Assembly (NCBI RefSeq): GCF_004343305.1 | Contig: NZ_SMAF01000020.1 | Location: 1 to 55,971 of the forward strand | Length of the DNA: 55,971 nucleotides | Reading direction: 5' to 3' | Source: Pseudofulvimonas gallinarii | GTDB lineage: Bacteria; Pseudomonadota; Gammaproteobacteria; Xanthomonadales; UBA2363 | Shown: in pieces, positions 1 through 55,971 of the stretch | How positions within the stretch are numbered: position 1 is the first letter of the stretch | How the letters are laid out: the number at the start of each line of letters is the position of its first letter | Position numbers and translations under genes: made by a program | Notes under the pieces: generated by a model | What the model was told of the DNA's origin: nothing | Databases searched by the model: none | Seen by the model: the letters and a program-made list of their open reading frames with translations, nothing else

Positions 1-35
1 CGCTTGTCCGCAGGTACCTCGCTCTTGCGTCCCAT
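1..35 (-). CDS. Possible 5' end of an insertion-sequence transposase (partial, runs off the left edge)
   Basis: An ATG at 35 is preceded by a purine-rich GAGGAG-like ribosome site and opens a frame reading MGRKSEVPADK before the window ends. The residues resemble the start of helix-turn-helix subunits of some IS transposases (ending in PADKR or PAEQR), but 11 residues are too few for assignment. Support comes from position: just upstream, the DUF2857 reading frame loses its family sequence at a TGT, and many IS ends begin with TG. It could equally be another short ICE gene. Confidence 0.3.
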   Translation of the reverse strand, partial: MGRKSEVPADK

Positions 36-56
36 GCCTCGCTCCTCGATGGTTGG

Positions 57-449
57 CTAACATTCCATCGGGTCCAGGGACCTGGGGGCAAGACACTTGG
101 GCAGTCCGAGGATGTCGCGGCGCAGCGCCACTTCTTGATGCGTGAGGCCGTAGAACTTGCTGACCATCTCCGTGCTCGCTCCCAGGCGCAGCATGCGGTC
201 CACCGTGGCGATCTCCCGCTCCACGTCGTGCACCTGGCTCAGCAGCCGCTTCAACACTTCCCGGTTCACCGACACCGAACACTACGACACCGTGGCATTC
301 ACCAGCATGCTCACGAGTTCGGGGTGCTTTAGCGCATCCAGCTCCTCCTCGCCGAAGCCCATCGCCTTGCAGCGGCGCAACTGGCCGTTGCGCAGGTCAT
401 GCAGGGCCTGGGCGATCACGGCCTGGTTGAGCGGGTGCGGTGCCGACAT
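57..449 (-). pseudogene. DUF2857-family ICE protein, interrupted by an in-frame stop and altered at its 3' end
   Basis: ATG at 449, with GGAGG eight bases upstream, starts 18 bases after parB. The frame reads 55 codons (MSAPHPLNQAV...NATVS), hits TAG at 284-282, then continues in the same frame (CSVSVNREVLKRLL...) to a second stop at 59-57. Both halves look like DUF2857, where I recall tryptophan (TGG) at the TAG position, so one base change explains the break. After GLPK (about position 95) the sequence no longer resembles the family, and the total of about 130 codons is shorter than the roughly 180 I expect. A GTG at 275 could restart translation of the second part. A sequencing error is possible. 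Confidence 0.7.
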
Positions 450-466
450 ACGGGAGCCTCCTGCGC

Positions 467-2110
467 TCAGGAATCCTGGCTCGCTACGCCGGCTTCCAGA
501 TCCAGCAACCGGCGCGCCAGGCGCAGCAGACGGAACAGCTTCACCAGCCCGGCATCGCTCAGGCGTGTGGCCGAGCCGCCGTGGCCATGCAGCAGCGGCC
601 CAAGGTCATCGGCCAGCCGCGCGCTGTCCAGCCCGGTCGCGGGTGCCGGCGCGGTGCTCAGCGCGTGCAGCAGGGTCAGCATCGCACGCGCGAACGCCGG
701 CAGCGCCTTCGCCTGGCCCACGGCCGGCGTCACGCAGACGAAGCCGATGCCGCCATCGCTGGCTTCGATGTGGTCGGCCACCGCCGCTTCCCCCGCGATC
801 TCGCGAGCGAACTGCGCGATATGCACGCGCAGGCGATCCGGCACGTCCAGGCCCGGCTCGATGTACCAGACATCCGAGATGGGAAAGAGCCCGCCAACCT
901 GCACCGGGATCGCACGCAGCGCATCTGCCTCAAAGTCGCGTAGCTTGTCGCCGAGCTGATCCGCGACCATCCGCTGGATGGACTGCAGGCGCTCGGTGGT
1001 CGGGGCCGGCGTCACGATGTGCCCCTGCAGGCGCTCGTCGCGCTGCCCGTCCCGGGCGTTTGGTGCAGCGGCAGGTGGTGCCGAGGGTGTCTCTGCCGGT
1101 GGCGCGACGGGCGAGGTGTCCCGTGGCGTTGGCGCCGCGGGCGGCAGTTGCGGCGTGATGGCTGGCGCCGCAGGTGCGACAGGCGTTGCCGGGTTCGGCG
1201 CGGCCGGCTCGCTGGTCAATGCTCGCTGACGGCTTTCGCTGTCATCGACCTCCAATGCCAGCGTGTCGTAGTCCGCTTCCAGCAGCTCGGCCATCTGACC
1301 CACCAGTTCGTCCTGCACGCGCTGGGGCGAGAAGCCCTCCGGCCGCGTGTCGAACTGCGACAGCACATCCTGAAACAGCGAAGCGAAGTCCACGGTCAGC
1401 GGCCGGCCCAGCGCACGCCGCTCCCAGGTGCGCTCGCACGCCTTGCGCAGCACTGCGAGCCGGTCCACCTGATGCCGGCCCAATCCGCCGTACAACAGCG
1501 TCGGGATCGCCGGCAGCAGATAGCGCACCGCATCGTTCATGCGGCTGATGTGTGACTGCGGCACCGGATAGCCGTCGGCAGTCAGCCGCCGCGCGAGTTC
1601 GCTCTGCGACAGCGCCTGGCCGCTTTCCTGCTCGTAGAACTCGCGCGCCTTCTCGATGCCCAAGGCCCGCTCGATGAAGGCCAGCCCGCCGCGCAGCTCG
1701 TTCTCGGCCAGATGCCCGGTCAGCGCCACGATCTCGCCGCGCGCCGGCCACGGGCGGAACAGGAACGCAATGCGGAAGAAGCGTTCCTCCTTGGTCTCGC
1801 TCCACAATTCGCGCAGGATGGCGAGCCGCGTATTGCCACCGTTCCTGATGATGTAGTGCGCCTCGCCCGGCCGGCGCGTGATCGCCGGCGGCGCGTCCAG
1901 CCCGCGTTCGCGGATCGACGCCTTGATTTCCTCGTAGGCCGGGTTGCGCGTCACGCGCGGGTCATGTTCATAGGGGCGCAGCTCGTCCAGCGTCACCACC
2001 ATCGGTGTGTCGGCGATGGGGTCGGTCAACGCCCCGGCCGAAGGACCGCTGCGTTCGAAGCCCTTGGCCAGCAGCTTGGCGGCCATGTCCTGCGGCGTCG
2101 GCTCAGCCAT
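467..2110 (-). CDS. parB: ParB-family protein of PFGI-1/ICEclc-class ICEs
   Basis: This 547-residue protein has an N-terminal ParB/Srx-like domain (about residues 35-130) with the conserved RNGGNTRLA stretch, where chromosomal ParB proteins carry their nucleotide-binding arginine motif. A central helical region follows, then a Pro/Ala-rich linker (about 300-350) and a C-terminal domain special to the ICE family. It belongs with the upstream parA, and its start overlaps the shi-like stop by 8 bases, so the genes are probably translated together. In ICEs of this kind parB is thought to help element maintenance after excision; its DNA site is not identifiable here. Much longer than chromosomal ParB. 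Confidence 0.9.
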   Translation of the reverse strand: MAEPTPQDMAAKLLAKGFERSGPSAGALTDPIADTPMVVTLDELRPYEHDPRVTRNPAYEEIKASIRERGLDAPPAITRRPGEAHYIIRNGGNTRLAILRELWSETKEERFFRIAFLFRPWPARGEIVALTGHLAENELRGGLAFIERALGIEKAREFYEQESGQALSQSELARRLTADGYPVPQSHISRMNDAVRYLLPAIPTLLYGGLGRHQVDRLAVLRKACERTWERRALGRPLTVDFASLFQDVLSQFDTRPEGFSPQRVQDELVGQMAELLEADYDTLALEVDDSESRQRALTSEPAAPNPATPVAPAAPAITPQLPPAAPTPRDTSPVAPPAETPSAPPAAAPNARDGQRDERLQGHIVTPAPTTERLQSIQRMVADQLGDKLRDFEADALRAIPVQVGGLFPISDVWYIEPGLDVPDRLRVHIAQFAREIAGEAAVADHIEASDGGIGFVCVTPAVGQAKALPAFARAMLTLLHALSTAPAPATGLDSARLADDLGPLLHGHGGSATRLSDAGLVKLFRLLRLARRLLDLEAGVASQDS

Positions 2111-2351
2111 CGCTGCTCTCCCGAGACGCCGTCAGTACCTGTCGATCGGCGCGGCGAAGCTGCGCGCGTGCGTTGCGGCTGGCGCGGTGGTCGCTCGCAG
2201 TCGAGCTGGTATAGATCGCGGCGCAGCCGGGCTTGGTGAACATCAGGTGCCCGCCGCGCGTGCGTTTCACGTGCCAGCCTTCGCCCAGCGCGAACTCGAT
2301 CAGCGCACGCAGTCGCGCATGGCCGCGGGCCAGTTCATGCGAATTCGCCAT
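2103..2351 (-). CDS. shi: Small HicA-like protein between parA and parB (shi-like)
   Basis: This 82-residue protein starts inside the last bases of parA (17-base overlap) and ends 8 bases inside parB. It contains GWHVKRTRGGHLMF (residues 25-38), the pattern of the HicA/dsRBD-like fold with the conserved histidine (His35). In ICEclc the gene at this position is, as I recall, called shi and acts with parA to slow growth of cells preparing for transfer; position and size match. The symbol is given by synteny, not by sequence comparison. A HicA-type RNA-cleaving activity is inference only, and no hicB partner is present. Confidence 0.72.
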   Translation of the reverse strand: MANSHELARGHARLRALIEFALGEGWHVKRTRGGHLMFTKPGCAAIYTSSTASDHRASRNARAQLRRADRQVLTASRESSDG

Positions 2352-3201
2352 GACTGGCTCCCCCTGCGCGGCCTCTGCCGGTAACGCACGCAAAGCGCTC
2401 CCGCCATGCCGGGAACAGCTCGCCAGCCAGCGCACGCATCGTCTCCAACGCCGCAGGTGCAGTGCGGCCCACCGGCTGCCGGTACTCGACGCGATGCACT
2501 GGCAGTCCCCGTGTTGCAGCACGTGGGTAGGCTTCGATGGCCGGGACGTCGGTGTTCAGGACCTGTATGCCAGCGCGCGCCTGGAACACTTGTCGCAGGG
2601 CCTGCTGGATCAGTCGGGCGTTCGACGAAACCGGATGCACACGGTTGATGAGCAAGCGCAGCGGTGGCGGCTCGATGCCGAGGTGCCGATACGGCGCGAT
2701 GTCCTCGATCAGTTGCAGCGTGCCGCGCCTCAGCTCACGCGCCGCCAGGATTTCCGGCGTCACCGGTGACAGCGCCAGACTGGAGGCCAGTACCGCCATC
2801 TCCAGCAGCACACTGCGCGCTCCCTGGGTATCGATCACCAGCAGGTCGTAGTGCGGCGCCAGCGCGGGGAGCAGGTGACGCAGGCGCAGCCGGCCGTCGG
2901 GTGCGTGCAGCAGCAGTGTGTTCAGTTCGCCGCGATGGTCGTTCGACACCACCAGGTCGAGACCCGCCACAGCGGTCTGCGAAGCCAATCGCTCGATACG
3001 CTGCTCATTGAAGGCCAGCAACTCATAGATGCCGGCAGGCGCATGCGTGTCGAGCGTGAAGTAGCTCGACAAGGTGGGCTGTACGTCCAGGTCCAGCAGC
3101 AGCACGCGCAGTCCCGCATCGGCGATGAAGCCGCCCAGGTTCGCTGCGGTGGTCGTCTTGCCGACGCCACCCTTGGTCGAAATGATGGATACCACCTGCA
3201 T
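2335..3201 (-). CDS. parA: ParA-type Walker ATPase of the ICE
   Basis: This 288-residue P-loop ATPase carries the deviant Walker A motif KGGVGKTTT at residues 10-18, a DLDVQPTLS segment (about 43-51) and a DTQGARS Walker B-like stretch. I chose ATG 3201 because GAGGAG lies about seven bases upstream; an ATG at 3216 would add five residues and disrupt this site. It is first of the coupled parA-shi-parB set and sits 40 bases downstream of alpA. ParA of this family acts in partition-like stability of the element. Intact and of normal length. Confidence 0.92.
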   Translation of the reverse strand: MQVVSIISTKGGVGKTTTAANLGGFIADAGLRVLLLDLDVQPTLSSYFTLDTHAPAGIYELLAFNEQRIERLASQTAVAGLDLVVSNDHRGELNTLLLHAPDGRLRLRHLLPALAPHYDLLVIDTQGARSVLLEMAVLASSLALSPVTPEILAARELRRGTLQLIEDIAPYRHLGIEPPPLRLLINRVHPVSSNARLIQQALRQVFQARAGIQVLNTDVPAIEAYPRAATRGLPVHRVEYRQPVGRTAPAALETMRALAGELFPAWRERFACVTGRGRAGGASHGEFA

Positions 3202-3241
3202 GGTGCGACTCCTCATGGAAGGGATTCCGGGGGGCGCGGGC

Positions 3242-3469
3242 TCACGCCCGCTCCCTGAGTCGATCGGTGATCCACTGATCGATCTCCACCGAATCCCAGC
3301 CGATGGCGCGTACCCCGAGGCGCAGGGGCTTGGGAAACTTGCCCTCCTTGATCAGGTTGTAGATGTGGGCGCGCTTGAAGCCGGTCTTGGCCTCGACTTC
3401 CGCGCGGCGCAGGATGCGGTGTTCGTTCGGCGTCGCGGTGGCGATGGTCTGGGCAGTCACGAGGGTCAC
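3242..3469 (-). CDS. alpA: AlpA-family helix-turn-helix regulator
   Basis: This 75-residue MerR/excisionase-like winged helix protein contains LRRAEVEAKTGFKRAHIYNL (about residues 20-39), the standard AlpA recognition helix region, followed by a tryptophan-containing wing (WDSVEIDQW). In this ICE family alpA lies directly upstream of parA and is taken to control the core module or excision. It is 40 bases from parA and probably shares its transcript. The protein is complete. Confidence 0.88.
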   Translation of the reverse strand: MTLVTAQTIATATPNEHRILRRAEVEAKTGFKRAHIYNLIKEGKFPKPLRLGVRAIGWDSVEIDQWITDRLRERA

Positions 3470-3570
3470 TCCTTGGCGCTGTGTAGCGACGGTGATGGAC
3501 GTGCCCCGTATTCAATAGCGCGGTTCCCGCGCAGTCACCGCAAGTGCAGGCTCGCCATCTGCACTTGCAG

Positions 3571-4332
3571 TCAGCGGTCCTGGGTGGCGAGATGACGCCT
3601 GGCTGCCGAAAACTTCGCCCACAGCGTTCGCTCGCTGATTCCGGACTTGTCGCCGTAGTGGGCAACCAGCGCACTGATGACCGATTCCAGCGTCTCGAAG
3701 GACGAATAGGGAACGCCATTGGGCGACATGCCCAACAGCAGGGTCAGAAGACCGCCAACGATGTTCAGGTAGGTGGACTCACTGCGGGCGCCCGGCACCC
3801 CGGAACGCTTCTCGCGCTCCGTGCGCGCCTGGTGCTCCTGGCTGAGCGTCTGGAACTGGGCATAGAGCGCATCCCAGGCTTGCACCCTGTCGGCGAGTTG
3901 GAGCTTCAACGCCTCGCGATCCATGACCAGTGCCTGCACGGCATTGACACTGATGGCCGGATGCAGGTGGCGCTCGAAGGCATCGAACAGGAAGGCCGGT
4001 CGCTGGTCGGGATAGAAACGGATCATCCATGCCTTCAGATCGACGTGGCGGATCGTGAGGCCAGGGTCATCGAGCAAGGCGGGATCGTTGCTCGTGAGGC
4101 CATCCTTGCCGTAGGGAAGGTCGAGATGCACCAGTGCGTCATAGATCCGTTCCGCGTTGAGACGAAGCTGTGGCCAGCGTGCCAGTTCGGGGTGCTCAGG
4201 CAAGCGGTTCATCCCCTTGGCGACACCGAGGATGCGGCACTCGAAGCGCGACAGCCCCGCCCACTGGATGGCCGCCTCGATCGGACGGTAAAAGACCTTG
4301 GCTTGGTGGCCGGATGAAGGTGGCTTTCGCAT
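3571..4332 (-). CDS. Conserved hypothetical ICE protein
   Basis: I do not recognise a function. The protein has 253 residues from ATG 4332, which has GGGAG about six bases upstream; an open frame reaching 4587 lacks protein-like composition. The middle part (about residues 155-195) is helical and charged. The C-terminal third (YLNIVGGLLTLLLG...) resembles a segment common in hypothetical proteins of pseudomonad and xanthomonad islands. It is about 100 bases upstream of alpA on the same strand and may be the first gene of that unit. No membrane signal or catalytic motif is evident; the short hydrophobic run near residue 195 is probably structural. Confidence 0.7.
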   Translation of the reverse strand: MRKPPSSGHQAKVFYRPIEAAIQWAGLSRFECRILGVAKGMNRLPEHPELARWPQLRLNAERIYDALVHLDLPYGKDGLTSNDPALLDDPGLTIRHVDLKAWMIRFYPDQRPAFLFDAFERHLHPAISVNAVQALVMDREALKLQLADRVQAWDALYAQFQTLSQEHQARTEREKRSGVPGARSESTYLNIVGGLLTLLLGMSPNGVPYSSFETLESVISALVAHYGDKSGISERTLWAKFSAARRHLATQDR

Positions 4333-4984
4333 GGCTGCTCCCAGGTAACCGGAATCAGGACATCTGTTTCCCTCGTTGATTGGAATCGCTGCCGGGTGCG
4401 CCTTCACGTCGCGAGACGGTGGCGGCTTGGCTTGTGGGAAAGGCCGGGATGACGGATGTTCACCAGCCGCCGCCTGTCGATATGGCGCTTGTCCAACAGC
4501 ACCGAGCCTCTGCGTCGCGGTATGCTTCGAGGGGTTGACTGCCCATGGCAGGATGGCTCGATAACGAGGTTTTGCTACAGACGCCATCGAGGCGAAAGAC
4601 GGATTTGGTCTTCTCGCGTTAGAGCCTGGTTGTCACCGGCGTGCAAGACAGCGACGGTCTGTCAGCAGACGCGGTTCGGGCGGAATCAGGTGTGGTGATG
4701 CCGCTTAGACGGGGTGCGACGAGGTTTCGGGCAAGACCCCAGCGGTCTGCCTCCAGATCGACAAAGCATGACTCCCCGTTTCTCTCACGCGTGCGAAAGA
4801 GCCGTTTGGTGGCTCCTGCGACGGAATCGAGCGGTGAAGAGGTGAGATCACCCGTCGGATTTCATAGGGTGCTGGCAGCCCGCTGATACCTCCCCCGAAC
4901 AGGACCGCTCGCAATGGAGCGGCGCGGTCACCAGAACTGCAAGAGGCAGGCATGGGCTAGATTGACTGCCCTCCATTTTTGCGT
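4333..4984. other. Non-coding stretch between ICE core and cargo
   Basis: No convincing gene is seen on either strand; the short open frames have arginine/proline-rich products and no ribosome sites. A hairpin CCGCTC-N6-GAGCGG lies at 4905-4922. The last 60 bases become AT-rich toward the hipBA promoter. This stretch marks the junction where cargo has been added beside the core. Confidence 0.5.
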
Positions 4985-5025
4985 TCAAATATGAATGCTT
5001 ATTCGAAAAATAAGCTCACATTTGA
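4985..5025 (+). promoter_or_regulatory. Nested inverted repeats upstream of hipB (candidate autoregulatory operator)
   Basis: An outer repeat TCAAAT (4985-4990)/ATTTGA (5020-5025) encloses a perfect inner repeat GCTTATT-cgaaa-AATAAGC (4997-5015), in an AT-rich block ending 11 bases before hipB. HipB-type antitoxins repress their own operons by binding such repeats. A TTGACT sequence at about 4961 could serve as -35. The operator role is inference. Confidence 0.5.
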
Positions 5026-5036
5026 GGCGATAAAAG

Positions 5037-5447
5037 ATGTCTTCTTCCGAGCAAAAACGTTCTGGCGCGCAAGTGGCGATGCCGCTGCCTGTCGCGCGCG
5101 CGCTGCGCCGCTTGGGGCAGGACATCTCGGCAGCGCGGCGCATGCGCCGCCTGAGCCAGGAAGACCTTGCGCAACGCATCGGCACGTCCCTGAGCACCGT
5201 CAGGCGCATGGAAGATGGCTATGCCGGCACCGCGCTGCACACCTTCCTGCGCGCGCTGCACGTGCTGGGCCGGCTCGATGACCTGGCCCAGGCGATGACC
5301 CTGGAGAACGATGCGCTCGGCATGGAACTGGTGCGGGAGCAACTGCCGCAGCGGGTACGCACCTCTGCCGGCAGGAAGCGGCAGGCGGGCCCCGTCGTCG
5401 GCAAAGGCGATGCGCCCGCGCCTGCCGATGACCTGGAGGGTTTTTGA
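5037..5447 (+). CDS. hipB: HipB-like XRE-family antitoxin/repressor
   Basis: This 136-residue protein carries a helix-turn-helix domain at about residues 22-80 (LGQDISAARRMRRLSQEDLA...IGTSLSTVRRMEDG), typical of Cro/C1 regulators. Its TGA (5445-5447) overlaps the ATG of hipA (5447), the usual coupled arrangement in which antitoxin comes first. By family it should bind HipA and repress the promoter through the repeats just upstream. The C-terminal 40 residues are basic and low-complexity. An alternative start further upstream (4979) is in another frame and is not supported. Confidence 0.85.
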   Translation: MSSSEQKRSGAQVAMPLPVARALRRLGQDISAARRMRRLSQEDLAQRIGTSLSTVRRMEDGYAGTALHTFLRALHVLGRLDDLAQAMTLENDALGMELVREQLPQRVRTSAGRKRQAGPVVGKGDAPAPADDLEGF

Positions 5448-6691
5448 TGGCAGCGCCTCGGCCCACACGACGTCCGGACCTCGAAGTCCACCTGGGGGCG
5501 AGCGGCCTGGTCGTGGGGCGCCTGCATCTGGGCAGCGGCCGGCGCAGCGCGTTCAGCTACGACGAAGGCTGGCTGCGTGATGCCCGTTTCTTCACGCTGT
5601 CGCCCGATCTCCAGCCGGTGGCCGGCGTGCAGCATCCCCGGCAGGTGTTCTTCCTCGCGCTGGAGGACACCGCGCCCGACGCCTGGGGCGAGCGCGTCAT
5701 CCGGCGCGCCCATGCGAAGCTGCGGCAGGAAGACCGCGACACGCCTGCACTGGACCCGGTGGACTTCGTGATGTGGGTGGATGACGAGGCGCGCGTCGGT
5801 GCGCTGCGCCTGTTCGATCCGCAATCTGGCGCCTACCTGCGCGCCGGAGGAGCGAACCGGCATGTGCCACCGCTGGTGGAACTGGACAAGGTGCTCCACG
5901 CGGCCCGCGCCCTGGAAGACGGAACGGAAAGCGTGCAGGACCTGCGCTACCTGCTCGGGCAAGGCACGTCGCTGGGAGGGGCCAGACCGAAGTCCACGGT
6001 GCGGGACACCGATGGCCGCCTGGCGGTCGGCAAATTTCCCAGCCAGGCGGATCGGCGCGACGTGATCCGGGGCGAAGTGCTGGCCATGCAACTGGCGGAC
6101 AAGGCCGGCATTCGCGTGGCTCCGGCGCGTGTGGAAGTGATCGGCGGCACGGCGGTCGCCATCATCCGGCGTTTCGACCGCACCGACGATGGCGCTCGCA
6201 TCCCCTACGTGTCGGCCGCGACGATGCTCCAGTCCGATGGCCGCGATGCGACGCGCGCCTACACCGAACTGGTGGACGTGCTGTTGCAGGCAGGCGCCGA
6301 TCCGATTGCCGAAATCCATGAGCTGTGGCGCCGCCTGGTCTTCAACTTCCTGATCTGCAACACCGACGACCACCTGCGCAACACCGGCTTCCTGTACGAC
6401 GCGCGCCAGCGCGGCTGGCGCCTGTCGCCGGCCTTCGACCTGAACCCGATGCCGGGCGACCGGCGCGAGAGCAAGACCTGGCTGAGCGAGGACACAGGCG
6501 TTATCGACAGCCGTGACATGCTGATGGCCACCGCGTCGTATTTCAGGCTGGATGCTGCGCAAGCGCAGGCGATCTGGAGCGAAGTGGCCCAGGCCGTGGC
6601 GGGCTGGCGTGCATTGGCCCGGGGATTGGGCATGCGCGGTACCGACCTGCTGGATTTCGAGCCGGCGTTCGTCGAATCGACCACGCCCTGA
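5447..6691 (+). CDS. hipA: HipA-family serine/threonine kinase toxin
   Basis: This 414-residue protein has the HipA N-terminal subdomain, a loop GTSLGGARPK (173-182) equivalent to the autophosphorylated serine loop of E. coli HipA, the catalytic motif NTDDHLRN (305-312) and the metal-binding AFDLNP (329-334). All key residues appear intact. HipA kinases inactivate aminoacyl-tRNA synthetases and cause growth arrest; the specific target here is unknown. It is translationally coupled to hipB and converges on jetD with a 21-base gap. Confidence 0.88.
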   Translation: MAAPRPTRRPDLEVHLGASGLVVGRLHLGSGRRSAFSYDEGWLRDARFFTLSPDLQPVAGVQHPRQVFFLALEDTAPDAWGERVIRRAHAKLRQEDRDTPALDPVDFVMWVDDEARVGALRLFDPQSGAYLRAGGANRHVPPLVELDKVLHAARALEDGTESVQDLRYLLGQGTSLGGARPKSTVRDTDGRLAVGKFPSQADRRDVIRGEVLAMQLADKAGIRVAPARVEVIGGTAVAIIRRFDRTDDGARIPYVSAATMLQSDGRDATRAYTELVDVLLQAGADPIAEIHELWRRLVFNFLICNTDDHLRNTGFLYDARQRGWRLSPAFDLNPMPGDRRESKTWLSEDTGVIDSRDMLMATASYFRLDAAQAQAIWSEVAQAVAGWRALARGLGMRGTDLLDFEPAFVESTTP

Positions 6692-6712
6692 CGACATCGG
6701 CAGGACATACCG

Positions 6713-7918
6713 CTACGGCCGAGAATCATCTTGAACTGTTGTCGCCAACGCCGCGCATAGCGAGCGATAGCCGATGCGTTCCTGTTCCAGCCGCAGCTGT
6801 GGCCGGATTCGGTCATTACGCAAGTCGTCGTAGAGAGCGGCTTCCTCATCGATCAGTCGGGACAAGGGCAGCGTATGGCGTTTGTCGAGGGGCTCCTCAC
6901 CCCATTGAGGTGCGTGGGCCATCAGGGTAGAGCGGTCCATGAGGAACGAAGCGGCTAGCGGGAAATACTTTCGCAGGCTGTCCAGAATGGCAAAGCCATG
7001 GGTATCGATGTCTCCCCAATAGTGCAGAGAGGCGCGATGCAGCCAGTTGGCTCGGGCGAGCGCTCCCCAGCCATAGCCGGCACCGAACACGACGATGGCA
7101 CTGGAGACCGGTGGGAATGCCAGGAAGTTCACCTCGTTTTCGGTGATGAAAACACGCTGCGCAGGCAAGGTGAGCGTGGCGAAGCTGTCCTCATCCAGGG
7201 TGATGTCGGTCAGTCCCGTGCAGCCGGGAAGCTGGGGCAGTTGCGGATCGAGCAAGCGCAGGCGGATGCGGACGGGCTTGCCGAGAAAGCCGTAGCGACG
7301 GGCAAACCCCGCCATCCCGGCCGCAGCGTGGTCGATGGCTTCCGGCGGCAAAGCCAGATCCAGCCACTGAGCCAGCGTACCGCGATGGGCTTCGATGAAC
7401 TTGCTGTCCACGCCCGGTGCGTCGACCTGCCGAAGATAGACGCCGGGGCGCGGATGGGCTTGCACCCAGGCCACCACGGCCAGCAGGCGTGGCCAGTGTT
7501 CGGCCAGCGCCAAGGTCTGCAGCGGCGATCTGTGCAGCCACGGCAGCAGGGCGGGTTGCGCTTCGGCAGTGTGCTGCCAGAGCGCCTGGAACCGGTGGGC
7601 ATCGCCGGTCTTGCCGATCATCGCCAGCGCGTCTTCCAGCATATCGATCCAGAGCGTGTCCGGCAGGCGCTGCCGGCCCTGCACCCGGTGCGTCCACTCG
7701 CGCCATTCAATGCGCACGCATGGCGTGGCGCTGATGTCGCGCACCCAGCCGCGCACGGCATCGAAACGGTTGCTGAGGTCGGCGGTGGACGGCGACTTCA
7801 GCGACAGCCGCAACGGCCAGCCCAGCGTGCCGTCGCCGACCACGGCACGCAGCAACTCGCCGCGCTGCCACAGCCGCTCGACCTGCGCACGAAGGTCGGC
7901 GGGCTGGCTCCATGTCAT
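6713..7918 (-). CDS. jetD: Wadjet nuclease subunit JetD
   Basis: This 401-residue protein has an N-terminal DUF3322-like half and a C-terminal DUF2220/Toprim-like half related to topoisomerase VI A. The acidic metal site is visible as Glu260 in ITENE and Asp303/Asp305 in HYWGDIDTHGF. By family it is the subunit that cuts plasmid DNA after the SMC-like JetABC complex has sensed a small circle. Its ATG overlaps the jetC stop by 4 bases (ATGA). Complete, and last gene of the operon. Confidence 0.93.
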   Translation of the reverse strand: MTWSQPADLRAQVERLWQRGELLRAVVGDGTLGWPLRLSLKSPSTADLSNRFDAVRGWVRDISATPCVRIEWREWTHRVQGRQRLPDTLWIDMLEDALAMIGKTGDAHRFQALWQHTAEAQPALLPWLHRSPLQTLALAEHWPRLLAVVAWVQAHPRPGVYLRQVDAPGVDSKFIEAHRGTLAQWLDLALPPEAIDHAAAGMAGFARRYGFLGKPVRIRLRLLDPQLPQLPGCTGLTDITLDEDSFATLTLPAQRVFITENEVNFLAFPPVSSAIVVFGAGYGWGALARANWLHRASLHYWGDIDTHGFAILDSLRKYFPLAASFLMDRSTLMAHAPQWGEEPLDKRHTLPLSRLIDEEAALYDDLRNDRIRPQLRLEQERIGYRSLCAALATTVQDDSRP

Positions 7919-10900
7919 ACAGCGCCTCCCGTGGCAGCAGCCTTCTGTGCCCGGTATTCCTCAATGCTCAGACTGCGCAGCCGCGACTCGCGGCCGCCTT
8001 CGTTGTGCACGAAGCCGACGCTAGACACGTAGGGCTCAATGATGTGGATCTTTTGCAGCGGCGTAATGATCAGCAGTTGCAGGTTGAGCTGGCGGAACAG
8101 TTCCAGCCCATACTGGGCCGATTCGTCCGAGCCGCGCCCGAAGGCTTCGTCGATCACGACAAAACGGAATGAGCGCGAGCGCACCGCACCCCATTCCAGG
8201 CCGAACTGGTAGGCCAGGCTGGCGGCCAGCACGGTATAGGCCAGCTTTTCCTTCTGCCCGCCGGATTTGCCGCCGGAGTCGGAGTAGTGCTCGTGATCGG
8301 CATCGTCTTCGCGCCAGCGCTCGCTGGCGGAAAACAGGAAGCCGTTGCGCACGTCGGTCACCTTCTGCATCCAGCGCCGGTCGATCTCGGCCAGGCCCTC
8401 ACGCCCCCGGAAGCGGTCGATGATGGCCTTGACCTGCAGGAACTTGGTCTCCGAATACTGTTCGTCTTCCGAGCCGCTCAGCGCGCCTTCGGTGCAGGCA
8501 CGCAGATCCTGCAGGAAGTCGCGGATCTCCGCATCGGGGCTGGGCTGCGCCAGCAACCGGATGTAGCGTCCGGGGTTGTAGTCGATCACCTGCAAGGATT
8601 GGTTGATGACATCGACCCGCTCCTTGATCGTTTCCCGCTCGCGCGCGAGCTGGGCGTTGAAGTTGGCGATCTCGTTGATGGTATTGACGTTGAGCAGCTC
8701 CTTGAAACGCGCTTCGAAGCGCGGCAGGTCGTCGTGCTGCAGATCCTTCATCAAGCGCTCGAACTCGGGCAACGCGGCCAGGCTGATGTCGATCTCGGCG
8801 GTCTCTGCCTTGAAGGCCTCCTTGAAACCGCGCATGGCGTTGATGATGCGCTCGGTCAGGCGCGAGAGACGCTTGTCTTCGGCATCGATGCGCGCCTGCA
8901 AGCCGTTGCGCACGTCCTGTTCGCGGTTGTCGCAGGATTCCACCGAGAGCTGGTGGTCGCCCAGGACTTCGGCGCGCCATCCCTCAAGAGAGGGCAGCAA
9001 CACATCGTCGAGTGCGGCTTGCGCTTGGATTTCGAGAGCCTGCGCATGCTGTGCCTGGGCAGTTTCGTGCTTGCTGCGGGTTTCTCCGCGTTTGCCTTGT
9101 GCCTCGCCAAGATCGCCTTCGATCTCCTTCAGGCGCTCAACGACCTGCGCTAATTGGCTTTCCAGTTCCCGCAGGGTATCGGAGGCCGCCTTGAGGCGGT
9201 CGCGTTCATCGATCAGCCGAGCAATCTCGCGCGCCGGTGCCTGCCAGTCGATCTCGCTGTAGCGGGTGAAGACTTCGAGCTTGGCCAAAGCTTCCAGTTG
9301 CGCCTGGCATTGCCCGCGCAATCGCTGTGTGTTGGCAATGCGCAGACCAATGTCGCCCAGTCGCTGTTCCAGGCTCTCGCGTTCGTCACGCAAGGTGCGC
9401 AGCTTGTCGGCGTTACTCCAGCCCAGCACATAGCGACTGCGGTCGTCGATGCGGCGGCGGTCGTCCTTTTCGTGGCGTCCGCTCGGGTCCTTTATCTGCC
9501 CGGCGCGGGTGATGGCGCGGGTCTCGCGGCGGAATTGCTCGGTGCTGTCGCAGCAGGCCAGGTCGAAGCGGTGGTGCAGTTCGCGTTCCAGCCAGTCGTA
9601 GTGCGGCGTGTCGGGCTTGATGAGCAGCTTGCGCACCAGCGATTGGGGATGCAGGCTGATGGCCTGGGTGGGCTTGCGCGCACGTACGTGGAAGTACACC
9701 AGCCGCGTGCCCAGGTGCTGGCGTTCCACCCAATCGGCCACGTCCTTGTAGTGCGCATCCGGCACCAGCAGGGACAGGCCGAAGCCATGCAGCAGGCGTT
9801 CGGCCGCGCCCTCCCAGTCGCGCTCGTCCTCACGCACCTGGATCAGTTCACCGGCAAAGGGCAGGTCTTCCTCGGCGATGGACAAGGCGGCGCACAATGC
9901 GTCGCGGATGCGTACCTGGGCCGCATCGATATTGCTTTTTCGACGCGCAAGGCTGTCGATCTCGCTGGTCAGCACCTCATGCTCCTCACGTCCCTTGCGC
10001 AAGGCGAACTCGAATTCGCGCTCATCGTTCTCGAAGCCGACCGCCTGGGTCCGCAGATCCTCGGCACGTTGGCCGATCGAGGCATGTTGCGAGATGAAGG
10101 CGGCTTCGTCTCCCGGCGCCGCTTCGCCAATGCGCTTCAATAGCATGGTGTACGCGTCGGCTTTCTCCTGCCGTTGCCGCTTCTCGGTTTCCTGCTGCTG
10201 GATGGCGGCGGCGAGCTGTTGCAGCCGGTCGCCGCCGTTTTCGCGCAGTGCGCTTTCGAGCTTCCCCTGCTCGATGCGGGCGTTGTCTCGTTGCTCTCCC
10301 AGTTGCTTGATGCGGGCATCCCAGCGCGTCGCATCCTGAGTCAACAACTCCAGGCGCCGCTCCAGCAATGCCGCTTTCAGGCCGGCGAAGTACGGGCGCA
10401 GTGCATCGCGTCCCTCGCGCAGCACCTGGATGTCGGCGGCGATCTCGGCGTGGCGACGGCCATCGTCCACCAGTGGCGTCAACAACTCGATCTGGCGCTT
10501 GGCCTTGAGCACTGACTGGTGGGCGCGGTCGAGGTCGTCGAAATGGCCGAGCAGCGCCTCGATGCGGCTGCCCACGTCGAACGGTTCGAGCATGTGGCTG
10601 CGCACGAAATCGGTCAGGTTGCCGACCGATTTCATGGAAACCGTCTGATGGAACAGTTCCAGCGCCTGCTCGTGCTCGATGCCGAAACGGCGGCGGAACC
10701 AGGCGCCGTAGGGCGGGAAGCTGTCGTTCAGTTCGCAGCCCATCGCGCGCAGCTTCTTGCGCAGGCCGTTGATGTCGCTGCCGAATCCGGAAAAGTGCTC
10801 GGTGATGGACAGTTCCCGCTCTGCCGTGACGAACAAGCGCGCCGGCTGGCCCTGCGGTTCGCGAAACCAGAAGACCTGCGCCAGCGTGACCGCCTGGCCG

Positions 10901-11292
10901 TAGCCTTCGTTGCGGAACACGCCCAGGATCACGCTGTAGCTGGTGGTGTCGCGTAACGCCACCGGGCGGGCGCTGCCGGTGGTTTCGTTGCGCTCGCTCT
11001 TGTAGTGGCCCAGCACGTAGGATCGCAGCGATCGCTCACGCGTCTCGGCGCCCGCAGCCTTGTTGTAGGCGATACGCTGCGCCGGCACCAGCAGGGTGGT
11101 GACGGCATCGACCAGGGTGGATTTGCCCGAACCGATGTCGCCGGTCAGCAGGCCGTTACGCCCATCGAGCTCATGGCGCCAGACGCGCCGGTCGAACGTG
11201 CCCCAGTTCAGGACTTCCAGCCGCTGCAGGCGAAAGCCGACGCGGCTGTCGTCGGCCACGAAATCGAGCTCTTGCAGTGAGGGATCATTCAT
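7915..11292 (-). CDS. jetC: Wadjet SMC-like ATPase JetC
   Basis: This 1125-residue protein has a Walker A motif GDIGSGKST (51-59), long coiled coils (roughly 230-480 and 620-870), an ABC signature SGGKSGGQ (from about 1006) and a Walker B FVVIDEAFGRG (about 1044). It is the MukB/SMC-like motor that extrudes DNA loops in type I Wadjet. I start it at ATG 11292, which overlaps the jetB stop (ATGA); the open frame extends much further upstream only because it runs antisense-like through jetB in another frame. Intact. Confidence 0.94.
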   Translation of the reverse strand: MNDPSLQELDFVADDSRVGFRLQRLEVLNWGTFDRRVWRHELDGRNGLLTGDIGSGKSTLVDAVTTLLVPAQRIAYNKAAGAETRERSLRSYVLGHYKSERNETTGSARPVALRDTTSYSVILGVFRNEGYGQAVTLAQVFWFREPQGQPARLFVTAERELSITEHFSGFGSDINGLRKKLRAMGCELNDSFPPYGAWFRRRFGIEHEQALELFHQTVSMKSVGNLTDFVRSHMLEPFDVGSRIEALLGHFDDLDRAHQSVLKAKRQIELLTPLVDDGRRHAEIAADIQVLREGRDALRPYFAGLKAALLERRLELLTQDATRWDARIKQLGEQRDNARIEQGKLESALRENGGDRLQQLAAAIQQQETEKRQRQEKADAYTMLLKRIGEAAPGDEAAFISQHASIGQRAEDLRTQAVGFENDEREFEFALRKGREEHEVLTSEIDSLARRKSNIDAAQVRIRDALCAALSIAEEDLPFAGELIQVREDERDWEGAAERLLHGFGLSLLVPDAHYKDVADWVERQHLGTRLVYFHVRARKPTQAISLHPQSLVRKLLIKPDTPHYDWLERELHHRFDLACCDSTEQFRRETRAITRAGQIKDPSGRHEKDDRRRIDDRSRYVLGWSNADKLRTLRDERESLEQRLGDIGLRIANTQRLRGQCQAQLEALAKLEVFTRYSEIDWQAPAREIARLIDERDRLKAASDTLRELESQLAQVVERLKEIEGDLGEAQGKRGETRSKHETAQAQHAQALEIQAQAALDDVLLPSLEGWRAEVLGDHQLSVESCDNREQDVRNGLQARIDAEDKRLSRLTERIINAMRGFKEAFKAETAEIDISLAALPEFERLMKDLQHDDLPRFEARFKELLNVNTINEIANFNAQLARERETIKERVDVINQSLQVIDYNPGRYIRLLAQPSPDAEIRDFLQDLRACTEGALSGSEDEQYSETKFLQVKAIIDRFRGREGLAEIDRRWMQKVTDVRNGFLFSASERWREDDADHEHYSDSGGKSGGQKEKLAYTVLAASLAYQFGLEWGAVRSRSFRFVVIDEAFGRGSDESAQYGLELFRQLNLQLLIITPLQKIHIIEPYVSSVGFVHNEGGRESRLRSLSIEEYRAQKAAATGGAV

Positions 11293-11963
11293 CGGCCGGC
11301 TTCCTTGTCGCGATCGGCACCTGACAATGCGGTGCGATAGCCCTCCAGGCGCGCATCGAAGTCGGCCAGCCACTGTGCATCGACGAACGCCTTGAGGATG
11401 CGCCGCACCTCGTAGCGAGGTGCCTGCTGCGCTGCGCCGGCAGCGGGCTTGAGCTTGCGCAGATAGCCCAGTTCCACCACCTTGGTGATGGTCGAATCGA
11501 CCTGGTCGATGAGGCGCGCCTCGTTGGTGCCGTCCGGCAGGAACACGCGCATCAGTTCGGCGATCTCCTCGCGCGACAGCACCAGCCGGGTATCGCCGTC
11601 GCCGGCGTCGGATTCGGCCAGGCGCTTGCGCAGCAAGGCCAGCATCAGGCTGACCGGGTAGGACAGCGGCCGTCGCGCGATCAGGCGTGGCAGGCGAGGT
11701 GTGGCGTCCGCATGCTCCGGCTCCGGCTGGCTTTTGAGGAAGGCGTAGCCCTCGGCTTCGTCCAGCACCAGATCCAGCAACAACACCGCCGCCTGCTCCC
11801 GTACACGCGCCTGCAGGTTCAGCAGACTGGCCCATAGGCGCTCGTCGTCCTGGCGGTACAACACGCCTTTGAGCAAATGCACCATCAGTTGCGAGAGTTC
11901 CGCTACAACGGGCGGGAGCGACTCGGTACTGCCTTCTGGATCATCCTGATGCATATCGTTCAT
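11289..11963 (-). CDS. jetB: Wadjet subunit JetB (DUF4194)
   Basis: This 224-residue protein matches the DUF4194 kite-like (MukE-like) subunit, with winged-helix segments around residues 100-190 (LSREEIAELMRVFL...STITKVVELGYLRKL). It bridges JetA and JetC in the complex. Its stop overlaps jetC by four bases, and it starts 30 bases after the jetA stop. The acidic N-terminus and charged C-terminus are variable in the family. Complete. Confidence 0.92.
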   Translation of the reverse strand: MNDMHQDDPEGSTESLPPVVAELSQLMVHLLKGVLYRQDDERLWASLLNLQARVREQAAVLLLDLVLDEAEGYAFLKSQPEPEHADATPRLPRLIARRPLSYPVSLMLALLRKRLAESDAGDGDTRLVLSREEIAELMRVFLPDGTNEARLIDQVDSTITKVVELGYLRKLKPAAGAAQQAPRYEVRRILKAFVDAQWLADFDARLEGYRTALSGADRDKEAGR

Positions 11964-11993
11964 GGGTCTTCGCTTTATCCGTCGCAGTTTGCA

Positions 11994-13466
11994 TCAACGC
12001 GCAAAAATCACGCGTGGCATTCGCGCCCGCCGTCGTACCGTCGAGCCATCGCTGTCCTGCATGGCCCATTCGATGATCTCCTGCACATCGTCATCCACCG
12101 TGGCCCTGAGGCCATCCAGCCCGCGGCTGCCCGCGTGGGCCAGTTCCAGCCAGGCGACCAGTTCGGCCAATCCCTGTTGCAGCGGCTGGGTCTCCAGCAA
12201 CGCGCGCAAGCTGATCTGCGACTGCTGCCGCAATGCCTGCCGCAGGGCCTCACGCAGGCGGGTCTTGTCCACGACGTGCTGGTCGAACAGGCGTGCGGTG
12301 TCGATGTCGTCGTCACCGTCCTCAAGGACCAGTTCCGCCAGGCGCGGCTTGGCATGGAGCGCAAACAGGGGGCGTTCCTGCGGCAAGGCAATGTCCGCGC
12401 CCATCTCGTCGAGGCGCATCACGTCGCCAGCCGGTGGCATGTCGCGCAACGCAAGCGCCTGGGTCTCAATGCTGCGCAACAGTTCGAGGATGCGACGGTT
12501 TTCCTGGAAGGCCCGGTCATCCAGGAAGCGGCGCAGTTGCTGCGACAACTGCGCCACCATGCGTTGGGTATGTTCGCCCGCTTCCAGCCAATCGTGGTGC
12601 ACCCGGCGGGTGCGCGGCTCCGGCTTGAGCGCAGCCACGGCGGGCAGATCGAGGATCTGGTCGAGCCGTGTGGACAGTTCTTCCTGGCGACGGCTGGACA
12701 TCAGGAAATCCCAGAATGCACGGAAGCTGCGCCCCTGGTCGGAATCCCCGATGGCGTCGCGCTCGCCCATGACTTCGTCGAGTAAAGCCCCCTTGCTGCC
12801 GTCCCACAACGCGATCTTCTCGCGGACGCTGCGGTCGAGCTGGCGGAAGTTGTGTTCCACCTGGCGGAAATCGCTCAGCAGCTCGCGCGCCACCTGCTGG
12901 AATTGCAGGAAGCGATCCTTGATGGCCGTGTCATCCATGAGCGGCACGTCGCCGGACAGGACGCGGCCGATCTCGGCGTCGATCTCGTCGCGCTTGCGGC
13001 GCAGTTCCTCCAGGCGCCTGGCTGGATCGGCCTGGCTTCCGGTGCTGATCTGCTCCAGCAGCGCGAACAAGGTCAGCAGGCGAGATTCAGTGCCGACGAA
13101 AGGCCGTTCGGTCAGCGATACCAGCCAGGCGATGGCTTTTTCGGTGGCGGGGGTGAGATCGAACTGGGCCTCGTCGGTGCCGGGCTTGTAGAACTTGCGC
13201 AGCCAGCCCTTGTCCGGCGCGCACCAGTCATTCAGGTATTCGGTTGCGGTTTTCGGATACACCTCGACACCGAGCTGTTCGCGCAGCGCAAACAGCTCGT
13301 CTTCCAGCATTTCGGCCAGATCCGCTTCGCTCGTCAGCCGCACGTTCGGTGCAACGAACACCCGGTACAGGAAGCTGGCTACCAATGGCGCATGTGGCGA
13401 GGCCAGCAATCGCCATGCAGGATGCCGATCGCGGTATGTGGTGAGTGTGAGGTGGTCGAGTGCCAT
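11994..13466 (-). CDS. jetA: Wadjet kleisin-like subunit JetA (DUF3375)
   Basis: This 490-residue protein starts MALDHLTLTTYRDRHPAWRLL, a typical DUF3375 N-terminus; the family is the MukF/kleisin-like partner of JetC. The remainder is largely helical with several coiled segments. Order A-B-C-D on one strand with tight spacing is the standard type I Wadjet operon, so all four parts of an active plasmid-restriction system are present. It begins only 11 bases after a 30-codon frame that follows the AbiEi gene. Confidence 0.93.
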   Translation of the reverse strand: MALDHLTLTTYRDRHPAWRLLASPHAPLVASFLYRVFVAPNVRLTSEADLAEMLEDELFALREQLGVEVYPKTATEYLNDWCAPDKGWLRKFYKPGTDEAQFDLTPATEKAIAWLVSLTERPFVGTESRLLTLFALLEQISTGSQADPARRLEELRRKRDEIDAEIGRVLSGDVPLMDDTAIKDRFLQFQQVARELLSDFRQVEHNFRQLDRSVREKIALWDGSKGALLDEVMGERDAIGDSDQGRSFRAFWDFLMSSRRQEELSTRLDQILDLPAVAALKPEPRTRRVHHDWLEAGEHTQRMVAQLSQQLRRFLDDRAFQENRRILELLRSIETQALALRDMPPAGDVMRLDEMGADIALPQERPLFALHAKPRLAELVLEDGDDDIDTARLFDQHVVDKTRLREALRQALRQQSQISLRALLETQPLQQGLAELVAWLELAHAGSRGLDGLRATVDDDVQEIIEWAMQDSDGSTVRRRARMPRVIFAR

Positions 13467-13477
13467 GATGGGCTGCC

Positions 13478-13570
13478 TTATCCGTGCCGTTCGTTGACAA
13501 CGACGTCTCGATCCGAATGCACGGATCGGCTTGCCCGGAAAGCGCGAATCAAGGCGGCGTGGTCACTCAT
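13478..13570 (-). CDS. Short 30-residue frame in the place of an AbiEii toxin
   Basis: ATG 13570 overlaps the abiEi stop by 8 bases (ATGAGTGA), exactly as an AbiEii toxin start would. The frame ends after 30 codons (MSDHAALIRAFRASRSVHSD...). I do not recognise the peptide; it does not show the AbiEii nucleotidyltransferase motif. It may be a leftover start site, a coupling peptide that carries ribosomes toward jetA (11 bases on), or chance. No evidence of expression. Confidence 0.35.
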   Translation of the reverse strand: MSDHAALIRAFRASRSVHSDRDVVVNERHG

Positions 13571-14174
13571 GCGAAACCGCCTCCAGGTAAGGACGCATTA
13601 CATTTGCGACCCGGCAGACCTTGGCATGGCGCAATAGGTCATCGGCTGAAGCCTTGCGTGTCTTCCAGGCAGCCTTCAGCGCCTCAATGGCCACGTCCAG
13701 GCCGATCTGGTTGCGGTGCTTGAAGCAGTCCGCCACGGTTTTGGCGGCACTGTAGATCCGCAGTCTCGCGCCATCGCGTTCGTGCTCATCAATGCCCAAG
13801 GCATAGGCATCACCCGCCATCTGCACCATCTTGATCGGCGGGTGCTCGATACGTGGGGTGTGGCTGCCACGAGGCATGGCAATCCAAACCTGGCGAGGCA
13901 GTTGCGTGGTCAGTTCGTGGAACTGGAGTGCCGTCAGCAAGCAGAACACGGCTTTGGGAACCTTGACTGCAATCGAGGCGAGGTCCTCCTTCTCGGAGAT
14001 GGGGTTGCCTGGCAAACGGTAGAGGCCGCGCCCGACACGCTCCAACTGCCCGGAAGTGGACAGACGTGTCAGCACCACCCGCGGCGCGCCGATGGTGTCC
14101 AAGTCGCGGGTGCGCAGGAAGCCCTGCTTGTGGAGCAGGGCAAGAGCGCGCTGGGCATGTGAGGATCTTTCCAT
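13563..14174 (-). CDS. AbiEi-family antitoxin/transcriptional regulator
   Basis: This 203-residue protein is of the type IV AbiEi family: an N-terminal winged helix (about residues 5-60, ending LERVGRGLYRLPG) and a C-terminal domain with SAAKTVADCFKHRNQIGLDVA and the typical end AKVCRVANVMRPYLEA. Such antitoxins repress their own promoter and normally pair with an AbiEii nucleotidyltransferase encoded directly downstream. Here no AbiEii follows; the next long gene is jetA on the same strand. It is therefore a candidate regulator of the Wadjet operon. Complete. Confidence 0.85.
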   Translation of the reverse strand: MERSSHAQRALALLHKQGFLRTRDLDTIGAPRVVLTRLSTSGQLERVGRGLYRLPGNPISEKEDLASIAVKVPKAVFCLLTALQFHELTTQLPRQVWIAMPRGSHTPRIEHPPIKMVQMAGDAYALGIDEHERDGARLRIYSAAKTVADCFKHRNQIGLDVAIEALKAAWKTRKASADDLLRHAKVCRVANVMRPYLEAVSHE

Positions 14175-14200
14175 TGCCCAAAAGATGTTCCTTGATTTCG

Positions 14201-14217
14201 TTGATCTTATACATCAA
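14201..14217 (-). promoter_or_regulatory. Inverted repeat overlapping a -10-like TATAAG upstream of abiEi
   Basis: TTGAT-N7-ATCAA is a perfect five-base repeat whose spacer, read on the minus strand, contains TATAAG. It lies 27 bases upstream of the AbiEi start. AbiEi proteins bind inverted repeats in their own promoters, so this is a plausible operator for the AbiEi-Wadjet unit. No good -35 was found. Confidence 0.45.
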
Positions 14218-14359
14218 ACGATAGAATGAAACACGTCTGCATGGAGCGCGCGTTGATGACTGACCGTGAATGTCAGCAGACAAATGCGGATAGGATCTGG
14301 TTGCCGACGCGGTACGTCCGGTACATAATCTGGCCTAATTCCGTAGCGTCAACGGAAGA

Positions 14360-14382
14360 AACTCGTTATCAATCAACGAGTT
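14360..14382. repeat. Inverted repeat beside the ICE end
   Basis: AACTCGTT-atcaatc-AACGAGTT is a perfect 8-base inverted repeat ending 15 bases from the attachment core. It could be a binding site for recombination proteins or a transcription stop guarding the element edge; there is no T-run. Function is inference. Confidence 0.4.
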
Positions 14383-14397
14383 GAGTGCGGTGTGATG

Positions 14398-14415
14398 TTC
14401 CCTTCACCCGCTCCA
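14398..14415 (+). other. ICE attachment site: 18 bases of a tRNA-Gly 3' end
   Basis: TTCCCTTCACCCGCTCCA matches the 3' T-arm strand, acceptor stem, discriminator base and CCA of gammaproteobacterial tRNA-Gly (acceptor partner GCGGGTG). The bases to the left do not form the rest of a tRNA, so this is the duplicated core at the distal end of an element inserted into tRNA-Gly. ICEclc and PAGI-2 use tRNA-Gly with an 18-base core. Chromosome resumes at 14416. Confidence 0.75.
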
Positions 14416-14480
14416 GATTCTCCCGGCCGCATGGTCGCCGGCCTGCGCTGGGGCGGAACGCGCATCCCGGTCCCTCCGCA

Positions 14481-16574
<2,094 letters not shown>

Positions 16575-16738
16575 CTACCCGAGCCTTGTTGCCGCGCGGC
16601 GGGATCGCGGTGGCGGAACCCTTCATCCACGGCAGCCGCGACGGTGCTAATCTCCGCGCCTTCGCGACCCGGCATCGTCTTTTCCTCCTGCCCCGCTCGC
16701 ATTGTCCGCCACCCGAGACGAGCCCGATCCCCACTTCC

Positions 16739-17179
16739 ATGAGCACCGATTTCCGGCTCGCCGGCTGGCGCGAGTGGCTGGCGCTGCCCGACCTGGGCAT
16801 TCCCGCCATCCGCGCCAAGCTCGATACCGGCGCACGCAGCTCGGCGCTGCACGTCGACGACATGACCCTGATCGAACGCGGCGGCCAGCGCCGCGTCCGC
16901 TTCGCCCTGCGGCCCGGGCTCGACCTGGAGCGCGTCGAGAAGGAGGCGGAAGTGATCGACATCCGTCCGGTCACCGATTCCGGCGGCCGCACGCGCGAGC
17001 GCCCGTTCATCCGCACGACGCTGCAACTGGCCGACGGCGCGCACTGGCCGATCGAAATGAATCTCACCAATCGCGCGGATATGCTGTTCCCGATGCTGCT
17101 GGGTCGTACCGCCATGGCCGGCCGGCTGGCGGTGGACCCTGCGCAGTCCTTCCTGCTCGGGCGCCCGGAGCCTCGATGA
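16739..17179 (+). CDS. RimK-associated retropepsin-like zinc protease (Zn_protease family)
   Basis: This 146-residue protein starts [20 protein letters not shown] and contains the aspartic-type motif [12 protein letters not shown] (about residues 26-37), characteristic of the small proteins annotated as ATP-dependent zinc proteases. It overlaps rimK by four bases (ATGA). The pairing with RimK ligases is common, and I infer a role in trimming or controlling RimK-made glutamate tails; the biochemical activity is not established from sequence. ATG 16739 was chosen since upstream in-frame sequence lacks protein character. Confidence 0.8.
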
Positions 17180-18150
17180 AGATCGCCATCCTTTCCCGCA
17201 ACAGCAAGCTGTATTCGACGCAGCGGCTGGTCGAGGCGGCGCGCGCGCGCGGCCACAGCGTGCGCGTGCTCGATCCGTTGCGTTGCTACATGCGCATCGC
17301 ACCGAACGACGTCGAGCTGCACTACAAGGGTCGCGAGCTGGCCGACTACGACGCCGTGCTGCCGCGCATCGGCGCCTCGGTGAGCAAGTACGGCACCGCC
17401 GTGCTGCGCCAGTTCGAGATGATGGGCGCGTTCACGCCGAATCCGTCCGACGCCATCCTGCGCTCGCGCGACAAGCTGCGCGCGCACCAGCTGTTCGCCC
17501 GCGAAGGGATCGCCCTGCCGATCACCGTGTACGGCGACAATCCGGACGACACCAGCGACCTGCTGGCGATGCTCGGGCCGCCGCCCTACATCGTGAAGCT
17601 GGTCGAAGGCACGCAGGGCAGCGGCGTCATCCTCGCCGAGAAGGTGTCGGCGGCGCGCAGCGTGATCGAGGCGTTCCGCGGCCTGTACGCGAACTTCCTG
17701 GTGCAGGAGTTCATCACCGAAGCCGAAGGCTGCGACCTGCGCTGCTTCGTCGTCGGCGGCAAGGTTGTCGCCGCCATGCAGCGGCGCGCCGCCAGCGGCG
17801 AGTTCCGGGCCAACATCCATCGGGGCGGCCAGGCCCATCCGGTCGAACTGACGGCCGAGGAAAAGGCGCTGGCCATCCGCGCCTGCCGCACCGTCGGCCT
17901 GGGCATCGGCGGCGTCGACCTGTTGCGTTCGCGCCGCGGTCCGCTGGTGCTGGAGGTCAATTCGACCCCGGGACTGGAAGGCATCGAGGGCGCCACCGGG
18001 GTGGATGTCGCCGGCGCGATCGTGCGCCATCTGGAAAGCAGCGTGCGCAAACGCCGCGAACAGGCCGACGAACGCCGCCAGGCCGAACGGGCCCGGAATG
18101 GCCGGGCAGCCAGGGCGGCCGCCGTTTCCCGAGGTTTAACAAGACCTTAA
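17176..18150 (+). CDS. rimK: RimK-type alpha-L-glutamate ligase (ATP-grasp)
   Basis: This 324-residue protein shows the RimK N-terminal domain ([18 protein letters not shown]) and the ATP-grasp core ([16 protein letters not shown], about 147-162; [12 protein letters not shown] near 270). E. coli RimK adds glutamates to the C-terminus of ribosomal protein S6. This copy is about 24 residues longer, the extra being an Arg/Ala-rich C-terminal tail. Coupled to the upstream protease gene. Confidence 0.9.
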
Positions 18151-18245
18151 GACGGCTTCCTGTAGGATGGCCCGCATCGTACATCTGCGGACACTCCAAC
18201 GTCAGGGACGAAGGGCAGGTTACGGTAATCGGGGCAGCAGCATTG

Positions 18246-18277
18246 AACCCGGAGCCGCCAGCGGTTCCGGGTTTTTT
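18246..18277 (+). terminator. Intrinsic terminator after rimK or a short intergenic RNA
   Basis: AACCCGGAGCCGC pairs with GCGGTTCCGGGTT (one G-T pair, tight turn) and is followed directly by a run of T residues. It lies 96 bases past the rimK stop. It can end the protease-rimK transcript or define the 3' end of a small RNA made from 18151 onward. Confidence 0.8.
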
Positions 18278-18435
18278 GTACCCCCGTGCAAGGCGGTGCC
18301 GGCGGCGGGCCCGATCGGCACCGGAGCGATACCGGGCGCAGGGAAATGCTTCTCCCTTGCGCCGATGAACCGGAGCAGCACCGTCCGCCGCGCCGCGGCT
18401 TGCACCGGCCTTTCCCTGCCGATAGCGTTCCGGGC

Positions 18436-19122
18436 ATGCGCATACTCGTCATCGAAGACAATCGCGACATCGCCGCCAACATCGGCGACTTCCTGGAAGA
18501 CCAGGGCAACGAAGTCGACTTCGCCGCCGATGGCATCAGCGGCCTGCACCTGGCGGTGAGCCAGGACTTCGACATCATCATCCTCGACCTGAACCTGCCG
18601 GGCCTCGATGGCCTGGAGGTGTGCAGGCGGCTGCGCCAGGACGCGCAGAAGAACACCCCGGTGCTGATGCTGACCGCGCGCGATGCCCTCGACCAGAAGC
18701 TGGCCGGTTTCGAATCCGGCGCCGACGATTACCTGGTCAAGCCGTTCGCACTGCAGGAACTGGGTGCGCGCCTGGCCGCCCTCGGTCGCCGCCAGCGAAA
18801 GCCGGAGTCGCGCGTCCTCAACGTCGCCGACCTGGAATACGACCTCGACACGCTGATCGTGCGCCGCGCCGGGCAGACGCTGACCGTCAATCCGACGGCG
18901 CTGAAGATCCTGCAGGTGCTGATGGAAGCCTCGCCGGCCGTCGTCACCCGCGGCGAAATCGAGACGCGCGTCTGGGGCGAGGAACTGCCCGACAGCGATT
19001 CGTTGCGCGTGCACATCCACAGCCTGCGCCAGGCCATCGACAAGCCGTTCGAAAAAGCCCTCATCCACACACGACATGGCATCGGCTACCGGATCGCGGA
19101 CACGGAAGCGGTTCAGGCATAG
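18436..19122 (+). CDS. OmpR-family response regulator
   Basis: This 228-residue protein has a receiver domain with phosphoacceptor Asp51 (IILDLNLPG), Lys102 (YLVKPF) and a C-terminal OmpR winged helix (about 130-225, with DSLRVHIHSLRQAIDKPFEKALIHTRHGIGYRI as its recognition helix and wing). It overlaps the following histidine kinase by 47 bases. It resembles QseB/PhoP-like regulators; the signal and targets are unknown. ATG 18436 begins with the canonical MRILVIEDN. Confidence 0.9.
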   Translation: MRILVIEDNRDIAANIGDFLEDQGNEVDFAADGISGLHLAVSQDFDIIILDLNLPGLDGLEVCRRLRQDAQKNTPVLMLTARDALDQKLAGFESGADDYLVKPFALQELGARLAALGRRQRKPESRVLNVADLEYDLDTLIVRRAGQTLTVNPTALKILQVLMEASPAVVTRGEIETRVWGEELPDSDSLRVHIHSLRQAIDKPFEKALIHTRHGIGYRIADTEAVQA

Positions 19123-20392
19123 GCTCCGCAGCCGGATCGTCATCGCCTTCGTCGTCTTCGGCACCCTGCTGACGACGGCGTTCGCGCTGGCCACGCTGTA
19201 CCTGCGTGACCGGCTTGAAAGCGAACTGATCAACGAAAGCCTGCAGAGCGAAGTCGACAGCTTCGTCGCCTTCAAGCGCGCGCATCCCGAACCCGGCGCC
19301 AACTACGAGTTCGACCGCTTCGTTGCCGGCATCTATGCCCGCCACCGCTTCGCGAACATCCCGCTGGAATGGCAGCACTTGGGCAGCGGCATCCACGACC
19401 TCGACGAGCGCCATGCCGACGGCAGCGTCCGCCACTACAAGCTGGCGGTGCGCGATGACGGCGACATCCGCGGATTCCTGCGCTACGACGTCACCCAGGA
19501 GGAACTGGGCAAGCAACAGATGATCGGCGCCCTCGCCGGTGCACTGGTGCTGTTCACCGGTGCGGCGCTGCTGATCGGACTGTGGCTGTCCGGCCGCGTG
19601 ATGAAACCGGTGACGGAGCTGGCGCGCCGCGTCGACGAATTCGCCGGCCGCACCGATCCGCCGAAACTGGCGACGCATTTCCCGGACGACGAGGTCGGCC
19701 AGCTGGCCGCCACGCTCGACGACTACGCGGCGCGGCTGACCGAACTGGTGCGGCGCGACCGCGAGTTCAACGCCGATGTCAGCCACGAACTGCGCACGCC
19801 CCTAGCGGTGATCAAGGGCGCCGCCGAACTGATCCTCGCCGGCGACCTGACGCCGAAGATGCGCGAGCGCGTGCAGCGCATCGAGCGTGCGTCCCGGCAG
19901 TGCACCGACCTGATCAGCGCCCTGCTCATGCTGTCACGCAACGAGCGCAACATTGGCGCCGGCGAACGTACCGACATCGCCAGGCTGTGCGCGCAGCTGA
20001 TCGAGGACAACCAGCCGACCATCGCCGGCAAGTCGATCCAGATCGTGCTCGAGGCGGATGCGCAGCCGCAGGTGCTGGCGCCGGAATCGGTGTTTGCCGT
20101 CGCGCTTGGCAACCTGATCAGCAATGCCTGCAAGTACACGCGCGAAGGGCACGTACGCGTGCGCGTGCTCGAGGATCGCGTCGAGGTGCATGACACCGGG
20201 CCCGGCCTCAGCGCCGAGGACGCCAAGCACGCCTTCGACCGCGGCTATCGCGGCAGCGCCGCCACCGGCACGGGTGGCGGCATCGGCCTGGCGATCGTCG
20301 GTCGGCTGAGCCAGCTCTACGGCTGGCGTGTCAGCCTGGAGCCGCTGGATCCGCATGGCGCCAAGGCGACCCTGGTGTTCGGGCGGCCCTGA
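19076..20392 (+). CDS. Membrane sensor histidine kinase (partner of the upstream regulator)
   Basis: This 438-residue protein has transmembrane helix 1 at about 19-43, a periplasmic domain of about 100 residues, transmembrane helix 2 at about 149-172, a HAMP linker, the phosphorylated His237 in FNADVSHELRTPLAV and a HATPase domain (NLISNACKYT...GTGGGIGLAIV). It overlaps the regulator gene, so the two form one unit. The start at 19076 lies inside the regulator gene; a later start would lose part of the basic N-terminus. The ligand is unknown. Confidence 0.87.
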   Translation: MASATGSRTRKRFRHRLRSRIVIAFVVFGTLLTTAFALATLYLRDRLESELINESLQSEVDSFVAFKRAHPEPGANYEFDRFVAGIYARHRFANIPLEWQHLGSGIHDLDERHADGSVRHYKLAVRDDGDIRGFLRYDVTQEELGKQQMIGALAGALVLFTGAALLIGLWLSGRVMKPVTELARRVDEFAGRTDPPKLATHFPDDEVGQLAATLDDYAARLTELVRRDREFNADVSHELRTPLAVIKGAAELILAGDLTPKMRERVQRIERASRQCTDLISALLMLSRNERNIGAGERTDIARLCAQLIEDNQPTIAGKSIQIVLEADAQPQVLAPESVFAVALGNLISNACKYTREGHVRVRVLEDRVEVHDTGPGLSAEDAKHAFDRGYRGSAATGTGGGIGLAIVGRLSQLYGWRVSLEPLDPHGAKATLVFGRP

Positions 20393-20542
20393 GGACCCAA
20401 CTGTCGACGGCCTGTGCCGTGCAGGCAATCGAGCATAGAAGGGCCGCCGGTGCCAGCAGCGGCGACCCTGTCAGCCGTTCGCCGCTGCGTGGCGCGGGCG
20501 CCAAGCCGGCGTCGGGCGGGCGCCCGCGACTGGCCGGGCGGC

Positions 20543-21457
20543 TCAGCGGTATTCGAGCCAGCCGGCAGGATCCGGCGTGCTGCCGTCGAACAGTCCGAAG
20601 AACAGTTGCTGGATGCGCGCCGTCAATGGCCCGGGCCTGCCGCTGCCGACCGCGCGACCGTCGACGCTGCGGATCGGCGTGATCTCCGCAGCCGTACCGC
20701 ACATGAAGATCTCGTCGGCCAGGTAAAGGTATTCGCGCGGCAGGTCGCGTTCGACGACGGCAATGCCGTTCGCCCGCGCCAGCGAGATGATGCTGTCACG
20801 GGTGATGCCGTTGAGCAGCGCCGCCGACACCGGCGTGGTGTGCAGCACGCCGTCGAATACGAGGAACAGGTTTTCGCCGGCGCCTTCGGACAGCAGGCCG
20901 GTGGAGGCCAGCGCGATGCCCTCGCCGAAGCCGAGGCGACGCGCCTCGCGTGCGATCAGCTGGCCGGAGAGGTAGTTGCCGCCTGCCTTTGCCCCGGTGG
21001 GAATCGTGTTCGGCGCCATGCGCTGCCAGCTCGACACGCAGGCGTCGATGCCCTGTTCCAGCACGCCGGGGCCGAGATAGGGACCCATGTTCCAGGCGGC
21101 GACCGCGACTTCGATCGGCGTCTGCGCGCTCAGGCCGAAGCCGCCGAGTCCACGCCAGGCGACCGGGCGCAGGTAGCCGCCGCGCAGTCCGTTGGCTTCC
21201 AGCACCTCGAAGCAGGCGCGGCGCAGGATGTCGGGTTCGACATCGATCTGCATCTCGTAGATCTTCGCCGAGGCGTACAGGCGGCGCAGGTGGTCGGTCA
21301 GGCGGAAAATGCAGACGCCGGACGGCGTCTCGTAGCTGCGGATGCCTTCGAACACCGACGAGCCGTAGTGCACCACATGCGACATCACGTGGATGTTCGC
21401 GTCCTGCCACGGCACGATGCCGCCGTTGAACCAGATCTTTTCCGGATAGCTGCCCAT
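20543..21457 (-). CDS. ilvE: Branched-chain amino-acid aminotransferase
   Basis: This 304-residue fold-type IV aminotransferase has PLP lysine Lys157 in PTGAKAGGNYL, the substrate loop HYGSSVFEGIR (30-40) and CGTAAEITPI near residue 260. It makes the last step of valine, leucine and isoleucine synthesis. ATG 21457 (MGSYPEKIWFNG) fits the family start; upstream sequence in frame is not protein-like. It is convergent with the kinase gene and 71 bases downstream of metF on the same strand. Complete. Confidence 0.93.
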   Translation of the reverse strand: MGSYPEKIWFNGGIVPWQDANIHVMSHVVHYGSSVFEGIRSYETPSGVCIFRLTDHLRRLYASAKIYEMQIDVEPDILRRACFEVLEANGLRGGYLRPVAWRGLGGFGLSAQTPIEVAVAAWNMGPYLGPGVLEQGIDACVSSWQRMAPNTIPTGAKAGGNYLSGQLIAREARRLGFGEGIALASTGLLSEGAGENLFLVFDGVLHTTPVSAALLNGITRDSIISLARANGIAVVERDLPREYLYLADEIFMCGTAAEITPIRSVDGRAVGSGRPGPLTARIQQLFFGLFDGSTPDPAGWLEYR

Positions 21458-21528
21458 GCCCTGCCTTCCAGCGATGTCGAAGCGGCCATTATGGCCGCCC
21501 GCGCGGGACGGCCACCACCGTTCACCGA

Positions 21529-22353
21529 CTACAGGCGCTCGACTACCGCCAGCGTCGGCTTCGCCAGGTTGAGCGTGTAGAAATGCAGGCCCGGCGCGCC
21601 GCCTTCGAGCAGGCGACGGCACAGGGCGGCGACCACATCGGCCCCCAGCTCGCGGACGGCGGCGACGTCATCGCCCAGTGCCGTCATCCGCTTGGCCAGC
21701 CAGCGCGGGATTTCCGCGCCGCACAGGTCGGAGAACCGGCGCAGCTGGGTGAAATTCGCGATCGGCATGATGCCGGGCACGATCGGGATGTCGATGTCCA
21801 TGCGGCGCGCTTCGTCGACGAAGCGGAAATAGGCGTCGGCGTTGTAGAAGTACTGCGTGATGGCGCCGTTGGCGCCGGCCTCGACCTTGATCTTCAGGGC
21901 GCGAAGGTCGGCGTGGGCGTCTTCAGCCTGTGGATGCACTTCCGGGTAGCAGCCGACTTCGATATGGAACCAGTCACCATGCTCGGCGCGGATGAACCCG
22001 ACCAGGTCGGAGGCGTAGCGGAAATCGCCACTATGGCCCATGCCCGAAGGCAGGTCACCACGCAGTGCGACGACGCGGCGGCAACCCATGTCGCGATAGC
22101 GCGCGACCAGTTCCGACAGCTCGGCGCGCGTGCCGCCGACGCATGAGACGTGCGGCGCGGCATCCAGTGAGTGCCGCTGGCGCAGGCCGGACACGGTTTC
22201 CGGCGTGTAGCTCAGCGTCGAGCCGCCGGCACCGAAGGTGACGCTGACGTAGTCGGGTTGGAGCGTGGCCAGGCGGCCGACGGTCTTGTCGAGCTGGGCG
22301 CGCTGCTCGTCGTTTTTCGGTGGATAGAATTCCAGCGAGATGGAAGGGTGCAT
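21529..22353 (-). CDS. metF: Methylenetetrahydrofolate reductase (NADH)
   Basis: This 274-residue enzyme begins MHPSISLEFYPPKNDEQRAQL, with the catalytic Glu in SLEFYPPK, and contains TFGAGGS and ALRGDLP, all standard for MetF. It reduces 5,10-methylene-THF to 5-methyl-THF for methionine synthesis. A start at 22395 would read through the palindromic element upstream, so ATG 22353 is preferred. Regulation by a methionine-pathway repressor is suggested by the inverted repeats at 22369-22387. Confidence 0.94.
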   Translation of the reverse strand: MHPSISLEFYPPKNDEQRAQLDKTVGRLATLQPDYVSVTFGAGGSTLSYTPETVSGLRQRHSLDAAPHVSCVGGTRAELSELVARYRDMGCRRVVALRGDLPSGMGHSGDFRYASDLVGFIRAEHGDWFHIEVGCYPEVHPQAEDAHADLRALKIKVEAGANGAITQYFYNADAYFRFVDEARRMDIDIPIVPGIMPIANFTQLRRFSDLCGAEIPRWLAKRMTALGDDVAAVRELGADVVAALCRRLLEGGAPGLHFYTLNLAKPTLAVVERL

Positions 22354-22368
22354 GCGGGGACAGTCCTT

Positions 22369-22387
22369 TATCGCTGTATCGCGATAC
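22369..22387 (-). promoter_or_regulatory. Overlapping inverted repeats upstream of metF (candidate operator)
   Basis: GTATCGCGATAC (22376-22387) is a perfect 12-base palindrome, and TATCGC-N6-GCGATA (22369-22386) is a second, overlapping perfect repeat. They sit 15-34 bases upstream of the metF start. ArsR-type and other methionine/SAH regulators use such repeats near metF and ahcY, but I cannot assign the factor. Confidence 0.5.
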
Positions 22388-22435
22388 AAGGACAAATCCT
22401 AGCATGCTGGCCGGCGATTGGCAGGCCCCGGCCGG

Positions 22436-22777
22436 TCAGCGTCCGGGGCGCGCCTTCGCCGCAGCGGTGATTCCGCGCAGTTTGCGCTTCCAGTGCCGCT
22501 TCTGCCGCGTCAATGCCAGCAGCAGCCAGCGACCGACCGGAAGTTTCGCTGCATGCCGGCCGACGACGAACAGGCCGGCGACCGGCATCGACCAGGTTTT
22601 CGCAGGCAACCGGGCCAGCAGAGCGCCGACCGTGAGGCCCGCCCCGACCACCAGCTTCGGCGGCAGCGAATGCGCCGCCGCCTGCAGCGCAGCCGCCGAT
22701 TCCCGCGCCTGTGCCAGGTGGTGATGGACGGCGCGTTCGCGCGCTTCCAGCTGGGCGAGTCGACCCTTGAGTTTCAT
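22436..22777 (-). CDS. YqjK-like small protein of the yqjDE operon
   Basis: This 113-residue protein starts MKLKGRLAQLEARERAVHHHL, an amphipathic helical N-terminus, followed by a weakly hydrophobic middle (about 48-85) and a very basic tail (TRQKRHWKRKLRG). Its ATG overlaps the yqjE-like stop (ATGA), and it holds the position of yqjK in the E. coli yqjDEK operon. Similarity is by position and composition, not clear sequence match. Function unknown. Confidence 0.65.
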   Translation of the reverse strand: MKLKGRLAQLEARERAVHHHLAQARESAAALQAAAHSLPPKLVVGAGLTVGALLARLPAKTWSMPVAGLFVVGRHAAKLPVGRWLLLALTRQKRHWKRKLRGITAAAKARPGR

Positions 22778-23238
22778 GCCTTGTCCTTCGCGAACATCGC
22801 CATGAATGCCGCACGCGTCTTCGGGAAGCCCAGTGATCGCGACCAGCGACTGATCAACAGGCCAAGGATCACCAGTACCACGACATGGGCGAGGAAGACG
22901 AGCGCAAGCGCCGCCGCTACCGGAAGCCCGGCGGCGATCAGCGCCGCGCCCAGCGCCACCGCCGCGGAGATCCATGTGAAGAACACAGCCAGCACGCCAA
23001 TGGCGGCGGCGATGCCGATGCGCACCACGTAGGCGCGGGCGACGCCCGCCTCGGCCTGGGCGAGGCGCAACCAGGCCAGCAGCGCGCGCGTACCGTGCGC
23101 CACGGTCTGCGCGGCGGCCTCGGCGACGACCTTGCCCCGCTCCAGCGCCTCGGAGGCGGGCGATGGACCGGACGAAGGCGCAGCGCCGCCCGGTGGCGGC
23201 GCCTGTGCATCCTCCGGCAGCGGATGTTCCGGCGTCAC
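22774..23238 (-). CDS. yqjE: YqjE-like membrane protein (phage holin superfamily III / DUF1469)
   Basis: This 154-residue protein has a Pro-rich N-terminus, an amphipathic helix, then two strong transmembrane helices (about 70-95 and 105-130: GIAAAIGVLAVFFTWISAAV and ALALVFLAHVVVLVILGLLI). This is the layout of the YqjE inner-membrane family. It follows the yqjD-like gene by 11 bases and is coupled to the next gene. In enterobacteria the operon is stress-induced and the proteins are membrane-linked; exact role unknown. Confidence 0.78.
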   Translation of the reverse strand: MTPEHPLPEDAQAPPPGGAAPSSGPSPASEALERGKVVAEAAAQTVAHGTRALLAWLRLAQAEAGVARAYVVRIGIAAAIGVLAVFFTWISAAVALGAALIAAGLPVAAALALVFLAHVVVLVILGLLISRWSRSLGFPKTRAAFMAMFAKDKA

Positions 23239-23249
23239 GCCGGGTGCTC

Positions 23250-23546
23250 TCAGCGACGCAGCAGTCGCGACAGCACGGCACCGGCGGCAAGCGCGATGCC
23301 AAACGCCGCCATCGGATTGCGACGGATCGCGTCACCGGCCTGGTCCCACAGGTCACGCGCGCCCCGGGCGGCGGCGGTACCGGCTTCGGACAGGTGCGCG
23401 GTCGCTTCGGAGGTGGCGTCGCGAAGGCTGGCGGCAGCCTGGCGCAGGCCGTCGGTGGCGGTCGCGGCGGCGTCCTTCAGATCGTCGACGGCTTCGTCGG
23501 CGGCGGAACGGGCGGTGTTGCGGACATTACTGGTGGTGGCGTTCAT
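23250..23546 (-). CDS. yqjD: YqjD/ElaB-family (DUF883) membrane-anchored protein
   Basis: This 98-residue protein has a long Ala-rich amphipathic helix (about 1-70) and the family's C-terminal end RRNPMAAFGIALAAGAVLSRLLRR, a single membrane anchor. ElaB/YqjD proteins bind ribosomes at the inner membrane in stationary phase. First gene of a three-gene minus-strand operon. A sigma-54-like element lies about 75 bases upstream (23621-23637). Confidence 0.85.
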   Translation of the reverse strand: MNATTSNVRNTARSAADEAVDDLKDAAATATDGLRQAAASLRDATSEATAHLSEAGTAAARGARDLWDQAGDAIRRNPMAAFGIALAAGAVLSRLLRR

Positions 23547-23620
23547 CAGTGGCTCCTCGATTCATAAAAGGAATCCGCGCATCCACTATGCAGGAAGGCG
23601 GAAGCGGCTGTCATCCGGCG

Positions 23621-23637
23621 CGCATGGGCCGTGCCGA
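23621..23637 (-). promoter_or_regulatory. Sigma-54-like -24/-12 element upstream of yqjD
   Basis: On the minus strand TCGGCACGGCCCATGCG has GG and GC separated by exactly ten bases and agrees with TTGGCACG-N4-TTGCA at most positions. It is weaker than the element at 24661. Start of yqjD is about 65 bases past the expected transcription start. Confidence 0.4.
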
Positions 23638-23681
23638 CGAGCCGGTGGGGTTTGCATCAGGGGTGTCGACCGCAGAGACAT

Positions 23682-23719
23682 GCGCGGCGCGGCGTCCACT
23701 GTGGACGACCGCGCCGCGC
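23682..23719 (-). terminator. Long GC-rich hairpin after the entericidin gene
   Basis: GCGCGGCGCGG pairs with CCGCGCCGCGC (11 bases), and inside it CGTCCAC pairs with GTGGACG around a single base, giving an 18-pair stem with one bulge. It lies 17 bases past the entericidin stop and has no T-run, so it may be a terminator needing help, an mRNA-protecting end, or a protein site for the nearby yqjD promoter. Confidence 0.45.
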
Positions 23720-23735
23720 GGCATGGCCGGGGCCA

Positions 23736-23897
23736 TCAATCGTGATCTTCGACCTTTTCCTGGATCTTCTCGCCGGCGCGTTCGATGTCCTGGCCTGCGC
23801 CATGCATCGTGTTGCAACCGGTGAGCTGCGGCAGCACGAACGCCAGGGCGACGGCGGCCAGGATGTAGCGCACGACAGTGTTTTCATTGCGGATCAT
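23736..23897 (-). CDS. Entericidin A/B-family small lipoprotein
   Basis: This 53-residue protein has a signal peptide with lipobox LTGC (Cys28) followed by NTMHGAGQDIERAGEKIQ, the entericidin signature. AAGGAG lies just upstream of ATG 23897. Entericidins are small stress- and stationary-phase-associated envelope lipoproteins; in E. coli the A/B pair was described as antidote and toxin. Only one copy is present here. It follows the Ala-rich lipoprotein gene by 35 bases on the same strand. Confidence 0.88.
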   Translation of the reverse strand: MIRNENTVVRYILAAVALAFVLPQLTGCNTMHGAGQDIERAGEKIQEKVEDHD

Positions 23898-23932
23898 GGT
23901 GGTTCTCCTTGGATGTCGGGCTTGTGTCGGGA

Positions 23933-24412
23933 TCAGCGGTTGCGGTCGGCCAGGCGCTCGGCGCGCTGCTGGGCATCGGCCAGTTCGGCCTTGGCGGCAC
24001 TTACGGCGGCGTCGCGGGCGGCATCGGCGCTGGCTTCGCAGGCGTCGTGGGCATCACCGGAGAGCACCTCGCAGCGCTCCATCGCCACCTTGTGGGTCGC
24101 ATCGGCTTCGGCGACCTTGCGATCGTGCGTGGCGTCGGCGGTTTCGCGCATGGCATCGGCCTCGGCTTCGGCGAGGTTGCCGTTGACGTCGCGGGCGTTC
24201 TCGTTCGCCCGGGCACGCGCCTCGGCAAGGTCCTCGGCGGCTTCGCGCTGCTTGCGCGCGGCGTCTTCGCGGGCGTCCTGGACTTCACGTGCCGCTTCCT
24301 GCCGCGCTTCGGCGACATCGCGGGCGTTCTTCTCCGGGCTGTCGGGGCCGCAGGCGGCCAGCGAGAAGGCGGCCGCGGTCATCAGGGTGATTCGGATCAG
24401 GGGGGTCGTCAT
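23933..24412 (-). CDS. Ala/Glu-rich coiled-coil lipoprotein
   Basis: This 159-residue protein has a signal peptide ending in a lipobox (LAAC, Cys21), then an almost unbroken charged helix of Ala, Glu, Asp and Arg (about 25-155) with two cysteines near residues 113 and 123. It is probably a periplasmic lipoprotein forming a long coiled coil. I know no defined family. It lies 41 bases after the DUF1328 gene and before the entericidin gene, so the three probably form one transcript. Confidence 0.75.
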   Translation of the reverse strand: MTTPLIRITLMTAAAFSLAACGPDSPEKNARDVAEARQEAAREVQDAREDAARKQREAAEDLAEARARANENARDVNGNLAEAEADAMRETADATHDRKVAEADATHKVAMERCEVLSGDAHDACEASADAARDAAVSAAKAELADAQQRAERLADRNR

Positions 24413-24453
24413 GTCGTCTCTCCGTCAGGTTGTGTCAGTCAGGCGCGACTTAC

Positions 24454-24618
24454 TTACCGTCGACGCAGGCCGCCGAAGACCAGCGACAGGATGAACAGGG
24501 CAAGGAAGACGAAGAACAGGATCTTCGCGATACCGGTGGCGGCACCGGCGATTCCACCGAAACCGAGGGCCGCGGCGATGAGGGCAATCACAAAAAATAC
24601 GATGGCGTAGTACAGCAT
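24454..24618 (-). CDS. DUF1328-family small membrane protein
   Basis: This 54-residue protein, [20 protein letters not shown]..., has two short hydrophobic helices separated by [14 protein letters not shown] and ends FGGLRRR, which is the DUF1328 (YtjA-like) pattern. ATG 24618 is preferred over 24624, as AAGGAG is then eight bases away. Function is unknown; relatives are linked to envelope stress. A near-consensus sigma-54 element lies upstream at 24661-24677. Confidence 0.9.
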
Positions 24619-24660
24619 GGACATTCTCCTTGTTCGCCGAGATCGGCGTGGCAGCGGTAG

Positions 24661-24677
24661 TGCATCCGTCGTGCCAA
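24661..24677 (-). promoter_or_regulatory. Strong sigma-54-like -24/-12 promoter of the DUF1328 cluster
   Basis: The minus strand reads TTGGCACGACGGATGCA against consensus TTGGCACG-N4-TTGCA, one mismatch, with GG and GC ten bases apart. The expected start site near 24651 gives a leader of about 33 bases to ATG 24618. Confidence 0.65.
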
Positions 24678-24689
24678 TCTGGAAATCGT

Positions 24690-24716
24690 GATGAATTCAA
24701 GGGATTCCGATTCATC
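24690..24716. repeat. Inverted repeat in the divergent regulatory region
   Basis: GATGAAT (24690-24696) is repeated inverted as ATTCATC (24710-24716) with 13 bases between. It lies just upstream of the minus-strand sigma-54 element and could be a second regulator site. Confidence 0.4.
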
Positions 24717-24767
24717 GACCACGAAGTCCGTGCAGCAGCCCGTGCATCGTGCATGGCGAATTGCAAG

Positions 24768-24783
24768 GCGCATTGCAATGCGC
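24768..24783. promoter_or_regulatory. Perfect 16-base palindrome, candidate enhancer site for the NtrC-type activator
   Basis: GCGCATTGCAATGCGC is a perfect palindrome, flanked by further TTGCAA and CAATGC copies. It lies about 90 bases upstream of the minus-strand -24 element and about 125 upstream of the plus-strand one, the usual distance for sigma-54 activator sites. The match to the activator encoded at 28782 is inference. Confidence 0.55.
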
Positions 24784-24905
24784 AATGCATGGGTCGCACG
24801 CGCATCCGTGAGCCGAGGCGCCCACGGCGGTTCAGCGGCTGCATTTCACGGGCGAGCGCAGGCCTGGGGCACTCTGTCTCCCGATGCGGGCCAGCACCGG
24901 GGATG

Positions 24906-24921
24906 TGGCACAGGCTATGCT
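24906..24921 (+). promoter_or_regulatory. Sigma-54-like -24/-12 promoter of the signalling operon
   Basis: TGGCACAGGCTATGCT has GG and GC separated by ten bases and differs from TGGCACR-N4-TTGCW at one position. The predicted start near 24932 gives a 28-base leader to the kinase ATG at 24960, which supports that start codon. Confidence 0.6.
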
Positions 24922-24959
24922 TCCCCTGTAACGGAACCCCGCCTGAACCGATCGATCCG

Positions 24960-26762
24960 ATGCCGCCCATCATCCACGCCCGCGACACGCTCCGCCTCGC
25001 CTTGCAGCTTGTCGCCATCGCGCTGGTCGTCGGCGTTCCCTGGCTGCAGTACATGCGCATGCTCGATGCGATGACGCAGAGCCAGGAGTCGGTTTCCCAT
25101 GCCGCCGACATGATTTCGACGATCAGCACGATCAACCGGAACCTCAGCGACATCGACTCGTCGGTCGTCTGGCTGGCGCTGTTTCCAGGACGACCCGGCC
25201 TGATCGAACAGATCGAACCGGCGCGTGAGAGCATCCGCGCCGGTATCGCCGAGCTGGCACGCCTGACCGACGACGAGCCGGCACAGGGTGCGCGTGCCGC
25301 GTCCTACGCGGCGCTGATCGATGCCAGGCAGTCTGAGCTGGACCATGCCGTGCAGCTGATCGAGCGCCGGGAAATCTCCGTTGCCCGTGAACTGCTGAGC
25401 AACCGCGAGACGACGCGCCAGCTGCGCGGCATCAGCGCCGAACTGCGCGACTTCGAACTGCAGGCGCTGGGCGAGGGCCGCAGCGAGGCGCACTCTTCGC
25501 GCAAGCACTACATCGTCATCGGCACCGCGTTCGCCACCGGCCAGCTGGTGCTGCTGGCGATGATCGTCGGCCTGTCCGAACGCCAGTACCGCCGCCGCCT
25601 GCAGCTGGAAACCCGCTCCGCCTACGAACGCGAGCAGGCCAACCTGATCCTGCGCACGATCCGCAAGCCGATCGCCATGCTCGACCAGAACCTGCGCGTC
25701 GAGATGCGCAACCCGGCCTTCCAGAAGCTGTATGCCAGCGACCAGCCGGACATCACCGGCGCGCCGATCGAAACCATTGGCAATGGCGCCTGGAGCAATG
25801 CCGCGGTGCTGCAGATCCTGCGTGACGTGATCGCGCTCGACAAGGAGCTGTGGGACTACGAACTGCAGCAGGACATTCCCGGCATCGGGCCGCGCATCAT
25901 CACCCTCAACGCGCGACGCATGCCCGGCTCCAATGGCCAGGCCGACCACGTGATCATCGGCCTCAACGACATCACCGTCGCGCGCACCGCGGAAGGACAG
26001 ATCCGCGAGCTCAACGACATCCTCAACCAGCGCGTCACCGAGGTTTCCGAAGCCAACCGCGAGCTGGAAGCCTTCAGCTACACCGTGTCGCACGACCTGC
26101 GCGCGCCGCTTCGGCACATCGTCGCCTACGCGCTCAAGCTGGAGCGCGAACTCGGCGACACGATGAGCTCAAGGTCGCGCGAACATCTCGATGTCATCGC
26201 CGAATCGGCGCGCCGCATGGACCGCCTGATCGACGCCATGCTGCAGCACTCGCGGCTCGGCCGCGGCGACCTGCACCGGGCGGCGGTGGACATGGACCGC
26301 CTCGTCGACGAGGTTCGCAGCATGATCGACGCCGACACGGAAGGCACGCCGGTGGAGTGGCAGATCGACCGCCTGCCGGTGGTGCACGGCGACGCATCGA
26401 CGTTGCGCCTGCTCTGGCAGAATCTGCTTGGCAACGCTGCCAAGTACAGCGCGCACAGCGAGCCGCCGCGCATCGAGGTGAGCTGCCGCCACGACATCGA
26501 GCGACACGAGTATGTTTTCCGCGTGGCCGACAATGGCGTCGGCTTCGAAATGGCGTACGCCGACAAGCTGTTTGGCATGTTCCAGCGCCTGCACTCGGAA
26601 AAGGAATTCCCCGGCCATGGCATCGGCCTGGCCAACGTGCGGCGCGTTGTCGCGCGACATGGCGGACGGATCTGGGCGACCTCAACGCCCGGCGAAGGCG
26701 CCGTTTTCCATTTCACATTGCCGGATCGGGTCATCGGGAGCCCGGAAGGAGAGCCCTCATGA
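24960..26762 (+). CDS. Membrane PAS-domain histidine kinase
   Basis: This 600-residue protein has transmembrane helix 1 at about 11-30, a helical extracytoplasmic domain (CHASE3-like, about 35-180), helix 2 at about 184-206, a PAS domain (about 225-345), His378 in SYTVSHDLRAPLRHI and a HATPase domain with GHGIGLANV. The H-box resembles bacteriophytochrome-type kinases, but no chromophore domain is present. The open frame extends upstream to 24630 only through regulatory sequence; ATG 24960 follows the sigma-54-like promoter. Its stop overlaps the receiver gene (ATGA). Confidence 0.88.
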   Translation: MPPIIHARDTLRLALQLVAIALVVGVPWLQYMRMLDAMTQSQESVSHAADMISTISTINRNLSDIDSSVVWLALFPGRPGLIEQIEPARESIRAGIAELARLTDDEPAQGARAASYAALIDARQSELDHAVQLIERREISVARELLSNRETTRQLRGISAELRDFELQALGEGRSEAHSSRKHYIVIGTAFATGQLVLLAMIVGLSERQYRRRLQLETRSAYEREQANLILRTIRKPIAMLDQNLRVEMRNPAFQKLYASDQPDITGAPIETIGNGAWSNAAVLQILRDVIALDKELWDYELQQDIPGIGPRIITLNARRMPGSNGQADHVIIGLNDITVARTAEGQIRELNDILNQRVTEVSEANRELEAFSYTVSHDLRAPLRHIVAYALKLERELGDTMSSRSREHLDVIAESARRMDRLIDAMLQHSRLGRGDLHRAAVDMDRLVDEVRSMIDADTEGTPVEWQIDRLPVVHGDASTLRLLWQNLLGNAAKYSAHSEPPRIEVSCRHDIERHEYVFRVADNGVGFEMAYADKLFGMFQRLHSEKEFPGHGIGLANVRRVVARHGGRIWATSTPGEGAVFHFTLPDRVIGSPEGEPS

Positions 26763-27202
26763 ACCCCTGGTTGCACACTGTCCTGCTCGCGGAGGACGCG
26801 GATCTGGATGCCGAACTGACCATGGATGCGCTGGCGGAAATCGGACTGGCCCAGCACGTCGTGCATGTCGGCGACGGTGCCGAGGCGCTGGACTGGTTGT
26901 ACCGGCGCGGTCGTTACAGCGACCGGCCCGCGGGCCTGCCCGCCGTCGCGCTGCTGGACCTGAAGATGCCCCGGCTCGACGGCCTGCAGACGCTGGAAGC
27001 GATCCGCTCCGATCCGGCGTTGCGGCACCTGCCGGTGGTGATCTTTTCTTCTTCGCGCGAACAGCGCGACATCGAACGTGGCTGGGCGCTGGGCGTGAAC
27101 GCCTACGTCGTCAAGCCGGTGGACGTTGACGAGTTCTCGGCGACGATCCAGTCGCTGGGACATTTCTGGACCGAGCTCAATGAGCGCGCCTACGATTGCT
27201 GA
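26759..27202 (+). CDS. Single-domain response regulator
   Basis: This 147-residue receiver has Asp67 (LLDLKMPRLDG), Lys119 (VVKP) and the acidic pair AEDAD (11-15). It is the Rcp1-like type commonly encoded next to phytochrome-like kinases. No output domain, so it probably works as a phosphate shuttle between the kinase upstream and the hybrid downstream. It overlaps both neighbours (4 and 23 bases). Confidence 0.9.
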   Translation: MNPWLHTVLLAEDADLDAELTMDALAEIGLAQHVVHVGDGAEALDWLYRRGRYSDRPAGLPAVALLDLKMPRLDGLQTLEAIRSDPALRHLPVVIFSSSREQRDIERGWALGVNAYVVKPVDVDEFSATIQSLGHFWTELNERAYDC

Positions 27203-28760
27203 CGACGCCACGACGGCGTCCGCGAAATCCCGCGAACGCCTGGAGCTGCGCATCCTGGTGGTCGAGGACGACCCGCTGGACGCGCGCCTTGCCCTGGATG
27301 CCCTCGAAGAGGACGGCATCCGCGGCGAGCGCCGCGTGGTCGACGACCGCGCCGGCTTTCTTGCGGCGCTGTCGGAAATGAAGCCGGACATCGTGCTCTC
27401 CGATGTCAGCCTGCCGGGCTTTTCCGGACACGAGGCGCTGCGCCTCCTGCGCGAACGCGACCGCCACCTGCCCTTCGTGTTCCTCTCCGGCACGATCGGC
27501 GAGGACACCGCGATCGAGGCGCTGCGCGCCGGTGCCACCGACTACATCCTGAAGTCGCGCAACGCGCGCCTGGCCGTGGCGGTGCGGCGCGCCATCGCCG
27601 AAGCCGAGGAGCGCCGCGCGCGTGACACCGCCGAAGCCGAGTTGGTCCGCAGCCAGCGTTTCCAGACCCTGGCGATCCTGGCCGGCAGCCTCAGCCACGA
27701 CCTGCGCAACACGCTGCAGCCGGTGCTGATGGCGACGGCGATGATCGAACACCGCGACCCTGACCCCGAGGTGTCCGAGCACTGCACGACCATCCGCGAC
27801 TGCCTGCAGCAGAGCCTCGCGCTGGTCCAGGCGATGATGGACCTGGCCAGCGGCGCCAGCTCGGATTCGCGCGCAGGCCGCGTGCGCATCGGCGCCCTGC
27901 TCGACGCGGCGATGCTGCTGGCGCGCCCGGCCCTGCGCGGCGATGTCACGCTGGACGTCGCCCATGTCGATTCGGCACTGGAAATTCCCGGTGACGCGAT
28001 GGAGCTGCAGCAATGCGTGCTCAACCTCGTGCTCAACGCGATCCAGGCGATCGATGGCGGTGGCACGGTCAGCGTCGATGCCGAACGGGTGATCCTGCCG
28101 GCCGGTTTCCTGCGCGACGGCGAACAGGGCGTCGGTGACGAGTACGTCCGCATCTGCATCCGCGACACCGGACGCGGCATGGATCCGGACACGCTGGCTC
28201 GCCTGTTCACGCCGTTCTTCACCACCCGCGACGGCGGCACCGGACTGGGGCTGGTGTCCTGCAAGCGTTTCGTCGAACGCCACCACGGCCTGATCCGCGT
28301 CGACAGCGAGCGCGGCAGCGGATCCAGATTCGACATCTACCTGCCCATGCAGGCGCCGGAACCTGCCGCCGAGGATGACCCTGCCCAGGCCGGCAGCGGC
28401 GACGCGCCCGGCCGGCTGGAACGCATCGCCGTCGTTTCCGCACACGATGCCGACGGACGCCAGCTGACCGACATCCTGGACCTGTTCGGCTACCAGCCGG
28501 TGCCGTTCCACCATCTGGGCGAGATCGACGGCGTCGCCGCCGGACTGGACCTGGTGCTGGCCGCGCACGACCAGCTCGACGACGGCAACGGCCTGGCGCG
28601 TCTGCGCAGCGCCGGCTACGACGGACCGGTCGTCGCGTTCGGCGCTCGCGATGACGCCCCGGTCGCCGGCGTCGCCGGGCACCTGGCCGCTCCGTTCACC
28701 GCGCCCGCCGTGCTGCGCGCGCTGTCCGATGCCCTGCCATCAACCGAAACCCCAACCTGA
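27180..28760 (+). CDS. Receiver-histidine kinase hybrid with degenerate C-terminal receiver
   Basis: This 526-residue soluble protein has an N-terminal receiver (Asp75 in VLSDVSLPG, Lys125), a coiled linker, His173 in GSLSHDLRNTLQPV, a HATPase domain (about 280-390; GTGLGLVSCKRF) and a C-terminal segment (about 413-520) shaped like a receiver but without its acceptor: LDLVLAAHDQLDD replaces the usual DxxLPxxDG and AAPF replaces the KP motif. No membrane helices. It probably receives phosphate from the partner kinase and can act on the NtrC-type regulator downstream. Start at ATG 27180, inside the receiver gene's end. Confidence 0.85.
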   Translation: MSAPTIADDATTASAKSRERLELRILVVEDDPLDARLALDALEEDGIRGERRVVDDRAGFLAALSEMKPDIVLSDVSLPGFSGHEALRLLRERDRHLPFVFLSGTIGEDTAIEALRAGATDYILKSRNARLAVAVRRAIAEAEERRARDTAEAELVRSQRFQTLAILAGSLSHDLRNTLQPVLMATAMIEHRDPDPEVSEHCTTIRDCLQQSLALVQAMMDLASGASSDSRAGRVRIGALLDAAMLLARPALRGDVTLDVAHVDSALEIPGDAMELQQCVLNLVLNAIQAIDGGGTVSVDAERVILPAGFLRDGEQGVGDEYVRICIRDTGRGMDPDTLARLFTPFFTTRDGGTGLGLVSCKRFVERHHGLIRVDSERGSGSRFDIYLPMQAPEPAAEDDPAQAGSGDAPGRLERIAVVSAHDADGRQLTDILDLFGYQPVPFHHLGEIDGVAAGLDLVLAAHDQLDDGNGLARLRSAGYDGPVVAFGARDDAPVAGVAGHLAAPFTAPAVLRALSDALPSTETPT

Positions 28761-28781
28761 AACCACCCCTGACCAGCCACC

Positions 28782-30152
28782 ATGACGACGCCACCCAGCC
28801 ATCGCCTGCGTATCCTGGTCGTCGACGATGACCGGCACATCCTGCGCTCCTTCCGGCTCTGCCTGGAGGATGCCGGCCATCTCGTGTCCACGGCCTCCGA
28901 CATCGCCGGTGCCGAACGTCGGCTCGCCGAAGCGGTCTTCGACCTGTGCTTCCTCGACCTGCGCCTGGGCGAGGAATCCACGCTCGAATGGTTGCCGCGC
29001 GCCAAGCAGCTCGCGCCCTGGCTGCGCGTGGTCATGGTCACCGGTGAATCTTCGGTGCCGCTGGCCGTGCAGGCGATCCAGCTCGGCGCCGCCGACTTCC
29101 TGGTCAAGCCCTGCCCGGCGGAAGTGCTGCTGGGCACGGCCGCGCGCCATGCCGAGGCCAGCGTGCTGCGCCGCCGCCTCGATGCCCTCGAGGCCGGCAA
29201 GAAGGATGAAGAGGATCCCAGCGGCCTGGCCAGCGCCTCGCCGGCGATGCGCCGCGTGCTCGAGCTGGCGCACCAGGTCGCCGACACCGATGCCTCCGTG
29301 CTGATCCTCGGCGAAAGCGGCACCGGCAAGGGCGTGATGGCCAAAGCCATCCATGACTGGAGCCATCGCGCCAGCCAGTCCTTCGTCACGATCAACTGCC
29401 CGGGCCTGTCCAGCGAACTGATCGCCAGCGAGCTGTTCGGCCATGTCCGCGGCGCTTTCACCGGCGCCACGGAAAGCAAGCTCGGTCGCGTCGACCAGGC
29501 CGATGGCGGCACCCTGTTCATGGACGAAATCGGCGACTTCCCGATGGCGATGCAGCCGAAGCTGCTGCGCTTCATCCAGGACCGCGAATACGAGCGCGTC
29601 GGCGATCCGGTGACGCGCAAGGCCGACGTGCGCATCGTCGCCGCCACCAACCGCGACCTGCCGGCGATGGTGGCCGAGGGCAATTTCCGCGAAGACCTGC
29701 TCTACCGCCTCAACGTCATCACCCTGGAACTGCCGCCGCTGCGCGAGCATGCCGAGGACATCATCGACCTCGCGCAGCGCTTCCTGCAGCGCTACGCCGA
29801 CGCCTACCGGCGGCCGGCCCGCGGCTTCTCGCCGGCGGCGCAGGAGCGCCTGCTGCACTACGAATGGCCGGGCAACATCCGCGAGCTGAAGAACGTGGTC
29901 GAACGCGCGGCGATCCTGGCGCGCGGAGAGCAGGTCGGCCCCGACGACCTCGGCCTGGGCGTCGTCGTCGCCAGCAATGGCGATGGACGCGGGCATGGCC
30001 TGCGCGCCGGCGATCCGGTCACCTGCGACGACCTGGAACGCGCGCACATCGAAGCGGTGCTGGCGCAGTCGGACTCGCTGGACGCCGCCGCGCGCACGCT
30101 CGGCATCGACAGCTCGACGCTGTACCGCAAGCGCAAGCGCTACGGCCTCTGA
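28782..30152 (+). CDS. NtrC-family sigma-54-dependent response regulator
   Basis: This 456-residue protein has a receiver (Asp59 in CFLDLRLG, Lys109), an AAA+ domain with Walker A GESGTGKG (178-185), the sigma-54 contact loop GAFTGA (225-230), Walker [10 protein letters not shown] and a Fis-type helix-turn-helix (about 415-456: [20 protein letters not shown]). All parts needed to activate sigma-54 promoters are present. It is last of the signalling operon, 21 bases after the hybrid kinase. Sigma-54-like promoters nearby make these genes its likely targets. Confidence 0.92.
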
Positions 30153-30233
30153 TCCCGTCGCATGGCCGGCGGCTGTCGCCGTCGGCCGATTTCGGCGACC
30201 ATGCCGGACATCGTTGCCTGCAAGCCCTCGCCC

Positions 30234-30791
30234 ATGTCGATCGTACTGACGCCCTTCGCGCGTGCGCGCCTGTTCCCGCAGGTGCCACGCGGCAACACCA
30301 TCCAGGACTGCACGCCGGACGCCTTCGAGCAGCGCCTCAACGACGATCCGCCGCTGAAGGTCCTGCCGGGCTACGCGCCCTTCTGCCGCCTGCACGTGCA
30401 TCGCAACTGGACCTCCACGCGCTGCATGGCCATCGCCATCACCGACGAAAACCGCCACCGCCTGCGTTCCGGCTACGAGGCGCGCACGCCGGCCGAGCTG
30501 CCGGTGCTGGTGCGCTGGTTCGAAGGCATCGACGCGCCGGTCGCGGATTACCTGGTCGTGATCCTCTACGATCGCGCGCAACTGGCGAAGGAAGGCGAGG
30601 CCATCGACGCCGACTGGGGCGTGGTCGGCTGCCTGTACACGATGGCGCCGGAAGAAATCCCGATGGCGCCGATCACCATGATGCGCAATGCGCTGGGCGT
30701 CGAGGAAGGCGGATCCGGCGTGCCGCTGGACCGCGAGGCCTACCGGCGCAGCGTCGAGTTCTGGGAGCGGCACGCCAACTGGCGGCCCTAG
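30234..30791 (+). CDS. DUF3228-family protein
   Basis: This 185-residue protein of unknown function starts MSIVLTPFARARLFPQVPRGNT and ends with the conserved MRNALGVEEGGSGVPLDREAY...FWERHANW of DUF3228. No catalytic motif is evident. Starts at 30201 or 30162 are possible; none has a clear ribosome site, and 30234 matches where I recall relatives beginning. It stands alone between the activator gene and the hydrolase. Confidence 0.8.
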   Translation: MSIVLTPFARARLFPQVPRGNTIQDCTPDAFEQRLNDDPPLKVLPGYAPFCRLHVHRNWTSTRCMAIAITDENRHRLRSGYEARTPAELPVLVRWFEGIDAPVADYLVVILYDRAQLAKEGEAIDADWGVVGCLYTMAPEEIPMAPITMMRNALGVEEGGSGVPLDREAYRRSVEFWERHANWRP

Positions 30792-30885
30792 CCGCATCGC
30801 TGGCGTCGGGCCGGTTCCTGCGGCGCGAGGCGGCCGGTTGTATGGTTGCCGCAGGCAGCATCGCCGAAGCGAACGGGAGAACGCC

Positions 30886-31773
30886 ATGAGCCGGATGACC
30901 GCGAAGGATTTCCAGCCCGAGCTGTTGGAGCTGTACGACTTCTACGTGCATGGCCGCATCAGCCGGCGCCAGTTCCTCGACCGCGCCGCCCGCTATGCCG
31001 TCGGCGGATTGACCACCGCCGCACTGCTGGCCTCGCTGGGCCCGGACTACGCGCTCGCGCAGCAGGTGCAGTTCACCGATCCGGACATCCGCGGCGAGTA
31101 CATCCGCTATCCGTCGCCGCAGGGCCATGGCGAAGTGCGCGGTTACCTGGTGCGGCCCACCGCGGCCAGCGCGCCGGTGCCTTCGGTGCTGGTGGTGCAC
31201 GAGAACCGCGGCCTGAACCCCTACATCGAGGATGTCGCGCGCCGGGTCGCCAAGGCCGGCTTTATCGCGCTGGCACCCGACGGCCTGAGCAGCGTCGGCG
31301 GCTATCCCGGCAACGACGACCAGGGCCGCACGCTGCAGCAGCAGGTCGATCCTGGGAAGCTGATGAACGACTTTTTCGCCGGCATCGAATTCCTGCTGGG
31401 CCACGCCGACAGCACCGGCAAGGTCGGCATCACCGGTTTCTGCTATGGCGGCGGCGTCGCGAATGCGGCGGCGGTGGCCTATCCGGAACTCGCCGCCGCG
31501 GTCCCGTTCTACGGGCGCCAGGCCTCACCCGCCGACGTGGTGAAGATCAGGGCGCCGCTGCTGTTCCATTTCGCCGAGACCGATCCGAACGTCAACGCGA
31601 CCTGGCCGGACTACGAGGCGGCGCTGAAGGAGCACGGCAAGACCTACGAGGCGCACGTCTATCCGGGCACCCATCATGGCTTCCACAACGACTCCACGCC
31701 ACGCTACGACGAAGCCGCCGCGAAGCTGGCCTGGCAGCGCACGCTGGACTGGTTCCGCCGCCACCTGGCCTGA
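30886..31773 (+). CDS. Tat-exported dienelactone hydrolase-family protein
   Basis: This 295-residue protein has a twin-arginine signal (ISRRQFLDRAARYAVGG, about 25-41) with a hydrophobic stretch to ALAQQ at 60, then an alpha/beta hydrolase of the dienelactone hydrolase type. The triad is visible as Cys186 (GFCYGGG), Asp233 (ETDPN) and His264 (HHGF). GGGAGA lies before ATG 30886. The substrate is unknown; the periplasmic location makes classical chloroaromatic degradation unlikely. Convergent with the DUF1176 gene. Confidence 0.88.
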   Translation: MSRMTAKDFQPELLELYDFYVHGRISRRQFLDRAARYAVGGLTTAALLASLGPDYALAQQVQFTDPDIRGEYIRYPSPQGHGEVRGYLVRPTAASAPVPSVLVVHENRGLNPYIEDVARRVAKAGFIALAPDGLSSVGGYPGNDDQGRTLQQQVDPGKLMNDFFAGIEFLLGHADSTGKVGITGFCYGGGVANAAAVAYPELAAAVPFYGRQASPADVVKIRAPLLFHFAETDPNVNATWPDYEAALKEHGKTYEAHVYPGTHHGFHNDSTPRYDEAAAKLAWQRTLDWFRRHLA

Positions 31774-31812
31774 GGCCGACGCCGGCGATTGGACGCACGC
31801 CTGCGTGCCCAC

Positions 31813-32859
31813 TCAGTGGACGATTTCGCTCACGTAGGTCGGCAGGTCCCAGGCGCCACCCGGCACCCCGCGGCACAGGCCGGTACCGCCCGCACCGGCA
31901 AGCACGAATTCGCGACCGTTCCAGGCCCAGCTGCGCGACGACCAGCAGTCGCCCAGGCCGCGTCCCTTGTGCAGCGCCTGGATCATGCCGTCCTCGAACG
32001 AACTGGCCGAGGTGGTCACGATCCGCGGCGCGTAGGGCGCCTGATCGTTGATGACCCAGAACCCCTCGCCGACGTTGTAGGCGGCCATCCAGCAGGTCGT
32101 GGTGACCAGCAGCGAGGAGGCATCCAGTCGCGTGACGACCAGGCGTTCCTGCGCACCGCCCTCGCCGATATGCGCGCAGTCCTCGTCATCGACGGTCCTG
32201 CGCAGTTCCGCGAGCAGCGCCGGATCGCGCGCGATCGCCGCGTCGCCGTCACGGTCGGGCACCAGCCCAGGAACGCGGATGACCGGCGCCGGCACGGGCG
32301 CAGGCACGCCGGCCTCGTCGCCATCGCCACGTCGCACCAGCGCCGATGGCGTACCCAGCCGGCCCTGGACCTCGTCCATCTTCAGGAACACCGCCGACGC
32401 GCCGCGATCGGACAGTGACCAGCTGCCCTGCTCGCCGGCGTCGACGCGGATGCCGCCATCGCGACGCAAGGCGGCGACCAGTGCGGTCACCTGCGCCGGC
32501 GACAGTGCCGCGACATCGCTGGCCTCATCGAAACGCAGCGTGCCGTGCGACCTGTCGCCGATGCGCAGCGTCGCCGAGGACACGCCGGGGCTGCCGTCCG
32601 GAGCACCCAGCTGCAGCTGCCCGCTGAGCCCTTCGCGAGCGCCGGCCCGGCGCGTCAGCAACAGCGACACCACGCGCTCGTCGTCCTCGCGCTGGTAGCC
32701 GGCGGCACGGCAGGTGAGCGTGTTGTCGCAGGCGATTTCCCAGTCGTGGTGACTGAACCGGACGCCCTCGCTGGCGCTGGCGGGGGCCGCGAACGTCGGC
32801 ACGCTGGCAGCGATGGCGAAGGTGATGAAGCGGTGGGCGATGGGCATGGCGGCATGCAA
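31813..32859 (-). CDS. DUF1176 periplasmic protein
   Basis: This 348-residue protein has a signal peptide (about 1-29, cut after ASA) and a DUF1176 body with paired cysteines near the N-terminus (ACDNTLTCRAAGY) and in the C-terminal third (GDCWSSRSWAW). Function is unknown for the family. An alternative ATG five codons in (MPIAHRF) is possible. Monocistronic by spacing. Confidence 0.8.
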   Translation of the reverse strand: MHAAMPIAHRFITFAIAASVPTFAAPASASEGVRFSHHDWEIACDNTLTCRAAGYQREDDERVVSLLLTRRAGAREGLSGQLQLGAPDGSPGVSSATLRIGDRSHGTLRFDEASDVAALSPAQVTALVAALRRDGGIRVDAGEQGSWSLSDRGASAVFLKMDEVQGRLGTPSALVRRGDGDEAGVPAPVPAPVIRVPGLVPDRDGDAAIARDPALLAELRRTVDDEDCAHIGEGGAQERLVVTRLDASSLLVTTTCWMAAYNVGEGFWVINDQAPYAPRIVTTSASSFEDGMIQALHKGRGLGDCWSSRSWAWNGREFVLAGAGGTGLCRGVPGGAWDLPTYVSEIVH

Positions 32860-32943
32860 GTCGATGGAGCTGCGCAGTGTAGCGATACCGCCGCGTGCGC
32901 AGTCGGAACCCGACGGAGATGCGATGCGCCGCCGCTCGTGGTG

Positions 32944-34233
32944 TCAGTCGAGCTCGCCGCGGCGGTGCGAAGAGTCCGCCAGCCAGGCCAGCACGCCGCG
33001 CGCGGCGACCAGGCCGCTGGCGAAGCATGCGGTCAGCAGGTAGCCGCCGGTGGGCGCTTCCCAGTCGAGCATCTCGCCGGCGGCGAATACCCCCGGACGT
33101 GCGCGCAACATCAGGCCGTCATCGAATGCATGGCGTGGAATGCCACCGGCACTGCTGATCGCCTCCGCGAGCGGACGCGCCCGCAGCAGGCGCAGCGGCA
33201 GGCGCTTGATCGCCGCCGCGAGGCGCCCCGTGTCGGCCATGTCGTTCCTCGACAACCGTTCGTACAGCAGCGCCACCTTCACGCCCTGCAGGCCCAGCTC
33301 GCGGCGCAGGTGTTCGCTGAGGCTGTGCTTGCGGCGCGGCTTTTCCAGTGCCGCGCGCACGGCATCGACGTCGCGCGAAGGCGCCAGGTCCAGTTCGAGG
33401 TCGGCATGGCCTTCACGCTCGATGCGGTCACGCAGCAAGGCCGACAGCGCATACACGAGGCTGCCTTCCAGCCCGGTCGCGGTCGCCACGCATTCGCCCT
33501 GCAGCGAGCGCGCCGCGCCGGCCTCGTCGTGCCAGTGCGCGACCACCGGTTTGAGCGGCGCACCCGCATGCCGCGTCGCGAAGTGTCCGCTCCAGTCGAG
33601 GTCGAAACCGCAGTTGGATGGACGCAGCGGCGCCACCGGCACGCCGGCGCTGGCCAGCAGGGACTGCCAGGCGCCATCGGAACCCAGCTCGGGCCAGCTG
33701 CCACCACCCAGGGCGAGGACGACGGCATCGGTTTCCACGGTCACTTCGCCGTCCGGCGTTTCAAAGCGCAACGCGCGCGCACCGCTCCAGCCCAGCCAAC
33801 GATGCTGGACATGGAAGCGCACGCCCGCCTCGCGCAGGCGGCGCACCCAGCCGCGCAGCAGCGGCGCCGCCTTGCGGTCCATGGGGAAGACGCGTCCGGA
33901 CGTGCCGACGTAGGTCTCGACGCCCTGCGCGCGCGCCCAGTCGCGCAGGGCGTCGGCATCGAAGGCGCGCAGCCAGCCTTCGACCCAGTCCGCGGCTTCG
34001 CCGTAGCGGCCGACGAAGGCGTCGAAGGCTTCGGAATGCGTGAGGTTGAGTCCGCCCTTGCCGGCGATCAGGAACTTGCGGCCGACCGAACCTTTCGCTT
34101 CGTAGAGATCGACGGCAACGCCGGCCTTGCACAGGGTTTCCGCCGCGAACAGTCCCGCCGGCCCGCCGCCGATCACCGCGACGCGCGCAGGCGACGACGA
34201 TCCGACGCCATCCCCGGCACCGCCCGCGGTCAT
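32944..34233 (-). CDS. TIGR03862/BaiN-RdsA-like flavoprotein (FAD-dependent oxidoreductase)
   Basis: This 429-residue protein has an FAD Rossmann motif VAVIGGGPAGLFAAE (about 18-32), the family motif GRKFLIAGKGGLNLTHSE (about 51-68) and a C-terminal GVFAAGEMLDWEAPTGGYLL. Such proteins are often annotated as NAD(P)/FAD-dependent oxidoreductases; the physiological substrate is not known. ATG 34233 overlaps the stop of the EamA gene (ATGA), so the two are co-translated. Confidence 0.86.
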   Translation of the reverse strand: MTAGGAGDGVGSSSPARVAVIGGGPAGLFAAETLCKAGVAVDLYEAKGSVGRKFLIAGKGGLNLTHSEAFDAFVGRYGEAADWVEGWLRAFDADALRDWARAQGVETYVGTSGRVFPMDRKAAPLLRGWVRRLREAGVRFHVQHRWLGWSGARALRFETPDGEVTVETDAVVLALGGGSWPELGSDGAWQSLLASAGVPVAPLRPSNCGFDLDWSGHFATRHAGAPLKPVVAHWHDEAGAARSLQGECVATATGLEGSLVYALSALLRDRIEREGHADLELDLAPSRDVDAVRAALEKPRRKHSLSEHLRRELGLQGVKVALLYERLSRNDMADTGRLAAAIKRLPLRLLRARPLAEAISSAGGIPRHAFDDGLMLRARPGVFAAGEMLDWEAPTGGYLLTACFASGLVAARGVLAWLADSSHRRGELD

Positions 34234-35090
34234 GTCGACGGCGCCAGCGCGATCAGCGCGATGGCGACCACCGCCAGCGCGATGCCGACGCGGTTCCAGA
34301 CGCCGGTGCGTTCGCCGAAGGCGAACACGCCGACAAGCGTCCCCAGGACGACGACGCCGATGTTCATGGTCGCGAACACCACCGCCGGACTGTCCGGGAG
34401 GCTGCGATGCGCCAGCACATAGCAGACGATGTTGCCGAAGTTGAGGCTGCCCAGGACCATGCCGCCACCGACGCCGCGCAGCGAGAAGCCGTCCTGGCTG
34501 CGCGCATGGCGGAGGCCCTGCACCGCCAGCATGCCCATGAACGCGAGCACGAAGGCGACCTGCAGCGAAGCGGCGAACGGCGTGCCGGCCTGGGCGATCA
34601 GCTTGAGCATGACGTCCACCACCGCATAGCCGACCCAGACGGCGAGCAGCGCCCAGCCGGCGCCACGCTGGCGTTCCTCGCCGCCGGGCCGCGCCAGGAT
34701 CGCGACCACGGCGACCAGCCCCAGTCCAAGTCCGATCAGCTTCTGCGCGCCGGTGCGTTCGCCGAAGTACAGGAAGGCCGCCGCCAGCGACAGCAGCAGC
34801 GACAGCCGCTGCGCGACATCGGTGCGGACGATGCCGGCGCGCTGGACGGCGATCGCCAGCACCATGAACAGCGTCGGCAGGATGAAGGCCAGGCCGAGCA
34901 GGCCCAGCCAGGGCGCGTCGCCCCCGCGCAGCGAAGCCAGCGACGGCGACAGCAGCCACCAGCACAGCAGGCTGGCGACCAGATAGTTCCAGGTCACCGC
35001 CTGGCCGGTGTCGATGCCCAGGCGCGGAAAAAGTTTCAGCAGGACGGAAACCAGGACGCTGAAGGCGACGGCCGCAAGAAGGTAGTTCAT
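34230..35090 (-). CDS. EamA/DMT-family transporter
   Basis: This 286-residue protein has about ten hydrophobic segments in two repeated halves, typical of drug/metabolite exporters, beginning MNYLLAAVAFSVLVSVLLKLF. The substrate cannot be read from sequence. It is coupled to the downstream flavoprotein gene and lies 56 bases after upp on the same strand. Confidence 0.83.
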   Translation of the reverse strand: MNYLLAAVAFSVLVSVLLKLFPRLGIDTGQAVTWNYLVASLLCWWLLSPSLASLRGGDAPWLGLLGLAFILPTLFMVLAIAVQRAGIVRTDVAQRLSLLLSLAAAFLYFGERTGAQKLIGLGLGLVAVVAILARPGGEERQRGAGWALLAVWVGYAVVDVMLKLIAQAGTPFAASLQVAFVLAFMGMLAVQGLRHARSQDGFSLRGVGGGMVLGSLNFGNIVCYVLAHRSLPDSPAVVFATMNIGVVVLGTLVGVFAFGERTGVWNRVGIALAVVAIALIALAPST

Positions 35091-35146
35091 GGCGTCATTG
35101 TCGCAGGACGGCCGTGGTCAGCGCGGGCGCTTCCGGTCGGTGCTGC

Positions 35147-35779
35147 TCAGTCGACCCGCGTGCCGAACAGGCGGTCACCGGCGTCGCCGAGTCCGGGCAG
35201 GATGTAGCCTTTGTCGTTGAGCCGTTCGTCGATCGCCGCGGTATAGACCTCGATGTCGGGGTGCGCCGCCGCGACCGCCTGCAGGCCTTCTGGCGCGGCG
35301 ACGAGGAAGATGCCCTTGATCCGCCGCGCACCGGCACGCTTGAGCATGTCGATGGTGGCGACCAGCGTGCCGCCCGTGGCGAGCATGGGATCGAGGATCA
35401 GCGCATCGCGCTCGGTCAGGCGGCCGGTCAGGCGCTCGAAATACGGCACCGGCAGCAGTGTTTCCTCGTCGCGCTGCAGGCCGACCACGCTGACGCGCGC
35501 AGCCGGGATCAGCGCCAGCACGCCGGGCAGCATGCCCAGGCCGGCGCGCAGGATCGGCACCAGCGTGATCTTGGCGCCGGCGATGCGCCGCACCTCGACC
35601 GGGCCGGCCCAGCCGTCCATGGTGCAGCTTTCCGTCTCCAGGTCCGCCGTCGCCTCGTAGGCCAGCAGCGTCCCCAGCTCGGTCACCAGCTCGCGGAATC
35701 CCTTGCTGCTCAGGGCAGCGTCGCGGAGCAGGCCGATCTTGTGCTGGACGAGCGGGTGGCGGACTTCGACGGTCTTCAT
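35147..35779 (-). CDS. upp: Uracil phosphoribosyltransferase
   Basis: This 210-residue enzyme starts [20 protein letters not shown] and has the PRPP-binding loop [10 protein letters not shown] (about 131-140) and the C-terminal uracil site [17 protein letters not shown]. It salvages uracil to UMP. ATG 35779 fits the family start. Divergent from htpG. Confidence 0.95.
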
Positions 35780-35841
35780 GCGGGCAGGCCTCCTGGATGC
35801 AGGCATTATGCCGCGAGGGCCCGGACCGGCCTGCCGGTGCG

Positions 35842-35870
35842 CTTGAAAACCGCGCCCAGCGCTCGCATAT
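35842..35870 (+). promoter_or_regulatory. Heat-shock (RpoH-like) promoter of htpG
   Basis: CTTGAA followed after 14 bases by CTCGCATAT resembles the sigma-32 consensus CTTGAAA-N12-14-CCCCATNT. It ends 34 bases before the htpG start codon, as expected for a heat-shock gene. Confidence 0.5.
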
Positions 35871-35904
35871 CGGCCGCCTGCACGGCCACAGCCACGGAGC
35901 TTGC

Positions 35905-37797
35905 ATGAACACCCCGACCGAAACCCGCCGCTTTGAAGCCGAGGTCGCCCAGGTCCTGCACCTGGTCACCCATTCGCTGTATTCGCACAAGGAAATCTTC
36001 CTGCGCGAACTGGTCTCGAACGCGTCCGACGCCTGCGACAAGCTGCGCTTCGAATCCATCACCCGGCCCGAGCTGCTGGCCGGACAGCCCGAGCTGCGCA
36101 TCGACGTCAACTGGGACAAGGAGGCGCGCACGCTGACCATTGCCGACACCGGCATCGGCATGAGCCGCGACGAGGTGATCGCCAACATCGGCAGCATCGC
36201 CAGCTCCGGGACGCGGCGCTTCCTGGAAGCGCTGGGCAACGAGCAGAAGGCGGACGCCCGGCTGATCGGCCAGTTCGGCGTCGGGTTCTATTCCGCCTTC
36301 GTGGTCGCCGACCGCGTCACCGTCCTTACCCGTCGCGCCGACGCGCCGGCATCCGAAGGCGTGCGCTGGGAAAGCGACGGCCGCGGCGAATACACGCTGG
36401 AATCGGTCGAGCTGCCCGACCGCGGCACGACGGTGATCCTGCACCTGAAGGATGACGAGGACAGCTTCCTGGAGGGCTGGACGCTGCGCGGCCTGATCCG
36501 CAAGTATTCCGACCATGTCGCCTTCCCGATCCGCATGCCGGCGGCCAAGGCTTCGGGCGACGAGGGCGACGAGGGCGAAGCCGGCGCCGCGGACTGGGAA
36601 ACCGTCAACGACGCCTCGGCGCTGTGGACCCGGCCGAAATCGGAGGTCAAGGACGAGGACTACATCGCCTTCTACCGGTCGCTGGGCCACGATTTCAACG
36701 ATCCGGCGGCCTGGACGCACAACCGCGTCGAGGGCAACCAGAGCTTCACCACCCTGCTCTACCTGCCGTCGCAGGCACCGTTCGACCTGCTCATGGGTGG
36801 CCGCGACGAACGCAAGGGACTGAAGCTGTACATCAAGCGCGTCTTCATCATGGACGCGGCAGAGGAACTGCTGCCGAACTACCTGCGCTTCGTGCGCGGC
36901 GTCATTGACGCCGACGACCTGCCGCTGAACGTCAGCCGCGAGATCCTGCAGCAGAACCGCCAGCTCGAGCGCATCCGCGGCGCCTGCGTGAAGCGCGTGC
37001 TCGACCTGATCGAGAAGCTGTCGCGCGACGAGCCGGAGAAGTTCGAAGCGTTCTACAAGGCCTTCGGCAACACGCTGAAGGAAGGCATCGTCGAGGATCC
37101 GGCCAATCGCGAGCGCATCGCGAAGCTGCTGCGCTTCGCCTCGACGCGCGGCGACAGCGACGCACAGGATGTCTCGCTCGATGACTACATCGCGCGCATG
37201 GCCGGGGACCAGGACACGATCTGGACGATCACCGCCGACGGATACCGCGCCGCCGCCGGCAGCCCGCAGCTGGAAGCCTTCCGCGCCCGCGGCATCGAAG
37301 TGCTGCTGATGTTCGACCGCATCGACGAATGGATGCTGGGCCACCTGCGCGAATACGCCGGCAAACCGGTGCGCAACGTCGCCAAGGGCGAATTGCCGCT
37401 GGACGAAGCCGGCAAGACGAAGCAGGAAGAAGCCGCCAGGGCCGCCGCGCCCCTCGTGGAACGCCTGAAGTCGCTGCTGGGCGATCGCGTCGCCGACGTA
37501 CGCGTGTCGTCGCGCCTGACGGATTCGCCGTCCTGCCTGGCGCTGTCCGACCACGAGCTGGCACCGCACCTGGCGCGACTGCTGCGTGAGGCCGGACAGA
37601 ACGTACCGGACAGCCGGCCGACGCTGGAAATCAATCCGGATCATGCGCTCGTGCAGCGCATCGGCAGCGAAGGCGACGAGGCACGCGCCGCCGACCTGGC
37701 GGCGATTCTGCTGGAGCAGGCCGAGATCGCGGCCGGCGCACCGCTGGAGGATCCCGCAGCCTTCGTGAAGCGCCTCAACCGCCTGCTGGCCGGCTGA
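35905..37797 (+). CDS. htpG: Hsp90-family chaperone HtpG
   Basis: This 630-residue cytosolic ATP-dependent chaperone has the N-terminal GHKL fold with [15 protein letters not shown] (about 32-46), DTGIGM and [11 protein letters not shown] (about 124-134), then the middle domain with the catalytic-arginine region [14 protein letters not shown] and the C-terminal dimer domain. Length fits E. coli HtpG (624). The start is supported by the N-terminal sequence and a GGAG ribosome site. Confidence 0.97.
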
Positions 37798-37806
37798 GCG
37801 GGGCGG

Positions 37807-37843
37807 AAAACCGATGCGGGCGGCTGCATCCGGCCGCATCGGT
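37807..37843 (-). terminator. Intrinsic terminator of the outer-membrane protein gene
   Basis: ACCGATGCGG pairs perfectly with CCGCATCGGT around a 14-base loop, and on the minus strand it is followed by TTTTCC. It lies about 60 bases past the barrel-protein stop and may also slow htpG transcription from the other side. Confidence 0.65.
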
Positions 37844-37901
37844 CCACACCGGCGGCCGCGGGCTGATGCCCGCGACGCGCCGATCTACACCGCGACGCCG
37901 A

Positions 37902-38603
37902 TCAGAACGTCACTTCGCCGGTCAGGCTGACCAGCGCCGTCGAGCGCTTGGGCCCGTCGAACTCGATGCCGGTCGCCGGATCACGCAGCTCGCCGGAGCG
38001 GGCGCGGAAGTAGTCGTAATGGACGCCGATGCTGAAACGATCGGTGGCATTCCAGCCGGTGCCGAGGCCGCCGTACCAGCTGTTGCGTCCGTCGCGACCG
38101 CCACTTTCAAGGCCCAGCGACTGGCCGACGCTGTTGTAGTAGTCGGCATTGTTGTCGGAAGCGCGGAAGTAGCCGCCACGCATGCCGATGTACCACGCCG
38201 GCATGACATGGAAGCGCGCGTTGGCACCGACGTGCCAGCCACGCAGTGCGTTCTCGCTTTCGCGCTCGTTCACCGGTTCGGCGTCGAAGGCGTTGCTGAT
38301 GGTGATGTTGCCCAGGTCGGTGTAACCGCCTTCGATGCCCAGGCCCCAGGAAGGACCGACCTTCCAGCGGTAACCCGTTGCCAGGCCATAACCCGTGCGG
38401 CGTCCGTTGGCGCTGTGGAAGAGGTTGAAGTCGCCGGATCCGAAGGTGTCGGCAGTGCCGCCATCGGTACGACCGGCGTTTCCGGAAAGGAACCAGTGGC
38501 CGTCGCCGCTGCGCAGGTCGGGCCGGTAGTTGTCGACCGATTGCGCGAACGCGGCGGGCGCGGCGATGGCTGCCAGCAATGCCGGAAGGATGAGTTTTTT
38601 CAT
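37902..38603 (-). CDS. Outer-membrane beta-barrel protein
   Basis: This 233-residue protein has a signal peptide (cut after AFAQ, residue 21), then alternating aromatic/Gly-rich strands (GYRWKVGPSWGLGIEGGYTDLG; RFHVMPAWYIGMRGGYFR) and a terminal Phe (SLTGEVTF), as in eight-stranded OmpA/OmpW-like barrels. GGGAGG precedes ATG 38603. Ligand or role unknown. Confidence 0.8.
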   Translation of the reverse strand: MKKLILPALLAAIAAPAAFAQSVDNYRPDLRSGDGHWFLSGNAGRTDGGTADTFGSGDFNLFHSANGRRTGYGLATGYRWKVGPSWGLGIEGGYTDLGNITISNAFDAEPVNERESENALRGWHVGANARFHVMPAWYIGMRGGYFRASDNNADYYNSVGQSLGLESGGRDGRNSWYGGLGTGWNATDRFSIGVHYDYFRARSGELRDPATGIEFDGPKRSTALVSLTGEVTF

Positions 38604-38986
38604 GGGAGGTTGCTCCTGTCGTCACGATCCAGAGGCGCGTGCACGGCACGCGCTGTTTGTTGTTCGCCATCGGATACGAGGCGGTGACAGTGCAACGCAC
38701 CGCGCCTGAAGCAGGCGCAACGAAATGCGTTCCTTCAGGTTCGGATTCAAACCCGGTTCAAGCACATGAACACGATCGGCCGGCAACCCCGGCCCGCCTC
38801 ATGCAGATTGAAATTCCGCGTGCGCGGGCCGTTGCAGAACGCACCATTGCCGGAGAAGGCATTGCCCTGGTGCGTCGCGTCGCCGGGCATCCCGCGCCTG
38901 CGGGAAACGCGCTACCACCGCCGCCGGTGAATGGTGGCGCAAGCACTGCGTCGACGGGCGGCGCGGCTTTCGAGCGCACCGTTCCG
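38604..38986. other. Intergenic stretch between the barrel gene and the RND pump gene
   Basis: No coding frame is convincing. It should contain the barrel gene's promoter on the minus strand (a hairpin-forming GCGCGTG/CACGCGC at 38635-38653 lies in its leader) and the end of the pump transcript; no clear T-tailed terminator is seen. Confidence 0.5.
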
Positions 38987-41900
38987 TCAGGTGTGCGCGT
39001 GCTGGATCTCGCCGCTGGCGGTGGCAGCGGCCGCCGGTTCCGGGGTCGCCGATTCCAGTTCGTCGAGCTTGCGCGCCAGTGCGTCCGGCGAACGCGTGTA
39101 CGGCGCAAGCAGCGCGTAGAACGCCGGCACCACGAACAGGGACAGCAGCGTCGAGAAGGCGACGCCGAAGATGATCACCACGCCGATGGTGGCGCGGCTG
39201 GCCGATCCCGGGCCGCCGGCTACGACCAGCGGCACCGCACCCATGATGGTGGCGATCGAGGTCATCAGGATCGGACGCAGGCGCACGGTCGCCGATTCGA
39301 TGATGGCATCGCGCACGGCAAGGCCTTCGTCGCGCAGCTGGTTGGCGAACTCGACGATCAGGATGCCGTTCTTCGCGGCAAGGCCGACGAGCATGACGAT
39401 GCCAATCTGGCTGAACAGGTTGAGCGTGCCGCCGGTGATGGCGATGCCGATCAACGCGCCGAGCACGGCCAGCGGCACCGTCAACATGATGACCAGCGGA
39501 TGGATGAAGCTTTCGAACTGCGCCGCGAGCACGAGATAGACGATCAGCAGCGCCATGGCGAAGGTGAACAGCACCGCGCTGCCCGCGCGCTGGAATTCGC
39601 GCGATTCGCCCTTGTAATCCACCTGCGCGTAGTCAGGAAGCTCTTCCTCGATGACCTGCTGGATCCACGCGAGGGCATCTCCGAGTCGATATCCCGGCGC
39701 CAGGCCGGCGGTCAGGGTGATCGCACGCAGGCGGTTGAAGCGGTTGAGGCTGCCGGGCTCGGCGATCTCGCTCAGCGTCACCAGGCTGGCCAGTGGCACC
39801 AGCGATCCGGTGCGCTGCGAGCGCACGTAGAGGTTGTTGAGGTCGGACGGCGTCGCGCGGTCATCGGCCTGCGCCTGCACCATCACGTCGTATTCCTGGC
39901 CATCCTGCACGAAGGTGGTGATGCGGCGCGCGCCCATCATCACTTCCAGCGTGCGGCCGATTTCCTGCACGGAGACGCCGAGGTCGGCGGCACGCGAGCG
40001 GTCGATCTCGACGCGCATCTGCGGACGCGTTTCCTTGTAGTCGGAATCGGCGCCGAACAGACCCGGGTTTTCCGCCATGCGTGCCAGCAGGATGTCGCGC
40101 CACTGCGCCAGCTCGGCATAGTCTGGCCCGCCGAGCACGACCTGGAACGGCTGGCCACGGCCACGCGTCAGGCCGGTGCGCACCGACGGCAGAACGCGCA
40201 CGCCGGGCACCTGCGCGAGGTCGGCGCGCATCCGCTCGACGACCTCGACGGTGGAGATGTCGCGCCGGCTCCAGTCCTTGAGGAACACGATCACCATGCC
40301 GGTATGCATTTCCTCGCTGGCGCCGAAACCGCCCGGCACGCGCGCGTTGGCGCGTTCCAGCGGCTGGTCTTCGTCCAGATAGGGTTCGAGGATGTGCTCG
40401 ACCTGCTGGATCTGCTGCACGGTGTAGTCGTAGCCGGCGCCTTCCGGGCCGACGACGCTGACGAAGAAGGAGCCGCGGTCTTCCGGTGGCGCCAGCTCGC
40501 TGGGCACGATGCGGAACATGATCACGCTGGCCACGGCGGCGCCGATCATCACCAGCGCGAACAGCCAGGGCCGGCCGACGGTGTGCTGCACGGCCCGGCG
40601 GTAGCGGCGCGCAAGTCCGTCCAGGCGACGCTGCATCCAGGCGTTGAATCCGCGCGGCGCCGAGTGCGGCCGCACCAGCTTCGACGACATCATCGGCGTC
40701 AGTGTCAGCGCCACGAATGCCGAGATCGCCACCGCCGCGGCCAGCGCCACCGCCAGCTCGCGGAACAGCCGCCCGGTGTCGCCTTCCATGAAGCCGACCG
40801 GCAGGAACACGGCCACCAGTACCGCCGTCGTCGCGATCACCGCGAAGGCGACCTGCGCGGTGCCGCGCCGGGCCGCCACCAGCACCGGCTCGCCGAGGTC
40901 GGCGCGGCGCTGGATGTTTTCCAGCACGATGATCGCGTCGTCCACGACCAGGCCGATGCACAGCACCAGTGCCAGCAACGTCAGCAGGTTGATCGAGAAG
41001 CCGAACGCGAACAGCGCGATGAAGGCGGTGATCAGGCAGACCGGCACGGTCACCGCCGGGATCAATGCCGCGCGCAGGCTGCCTAGGAACAGGTAGATCA
41101 CCACCAGCACCAGGACCACCGCCTCGATCAGCGTCCAGTACACGCGCTTCACCGAGGCCTCGATGAACACGGTGGAATCGAAGGCGACGAAGATCTCCAT
41201 GTCGTCCGGCAACGTGCGCTGGATCTCGATCGCTTCGGCACGGGCGGCGCGGGCGACGTCCAGGCTGTTGGCGGTGGACGTCTTGATGATGCCCAGGCCG
41301 ATGTTCGGCTGGCCGTTGCTGCGGAAATAGGCGCGACGCTCGGCCGACGCCAATTCGACGCGGGCGACGTCGCCGAGCCGGACCAGGTAGTCACCCTCGC
41401 CCTTTCCCAGCGTGATCTGCGCGAAGTCGTCGGCGCTCTGGTAACTGCGCGCGACGCGCAGCGTGAAGTCGCGGTCGGCGGACTCCAGCCGTCCCGCCGG
41501 CAGCTCGACGTTCTCGCGCCGCAGCGCGCTCTCGACATCGCTGACGGTCAGCTCGCGCGCGGCCAAAGCCGCGCGGTCGATCCAGATGCGCATCGCATAG
41601 CGCTGCTCGCCGCCGATCCGCACCTGGGCGACACCGTCCAGCGAGGCCAGGCGATCGACGACATAGCGGTCGGCGTAGTCCGACAGTTCCAGCGTATCCA
41701 TCGAGTTCGAACGCATGTTCAACCACATGATGGTTTCGGCGTCGCTCTCGGTCTTCTCCACCTGCGGCGAGTCGGCTTCGTCAGGCAGCCGGTTGGTGAC
41801 GCGGCTGATGGCGTCGCGGACATCGTTGGCCGCGGCCTCGATGTCCCGGTTGAGCGAGAACTCGATGGTCAGGCCGGCGCGTCCGTTGACGCTGCGCGAT

Positions 41901-42142
41901 TCCAGCATCTCCACGCCTTCGATGCCGCTGACCGCGTCCTCGAGCAGCTGCGTGACGCGCGATTCGACCACGGCCGCCGACGCGCCCGGATAATCGACGC
42001 GCACCGACACGATCGGCGGATCGATGGCCGGCAGTTCGCGCAGGGTCAGGCGGGTGAACGACATCACGCCGAGCACCACCAGCAGCAGGCTCAGCACGGT
42101 GGCGAACACCGGCCGCTTGATCGAGACGTCGGACAGCTTCAT
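38987..42142 (-). CDS. RND efflux pump inner-membrane transporter (HAE-1 type)
   Basis: This 1051-residue protein begins MKLSDVSIKRPVFATVLSLL and has twelve predicted membrane helices with two large periplasmic loops. The proton-relay aspartates in helix 4 are visible in CIGLVVDDAIIVLENIQRR (about residue 400), with the family G-F-x-x-G segment near 470 and the second membrane half from about 850. It exports drugs or other hydrophobic compounds as a trimer with the adaptor encoded 5 bases upstream. No TolC-like outer-membrane gene is adjacent. Complete. Confidence 0.93.
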   Translation of the reverse strand: MKLSDVSIKRPVFATVLSLLLVVLGVMSFTRLTLRELPAIDPPIVSVRVDYPGASAAVVESRVTQLLEDAVSGIEGVEMLESRSVNGRAGLTIEFSLNRDIEAAANDVRDAISRVTNRLPDEADSPQVEKTESDAETIMWLNMRSNSMDTLELSDYADRYVVDRLASLDGVAQVRIGGEQRYAMRIWIDRAALAARELTVSDVESALRRENVELPAGRLESADRDFTLRVARSYQSADDFAQITLGKGEGDYLVRLGDVARVELASAERRAYFRSNGQPNIGLGIIKTSTANSLDVARAARAEAIEIQRTLPDDMEIFVAFDSTVFIEASVKRVYWTLIEAVVLVLVVIYLFLGSLRAALIPAVTVPVCLITAFIALFAFGFSINLLTLLALVLCIGLVVDDAIIVLENIQRRADLGEPVLVAARRGTAQVAFAVIATTAVLVAVFLPVGFMEGDTGRLFRELAVALAAAVAISAFVALTLTPMMSSKLVRPHSAPRGFNAWMQRRLDGLARRYRRAVQHTVGRPWLFALVMIGAAVASVIMFRIVPSELAPPEDRGSFFVSVVGPEGAGYDYTVQQIQQVEHILEPYLDEDQPLERANARVPGGFGASEEMHTGMVIVFLKDWSRRDISTVEVVERMRADLAQVPGVRVLPSVRTGLTRGRGQPFQVVLGGPDYAELAQWRDILLARMAENPGLFGADSDYKETRPQMRVEIDRSRAADLGVSVQEIGRTLEVMMGARRITTFVQDGQEYDVMVQAQADDRATPSDLNNLYVRSQRTGSLVPLASLVTLSEIAEPGSLNRFNRLRAITLTAGLAPGYRLGDALAWIQQVIEEELPDYAQVDYKGESREFQRAGSAVLFTFAMALLIVYLVLAAQFESFIHPLVIMLTVPLAVLGALIGIAITGGTLNLFSQIGIVMLVGLAAKNGILIVEFANQLRDEGLAVRDAIIESATVRLRPILMTSIATIMGAVPLVVAGGPGSASRATIGVVIIFGVAFSTLLSLFVVPAFYALLAPYTRSPDALARKLDELESATPEPAAAATASGEIQHAHT

Positions 42143-42147
42143 GGCGG

Positions 42148-43248
42148 TCAGTCCGCGCGACCGGCGACCGCGGTGTCCTGCGGACGCGGCTCGACGACCG
42201 TGACGCGCAGGCCGTTGCGCAGCTTGCCGGTGCCTTCGTGGACGATACGGTCGCCCGCGGACAGGCCGGCAATGATTTCGACGTCACCGAGGCGACGCGA
42301 TCCGGCGCGGACCTCGACTTCGGTGACGACGTCGTCGTCGCCGAGGCGGAACACCGACTGCCGGGTGCCGACCTGGATCAGCGCCAGCTCGGGGATCACC
42401 AGCGCCTGGCGCGGCTGCGTGGCCAGTTCCACAGTCAGCAGCATGCCCGGCTTGATCATGTGCTCGGGATTGGCCAGCTCAGCGCGCAGCGTGACCGCGC
42501 GCGATACCGGATCGACGCGTGAGCCGATCGAAGTGACCTTGCCGTTGAAGGGAAGATCCGGCCAGGCGACGCTGCGCGCGACGATGTCCTGACCCGCCGC
42601 CAGCGTCGACAGGTAGCGTTCCGGCACGGTGAAGTCGAGCTTGATGGTGTCGATGTCGTCCAGCGTGGCGATGACCGTGCCCGGAGTCACCAGCGCGCCA
42701 TCGGAGACCTGGCGGAAGCCGAGCACGCCGGCGAAGGGCGCGGTGATGACGCGCTCGGCGAGGCGGGCGCGGATGGCATCGGCACGGGCCCGTGCGGTGT
42801 CGCGCAGCGCGCGCTGCGTATCCAGCTGCGCCCGCGGCAGCGTGCCCTGGTTGACCAGCGGTTCCAGGCGCTCGAGCTGCTGCTGCGCCTCGTTCAGCGA
42901 TGCCTGCGCCTCGCGCAGGTTGGCGGTTTCCGCCTGGCCGGTCAGCTCGACCAGCACGTCGCCCTGGCGGACGCGGTCGCCGTCCTGGAAGCGGATGCTG
43001 CGCACGACTTCGGTGACCTTCGCGGTGATGGTGACCGACTCGTTGGCACGCGCCGTGCCCAGCGCCTCGATCTGGTCCACCCACTCGTCGGCCTGGACCA
43101 CGTAGGCAGTGACCGTCGTCGGCATGCCACCCGGTCCGGCTCCGCCGCCCGGCGCCGGCGAATCAGCGCCGCAGCCCGCGAGTCCCAACGACAGGGCAGT
43201 CGCAGCAATGCGTCCGGCCCACCTGTTTGCCTTGTCCACAACCGACAT
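42148..43248 (-). CDS. RND efflux periplasmic adaptor (membrane-fusion lipoprotein)
   Basis: This 366-residue protein has a signal peptide with lipobox LAGC (Cys27), then the adaptor pattern of beta-barrel, lipoyl half-domains and an alpha hairpin (about 105-165, EAQASLNEAQQQLERL...). It links the pump to an outer-membrane channel. First gene of the two-gene pump operon. A Gly/Pro linker follows the lipid cysteine. Confidence 0.9.
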   Translation of the reverse strand: MSVVDKANRWAGRIAATALSLGLAGCGADSPAPGGGAGPGGMPTTVTAYVVQADEWVDQIEALGTARANESVTITAKVTEVVRSIRFQDGDRVRQGDVLVELTGQAETANLREAQASLNEAQQQLERLEPLVNQGTLPRAQLDTQRALRDTARARADAIRARLAERVITAPFAGVLGFRQVSDGALVTPGTVIATLDDIDTIKLDFTVPERYLSTLAAGQDIVARSVAWPDLPFNGKVTSIGSRVDPVSRAVTLRAELANPEHMIKPGMLLTVELATQPRQALVIPELALIQVGTRQSVFRLGDDDVVTEVEVRAGSRRLGDVEIIAGLSAGDRIVHEGTGKLRNGLRVTVVEPRPQDTAVAGRAD

Positions 43249-43504
43249 CTGCGCACCTTTTGCGGTCGCGACGTCAGTTCTTCAGGCGTGCGACCGGCTC
43301 ATCTAAAACAGCTTGGCCGACCACGGACGTGGGCAGCAGGTGTTTGATGGTACGGCAAAAAAAAGGTTCGATCGTGAAGCTACGCCTAGCGTTCGACTGG
43401 CCTTGCCGCGGTTTCGGTCTGGCGCGCCGATCGAGGCTGCAGCGCGCCCCGCACAGCGCGATCACCGTTGTGCAAGGTGTCGCGACGCGTGAAGCAGGCC
43501 GCGG
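43249..43504. other. Intergenic stretch upstream of the RND operon
   Basis: No gene is evident. It holds the pump promoter on the minus strand and the end of the Gly-rich protein transcript; a run of nine T residues (minus strand, near 43355) is present without a strong preceding stem. Confidence 0.4.
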
Positions 43505-44965
43505 TCAGAAGCCGCCGCCGCTGCGGAAACCGCCACCGCCGAATCCGCCGCCGCCCTTGAAGCCCCCGCCACCGAAGCCACCGCCGCCACTGCCGCGGTT
43601 GCTGCTGCCACCACTGCGCCGGCTGCCGCCGCCACCGAAGATGCCACCGGGGAAGTCGATGCCCTTGGGCATGCGGAAACGCTGGTTGCGCTGCACGCGC
43701 TCCCAGGCGCGCCCCATCTCCAGCACGCCGCGCATGACGCCGCCAAGCACGTCGTCCCAGTCCAGGCCATCGTCGATTTCCGAATCGCCACTGTCGTACT
43801 GGCGCTCGCGGAAGCGGCGACGCAGTTCCTCCACGCGCTGCAGTGATGCCATCACGCCTTCGTGCTCGCGGCGCGCGGCGGTGAGGTCGCCGGCCAGGAT
43901 CTGCCGCGACTGCCGTGCCTGCTCGATGCCGATGGCGGCGCTGTCATCGACGCGGCTGGGCGTCGCCGCGCTGTCGCGGCGCAGCTCGTCGGTGGAGGCC
44001 TGCTCGATCGCCTTCGTCAGCGCCGCCAGCGCCTTGCGCGTGTATTCGTCACGCCCTTCGGCCATTTCACCACGCTGCTGCAGCAGCGCCGCGTGCTTCT
44101 GTTCTTCCTCGCCGATCTGCGCGGCGAGCGCGTCGATGCGCTGGTCGAGCGCGACGATCTGCTCCTCCAGCGCCTGCACGCCCGAATCCGCCAGCGCCCG
44201 CGTCTCCAGCGCCGCCAGTTCATCCTGCGCGGCTTCCGACTGCTTGCGCAGGTCCTCGGCGTGGCGGCGCAAGTGCATCGGCAACGCGACCAGCAGGCGG
44301 TAGTTGCGCGCCGCTTCCTTGTAGCCGATCAGTCCGGCGACCCAGCCGTCCAGCGTGCGCACCAGCGGTCCGGCGCGATAGCTGGCACCGCCGTAGCGGC
44401 GCTGCCACAGATAGACGAACAGGCGATCGGACTCGTAGGGCTTGCCCTTGTCGAGCCGGTCGGCTTCGGCCAGCTCGGCCTTTTCGTCGGCCAGCGCGGC
44501 CTGTCCGGCGAGCCGGTCGGCGCGCTCGCTGAGCGCCTGCCACTGCGCCGTGGCGCGTGTGCGTTCGGCGACTTCCAGGTGCTCGCGCTCGAAGCGCTGG
44601 CGCAGTGCGTCGGATTCGGCGACCCGCTGCTGGCGCTGCTGTTCGAGCTGCTGCTGGACCTCGACCGAGGCCTGGATCGCCTGTTCGCAGCGTTCCTGCG
44701 CGACCTGCTTGTGCGCCATCTGCACCATGGCTTCGCGCTCGGCGGAACCGAGGCTCTGGCCGACGCGCTGCGCCGCCAGCTCGTCGAGGCGGAACTTCGC
44801 CAGCAACGCGGTCTGCCGGCCTTCCTCGGCGCGCGCCTGTTCGTCGCGACGCGTCAGTTCGTCCAGCCGAGATGACGCCTTCGCCGCCTGCCTGCGCAGT
44901 GCGTCGACCTGGCGGTTGAGGTCCTCGTAGGCCTTGCGTCCAGTCGTCATAGCCTGTCCCGTCAC
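43505..44965 (-). CDS. Coiled-coil protein with glycine-rich tail, unknown function
   Basis: I do not recognise a function. The 486-residue protein is a long charged coiled coil (about 10-180 and 220-400) with a less charged middle (YLWQRRYGGASYRAGPLVRT, about 200) and a C-terminal tail of repeated GGGGF units (from about 440). Start is GTG 44965, overlapping the upstream stop (GTGA), or ATG 44950 (five codons shorter). Last gene of a three-gene set with a DUF6384-like and a TelA-like protein. The Gly-rich end resembles low-complexity tails of some envelope proteins, but no signal peptide is seen. Confidence 0.75.
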   Translation of the reverse strand: MTGQAMTTGRKAYEDLNRQVDALRRQAAKASSRLDELTRRDEQARAEEGRQTALLAKFRLDELAAQRVGQSLGSAEREAMVQMAHKQVAQERCEQAIQASVEVQQQLEQQRQQRVAESDALRQRFEREHLEVAERTRATAQWQALSERADRLAGQAALADEKAELAEADRLDKGKPYESDRLFVYLWQRRYGGASYRAGPLVRTLDGWVAGLIGYKEAARNYRLLVALPMHLRRHAEDLRKQSEAAQDELAALETRALADSGVQALEEQIVALDQRIDALAAQIGEEEQKHAALLQQRGEMAEGRDEYTRKALAALTKAIEQASTDELRRDSAATPSRVDDSAAIGIEQARQSRQILAGDLTAARREHEGVMASLQRVEELRRRFRERQYDSGDSEIDDGLDWDDVLGGVMRGVLEMGRAWERVQRNQRFRMPKGIDFPGGIFGGGGSRRSGGSSNRGSGGGGFGGGGFKGGGGFGGGGFRSGGGF

Positions 44966-46350
44966 CAGCTGGTGATGTAGCCGCCGGCGACGTTGTGCCG
45001 GTACACCGGCTCAAGGTCGCCGCGGCGCTTGACCGCGAACACCGGGTTGTCGATCAGCCCGTTGTCGAGCTTGTCCGCGCGCACGGCGTCATAGACGGCC
45101 TGTGGCACGCGGATGCCGAAGCGGCTGACGCGACGTTGCACCTGGTCTTCCTCGCTGGTCACCGGCAGTTCGACCGGCCGGCCGTCGGGGCCGATGGCCT
45201 CGACGATGATGTAGTAGTTGCGCGCGTTGCGGTTGTCGGCCGGATGGCGCCAGACGCCGGACTGCTCGTTCGGCCGCGACAGGATGCGCAGCTCGTAGGC
45301 CTGGTTAACGGTTTCCGCCAGCGCGTTGAGGCGGTCGATGCGGCCACGCGCCAGCGGAACGTCGCCGGCGGCAAGCGCCTGCCGCGCCTGCGCGTGGATC
45401 ACCTGCACGTCGGCCTGCGCCGCCGCCGAAAGATTGCCGCCAGCCAGCGCCGCGAGCGCGCGCGCCAGTGCGGTCTCCAGGCCACCCAGGCTGGACAGGT
45501 CTGACAGCCGCGACTCCGCCTGCTGCAGTGCCTGTTCCGCATCCGCCAGCGGCGTGCGTACCGGTACCAGCACCTGTTCGATGGCGCTGGCATCGGCGAG
45601 GCTAGCGATGCCATCCAGGCGCGGCACGGCGGCCTGGGCCTGGGCCAGCGCCTGGGCGGCGCGTGCGGCTTCGGCGCGCGCATCGGCCAGCAGGCGTTGG
45701 CCGGCACCGTTGGCCGGCGCGGTGACGGCCGCCTGTGCACGCTGCGCGCTGGCGAGGCGTTCCTGCGCCTGGGCCAGTCGCGAGCGCAGGTCGGCGACTT
45801 CGCTGCGCACCGCACCGGCGCGCTGGCTGGCATCGATCCAGTCCGGCACGGCGAATGCCAGCCAGCCGGCGAGGCCGAGGCCGGCGACGATCACGGTGCG
45901 GCGCAACCACTTGCCGCGATCGACATAGAGGTGCGCCAGCCGGCGCGCGAAACCGCGCTCCGGCGGCTGGTAGGTGAAGCGGTCCTTCTTGAGCGCCTGC
46001 ACGCCCTCGGCGATCACCGCGTCGCTGACCTCGATGCCCTGGTCGGCGTAGATCTTGCGGATGCGCGCGATCAGTTCGGCGTCGCGCTCCTCCTGGCCGA
46101 GCGCATGTTCGACGAGGTCCTGCTGGTGGCGCAGGGTGTCGACCACGTCCATGGCGAGCATGACCTTGTCCAGGCCGCCGCCGTCATCGGGCATCGGCGG
46201 CAGCAGGTCGAGGTCGGTGGCATCCAGCGTCAGCTGCGCCGGCGCCTTCACCACGGCGGGTGCCGCAGCTTCGGCCTTGGCCTTGGCTTCTTCCCGGCGC
46301 GCCCTGATGCGGGCGGCCGGGTCGTGCTCGTCGGGTTTCTGCAGTCGCAC
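44962..46350 (-). CDS. DUF6384-like membrane-anchored coiled-coil protein
   Basis: This 462-residue protein has a charged cytoplasmic N-terminus (about 1-145), one transmembrane helix (about 152-172, TVIVAGLGLAGWLAFAVPDW), an Ala/Gln-rich coiled coil (about 180-330) and a C-terminal globular part (about 340-462, RNYYIIVEAIGPDGRPVELP...) that would be outside the inner membrane. Family name is from memory. It sits between two other coiled-coil genes on one strand; 21 bases follow the upstream gene. Confidence 0.72.
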   Translation of the reverse strand: MRLQKPDEHDPAARIRARREEAKAKAEAAAPAVVKAPAQLTLDATDLDLLPPMPDDGGGLDKVMLAMDVVDTLRHQQDLVEHALGQEERDAELIARIRKIYADQGIEVSDAVIAEGVQALKKDRFTYQPPERGFARRLAHLYVDRGKWLRRTVIVAGLGLAGWLAFAVPDWIDASQRAGAVRSEVADLRSRLAQAQERLASAQRAQAAVTAPANGAGQRLLADARAEAARAAQALAQAQAAVPRLDGIASLADASAIEQVLVPVRTPLADAEQALQQAESRLSDLSSLGGLETALARALAALAGGNLSAAAQADVQVIHAQARQALAAGDVPLARGRIDRLNALAETVNQAYELRILSRPNEQSGVWRHPADNRNARNYYIIVEAIGPDGRPVELPVTSEEDQVQRRVSRFGIRVPQAVYDAVRADKLDNGLIDNPVFAVKRRGDLEPVYRHNVAGGYITSW

Positions 46351-46371
46351 CGTGGTCTCCGGCGGTCGCGA

Positions 46372-47571
46372 TCAGCCGTCCAGCTGGACGGTGGTCGGTC
46401 CCGGCAGCGAATGGGCCTGCTGGGCGAGCTGGACGAGGCGACGGCGACCGTCCTCGACGGCCTGCGTCACTTCGATCTCGTTCTTCTCGGCCAGGTCGCG
46501 CATCTCGGCGATGATCTGCTGCGACTTCTCCTGGAAGTTCACCACGGCGTCGACCAGCTTCTTCACCGACTCGGCTCGGATGGTCGGGCCGTAGCCGGCG
46601 CGCACGGCGGCCTCCTGGATCTTGTCGCCGACTTCACCCAGCGTTTCCAGGCTCTTGTTGATGCCGTCCTTCATGGCTTCCAGCGTCTGCGTGGCCTCGT
46701 GCAGGCCATGCATGCCGGTGAACGAGGCGCTGAGCGCGGTGAACACCGTTTCGTTTGTGCCGAAGAAAGTGACGGCCTGCGAGTACACGCGCTCCTTGGC
46801 GTCGGTGATCTGCATCAGGCGCGCCATGATCACGTCGGAGGTGTTGTAGGCGATCGACAGGTTCTCGGCGAGGTCCTTGGCGATCTGGTAGCGCTTGTCC
46901 TCGTCCTGCACGGCGCGGAGCTTGCGGTCGCGCTCCAGTTCCAGGCCGGACAGCACGACACGGTCTTCGGAGGTGCTGGACTCCAGCGCCTGGGCGGCGG
47001 TGGTCAGCTCGGCCTTGGCCTGCTCGAGCACCGCTTCGGCCTTCTTCAGCACCTCGAAACCGAGCACCTGCGATTCCTTCAGCGCGACGCGGAAGTCGCG
47101 ATAGGCCTCGAGGATGGTCTGCTCGCGCTGGATCTGGTCCTTGGAGTCGGCGGCGACCTCCAGGTAGACCTGCTTGATCTTGTCGAAGCGCGACGGGATG
47201 TCGCCGCGCGTCACCTTCATCCAGATGTTCGACAGGCGCTCGAAGGTGTCGATCTTGCCGTCGTCGACCTGCTGCACCATGCGCTTGGCGTCGTCACGGA
47301 TGGTGTCGAAACCCTGGGTGATCGCCTTGTAGCGCTCGCCGATGCGCATGGCGTCGATGTTCTCGCGCACCACCTGGTTGAACAGGCTGGCCTGCGCCAG
47401 CGTGCGCGCGATCGCCAGCGTCCGGTCCGGGTCCAGGTGCGTGATCTTCTCGATCAGCGCCACCACCGGCGCCTCTTCGGACTTGCTGTCGGCAGGCAGC
47501 AGGCCGATGCGGCGAAGGCCGGACAGGGCCTTGTCCAGTTGCTTGAGCGGCTGCACGGTGATCGCATTCAT
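46372..47571 (-). CDS. TelA-like helical protein
   Basis: This 399-residue, almost entirely helical protein (MNAITVQPLKQLDKALSGLR...) resembles, in length and in its C-terminal region (FTALSASFTGMHGLHEATQ, about 290-310), the TelA/KlaA toxic-anion resistance family, though the match is weak. No membrane or catalytic segment is visible. First of three cotranscribed genes. TelA-type proteins accompany tellurite and envelope-stress loci, yet their mechanism is unknown. Confidence 0.62.
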   Translation of the reverse strand: MNAITVQPLKQLDKALSGLRRIGLLPADSKSEEAPVVALIEKITHLDPDRTLAIARTLAQASLFNQVVRENIDAMRIGERYKAITQGFDTIRDDAKRMVQQVDDGKIDTFERLSNIWMKVTRGDIPSRFDKIKQVYLEVAADSKDQIQREQTILEAYRDFRVALKESQVLGFEVLKKAEAVLEQAKAELTTAAQALESSTSEDRVVLSGLELERDRKLRAVQDEDKRYQIAKDLAENLSIAYNTSDVIMARLMQITDAKERVYSQAVTFFGTNETVFTALSASFTGMHGLHEATQTLEAMKDGINKSLETLGEVGDKIQEAAVRAGYGPTIRAESVKKLVDAVVNFQEKSQQIIAEMRDLAEKNEIEVTQAVEDGRRRLVQLAQQAHSLPGPTTVQLDG

Positions 47572-47716
47572 GTCGGTGACTCCCAGTGGTCGCAAGGGCT
47601 GAATCGGCAGCCTGGCAGCGCTGTCTCCAGGCAGCCGGTCTGCAGGTTGTCCAGTGTAGCGAAGCCTGTGCGCGCTGCATGTGTCGGACGTTTACCGGGC
47701 AGGCGCGGCAGGCGCT

Positions 47717-49288
47717 TCATTCATCCTCGGCCGGTAGCACCCTGCCTTCGGCTTCGGCCTGCAGGGCGCTGCGACGGATCTTGCCGGTGCCGGTCTTCGG
47801 CAGCGCGCCGCGGAACTCGACCTGGCGCGGCACCATGAAATCCTCCAGCTGCGCCGCGCAGTGCGCGACCACGTCGCGCGCCGACAGCTCGACGCCCTGC
47901 TCCAGCGCGATGATCGCCTTCAGGCTGCGGCCGAGGATGTCGTCGGGTACGCCGACGACGGCGGCCTCGCGCACGCCGGGCAGCGCGTAGAGCACGTTCT
48001 CGACTTCCTTCGGGCTGACCTTCTCGCCGCGCGTCTTGATGATGTCGTCGCGCCGGGCGACGAAATAGAAGAATCCGTCAGCATCCATGCGGAACAGGTC
48101 GCCGGTGTGCAGGACCTTTTCCCATGGATACCGGCCCGGCTTCAGCGCCCGCGCGGTCGCATCCGGATCGTTCCAGTAGCCCTGCATGACGTGGCCGCCG
48201 CGAACGACCAGTTCGCCGGTTTCGCCGGGCGGCAGCGGTCGGCCGCCGTCATCGGCGACCCAGGCCTCGGTGTCGGGAATGGCGATGCCGACGCTGTCCG
48301 GGCGACGGTCGAGCTCGTCCGGCGGCAGCCAGGTGCAGCGCTTGGATTCGGTGACGCCGTACATCGAGAAAAGGCGCGCGTTCGGGAACAGCTCGCGCAG
48401 GCGCAGGATGTGCGCGGGCGGCAGCGCCGCCGCCGTGTTGGTGATCGTGCGTACGCCGGCCACCCATTCCGGGCGCAGGTTGCGCATCTGCACGATCAGT
48501 GCCGCCATCGTCGGCACCAGCGGGAAGACGGTGACGCCTTCACTGGCCAGCAGGGGCAGGATCTTCTGCGGGAATGCGAAGGACTTTTCCAGCACCAGCG
48601 TCGCGCCCATGCGCACGCACATCAGCAGCTGGTACAGACCGTAGTCGAAGGCCAGCGGCAGGACACTCAGCACGACATCGTCCGGGCGGCTTTCCAGGTA
48701 CCGGGTGATCGACTCCGAAACATGCACCATGTTCCGGTGCGTCATCATCACGCCCTTGGGCCGGCCGGTCGAACCGGAGGTATAGACCAGCATCGCCAGG
48801 TCGATGTCGATGCCGCGAGGGGTCGGCGGCAGCGGCTGCGCCGATGACAGCGCGGTCGCCCAGTCGAGCTCGCCCTCGCGCAGCGCGCCGGCCGGCGCAT
48901 CGACGACGATGATCCGGCGCAGGCCGGGCGCCTGCGCGGCCGCCTCCCGCGCCTGTTCGAGCAGGCTGGTCTGGGTGACCAGCACGCCGGCGCCGCTGTC
49001 CTGCAGCAGGTAGGCGAGCTTGCCGGCGCGCGTCGCCGGATTGATGACGCTGAAGACACCGCCGGCGGCAAGCGTGCCGAACAGCGCGACCGCGGTCTCG
49101 GAGCGGTTCTCGAGGAACAGCAGGCAGCGGTCGCCATTGGCCAGCCCGGCCTCGTCCAGCAGCACGCGCGCGAAACGCGCCGCCTGGTCGGCCAGCTGGG
49201 CATACGTCGTGCGCCGGCCGTTGCAGACCAGCGCGACGTGGCCCGGATCACGGGCCGCACTGTCGAAGAGGAAGCGCTCGTAGCGCAT
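47717..49288 (-). CDS. AMP-dependent acyl-CoA/acyl-ACP ligase
   Basis: This 523-residue ANL-superfamily enzyme has the P-loop motif LVYTSGSTGRPKGVMMTHRN (about 166-185), YGVTESKR (about 310) and the C-terminal KTRGEKVSPKEVE with catalytic Lys in PKTGTGKIRR (near residue 503). It activates a carboxylic acid as an adenylate. Its ATG overlaps the stop of the acyl carrier protein gene (TGATG), so the acid is probably loaded onto that carrier. Similar pairs occur with exosortase-linked and polyketide-like loci, but no such genes are beside it. Confidence 0.87.
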   Translation of the reverse strand: MRYERFLFDSAARDPGHVALVCNGRRTTYAQLADQAARFARVLLDEAGLANGDRCLLFLENRSETAVALFGTLAAGGVFSVINPATRAGKLAYLLQDSGAGVLVTQTSLLEQAREAAAQAPGLRRIIVVDAPAGALREGELDWATALSSAQPLPPTPRGIDIDLAMLVYTSGSTGRPKGVMMTHRNMVHVSESITRYLESRPDDVVLSVLPLAFDYGLYQLLMCVRMGATLVLEKSFAFPQKILPLLASEGVTVFPLVPTMAALIVQMRNLRPEWVAGVRTITNTAAALPPAHILRLRELFPNARLFSMYGVTESKRCTWLPPDELDRRPDSVGIAIPDTEAWVADDGGRPLPPGETGELVVRGGHVMQGYWNDPDATARALKPGRYPWEKVLHTGDLFRMDADGFFYFVARRDDIIKTRGEKVSPKEVENVLYALPGVREAAVVGVPDDILGRSLKAIIALEQGVELSARDVVAHCAAQLEDFMVPRQVEFRGALPKTGTGKIRRSALQAEAEGRVLPAEDE

Positions 49289-49545
49289 CAAGCGCGCGCG
49301 GCGGCCTCGTCCAGCTTGCGCTGCACGTAGGCGACGAGGTTGCCAACGCCGTCGAGGTTCCCGGGCAGCACGTCCTCGTCATCGACGACGAAGCCGAAGG
49401 CTTCCTCGAGCCACGTCACCAGCGTGAGCACACCGATGGAGTCGATGATGCCGCCATCGAGCAGGCTGGCATCCGACGGGAGGTCGTCCGGCGCCTGGAA
49501 CTGCTCGCCGAGGAAACTGCGGATTCGGGATTCGATGGTGGGCAT
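49288..49545 (-). CDS. Acyl carrier protein
   Basis: This 85-residue carrier has the phosphopantetheine serine in GGIIDSIGVLTLV (about Ser36), with Ile instead of the common Leu after it, and an acidic helix 2-3 region. It differs from housekeeping AcpP and is dedicated to the ligase gene that follows and overlaps it. The product pathway is not visible in the window. Confidence 0.87.
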   Translation of the reverse strand: MPTIESRIRSFLGEQFQAPDDLPSDASLLDGGIIDSIGVLTLVTWLEEAFGFVVDDEDVLPGNLDGVGNLVAYVQRKLDEAAARA

Positions 49546-49627
49546 GGGAGGTCCTGGCCGACGCGGTCGCAGGCGCGCCGGCGAAGAATATGCCGGAACG
49601 GCGCGGCGTGCCGGCCGCGGTGATGGA

Positions 49628-50107
49628 TCAGTTCAGCGCTTCGCCTTCGCTTTCGAGCAGGTCGCTTTCGAGGAAGGCGCAGGCGGCCTCCTGGCCCGGC
49701 TGGCTGAAGAGGACCATGAGGATGACCCACTTCAGGTCGTTCAGATCCACCTCGTCGGCGTCCAGCGCCATGATGCGGTCGAGCACCAGTTCACGGCGCT
49801 CGGCATCGATGACGCCGCTGTGCTCCAGGAACATGAGGAAACCGCGTGCCTCCACGTCCAGCTTGGCCGTTTCCTCGGCCGCGAAGACGCGCAGGGGCGC
49901 CTGGCCGCCTCCGGTGGCGGGACGCAGCTGCGGGCGCTCGCGCGCAAGAACGTCCAGCCAGTCGAAGGCCTTGCTGATTTCGGAGGGAGAGAAGCCCGCC
50001 TCAAGCAGGCTGGCCTGGAGGGAGTCCCGGTCGTTGAGGCTGTCCGGGTCGTCGTAGACGAAGTTTTCGAAGAGGTAGAGCAGTACGTCCAGTATGTTTT
50101 CTTTCAT
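49628..50107 (-). CDS. smg: Smg family protein (DUF494)
   Basis: This 159-residue protein starts [19 protein letters not shown] and ends with the family pattern [19 protein letters not shown]. Smg lies beside dprA in many gammaproteobacteria; its function is not settled. It overlaps dprA by four bases (ATGA). Confidence 0.92.
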
Positions 50108-51264
50108 TCCGCCTTCCTGCCGGCCCGGCCGTAACGGCCGTTGGCGCCGACGGTAATGAGGCCATCCAGCTCCATGATCAAGAGCATGGAGGAAATGTCC
50201 GCGACGGTCAAACCCGTGCGTTCAGCCAGCGCGTCCACCGGTTGCGGATCGTGGCCGAGGGCGTCCCAGAGGCGCTGGTAGTCCGGATCGGCGAGCCGGC
50301 CGGCACTGTTTCCGGCATCACCGGCCGTGTCCTGGACCGCGGCATCGGCCGCCAGCGTGTCGCGCAGGCGCTCGGCCAGGCGCGCCGCCATCGGCTTCAG
50401 TTCCTCGAGGATTTCCCCGGCCGTCTCCACCAGGCGGGCGCCGTCGCGGATCAGGCGGTGGCATCCGCGCGCCATGGGATTGTGGATCGAGCCCGGCAGC
50501 GCGAAGACCTCGCGCCCGGCCTCCGTGGCCAGCCGCGCGGTGATCAGCGAACCGGAACGCAATGCCGCCTCGACCACCAGCGTGCCCAGGCTGAGTCCGG
50601 CGATCAGCCGGTTGCGACGCGGGAAGTGTTCGGGCCGCGGCGGCGTGCCGGGCGCGAATTCGGAGACGATGGCGCCACTTCCGGCAATGCGTTCGGCCAG
50701 AGCGGCATTGCCGGCCGGATAGACGACGTCCGGTCCGGTGCCGACCACCGCGATCGTGCGGCCGCCGCGCAACGCCCCTTCGTGGGCGGCGCTGTCGACG
50801 CCGCCGGCCAGGCCGCTGGTGATGACGACGCCGGACCGCGCCAGTGCCGTCGCGAATGCGAGCGCGTTGTCGCGACCGCCGGCGGTGGGATTGCGGCTGC
50901 CGACGATGGCGAGCTGCGGCTGCCACAGCAGGCCGGGATCACCGCGCACGAACAGCGCCAGCGGCGGCCGCGCGGTGTCGCGCAGCAGCGCCGGATAGTC
51001 GGCGTCGAGCCAGGTGAGCAGGTGCTGGCCGGGCTGGTCGAGCCAGTGCCGGTCCGAATCTATCGCATTGAGGTCCGGATCGAGCAGGGCGGCGCGGGTG
51101 GCGTCGGCGATGCCGGATTCGCTGGCTGGCGCCCTGCGCAAGCGCAGCAGTGCGTCGCGGGCGCAGCCCTCGCTGTCGAGGACCTGCCGGACGATCCGCG
51201 CACCCAGGCCGGGCGCGCGGATCAGGGTCAACCAGGCTTCGCGTTCGTCGCCGGCCTGGGTCAT
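50104..51264 (-). CDS. dprA: DNA-processing protein DprA
   Basis: This 386-residue protein carries an N-terminal SAM-like segment, the Rossmann-like DprA core with GSRNPTAGG and [18 protein letters not shown] (about 125-175) and a C-terminal winged helix (about 320-380). It loads RecA onto incoming single-stranded DNA in natural transformation. Starts [21 protein letters not shown]. Between smg and the LysM gene, the usual order in xanthomonads. Confidence 0.94.
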
Positions 51265-51270
51265 GCCGTC

Positions 51271-52410
51271 TTACAGGGTGTACGGCTCGCGCAGTCGGTC
51301 ACGCGGATGGATCGGGCGCTGCCCCTCCATCACCAGCGCGTAGCTGATGCGGTCGAAGACGCGGAACACCATGACGTGACCGGCGAAATCGTCCGGCAGC
51401 GTGACATGGCTGTCATCACGGCGATGGTCGCGGAAGACGTTGCGGTTCGGATAGCGCACGTCGTCGCGGATGTGCTCGCCGGGCTTGAAGACGCTGTAGA
51501 CCTGGCCGTTGGCAACGCCGTCATGCGCGCCGCGGTTCAGCGCCACGACGTAGTACTTGCCGGCGGCGATGCCGTCGCCTGTCACCGCCATCACTTCCAT
51601 TCCGGCCGGCACCGAGACCGGCGGCTGCGGATAGAAGTACAGGTCGTAGGGCGCGACTTCCACCGGCACGATCAGGTCGCCGGCCTTGATCTCCATGTCG
51701 GAGTCATCGACCAGCAGCGTGGCCGGATCGCCGGTGCGGATCACCTGCGCCAAGCCGACTTCCATGACCTCGTAGCCGAGCAGCGTCTCCCGGCGCCGGG
51801 TCTCTGCCGGCGCATGGATGCTGTCGGCGGCGCGCCACGGCGTACCGCGGGCGTACTGCTCGACGGTGTGGCGCTGGCGGTTGCGCTTGCTGACCTCGCG
51901 ATAGGCCATGGTCGGCCGCACGATGGCGACGCGGTCGCCGGCGCGGGCGTCGAGGTTGCGCGCATAGACGTAATTGGTTTCCGCCGCGAACGGACGGTTC
52001 TCCTCGGTCGCGACGATGTAGGGCAGGTGCTTCCAGGCATCGCCCTCGAGGACGCGGACGCTCTTGAGGAACGCCTCGATGTGCGACAGCGGCAGGGCCG
52101 GGATCGCGGCCTCGTCGTCGCTGCGGATCTGCGGGCCGCCATTGCTCAGCCGCGGCTTGCCGCCGAGGTAGCTCAGGTCGAGCACGTCACCCGGATAGAT
52201 CAGGTGCGGATTGGCGACCTGCGGGTTGGCCTGCCAGATCTCCGGCCACAACCACGGATGGCGCAGGAATCGCGCGGAGATGTCCCAAAGGGTGTCGCCC
52301 TTCTGGACCACATAGCGATCGGGATGATCGCTGCGCAGCACGCTGTCTGCAGCGTGCACGGCCACGAACGTCATGAGTGCGACGGCGGGCGCAAGCAGGC
52401 GCTTGAACAT
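51271..52410 (-). CDS. LysM-domain exported protein
   Basis: This 379-residue protein has a signal peptide (cut after VHA, residue 20), an N-terminal LysM domain (about 33-80, YVVQKGDTLWDISARFL...IYPGDVLDL) and a large C-terminal region of beta-rich character with no named domain. LysM binds peptidoglycan. GGGGGAG precedes ATG 52410. The gene is 6 bases upstream of dprA on the same strand. A promoter-like TTGCTT-N16-TACACT lies just upstream. Confidence 0.88.
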   Translation of the reverse strand: MFKRLLAPAVALMTFVAVHAADSVLRSDHPDRYVVQKGDTLWDISARFLRHPWLWPEIWQANPQVANPHLIYPGDVLDLSYLGGKPRLSNGGPQIRSDDEAAIPALPLSHIEAFLKSVRVLEGDAWKHLPYIVATEENRPFAAETNYVYARNLDARAGDRVAIVRPTMAYREVSKRNRQRHTVEQYARGTPWRAADSIHAPAETRRRETLLGYEVMEVGLAQVIRTGDPATLLVDDSDMEIKAGDLIVPVEVAPYDLYFYPQPPVSVPAGMEVMAVTGDGIAAGKYYVVALNRGAHDGVANGQVYSVFKPGEHIRDDVRYPNRNVFRDHRRDDSHVTLPDDFAGHVMVFRVFDRISYALVMEGQRPIHPRDRLREPYTL

Positions 52411-52436
52411 CGGTGTCTCCCCCTGATGGTTCGGGC

Positions 52437-52464
52437 AGTGTACTCCAGAAAAAATCGTAAGCAA
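52437..52464 (-). promoter_or_regulatory. Sigma-70-type promoter of the LysM-dprA-smg unit
   Basis: On the minus strand TTGCTT and TACACT are separated by 16 bases, in an AT-rich block within an otherwise GC-rich gap. Expected start near 52430, about 20 bases before the LysM ATG. Confidence 0.6.
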
Positions 52465-53118
52465 ATAAGCCTGTTGGCGTTTATTCGTGACCGCATTCGC
52501 AAGAACAGGCACAACGGGGCGCGAAAAAAACTTCCGCCACGGCGGGCAGTTAGCGACGCCGTGGGCCGATCGAACGGCACGTCGCAGCGGAAAGCGTGCA
52601 TTTTCCCTGCGCGCCATGGGTGCATTTGGCGCCGCATAACCGAAGCCCCGGCGAGCGCGGGGGCGAGCTGACGGCCCGGTGAGCCAGGAAGGCGCATCGG
52701 GCAGCGGCGCCCCGCCCGCGTGGGACTCCGTCCCTCGGGGCGGGACGTTCGAGCTCAGGGCGGGACGACGCGATCCCTGCCCGATCCGCCAGCCGGACGA
52801 CCCGGGCCGGCTGCGGCCGTATCCGACTGACGCCCGTTTCGCAGGCGACGACCGGGCAAGGTCGATGCCGCGTCCGGGATGGCGCGCAAACCCGCGACGG
52901 TGGCGACGGCACCCCCGATGGACAACAAGCTCCGCCCGCCTTGCCGGATGCCCATTCCGGAGCCGCCTGGTCGTGCCGGCGTGCCGCCGCCATGGCGGCA
53001 TTGGCCACCCGGCGACGGCATTTTCGTATCGACAACCGCCCCCCCGGCTTGCCGGATGCCAAACCGCACCCACGCAACGCAGCGGCGGCCGCACAGCGCT
53101 GGGCTAGAATCGCGCCCC
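52465..53118. other. Intergenic stretch without recognised genes
   Basis: Frames here are Arg/Pro/Gly-rich and lack ribosome sites; I see no family. In related genomes def and fmt often neighbour dprA, but they are absent. It should contain the promoter of the acyltransferase gene (GTG at 53119). Confidence 0.5.
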
Positions 53119-53898
53119 GTGTCGACCCCCTCCCGACAATCACTGCCCACCGATCCGGTGTGGCGGCAGGCAGCTGCCGTGCTCTGGTGGCCCGTCAACG
53201 CCGTGCAGGCGCTGTTTACCCTGTGCTGGACCCTGCCCGGCCTGCTCATCGCCTACGTGATCCATGCGGTCACCCGTTCGCAGAAGCTGCCGCTGGCATT
53301 GGCGCGCCGCATCTGGGCGCCTGGACTGATGTTCGGCGCCGGCGCGCGGTTGCGTGTCGAAGGCGCCGATCAGGTGGACTGGTCGCGACCCCAGGTGCTG
53401 GTCGCCAACCACCAGTCGATGATCGACATCCCGGCGCTGTTCCGCACCTCGCCGGTGCCGCTGCGCTTCGTGCTCAAGGAAGAACTGACGCGCGTGCCGT
53501 TCCTGGGCTGGTACATCCGCGCCATGGGCATGATCGGCATCGCCCGCGGCGACGGCCGCAAGGCGCGCGCGAGCATCGAACAGGCGGCGGAACTGGTGCG
53601 CGGCGGCGCCACGCTGGTCGCGTTCCCGGAAGGCACGCGCAAACCGGAAGGCCTGCCTTCGCCGTTCAAGGGTGGCGCCTTCCAGATCGCCATCGCCGCC
53701 GGCTGCCCGGTGCTGCCGGTGGCGATCCAGGGCAGTGGCTCGGTGCTGCAGCCCGGCGGCTTCAAGGTCCGGCCAGGCACGATCACCCTGCGTTTCGGCG
53801 AAGCCATCGAAACGGCCGGCCTGCAGCCGGGCGACCGCCAGGCGCTGGCGCGCCAGGCGCACGAGGCGGTCACGTCGCTGATGGGCGGCACCGCCTGA
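53119..53898 (+). CDS. 1-acyl-sn-glycerol-3-phosphate acyltransferase
   Basis: This 259-residue PlsC-type protein has one or two N-terminal membrane helices (about 18-50), the catalytic NHQSMID (HX4D, about 96-102), the FPEGTRKPEG box (about 174-183) and GCPVLPVAIQGS. It makes phosphatidic acid. GTG 53119 is chosen because the sequence changes to protein-like there. Convergent with trpE. Likely plsC, but xanthomonads carry several copies. Confidence 0.88.
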   Translation: MSTPSRQSLPTDPVWRQAAAVLWWPVNAVQALFTLCWTLPGLLIAYVIHAVTRSQKLPLALARRIWAPGLMFGAGARLRVEGADQVDWSRPQVLVANHQSMIDIPALFRTSPVPLRFVLKEELTRVPFLGWYIRAMGMIGIARGDGRKARASIEQAAELVRGGATLVAFPEGTRKPEGLPSPFKGGAFQIAIAAGCPVLPVAIQGSGSVLQPGGFKVRPGTITLRFGEAIETAGLQPGDRQALARQAHEAVTSLMGGTA

Positions 53899-53919
53899 CG
53901 AACGGCAACGTGCGGGCCG

Positions 53920-55395
53920 CTACAGTCCGCTGGCCGCCTGGGCCACGGCACGGAACAGGGCGCGGCCCTTGTTCATCGTTTCCTCCCATTCCTTCGCGGG
54001 ATCGGAGTCGGCGACGATGCCGGCGCCGGCCTGCACATGCAGCTGGCCGTCCTGGATGACCGCGGTGCGGATGGCGATCGCAAGATCGGCGTCGCCATGC
54101 CAGCCCAGGTAGCCGACGGCACCGGCATAGACGTTGCGGCGCACCGGTTCCAGCTCGGCGATGATTTCCAGCGCGCGCACCTTGGGGGCGCCACTGACGG
54201 TGCCGGCCGGGAAGGTCGCGCGGACCACGTCCATCGCCGACAGGCCCGGCTGCAGCCGGCCTTCGACCTGGCTGACGATGTGCATGACGTGGCTGTAGCG
54301 CTCGATGACCATGCGCTCGGGCACGCTGACGCTGCCCGGCTGCGCGACGCGGCCGACGTCATTGCGGCCCAGGTCCATGAGCATGACGTGCTCGGCGATT
54401 TCCTTCGGATCGGCAAGCAGCTCGGTGGCGAGCGCCGCGTCCTCGTCGGGCGTGGCGCCACGCGGGCGCGTGCCGGCGATCGGCCGCAGCGTCACGGTGT
54501 CACCGGACAGTCGGACCAGGATCTCCGGTGACGAGCCGACGACATGGCAGCCATCGAGGTCAAGGAAATACATGTACGGCGAAGGGTTCATCGCGCGCAG
54601 CGCGCGATAGACGTCGATCGGTCGCGCGCGGAACGGCACGCTCAGGCGCTGGCTGAGCACGACCTGGAAGATGTCGCCGGCAAGGATGTATTCCTTCGAT
54701 TTGCGCACCGCCGCTTCGAAGCCCTCGCGGGTGAAACCGGAAACGAAATGGCTTTCGTCGATGCTGGCCGGATCGAGCACCTCCGGATAGCCGGGTGCGC
54801 CGCCACGCAGCCGATGCACGAGCTGGTCGAGCCGGCGCTTCGCCTGCTCATAGGCCTGCGGCTGCGACGGATCCGCGTGCACGATCAGGAACAGACTGCC
54901 GCGCAGGTTGTCGAACACCGCCACCGCATCCGATTCCATCAGCAGGATGTCCGGCGTACCGAGCAGGTCCGGCTTCGTGTTGCCGGCGAGCCGGGGTTCG
55001 ACGTAGGTGATGGTCTCGAATCCGAAATAGCCGACCAGTCCGCCGGTGAACGCCGGCAGGCCGGGCAGCGCCGGCACACGGTAGGCCTGCTGCACGCGCT
55101 CGACCTCGGCCAGCGGATCGGCGACCTCGCGCTCGGCGACCACGGCGCCCAGCTCGCACTCGCGCCAGACATGTCCGCGCACTTCGAAGGTGCGGCGCGC
55201 CGGCAGGCCGATGATCGAATGCCGGCCCCAGGTCTCGCCACCCTCGATGGATTCGAACAGGTAGGCGTAGGGACCATCGGCGAGCTTCAGGTACACCGAC
55301 AGCGGCGTGTCGAGGTCGGCATGGACCTCGCGCACCAGCGGGATGCGGTTGTAGCCCTGGGCGACCAGGTCGTCGAATTCGGCGCGGCTGAGCAT
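53920..55395 (-). CDS. trpE: Anthranilate synthase component I
   Basis: This 491-residue protein has the N-terminal regulatory region with the LLES-type motif present as LFESIEGGE (about 43-51) and the chorismate-binding domain with [19 protein letters not shown] (about 330-338), DLGRNDVGR and GAGIVADS near the end. It makes anthranilate for tryptophan synthesis with a separate TrpG, not seen here. ATG 55395 ([10 protein letters not shown]) fits; the frame further upstream runs through palindromic repeats. Confidence 0.95.
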
Positions 55396-55570
55396 TGCAG
55401 GTCCGGGAAAGCGGATCGGGCCGGCGATTATGGACGATGTCTGGAATTCCGCGCTGTGTGCCGGCCGGTCCTCCTTCCCGCGCTGGCTTGAATCCCGTCT
55501 CCGGTTCGGCGCGTCATTCCCCCGCAACCGGGAATCCAGTTCTCCCACTCGCCGCGCATTCCCGCGCTCG

Positions 55571-55659
55571 GCTCGTCATTCCCGCGCAGGCGGAATCCAG
55601 CGCTCCCGGCCGCCGCGCGCTCCGCTGGTCATTCCCCCGCAGGCGGGAATCCAGCGCTC
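55571..55659. repeat. 89-base direct repeat, copy 1
   Basis: This unit contains two palindromic copies and the spacer CCGGCCGCCGCGCGCTCCG. It is repeated at 55788-55876 with one base difference, so the doublet was duplicated as a block recently. Confidence 0.85.
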
Positions 55660-55787
55660 CGGATGTCTGGAAGTGCGACTGGATCCCCGCCTTCGCGGGG
55701 ATGACAAGCCTGGGCTTTCGAGGATGACGAGCCCACACTTCTTGGTGTCGAGTCGCACTGCGCACCCGACGGCGCACCCACCTCCCC

Positions 55788-55876
55788 GCTCGTCATTCCC
55801 GCGCAGGCGGAATCCAGCGCTCCCGGCCGCCGCGCGCTCCGCTGGTCATTCCCGCGCAGGCGGGAATCCAGCGCTC
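55788..55876. repeat. 89-base direct repeat, copy 2
   Basis: This is the second copy of the two-palindrome block at 55571-55659 (one G/C difference in the second palindrome). The two copies flank the inverted palindrome at 55680-55706. Confidence 0.85.
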
Positions 55877-55883
55877 TTACTCA

Positions 55884-55971
55884 TCAGTCAGAAATATAGG
55901 CGACACTTGGATGCCCGAAGAACGAGCGCACCAGGTCGGGCCGGAGCTTGATGTCGGACAGTTGCGCATGG
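55884..55971 (-). CDS. Possible 3' end of a gene entering from the right
   Basis: One minus-strand frame runs open from the window edge to TGA at 55884 and encodes HAQLSDIKLRPDLVRSFFGH then PSVAYISD. The composition is more protein-like than in other frames, and GC content falls near the stop. I cannot identify it; 28 residues are too few. Confidence 0.35.
   Translation of the reverse strand, partial: HAQLSDIKLRPDLVRSFFGHPSVAYISD

Follow-up and report, generated by a model that had tools for sequence, protein, structure and literature searches.

The intergenic region upstream of a DUF1328 gene of Pseudofulvimonas gallinarii is read here as a sigma-54 promoter with an AlgB-type enhancer, i.e. 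as a switch which is fed by a CHASE3 kinase and directed at small envelope genes, a reading drawn from sequence comparison to which we give a probability of about 0.86. An AlgB-type activator encoded nearby probably binds a pair of TGCA-N3-TGCA-type sites and turns on the promoter on the minus strand. Promoter, sites, spacing, gene neighbourhood and the clade to which the activator belongs can be read from the compared sequences themselves. The window, by which the whole analysed stretch of 55,971 nucleotides is meant, is an entire contig (G000:C20) of a genome of 3.45 Mb; its relevant features are compiled in Table 1.

Table 1. Features of the DUF1328 operon, the intergenic region and the kinase-algB operon in the window.
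Feature	Position	Strand	Remarks
Strong hairpin after entericidin gene, no T run	23682..23719	-	66-nt fold -41.7 kcal/mol, z -3.1
Entericidin-family lipoprotein	23736..23897	-	Pfam PF08085, 2.2e-08; near algB in 7/21 loci, window included
Ala-rich lipoprotein	23933..24412	-	Lipobox LAAC; homologues near algB in 11/21 loci, window included
DUF1328 small membrane protein, operon gene 1	24454..24618	-	Pfam PF07043, 3.2e-15
Sigma-54 -24/-12 promoter of DUF1328 operon	24661..24676	-	TGGCACGACGGATGCA, 11/12 consensus positions
Proximal predicted AlgB-type site	24743..24753	-	TGCACGATGCA, exact TGCA-N3-TGCA, 66 bp from -24 box
TGCA array enclosing both sites and palindrome 24768-24783	24743..24789		TGCA at 24743, 24750, 24762, 24774, 24786
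Distal predicted AlgB-type site	24774..24784	-	TGCGCATTGCA, 7/8, 97 bp from -24 box
Candidate sigma-54 promoter of kinase-algB operon	24906..24921	+	TGGCACAGGCTATGCT, 10/12, not conserved
CHASE3-PAS-HisKA-HATPase sensor kinase	24960..26762	+	His 378; Pfam (PAS_4 below cut-off)
Single-domain response regulator	26759..27202	+	Asp 67; Pfam
REC-HisKA-HATPase hybrid kinase	27180..28760	+	REC Asp 75, His 173; Pfam
AlgB-type NtrC-family activator	28782..30152	+	REC Asp 59, AAA+ with GAFTGA, Fis-type HTH; Pfam, trees, residues

The minus-strand promoter and its putative enhancer sites

Sigma-54 promoters are described by a short consensus, TGGCAC-N5-TTGC, and a longer one, TGGCACG-N4-TTGCW, both of which were used. 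The initial annotation had placed two -24/-12 elements, a perfect palindrome and an activator gene in this region, and all of them are present in the sequence. The minus-strand element, running from 24676 to 24661, has the GG-N10-GC pattern and the single mismatch to the short consensus which had been ascribed to it. The distance of 33 bases from this promoter to the DUF1328 start had to be corrected, as the -12 box lies 42 bases from an ATG at 24618 and 36 from an ATG at 24624. The start was moved from 24624 to 24618, which is more likely the true one given its well-spaced AAGGAG and the family N-terminus MLYYAIVF. That lipoprotein and entericidin gene are driven from the same promoter, as had been proposed, is supported by gene order, and we infer one transcript for all three genes. 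The Ala-rich lipoprotein matched no NCBIfam family and no Pfam family above cut-off. The hairpin behind the entericidin gene, which terminator calling did not report, possibly marks the operon end. Beyond it, on the same strand, lie small DUF883/phasin-like and YqjE-like genes (22774-23546), where inspection by eye found no exact TGCA-N3-TGCA site.

Bare sigma-54-like matches number 32 across the genome against 42 for a reversed-pattern control, so that genome-wide promoter matching, showing no excess, was dropped as a sole test and the evidence lies in conservation and context rather than in the match itself. At random positions in the loci studied, a -24/-12 score of at least 10/12 is reached within 125 nt at 1.07%, and a score of at least 9 together with an exact upstream TGCA-N3-TGCA at 0.11%. 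On the minus strand of the window the -24/-12 element is accompanied by conserved putative activator sites upstream at looping distance, and judged by comparison with relatives this element is real and conserved.

The proximal site takes the position of the second site in relatives, and the distal site, 31 bp from it, likewise agrees with them in position and site spacing. Two more 7/8 sites lie 85 and 102 bp from the -24 box, and a further TGCA at 24731 adjoins the array. The perfect palindrome reported at 24768-24783, GCGCATTGCAATGCGC, does exist and is found in a single copy in the genome even if one mismatch is allowed; it is absent from both congener loci, where the best match is 12/16. 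Of the two predicted sites it overlaps only the weaker distal one. From these sequences the proposed enhancer is best read as a pair of TGCA-N3-TGCA-type sites spaced by 31 bp. As a genome-wide motif, three TGCA in steps of 12 bp were also tried and found at four places, two of them overlapping in the array; TGCA-N3-TGCA was preferred.

Between the exact site's end and the -24 box, targets in the order show spacings of 54, 66-67, 76, 86-87, 96-98, 109 and 121-123 bp, and in one genome (G370) three sites lie 101, 119 and 135 bp away. These spacings are periodic near 10.5-11 bp (n=14 after collapsing, R 0.80-0.86, p ~1e-4), the 14 having been chosen by hand as one per genus and target, with four differing g43 lipoprotein spacings kept and G370 left out; uncollapsed, the 22 sites gave p = 2e-4. 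A further 32 spacings, hand-copied from matches outside the first set as one per promoter (the first site listed), fitted a phase fixed beforehand (p 1e-5 to 5e-4, by assumed period), seven to nine of them being out of phase. Among 20 two-site rows, picked by hand where two sites were visible, the second site is 31 bp nearer the promoter in 15, 32 bp in two and 21 bp in three, the figure of 31 bp describing those loci only. In the sequences compared, the distance from site to promoter follows the helical repeat.

The AlgB-like activator and its probable signal input

The protein encoded at 28782-30152 had been called an NtrC-type activator with an intact GAFTGA loop. This was borne out, with GAFTGA at residue 224 and a Walker A motif present; what had escaped notice is its likeness to AlgB. 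It shows the architecture of the AlgB family, a receiver domain with the phospho-acceptor Asp at residue 59, a sigma-54 AAA+ domain with intact GAFTGA and a Fis-type HTH, and excerpts of PMC6932827 give Asp 59 and GAFTGA as features of Pseudomonas aeruginosa AlgB, too. Orthologues at E <= 1e-110 (52-73% identical) occur in 21 of 398 genomes of the order, including the window's own, and in 10 of 98 genera; the two congener orthologues are 72-73% identical, those of other genera of the order 52-62%. In a tree of 45 rows (21 orthologues, 24 paralogues) the orthologues form one clade with a support of 100/100. In a second tree of 41 rows, containing 15 of the 21 orthologues of the order, 11 of 30 loci from another family and 15 of the 24 paralogues, the orthologues of the order and the AlgB-type proteins of the other family share one branch (26 rows, 100/100); two long paralogue branches meet in this tree, which raised a warning, and its rows hold no sequence named as P. 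aeruginosa AlgB. At its end the HTH reads STLYRKRK in each of the 31 clade rows displayed, whereas none of the 22 paralogue rows long enough to cover the HTH has this sequence. Since the activator groups at 100/100 with KinB-linked proteins and apart from 15 paralogues, we conclude from sequence comparison that it is AlgB-like. Identities with PrsR and with NtrC were both rejected on model cut-offs; with TIGR02915, the PrsR model, the protein reaches 370.3 bits where the curated cut-off is 502.6.

In pseudomonads, among which Pseudomonas putida KT2440 also has algB, KinB is the usual neighbour kinase of AlgB. The window shares with the AlgB/KinB system of P. aeruginosa an activator that falls into the clade of KinB-linked AlgB-type proteins, with Asp 59 and GAFTGA alike, but instead of KinB it has a CHASE3 kinase, a single-domain regulator and a REC-kinase before algB; a KinB N-terminus was not found between 18001 and 36000 of the window. 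All three further genomes examined for it (G323, G120, G149) have, near algB, a REC-kinase and a CHASE3 kinase with a fused REC. Near the algB orthologue of G090, one genome of the order (L153:5653-6435), a distant KinB-like kinase N-terminus was observed (26% over 261 aa), possibly an intermediate between KinB and CHASE3 inputs as far as sequence tells. According to excerpts of PMC6932827, AlgB occurs in many species without KinB, and a phytochrome route to AlgB has been described there. As a partner kinase in the order a phytochrome was rejected, PHY domains being present in two of the 21 genomes and not in that of the window. With a CHASE3 cluster, no KinB and no PHY, the input of the window therefore differs from both the KinB and the phytochrome routes.

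A comparable arrangement is the PrsK/PrsR regulon of PEP-CTERM genes, where, according to Haft 2006 (PMC1569441), an NtrC-type regulator was likewise connected by comparative genomics to an activator site plus -24/-12 elements; the upstream motif reported there is TTTACA and here TGCA-N3-TGCA, and the targets differ.

Recurrence in the order, in a second family and elsewhere in the genome

In the first loci examined, a -24/-12-like element was already seen before the DUF1328 genes, with TGCA-N3-TGCA or a near match farther upstream. A DUF1328 gene lies near 14 of the 21 algB orthologues (15 with a weak match; for lipoprotein and entericidin see Table 1), and near algB of G381 and G269 no homologue of DUF1328, the Ala-rich lipoprotein or entericidin was found. 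Of 28 targets near algB, window included, 27 have an upstream -24/-12 score of at least 9, compared with 70 of 752 background ORFs (mechanically called, 100 aa or longer); promoter plus exact TGCA-N3-TGCA lie upstream of 20 of the 28, compared with two of the 752. Many of these loci are related, so that the counts are not independent. In loci that had no part in defining the motif, the combination was found for 13 of 18 targets. Five of the eight targets without it have a 7/8 site (the DUF1328 genes of G268, G323 and G015, the lipoproteins of G293 and G015), and three have no site at all (the lipoproteins of G149 and G013 and the weak DUF1328 match of G293), that of G149 also being without a -24/-12 element. 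The -12 box varies to TTGA, TTGT or TGGA in several target promoters. The entericidin gene of G323, second in its operon, belongs to a list of 29 targets and was excluded from the 28. The minus-strand element was retained in relatives; plus-strand element and palindrome were absent from the congeners.

Among named genomes, a pattern of promoter and DUF1328 start retrieved 66 stretches, 35 with DUF1328 by tblastn. Tahibacter aquaticus DSM 21667 is one of these genomes and has the locus. The exact site precedes DUF1328 in six of eight of these records with a nearby activator orthologue and in none of the 27 without; seven of the eight duplicate loci of the genome set and are not independent of them. 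One stretch (L095) was classed as other, with no DUF1328 by tblastn, although activator and site are adjacent. Five Rhodanobacter DUF1328 genes (L079, L103, L105, L106, L108) were rejected as members: they have TGGCACGGGCTATGGG in common and no TGCA-N3-TGCA site, and no activator orthologue was found in the 8 kb examined around them. A looser pattern of site plus promoter, matching in 43 of 299 genomes of the order and in none of the controls, was given up for a tighter one in the 21 genomes with an orthologue, as many downstream sequences look like chance.

A draw of 369 genomes across the class yielded one orthologue outside the order, G558 (64%). Downstream of its algB orthologue lies a kinase with a KinB sensor domain (KinB_sensor Pfam 6.7e-33; one locus tested), and on the diverging side a DUF2383 gene is preceded by the promoter, with an exact site at 97 bp and one of 7/8 at 66 bp. 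The family of G558, which we take for Pseudomonadaceae because KinB adjoins algB, has orthologues in 109 of 148 genomes. Among the best 30 of these 109 loci, a KinB N-terminus adjoins algB in 29 (the query's own included), DUF1328 is situated within 1.5 kb of algB in 25, and promoter plus exact site occur on the diverging flank in 25, against 0/30 in the 3' flanks, 0/30 in algB itself and 2/1500 in block shuffles. Exact site, promoter and ORF coincide in 22 of these 30 loci, and in 28 if 7/8 sites are counted. As in the window, algB is thus accompanied in KinB-linked loci of another family by DUF1328 and by sigma-54 promoters that carry these sites. The proposal that a sigma-54 promoter drives DUF1328 is supported by this recurrence of promoter, sites and neighbourhood in the order and the second family, and so, as likely, is the proposed role of the protein 28782-30152 as its activator.

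The description of the region as a self-contained cassette was wrong, since promoter and site recur before a BON-domain gene on a different contig of the genome and the regulon extends beyond the locus. This gene (L223:1738-2215, G000:C9:41237-41714; also L205) has TGCAGGCTGCA 55 bp before TGGCACGCCGCGTGTA and is a likely second target in the window's genome, judged by these sequence elements. Across the 21 genomes the combined pattern of site and promoter gave 51 matches against two for the reversed control, the 51 including known targets and a few promoters counted twice. Downstream genes encode, by Pfam, BON-domain proteins, DUF2383, DUF3309, DUF305, a glycine-zipper protein and further DUF1328; a second glycine-zipper protein came from a looser site-plus-promoter search of the order. 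In both congeners distant copies of the Ala-rich lipoprotein (46-47% identical) lie behind such promoters, and for several other combined-pattern matches, perhaps due to chance, there is no convincing gene downstream.

Some further loci were observed alongside. On G000:C4 the gene of a small protein without Pfam family (L224:869-1313) has TGCATCTTGCA 76 bp before TGGCACGCCGCATGCT, and near it a short-chain dehydrogenase-like ORF, identified by eye (L224:2511), has TGGCACGGATCCTGCA and no site. A transporter-like ORF in G217 and G262 (L052, L054), with TGCA-N3-TGCA and TGGCACACGTGTTGCA upstream, might at a guess be a nitrogen-type sigma-54 target. A Crp-like regulator ORF of G015 (by eye; L192:673-1443) behind TGCAGGCTGCA (75 bp) and TGGCACGCATCGTGAG is possibly a second layer of the regulon.

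In the proposed mechanism, the CHASE3 kinase would sense a signal, and the AlgB-like activator would receive it, probably by way of the single-domain regulator and the REC-kinase. The activated protein would bind at 24774-24784 (97 bp from the -24 box) and 24743-24753 (66 bp), both on the same face of the DNA, and loop to sigma-54 RNA polymerase at 24661-24676, whereupon ATP hydrolysis would open the promoter and DUF1328, the Ala-rich lipoprotein and entericidin would be made. The same activator would drive other genes of envelope-stress type elsewhere in the genome, including that of the BON-domain protein. Binding, dependence on sigma-54, order of the phosphorelay, signal and role in envelope stress are what we infer from the sequences, and the word stress is borrowed from the roles of the target families elsewhere.

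Competing explanations and biological meaning

For this region two diverging sigma-54 promoters had been suggested, with the perfect palindrome between them as single enhancer and the plus-strand operon under autoregulation. Both elements are indeed present with correct spacing, the two TGCA sites lie, by coordinates, 121 and 152 bp upstream of the plus element, and algB itself carries promoter and site in two other genomes (G074, G120). The single mismatch claimed for the plus element applies to the short consensus, but there are two against the long one. In neither congener do the 300 bp before the corresponding kinase gene contain this element; the alignment there is poor, and the best match scores 8/12 with no GG/GC pattern. 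The palindrome, too, is missing from both congener loci, and it spans only the weaker site. As the plus element is not kept in the congeners, we regard divergent pair and autoregulation at the window locus as rather unlikely. Ahead of their kinase gene the congeners have GTTCC-N-GTTTTTC-N2-GAAAACGG-Y-TATCGTTCC in common (L035:2530-2562, L036:2660-2692); where the plus element lies, the window shows a sequence, GGCTATGCTTCC, that resembles it only in part.

For the minus-strand promoter, a different bacterial enhancer-binding protein could be the activator, with sigma-54 dependence intact and the adjacency of algB incidental. NtrC-family proteins are numerous in the genome: of 27 candidates scored, 19, counting the activator itself, match it at E <= 0.001. 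An unrelated activator could have TGCA-rich sites in common; yet the restriction of the exact site to records with an adjacent activator orthologue (6/8 versus 0/27), its presence beside algB in the second family and an HTH end specific to the clade make this highly improbable. OsmY-type BON proteins are among the enteric sigma-S targets. In Salmonella, YtjA (DUF1328) and EcnB belong to the small proteins controlled by sigma-S, as excerpts of PMC5437024 have it, which speaks for the operon being driven by a factor of the sigma-70 family, e.g. an RpoS-like one, with the -24/-12 element as chance or secondary. Against this stand the -24/-12 element in 27 of 28 targets, a simple consensus scan, limited to promoters of the sigma-70 type, that found none upstream of DUF1328, and a genome with neither an RpoS match above cut-off nor a third, RpoS-sized protein, and we hold the chance of such a driver to be minute. 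AlgB-type activation of a sigma-54 promoter remains our preferred reading.

The RpoS model gave no match above its cut-off (378.7 bits) in any of the 21 genomes. A third, RpoS-sized protein scores 322-338 bits in eight of them, the window's genome not among these; there, two sub-cut-off matches have the sizes of RpoD and RpoH and, by size and score, presumably are these factors. A simple story of RpoS replaced by sigma-54 was rejected as too strong, given the RpoS-sized protein in 8/21 genomes. A takeover of the sigma-S role by sigma-54 may have occurred, though the switch is present in genomes that have an RpoS-like protein, too. The enteric genes ytjA and ecnB (excerpts of PMC5437024) represent the same families, DUF1328 and entericidin, under sigma-S, whereas here they lie behind sigma-54 enhancers.

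AlgB and its partner KinB are already known, a KinB-RpoN regulon has reportedly been described, and site and parts of the present findings may be in print. PA5482 we take to be the DUF1328 gene adjoining algB. The PA5482-PA5481 operon is discussed in PMC4981712, the main text of which does not contain the word AlgB. Our literature search, which lay outside the key AlgB and KinB-RpoN papers, found no paper linking AlgB or sigma-54 with DUF1328 and none pairing PA5482 or PA5481 with AlgB. Entericidin does occur together with RpoN in papers whose titles concern RpoS, starvation and cyst development, and together with sigma-54 in another; wording such as 'AlgB-dependent' is also in use.

AlgB has been studied as a regulator of alginate and virulence and yet has an intact sigma-54 contact loop. 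Its published target algD is AlgU-driven, so AlgB need not act via sigma-54 everywhere. The enhancer code described here, two TGCA-N3-TGCA-type sites mostly 31 bp apart and helically phased, would give AlgB evident direct sigma-54 targets and offers a mechanism of control for DUF1328, DUF2383 and entericidin-type genes, the functions of which are largely unknown. Tentatively, and at slightly less than even odds, the ancestral and widely kept task of AlgB may be a sigma-54 envelope-stress regulon (DUF1328, DUF2383, BON, glycine-zipper and Ala-rich lipoproteins, entericidin) rather than alginate, and in Xanthomonadales without RpoS the CHASE3-fed switch, in place of one fed by KinB or phytochrome, may have assumed responsibility for the envelope side of the general stress response.
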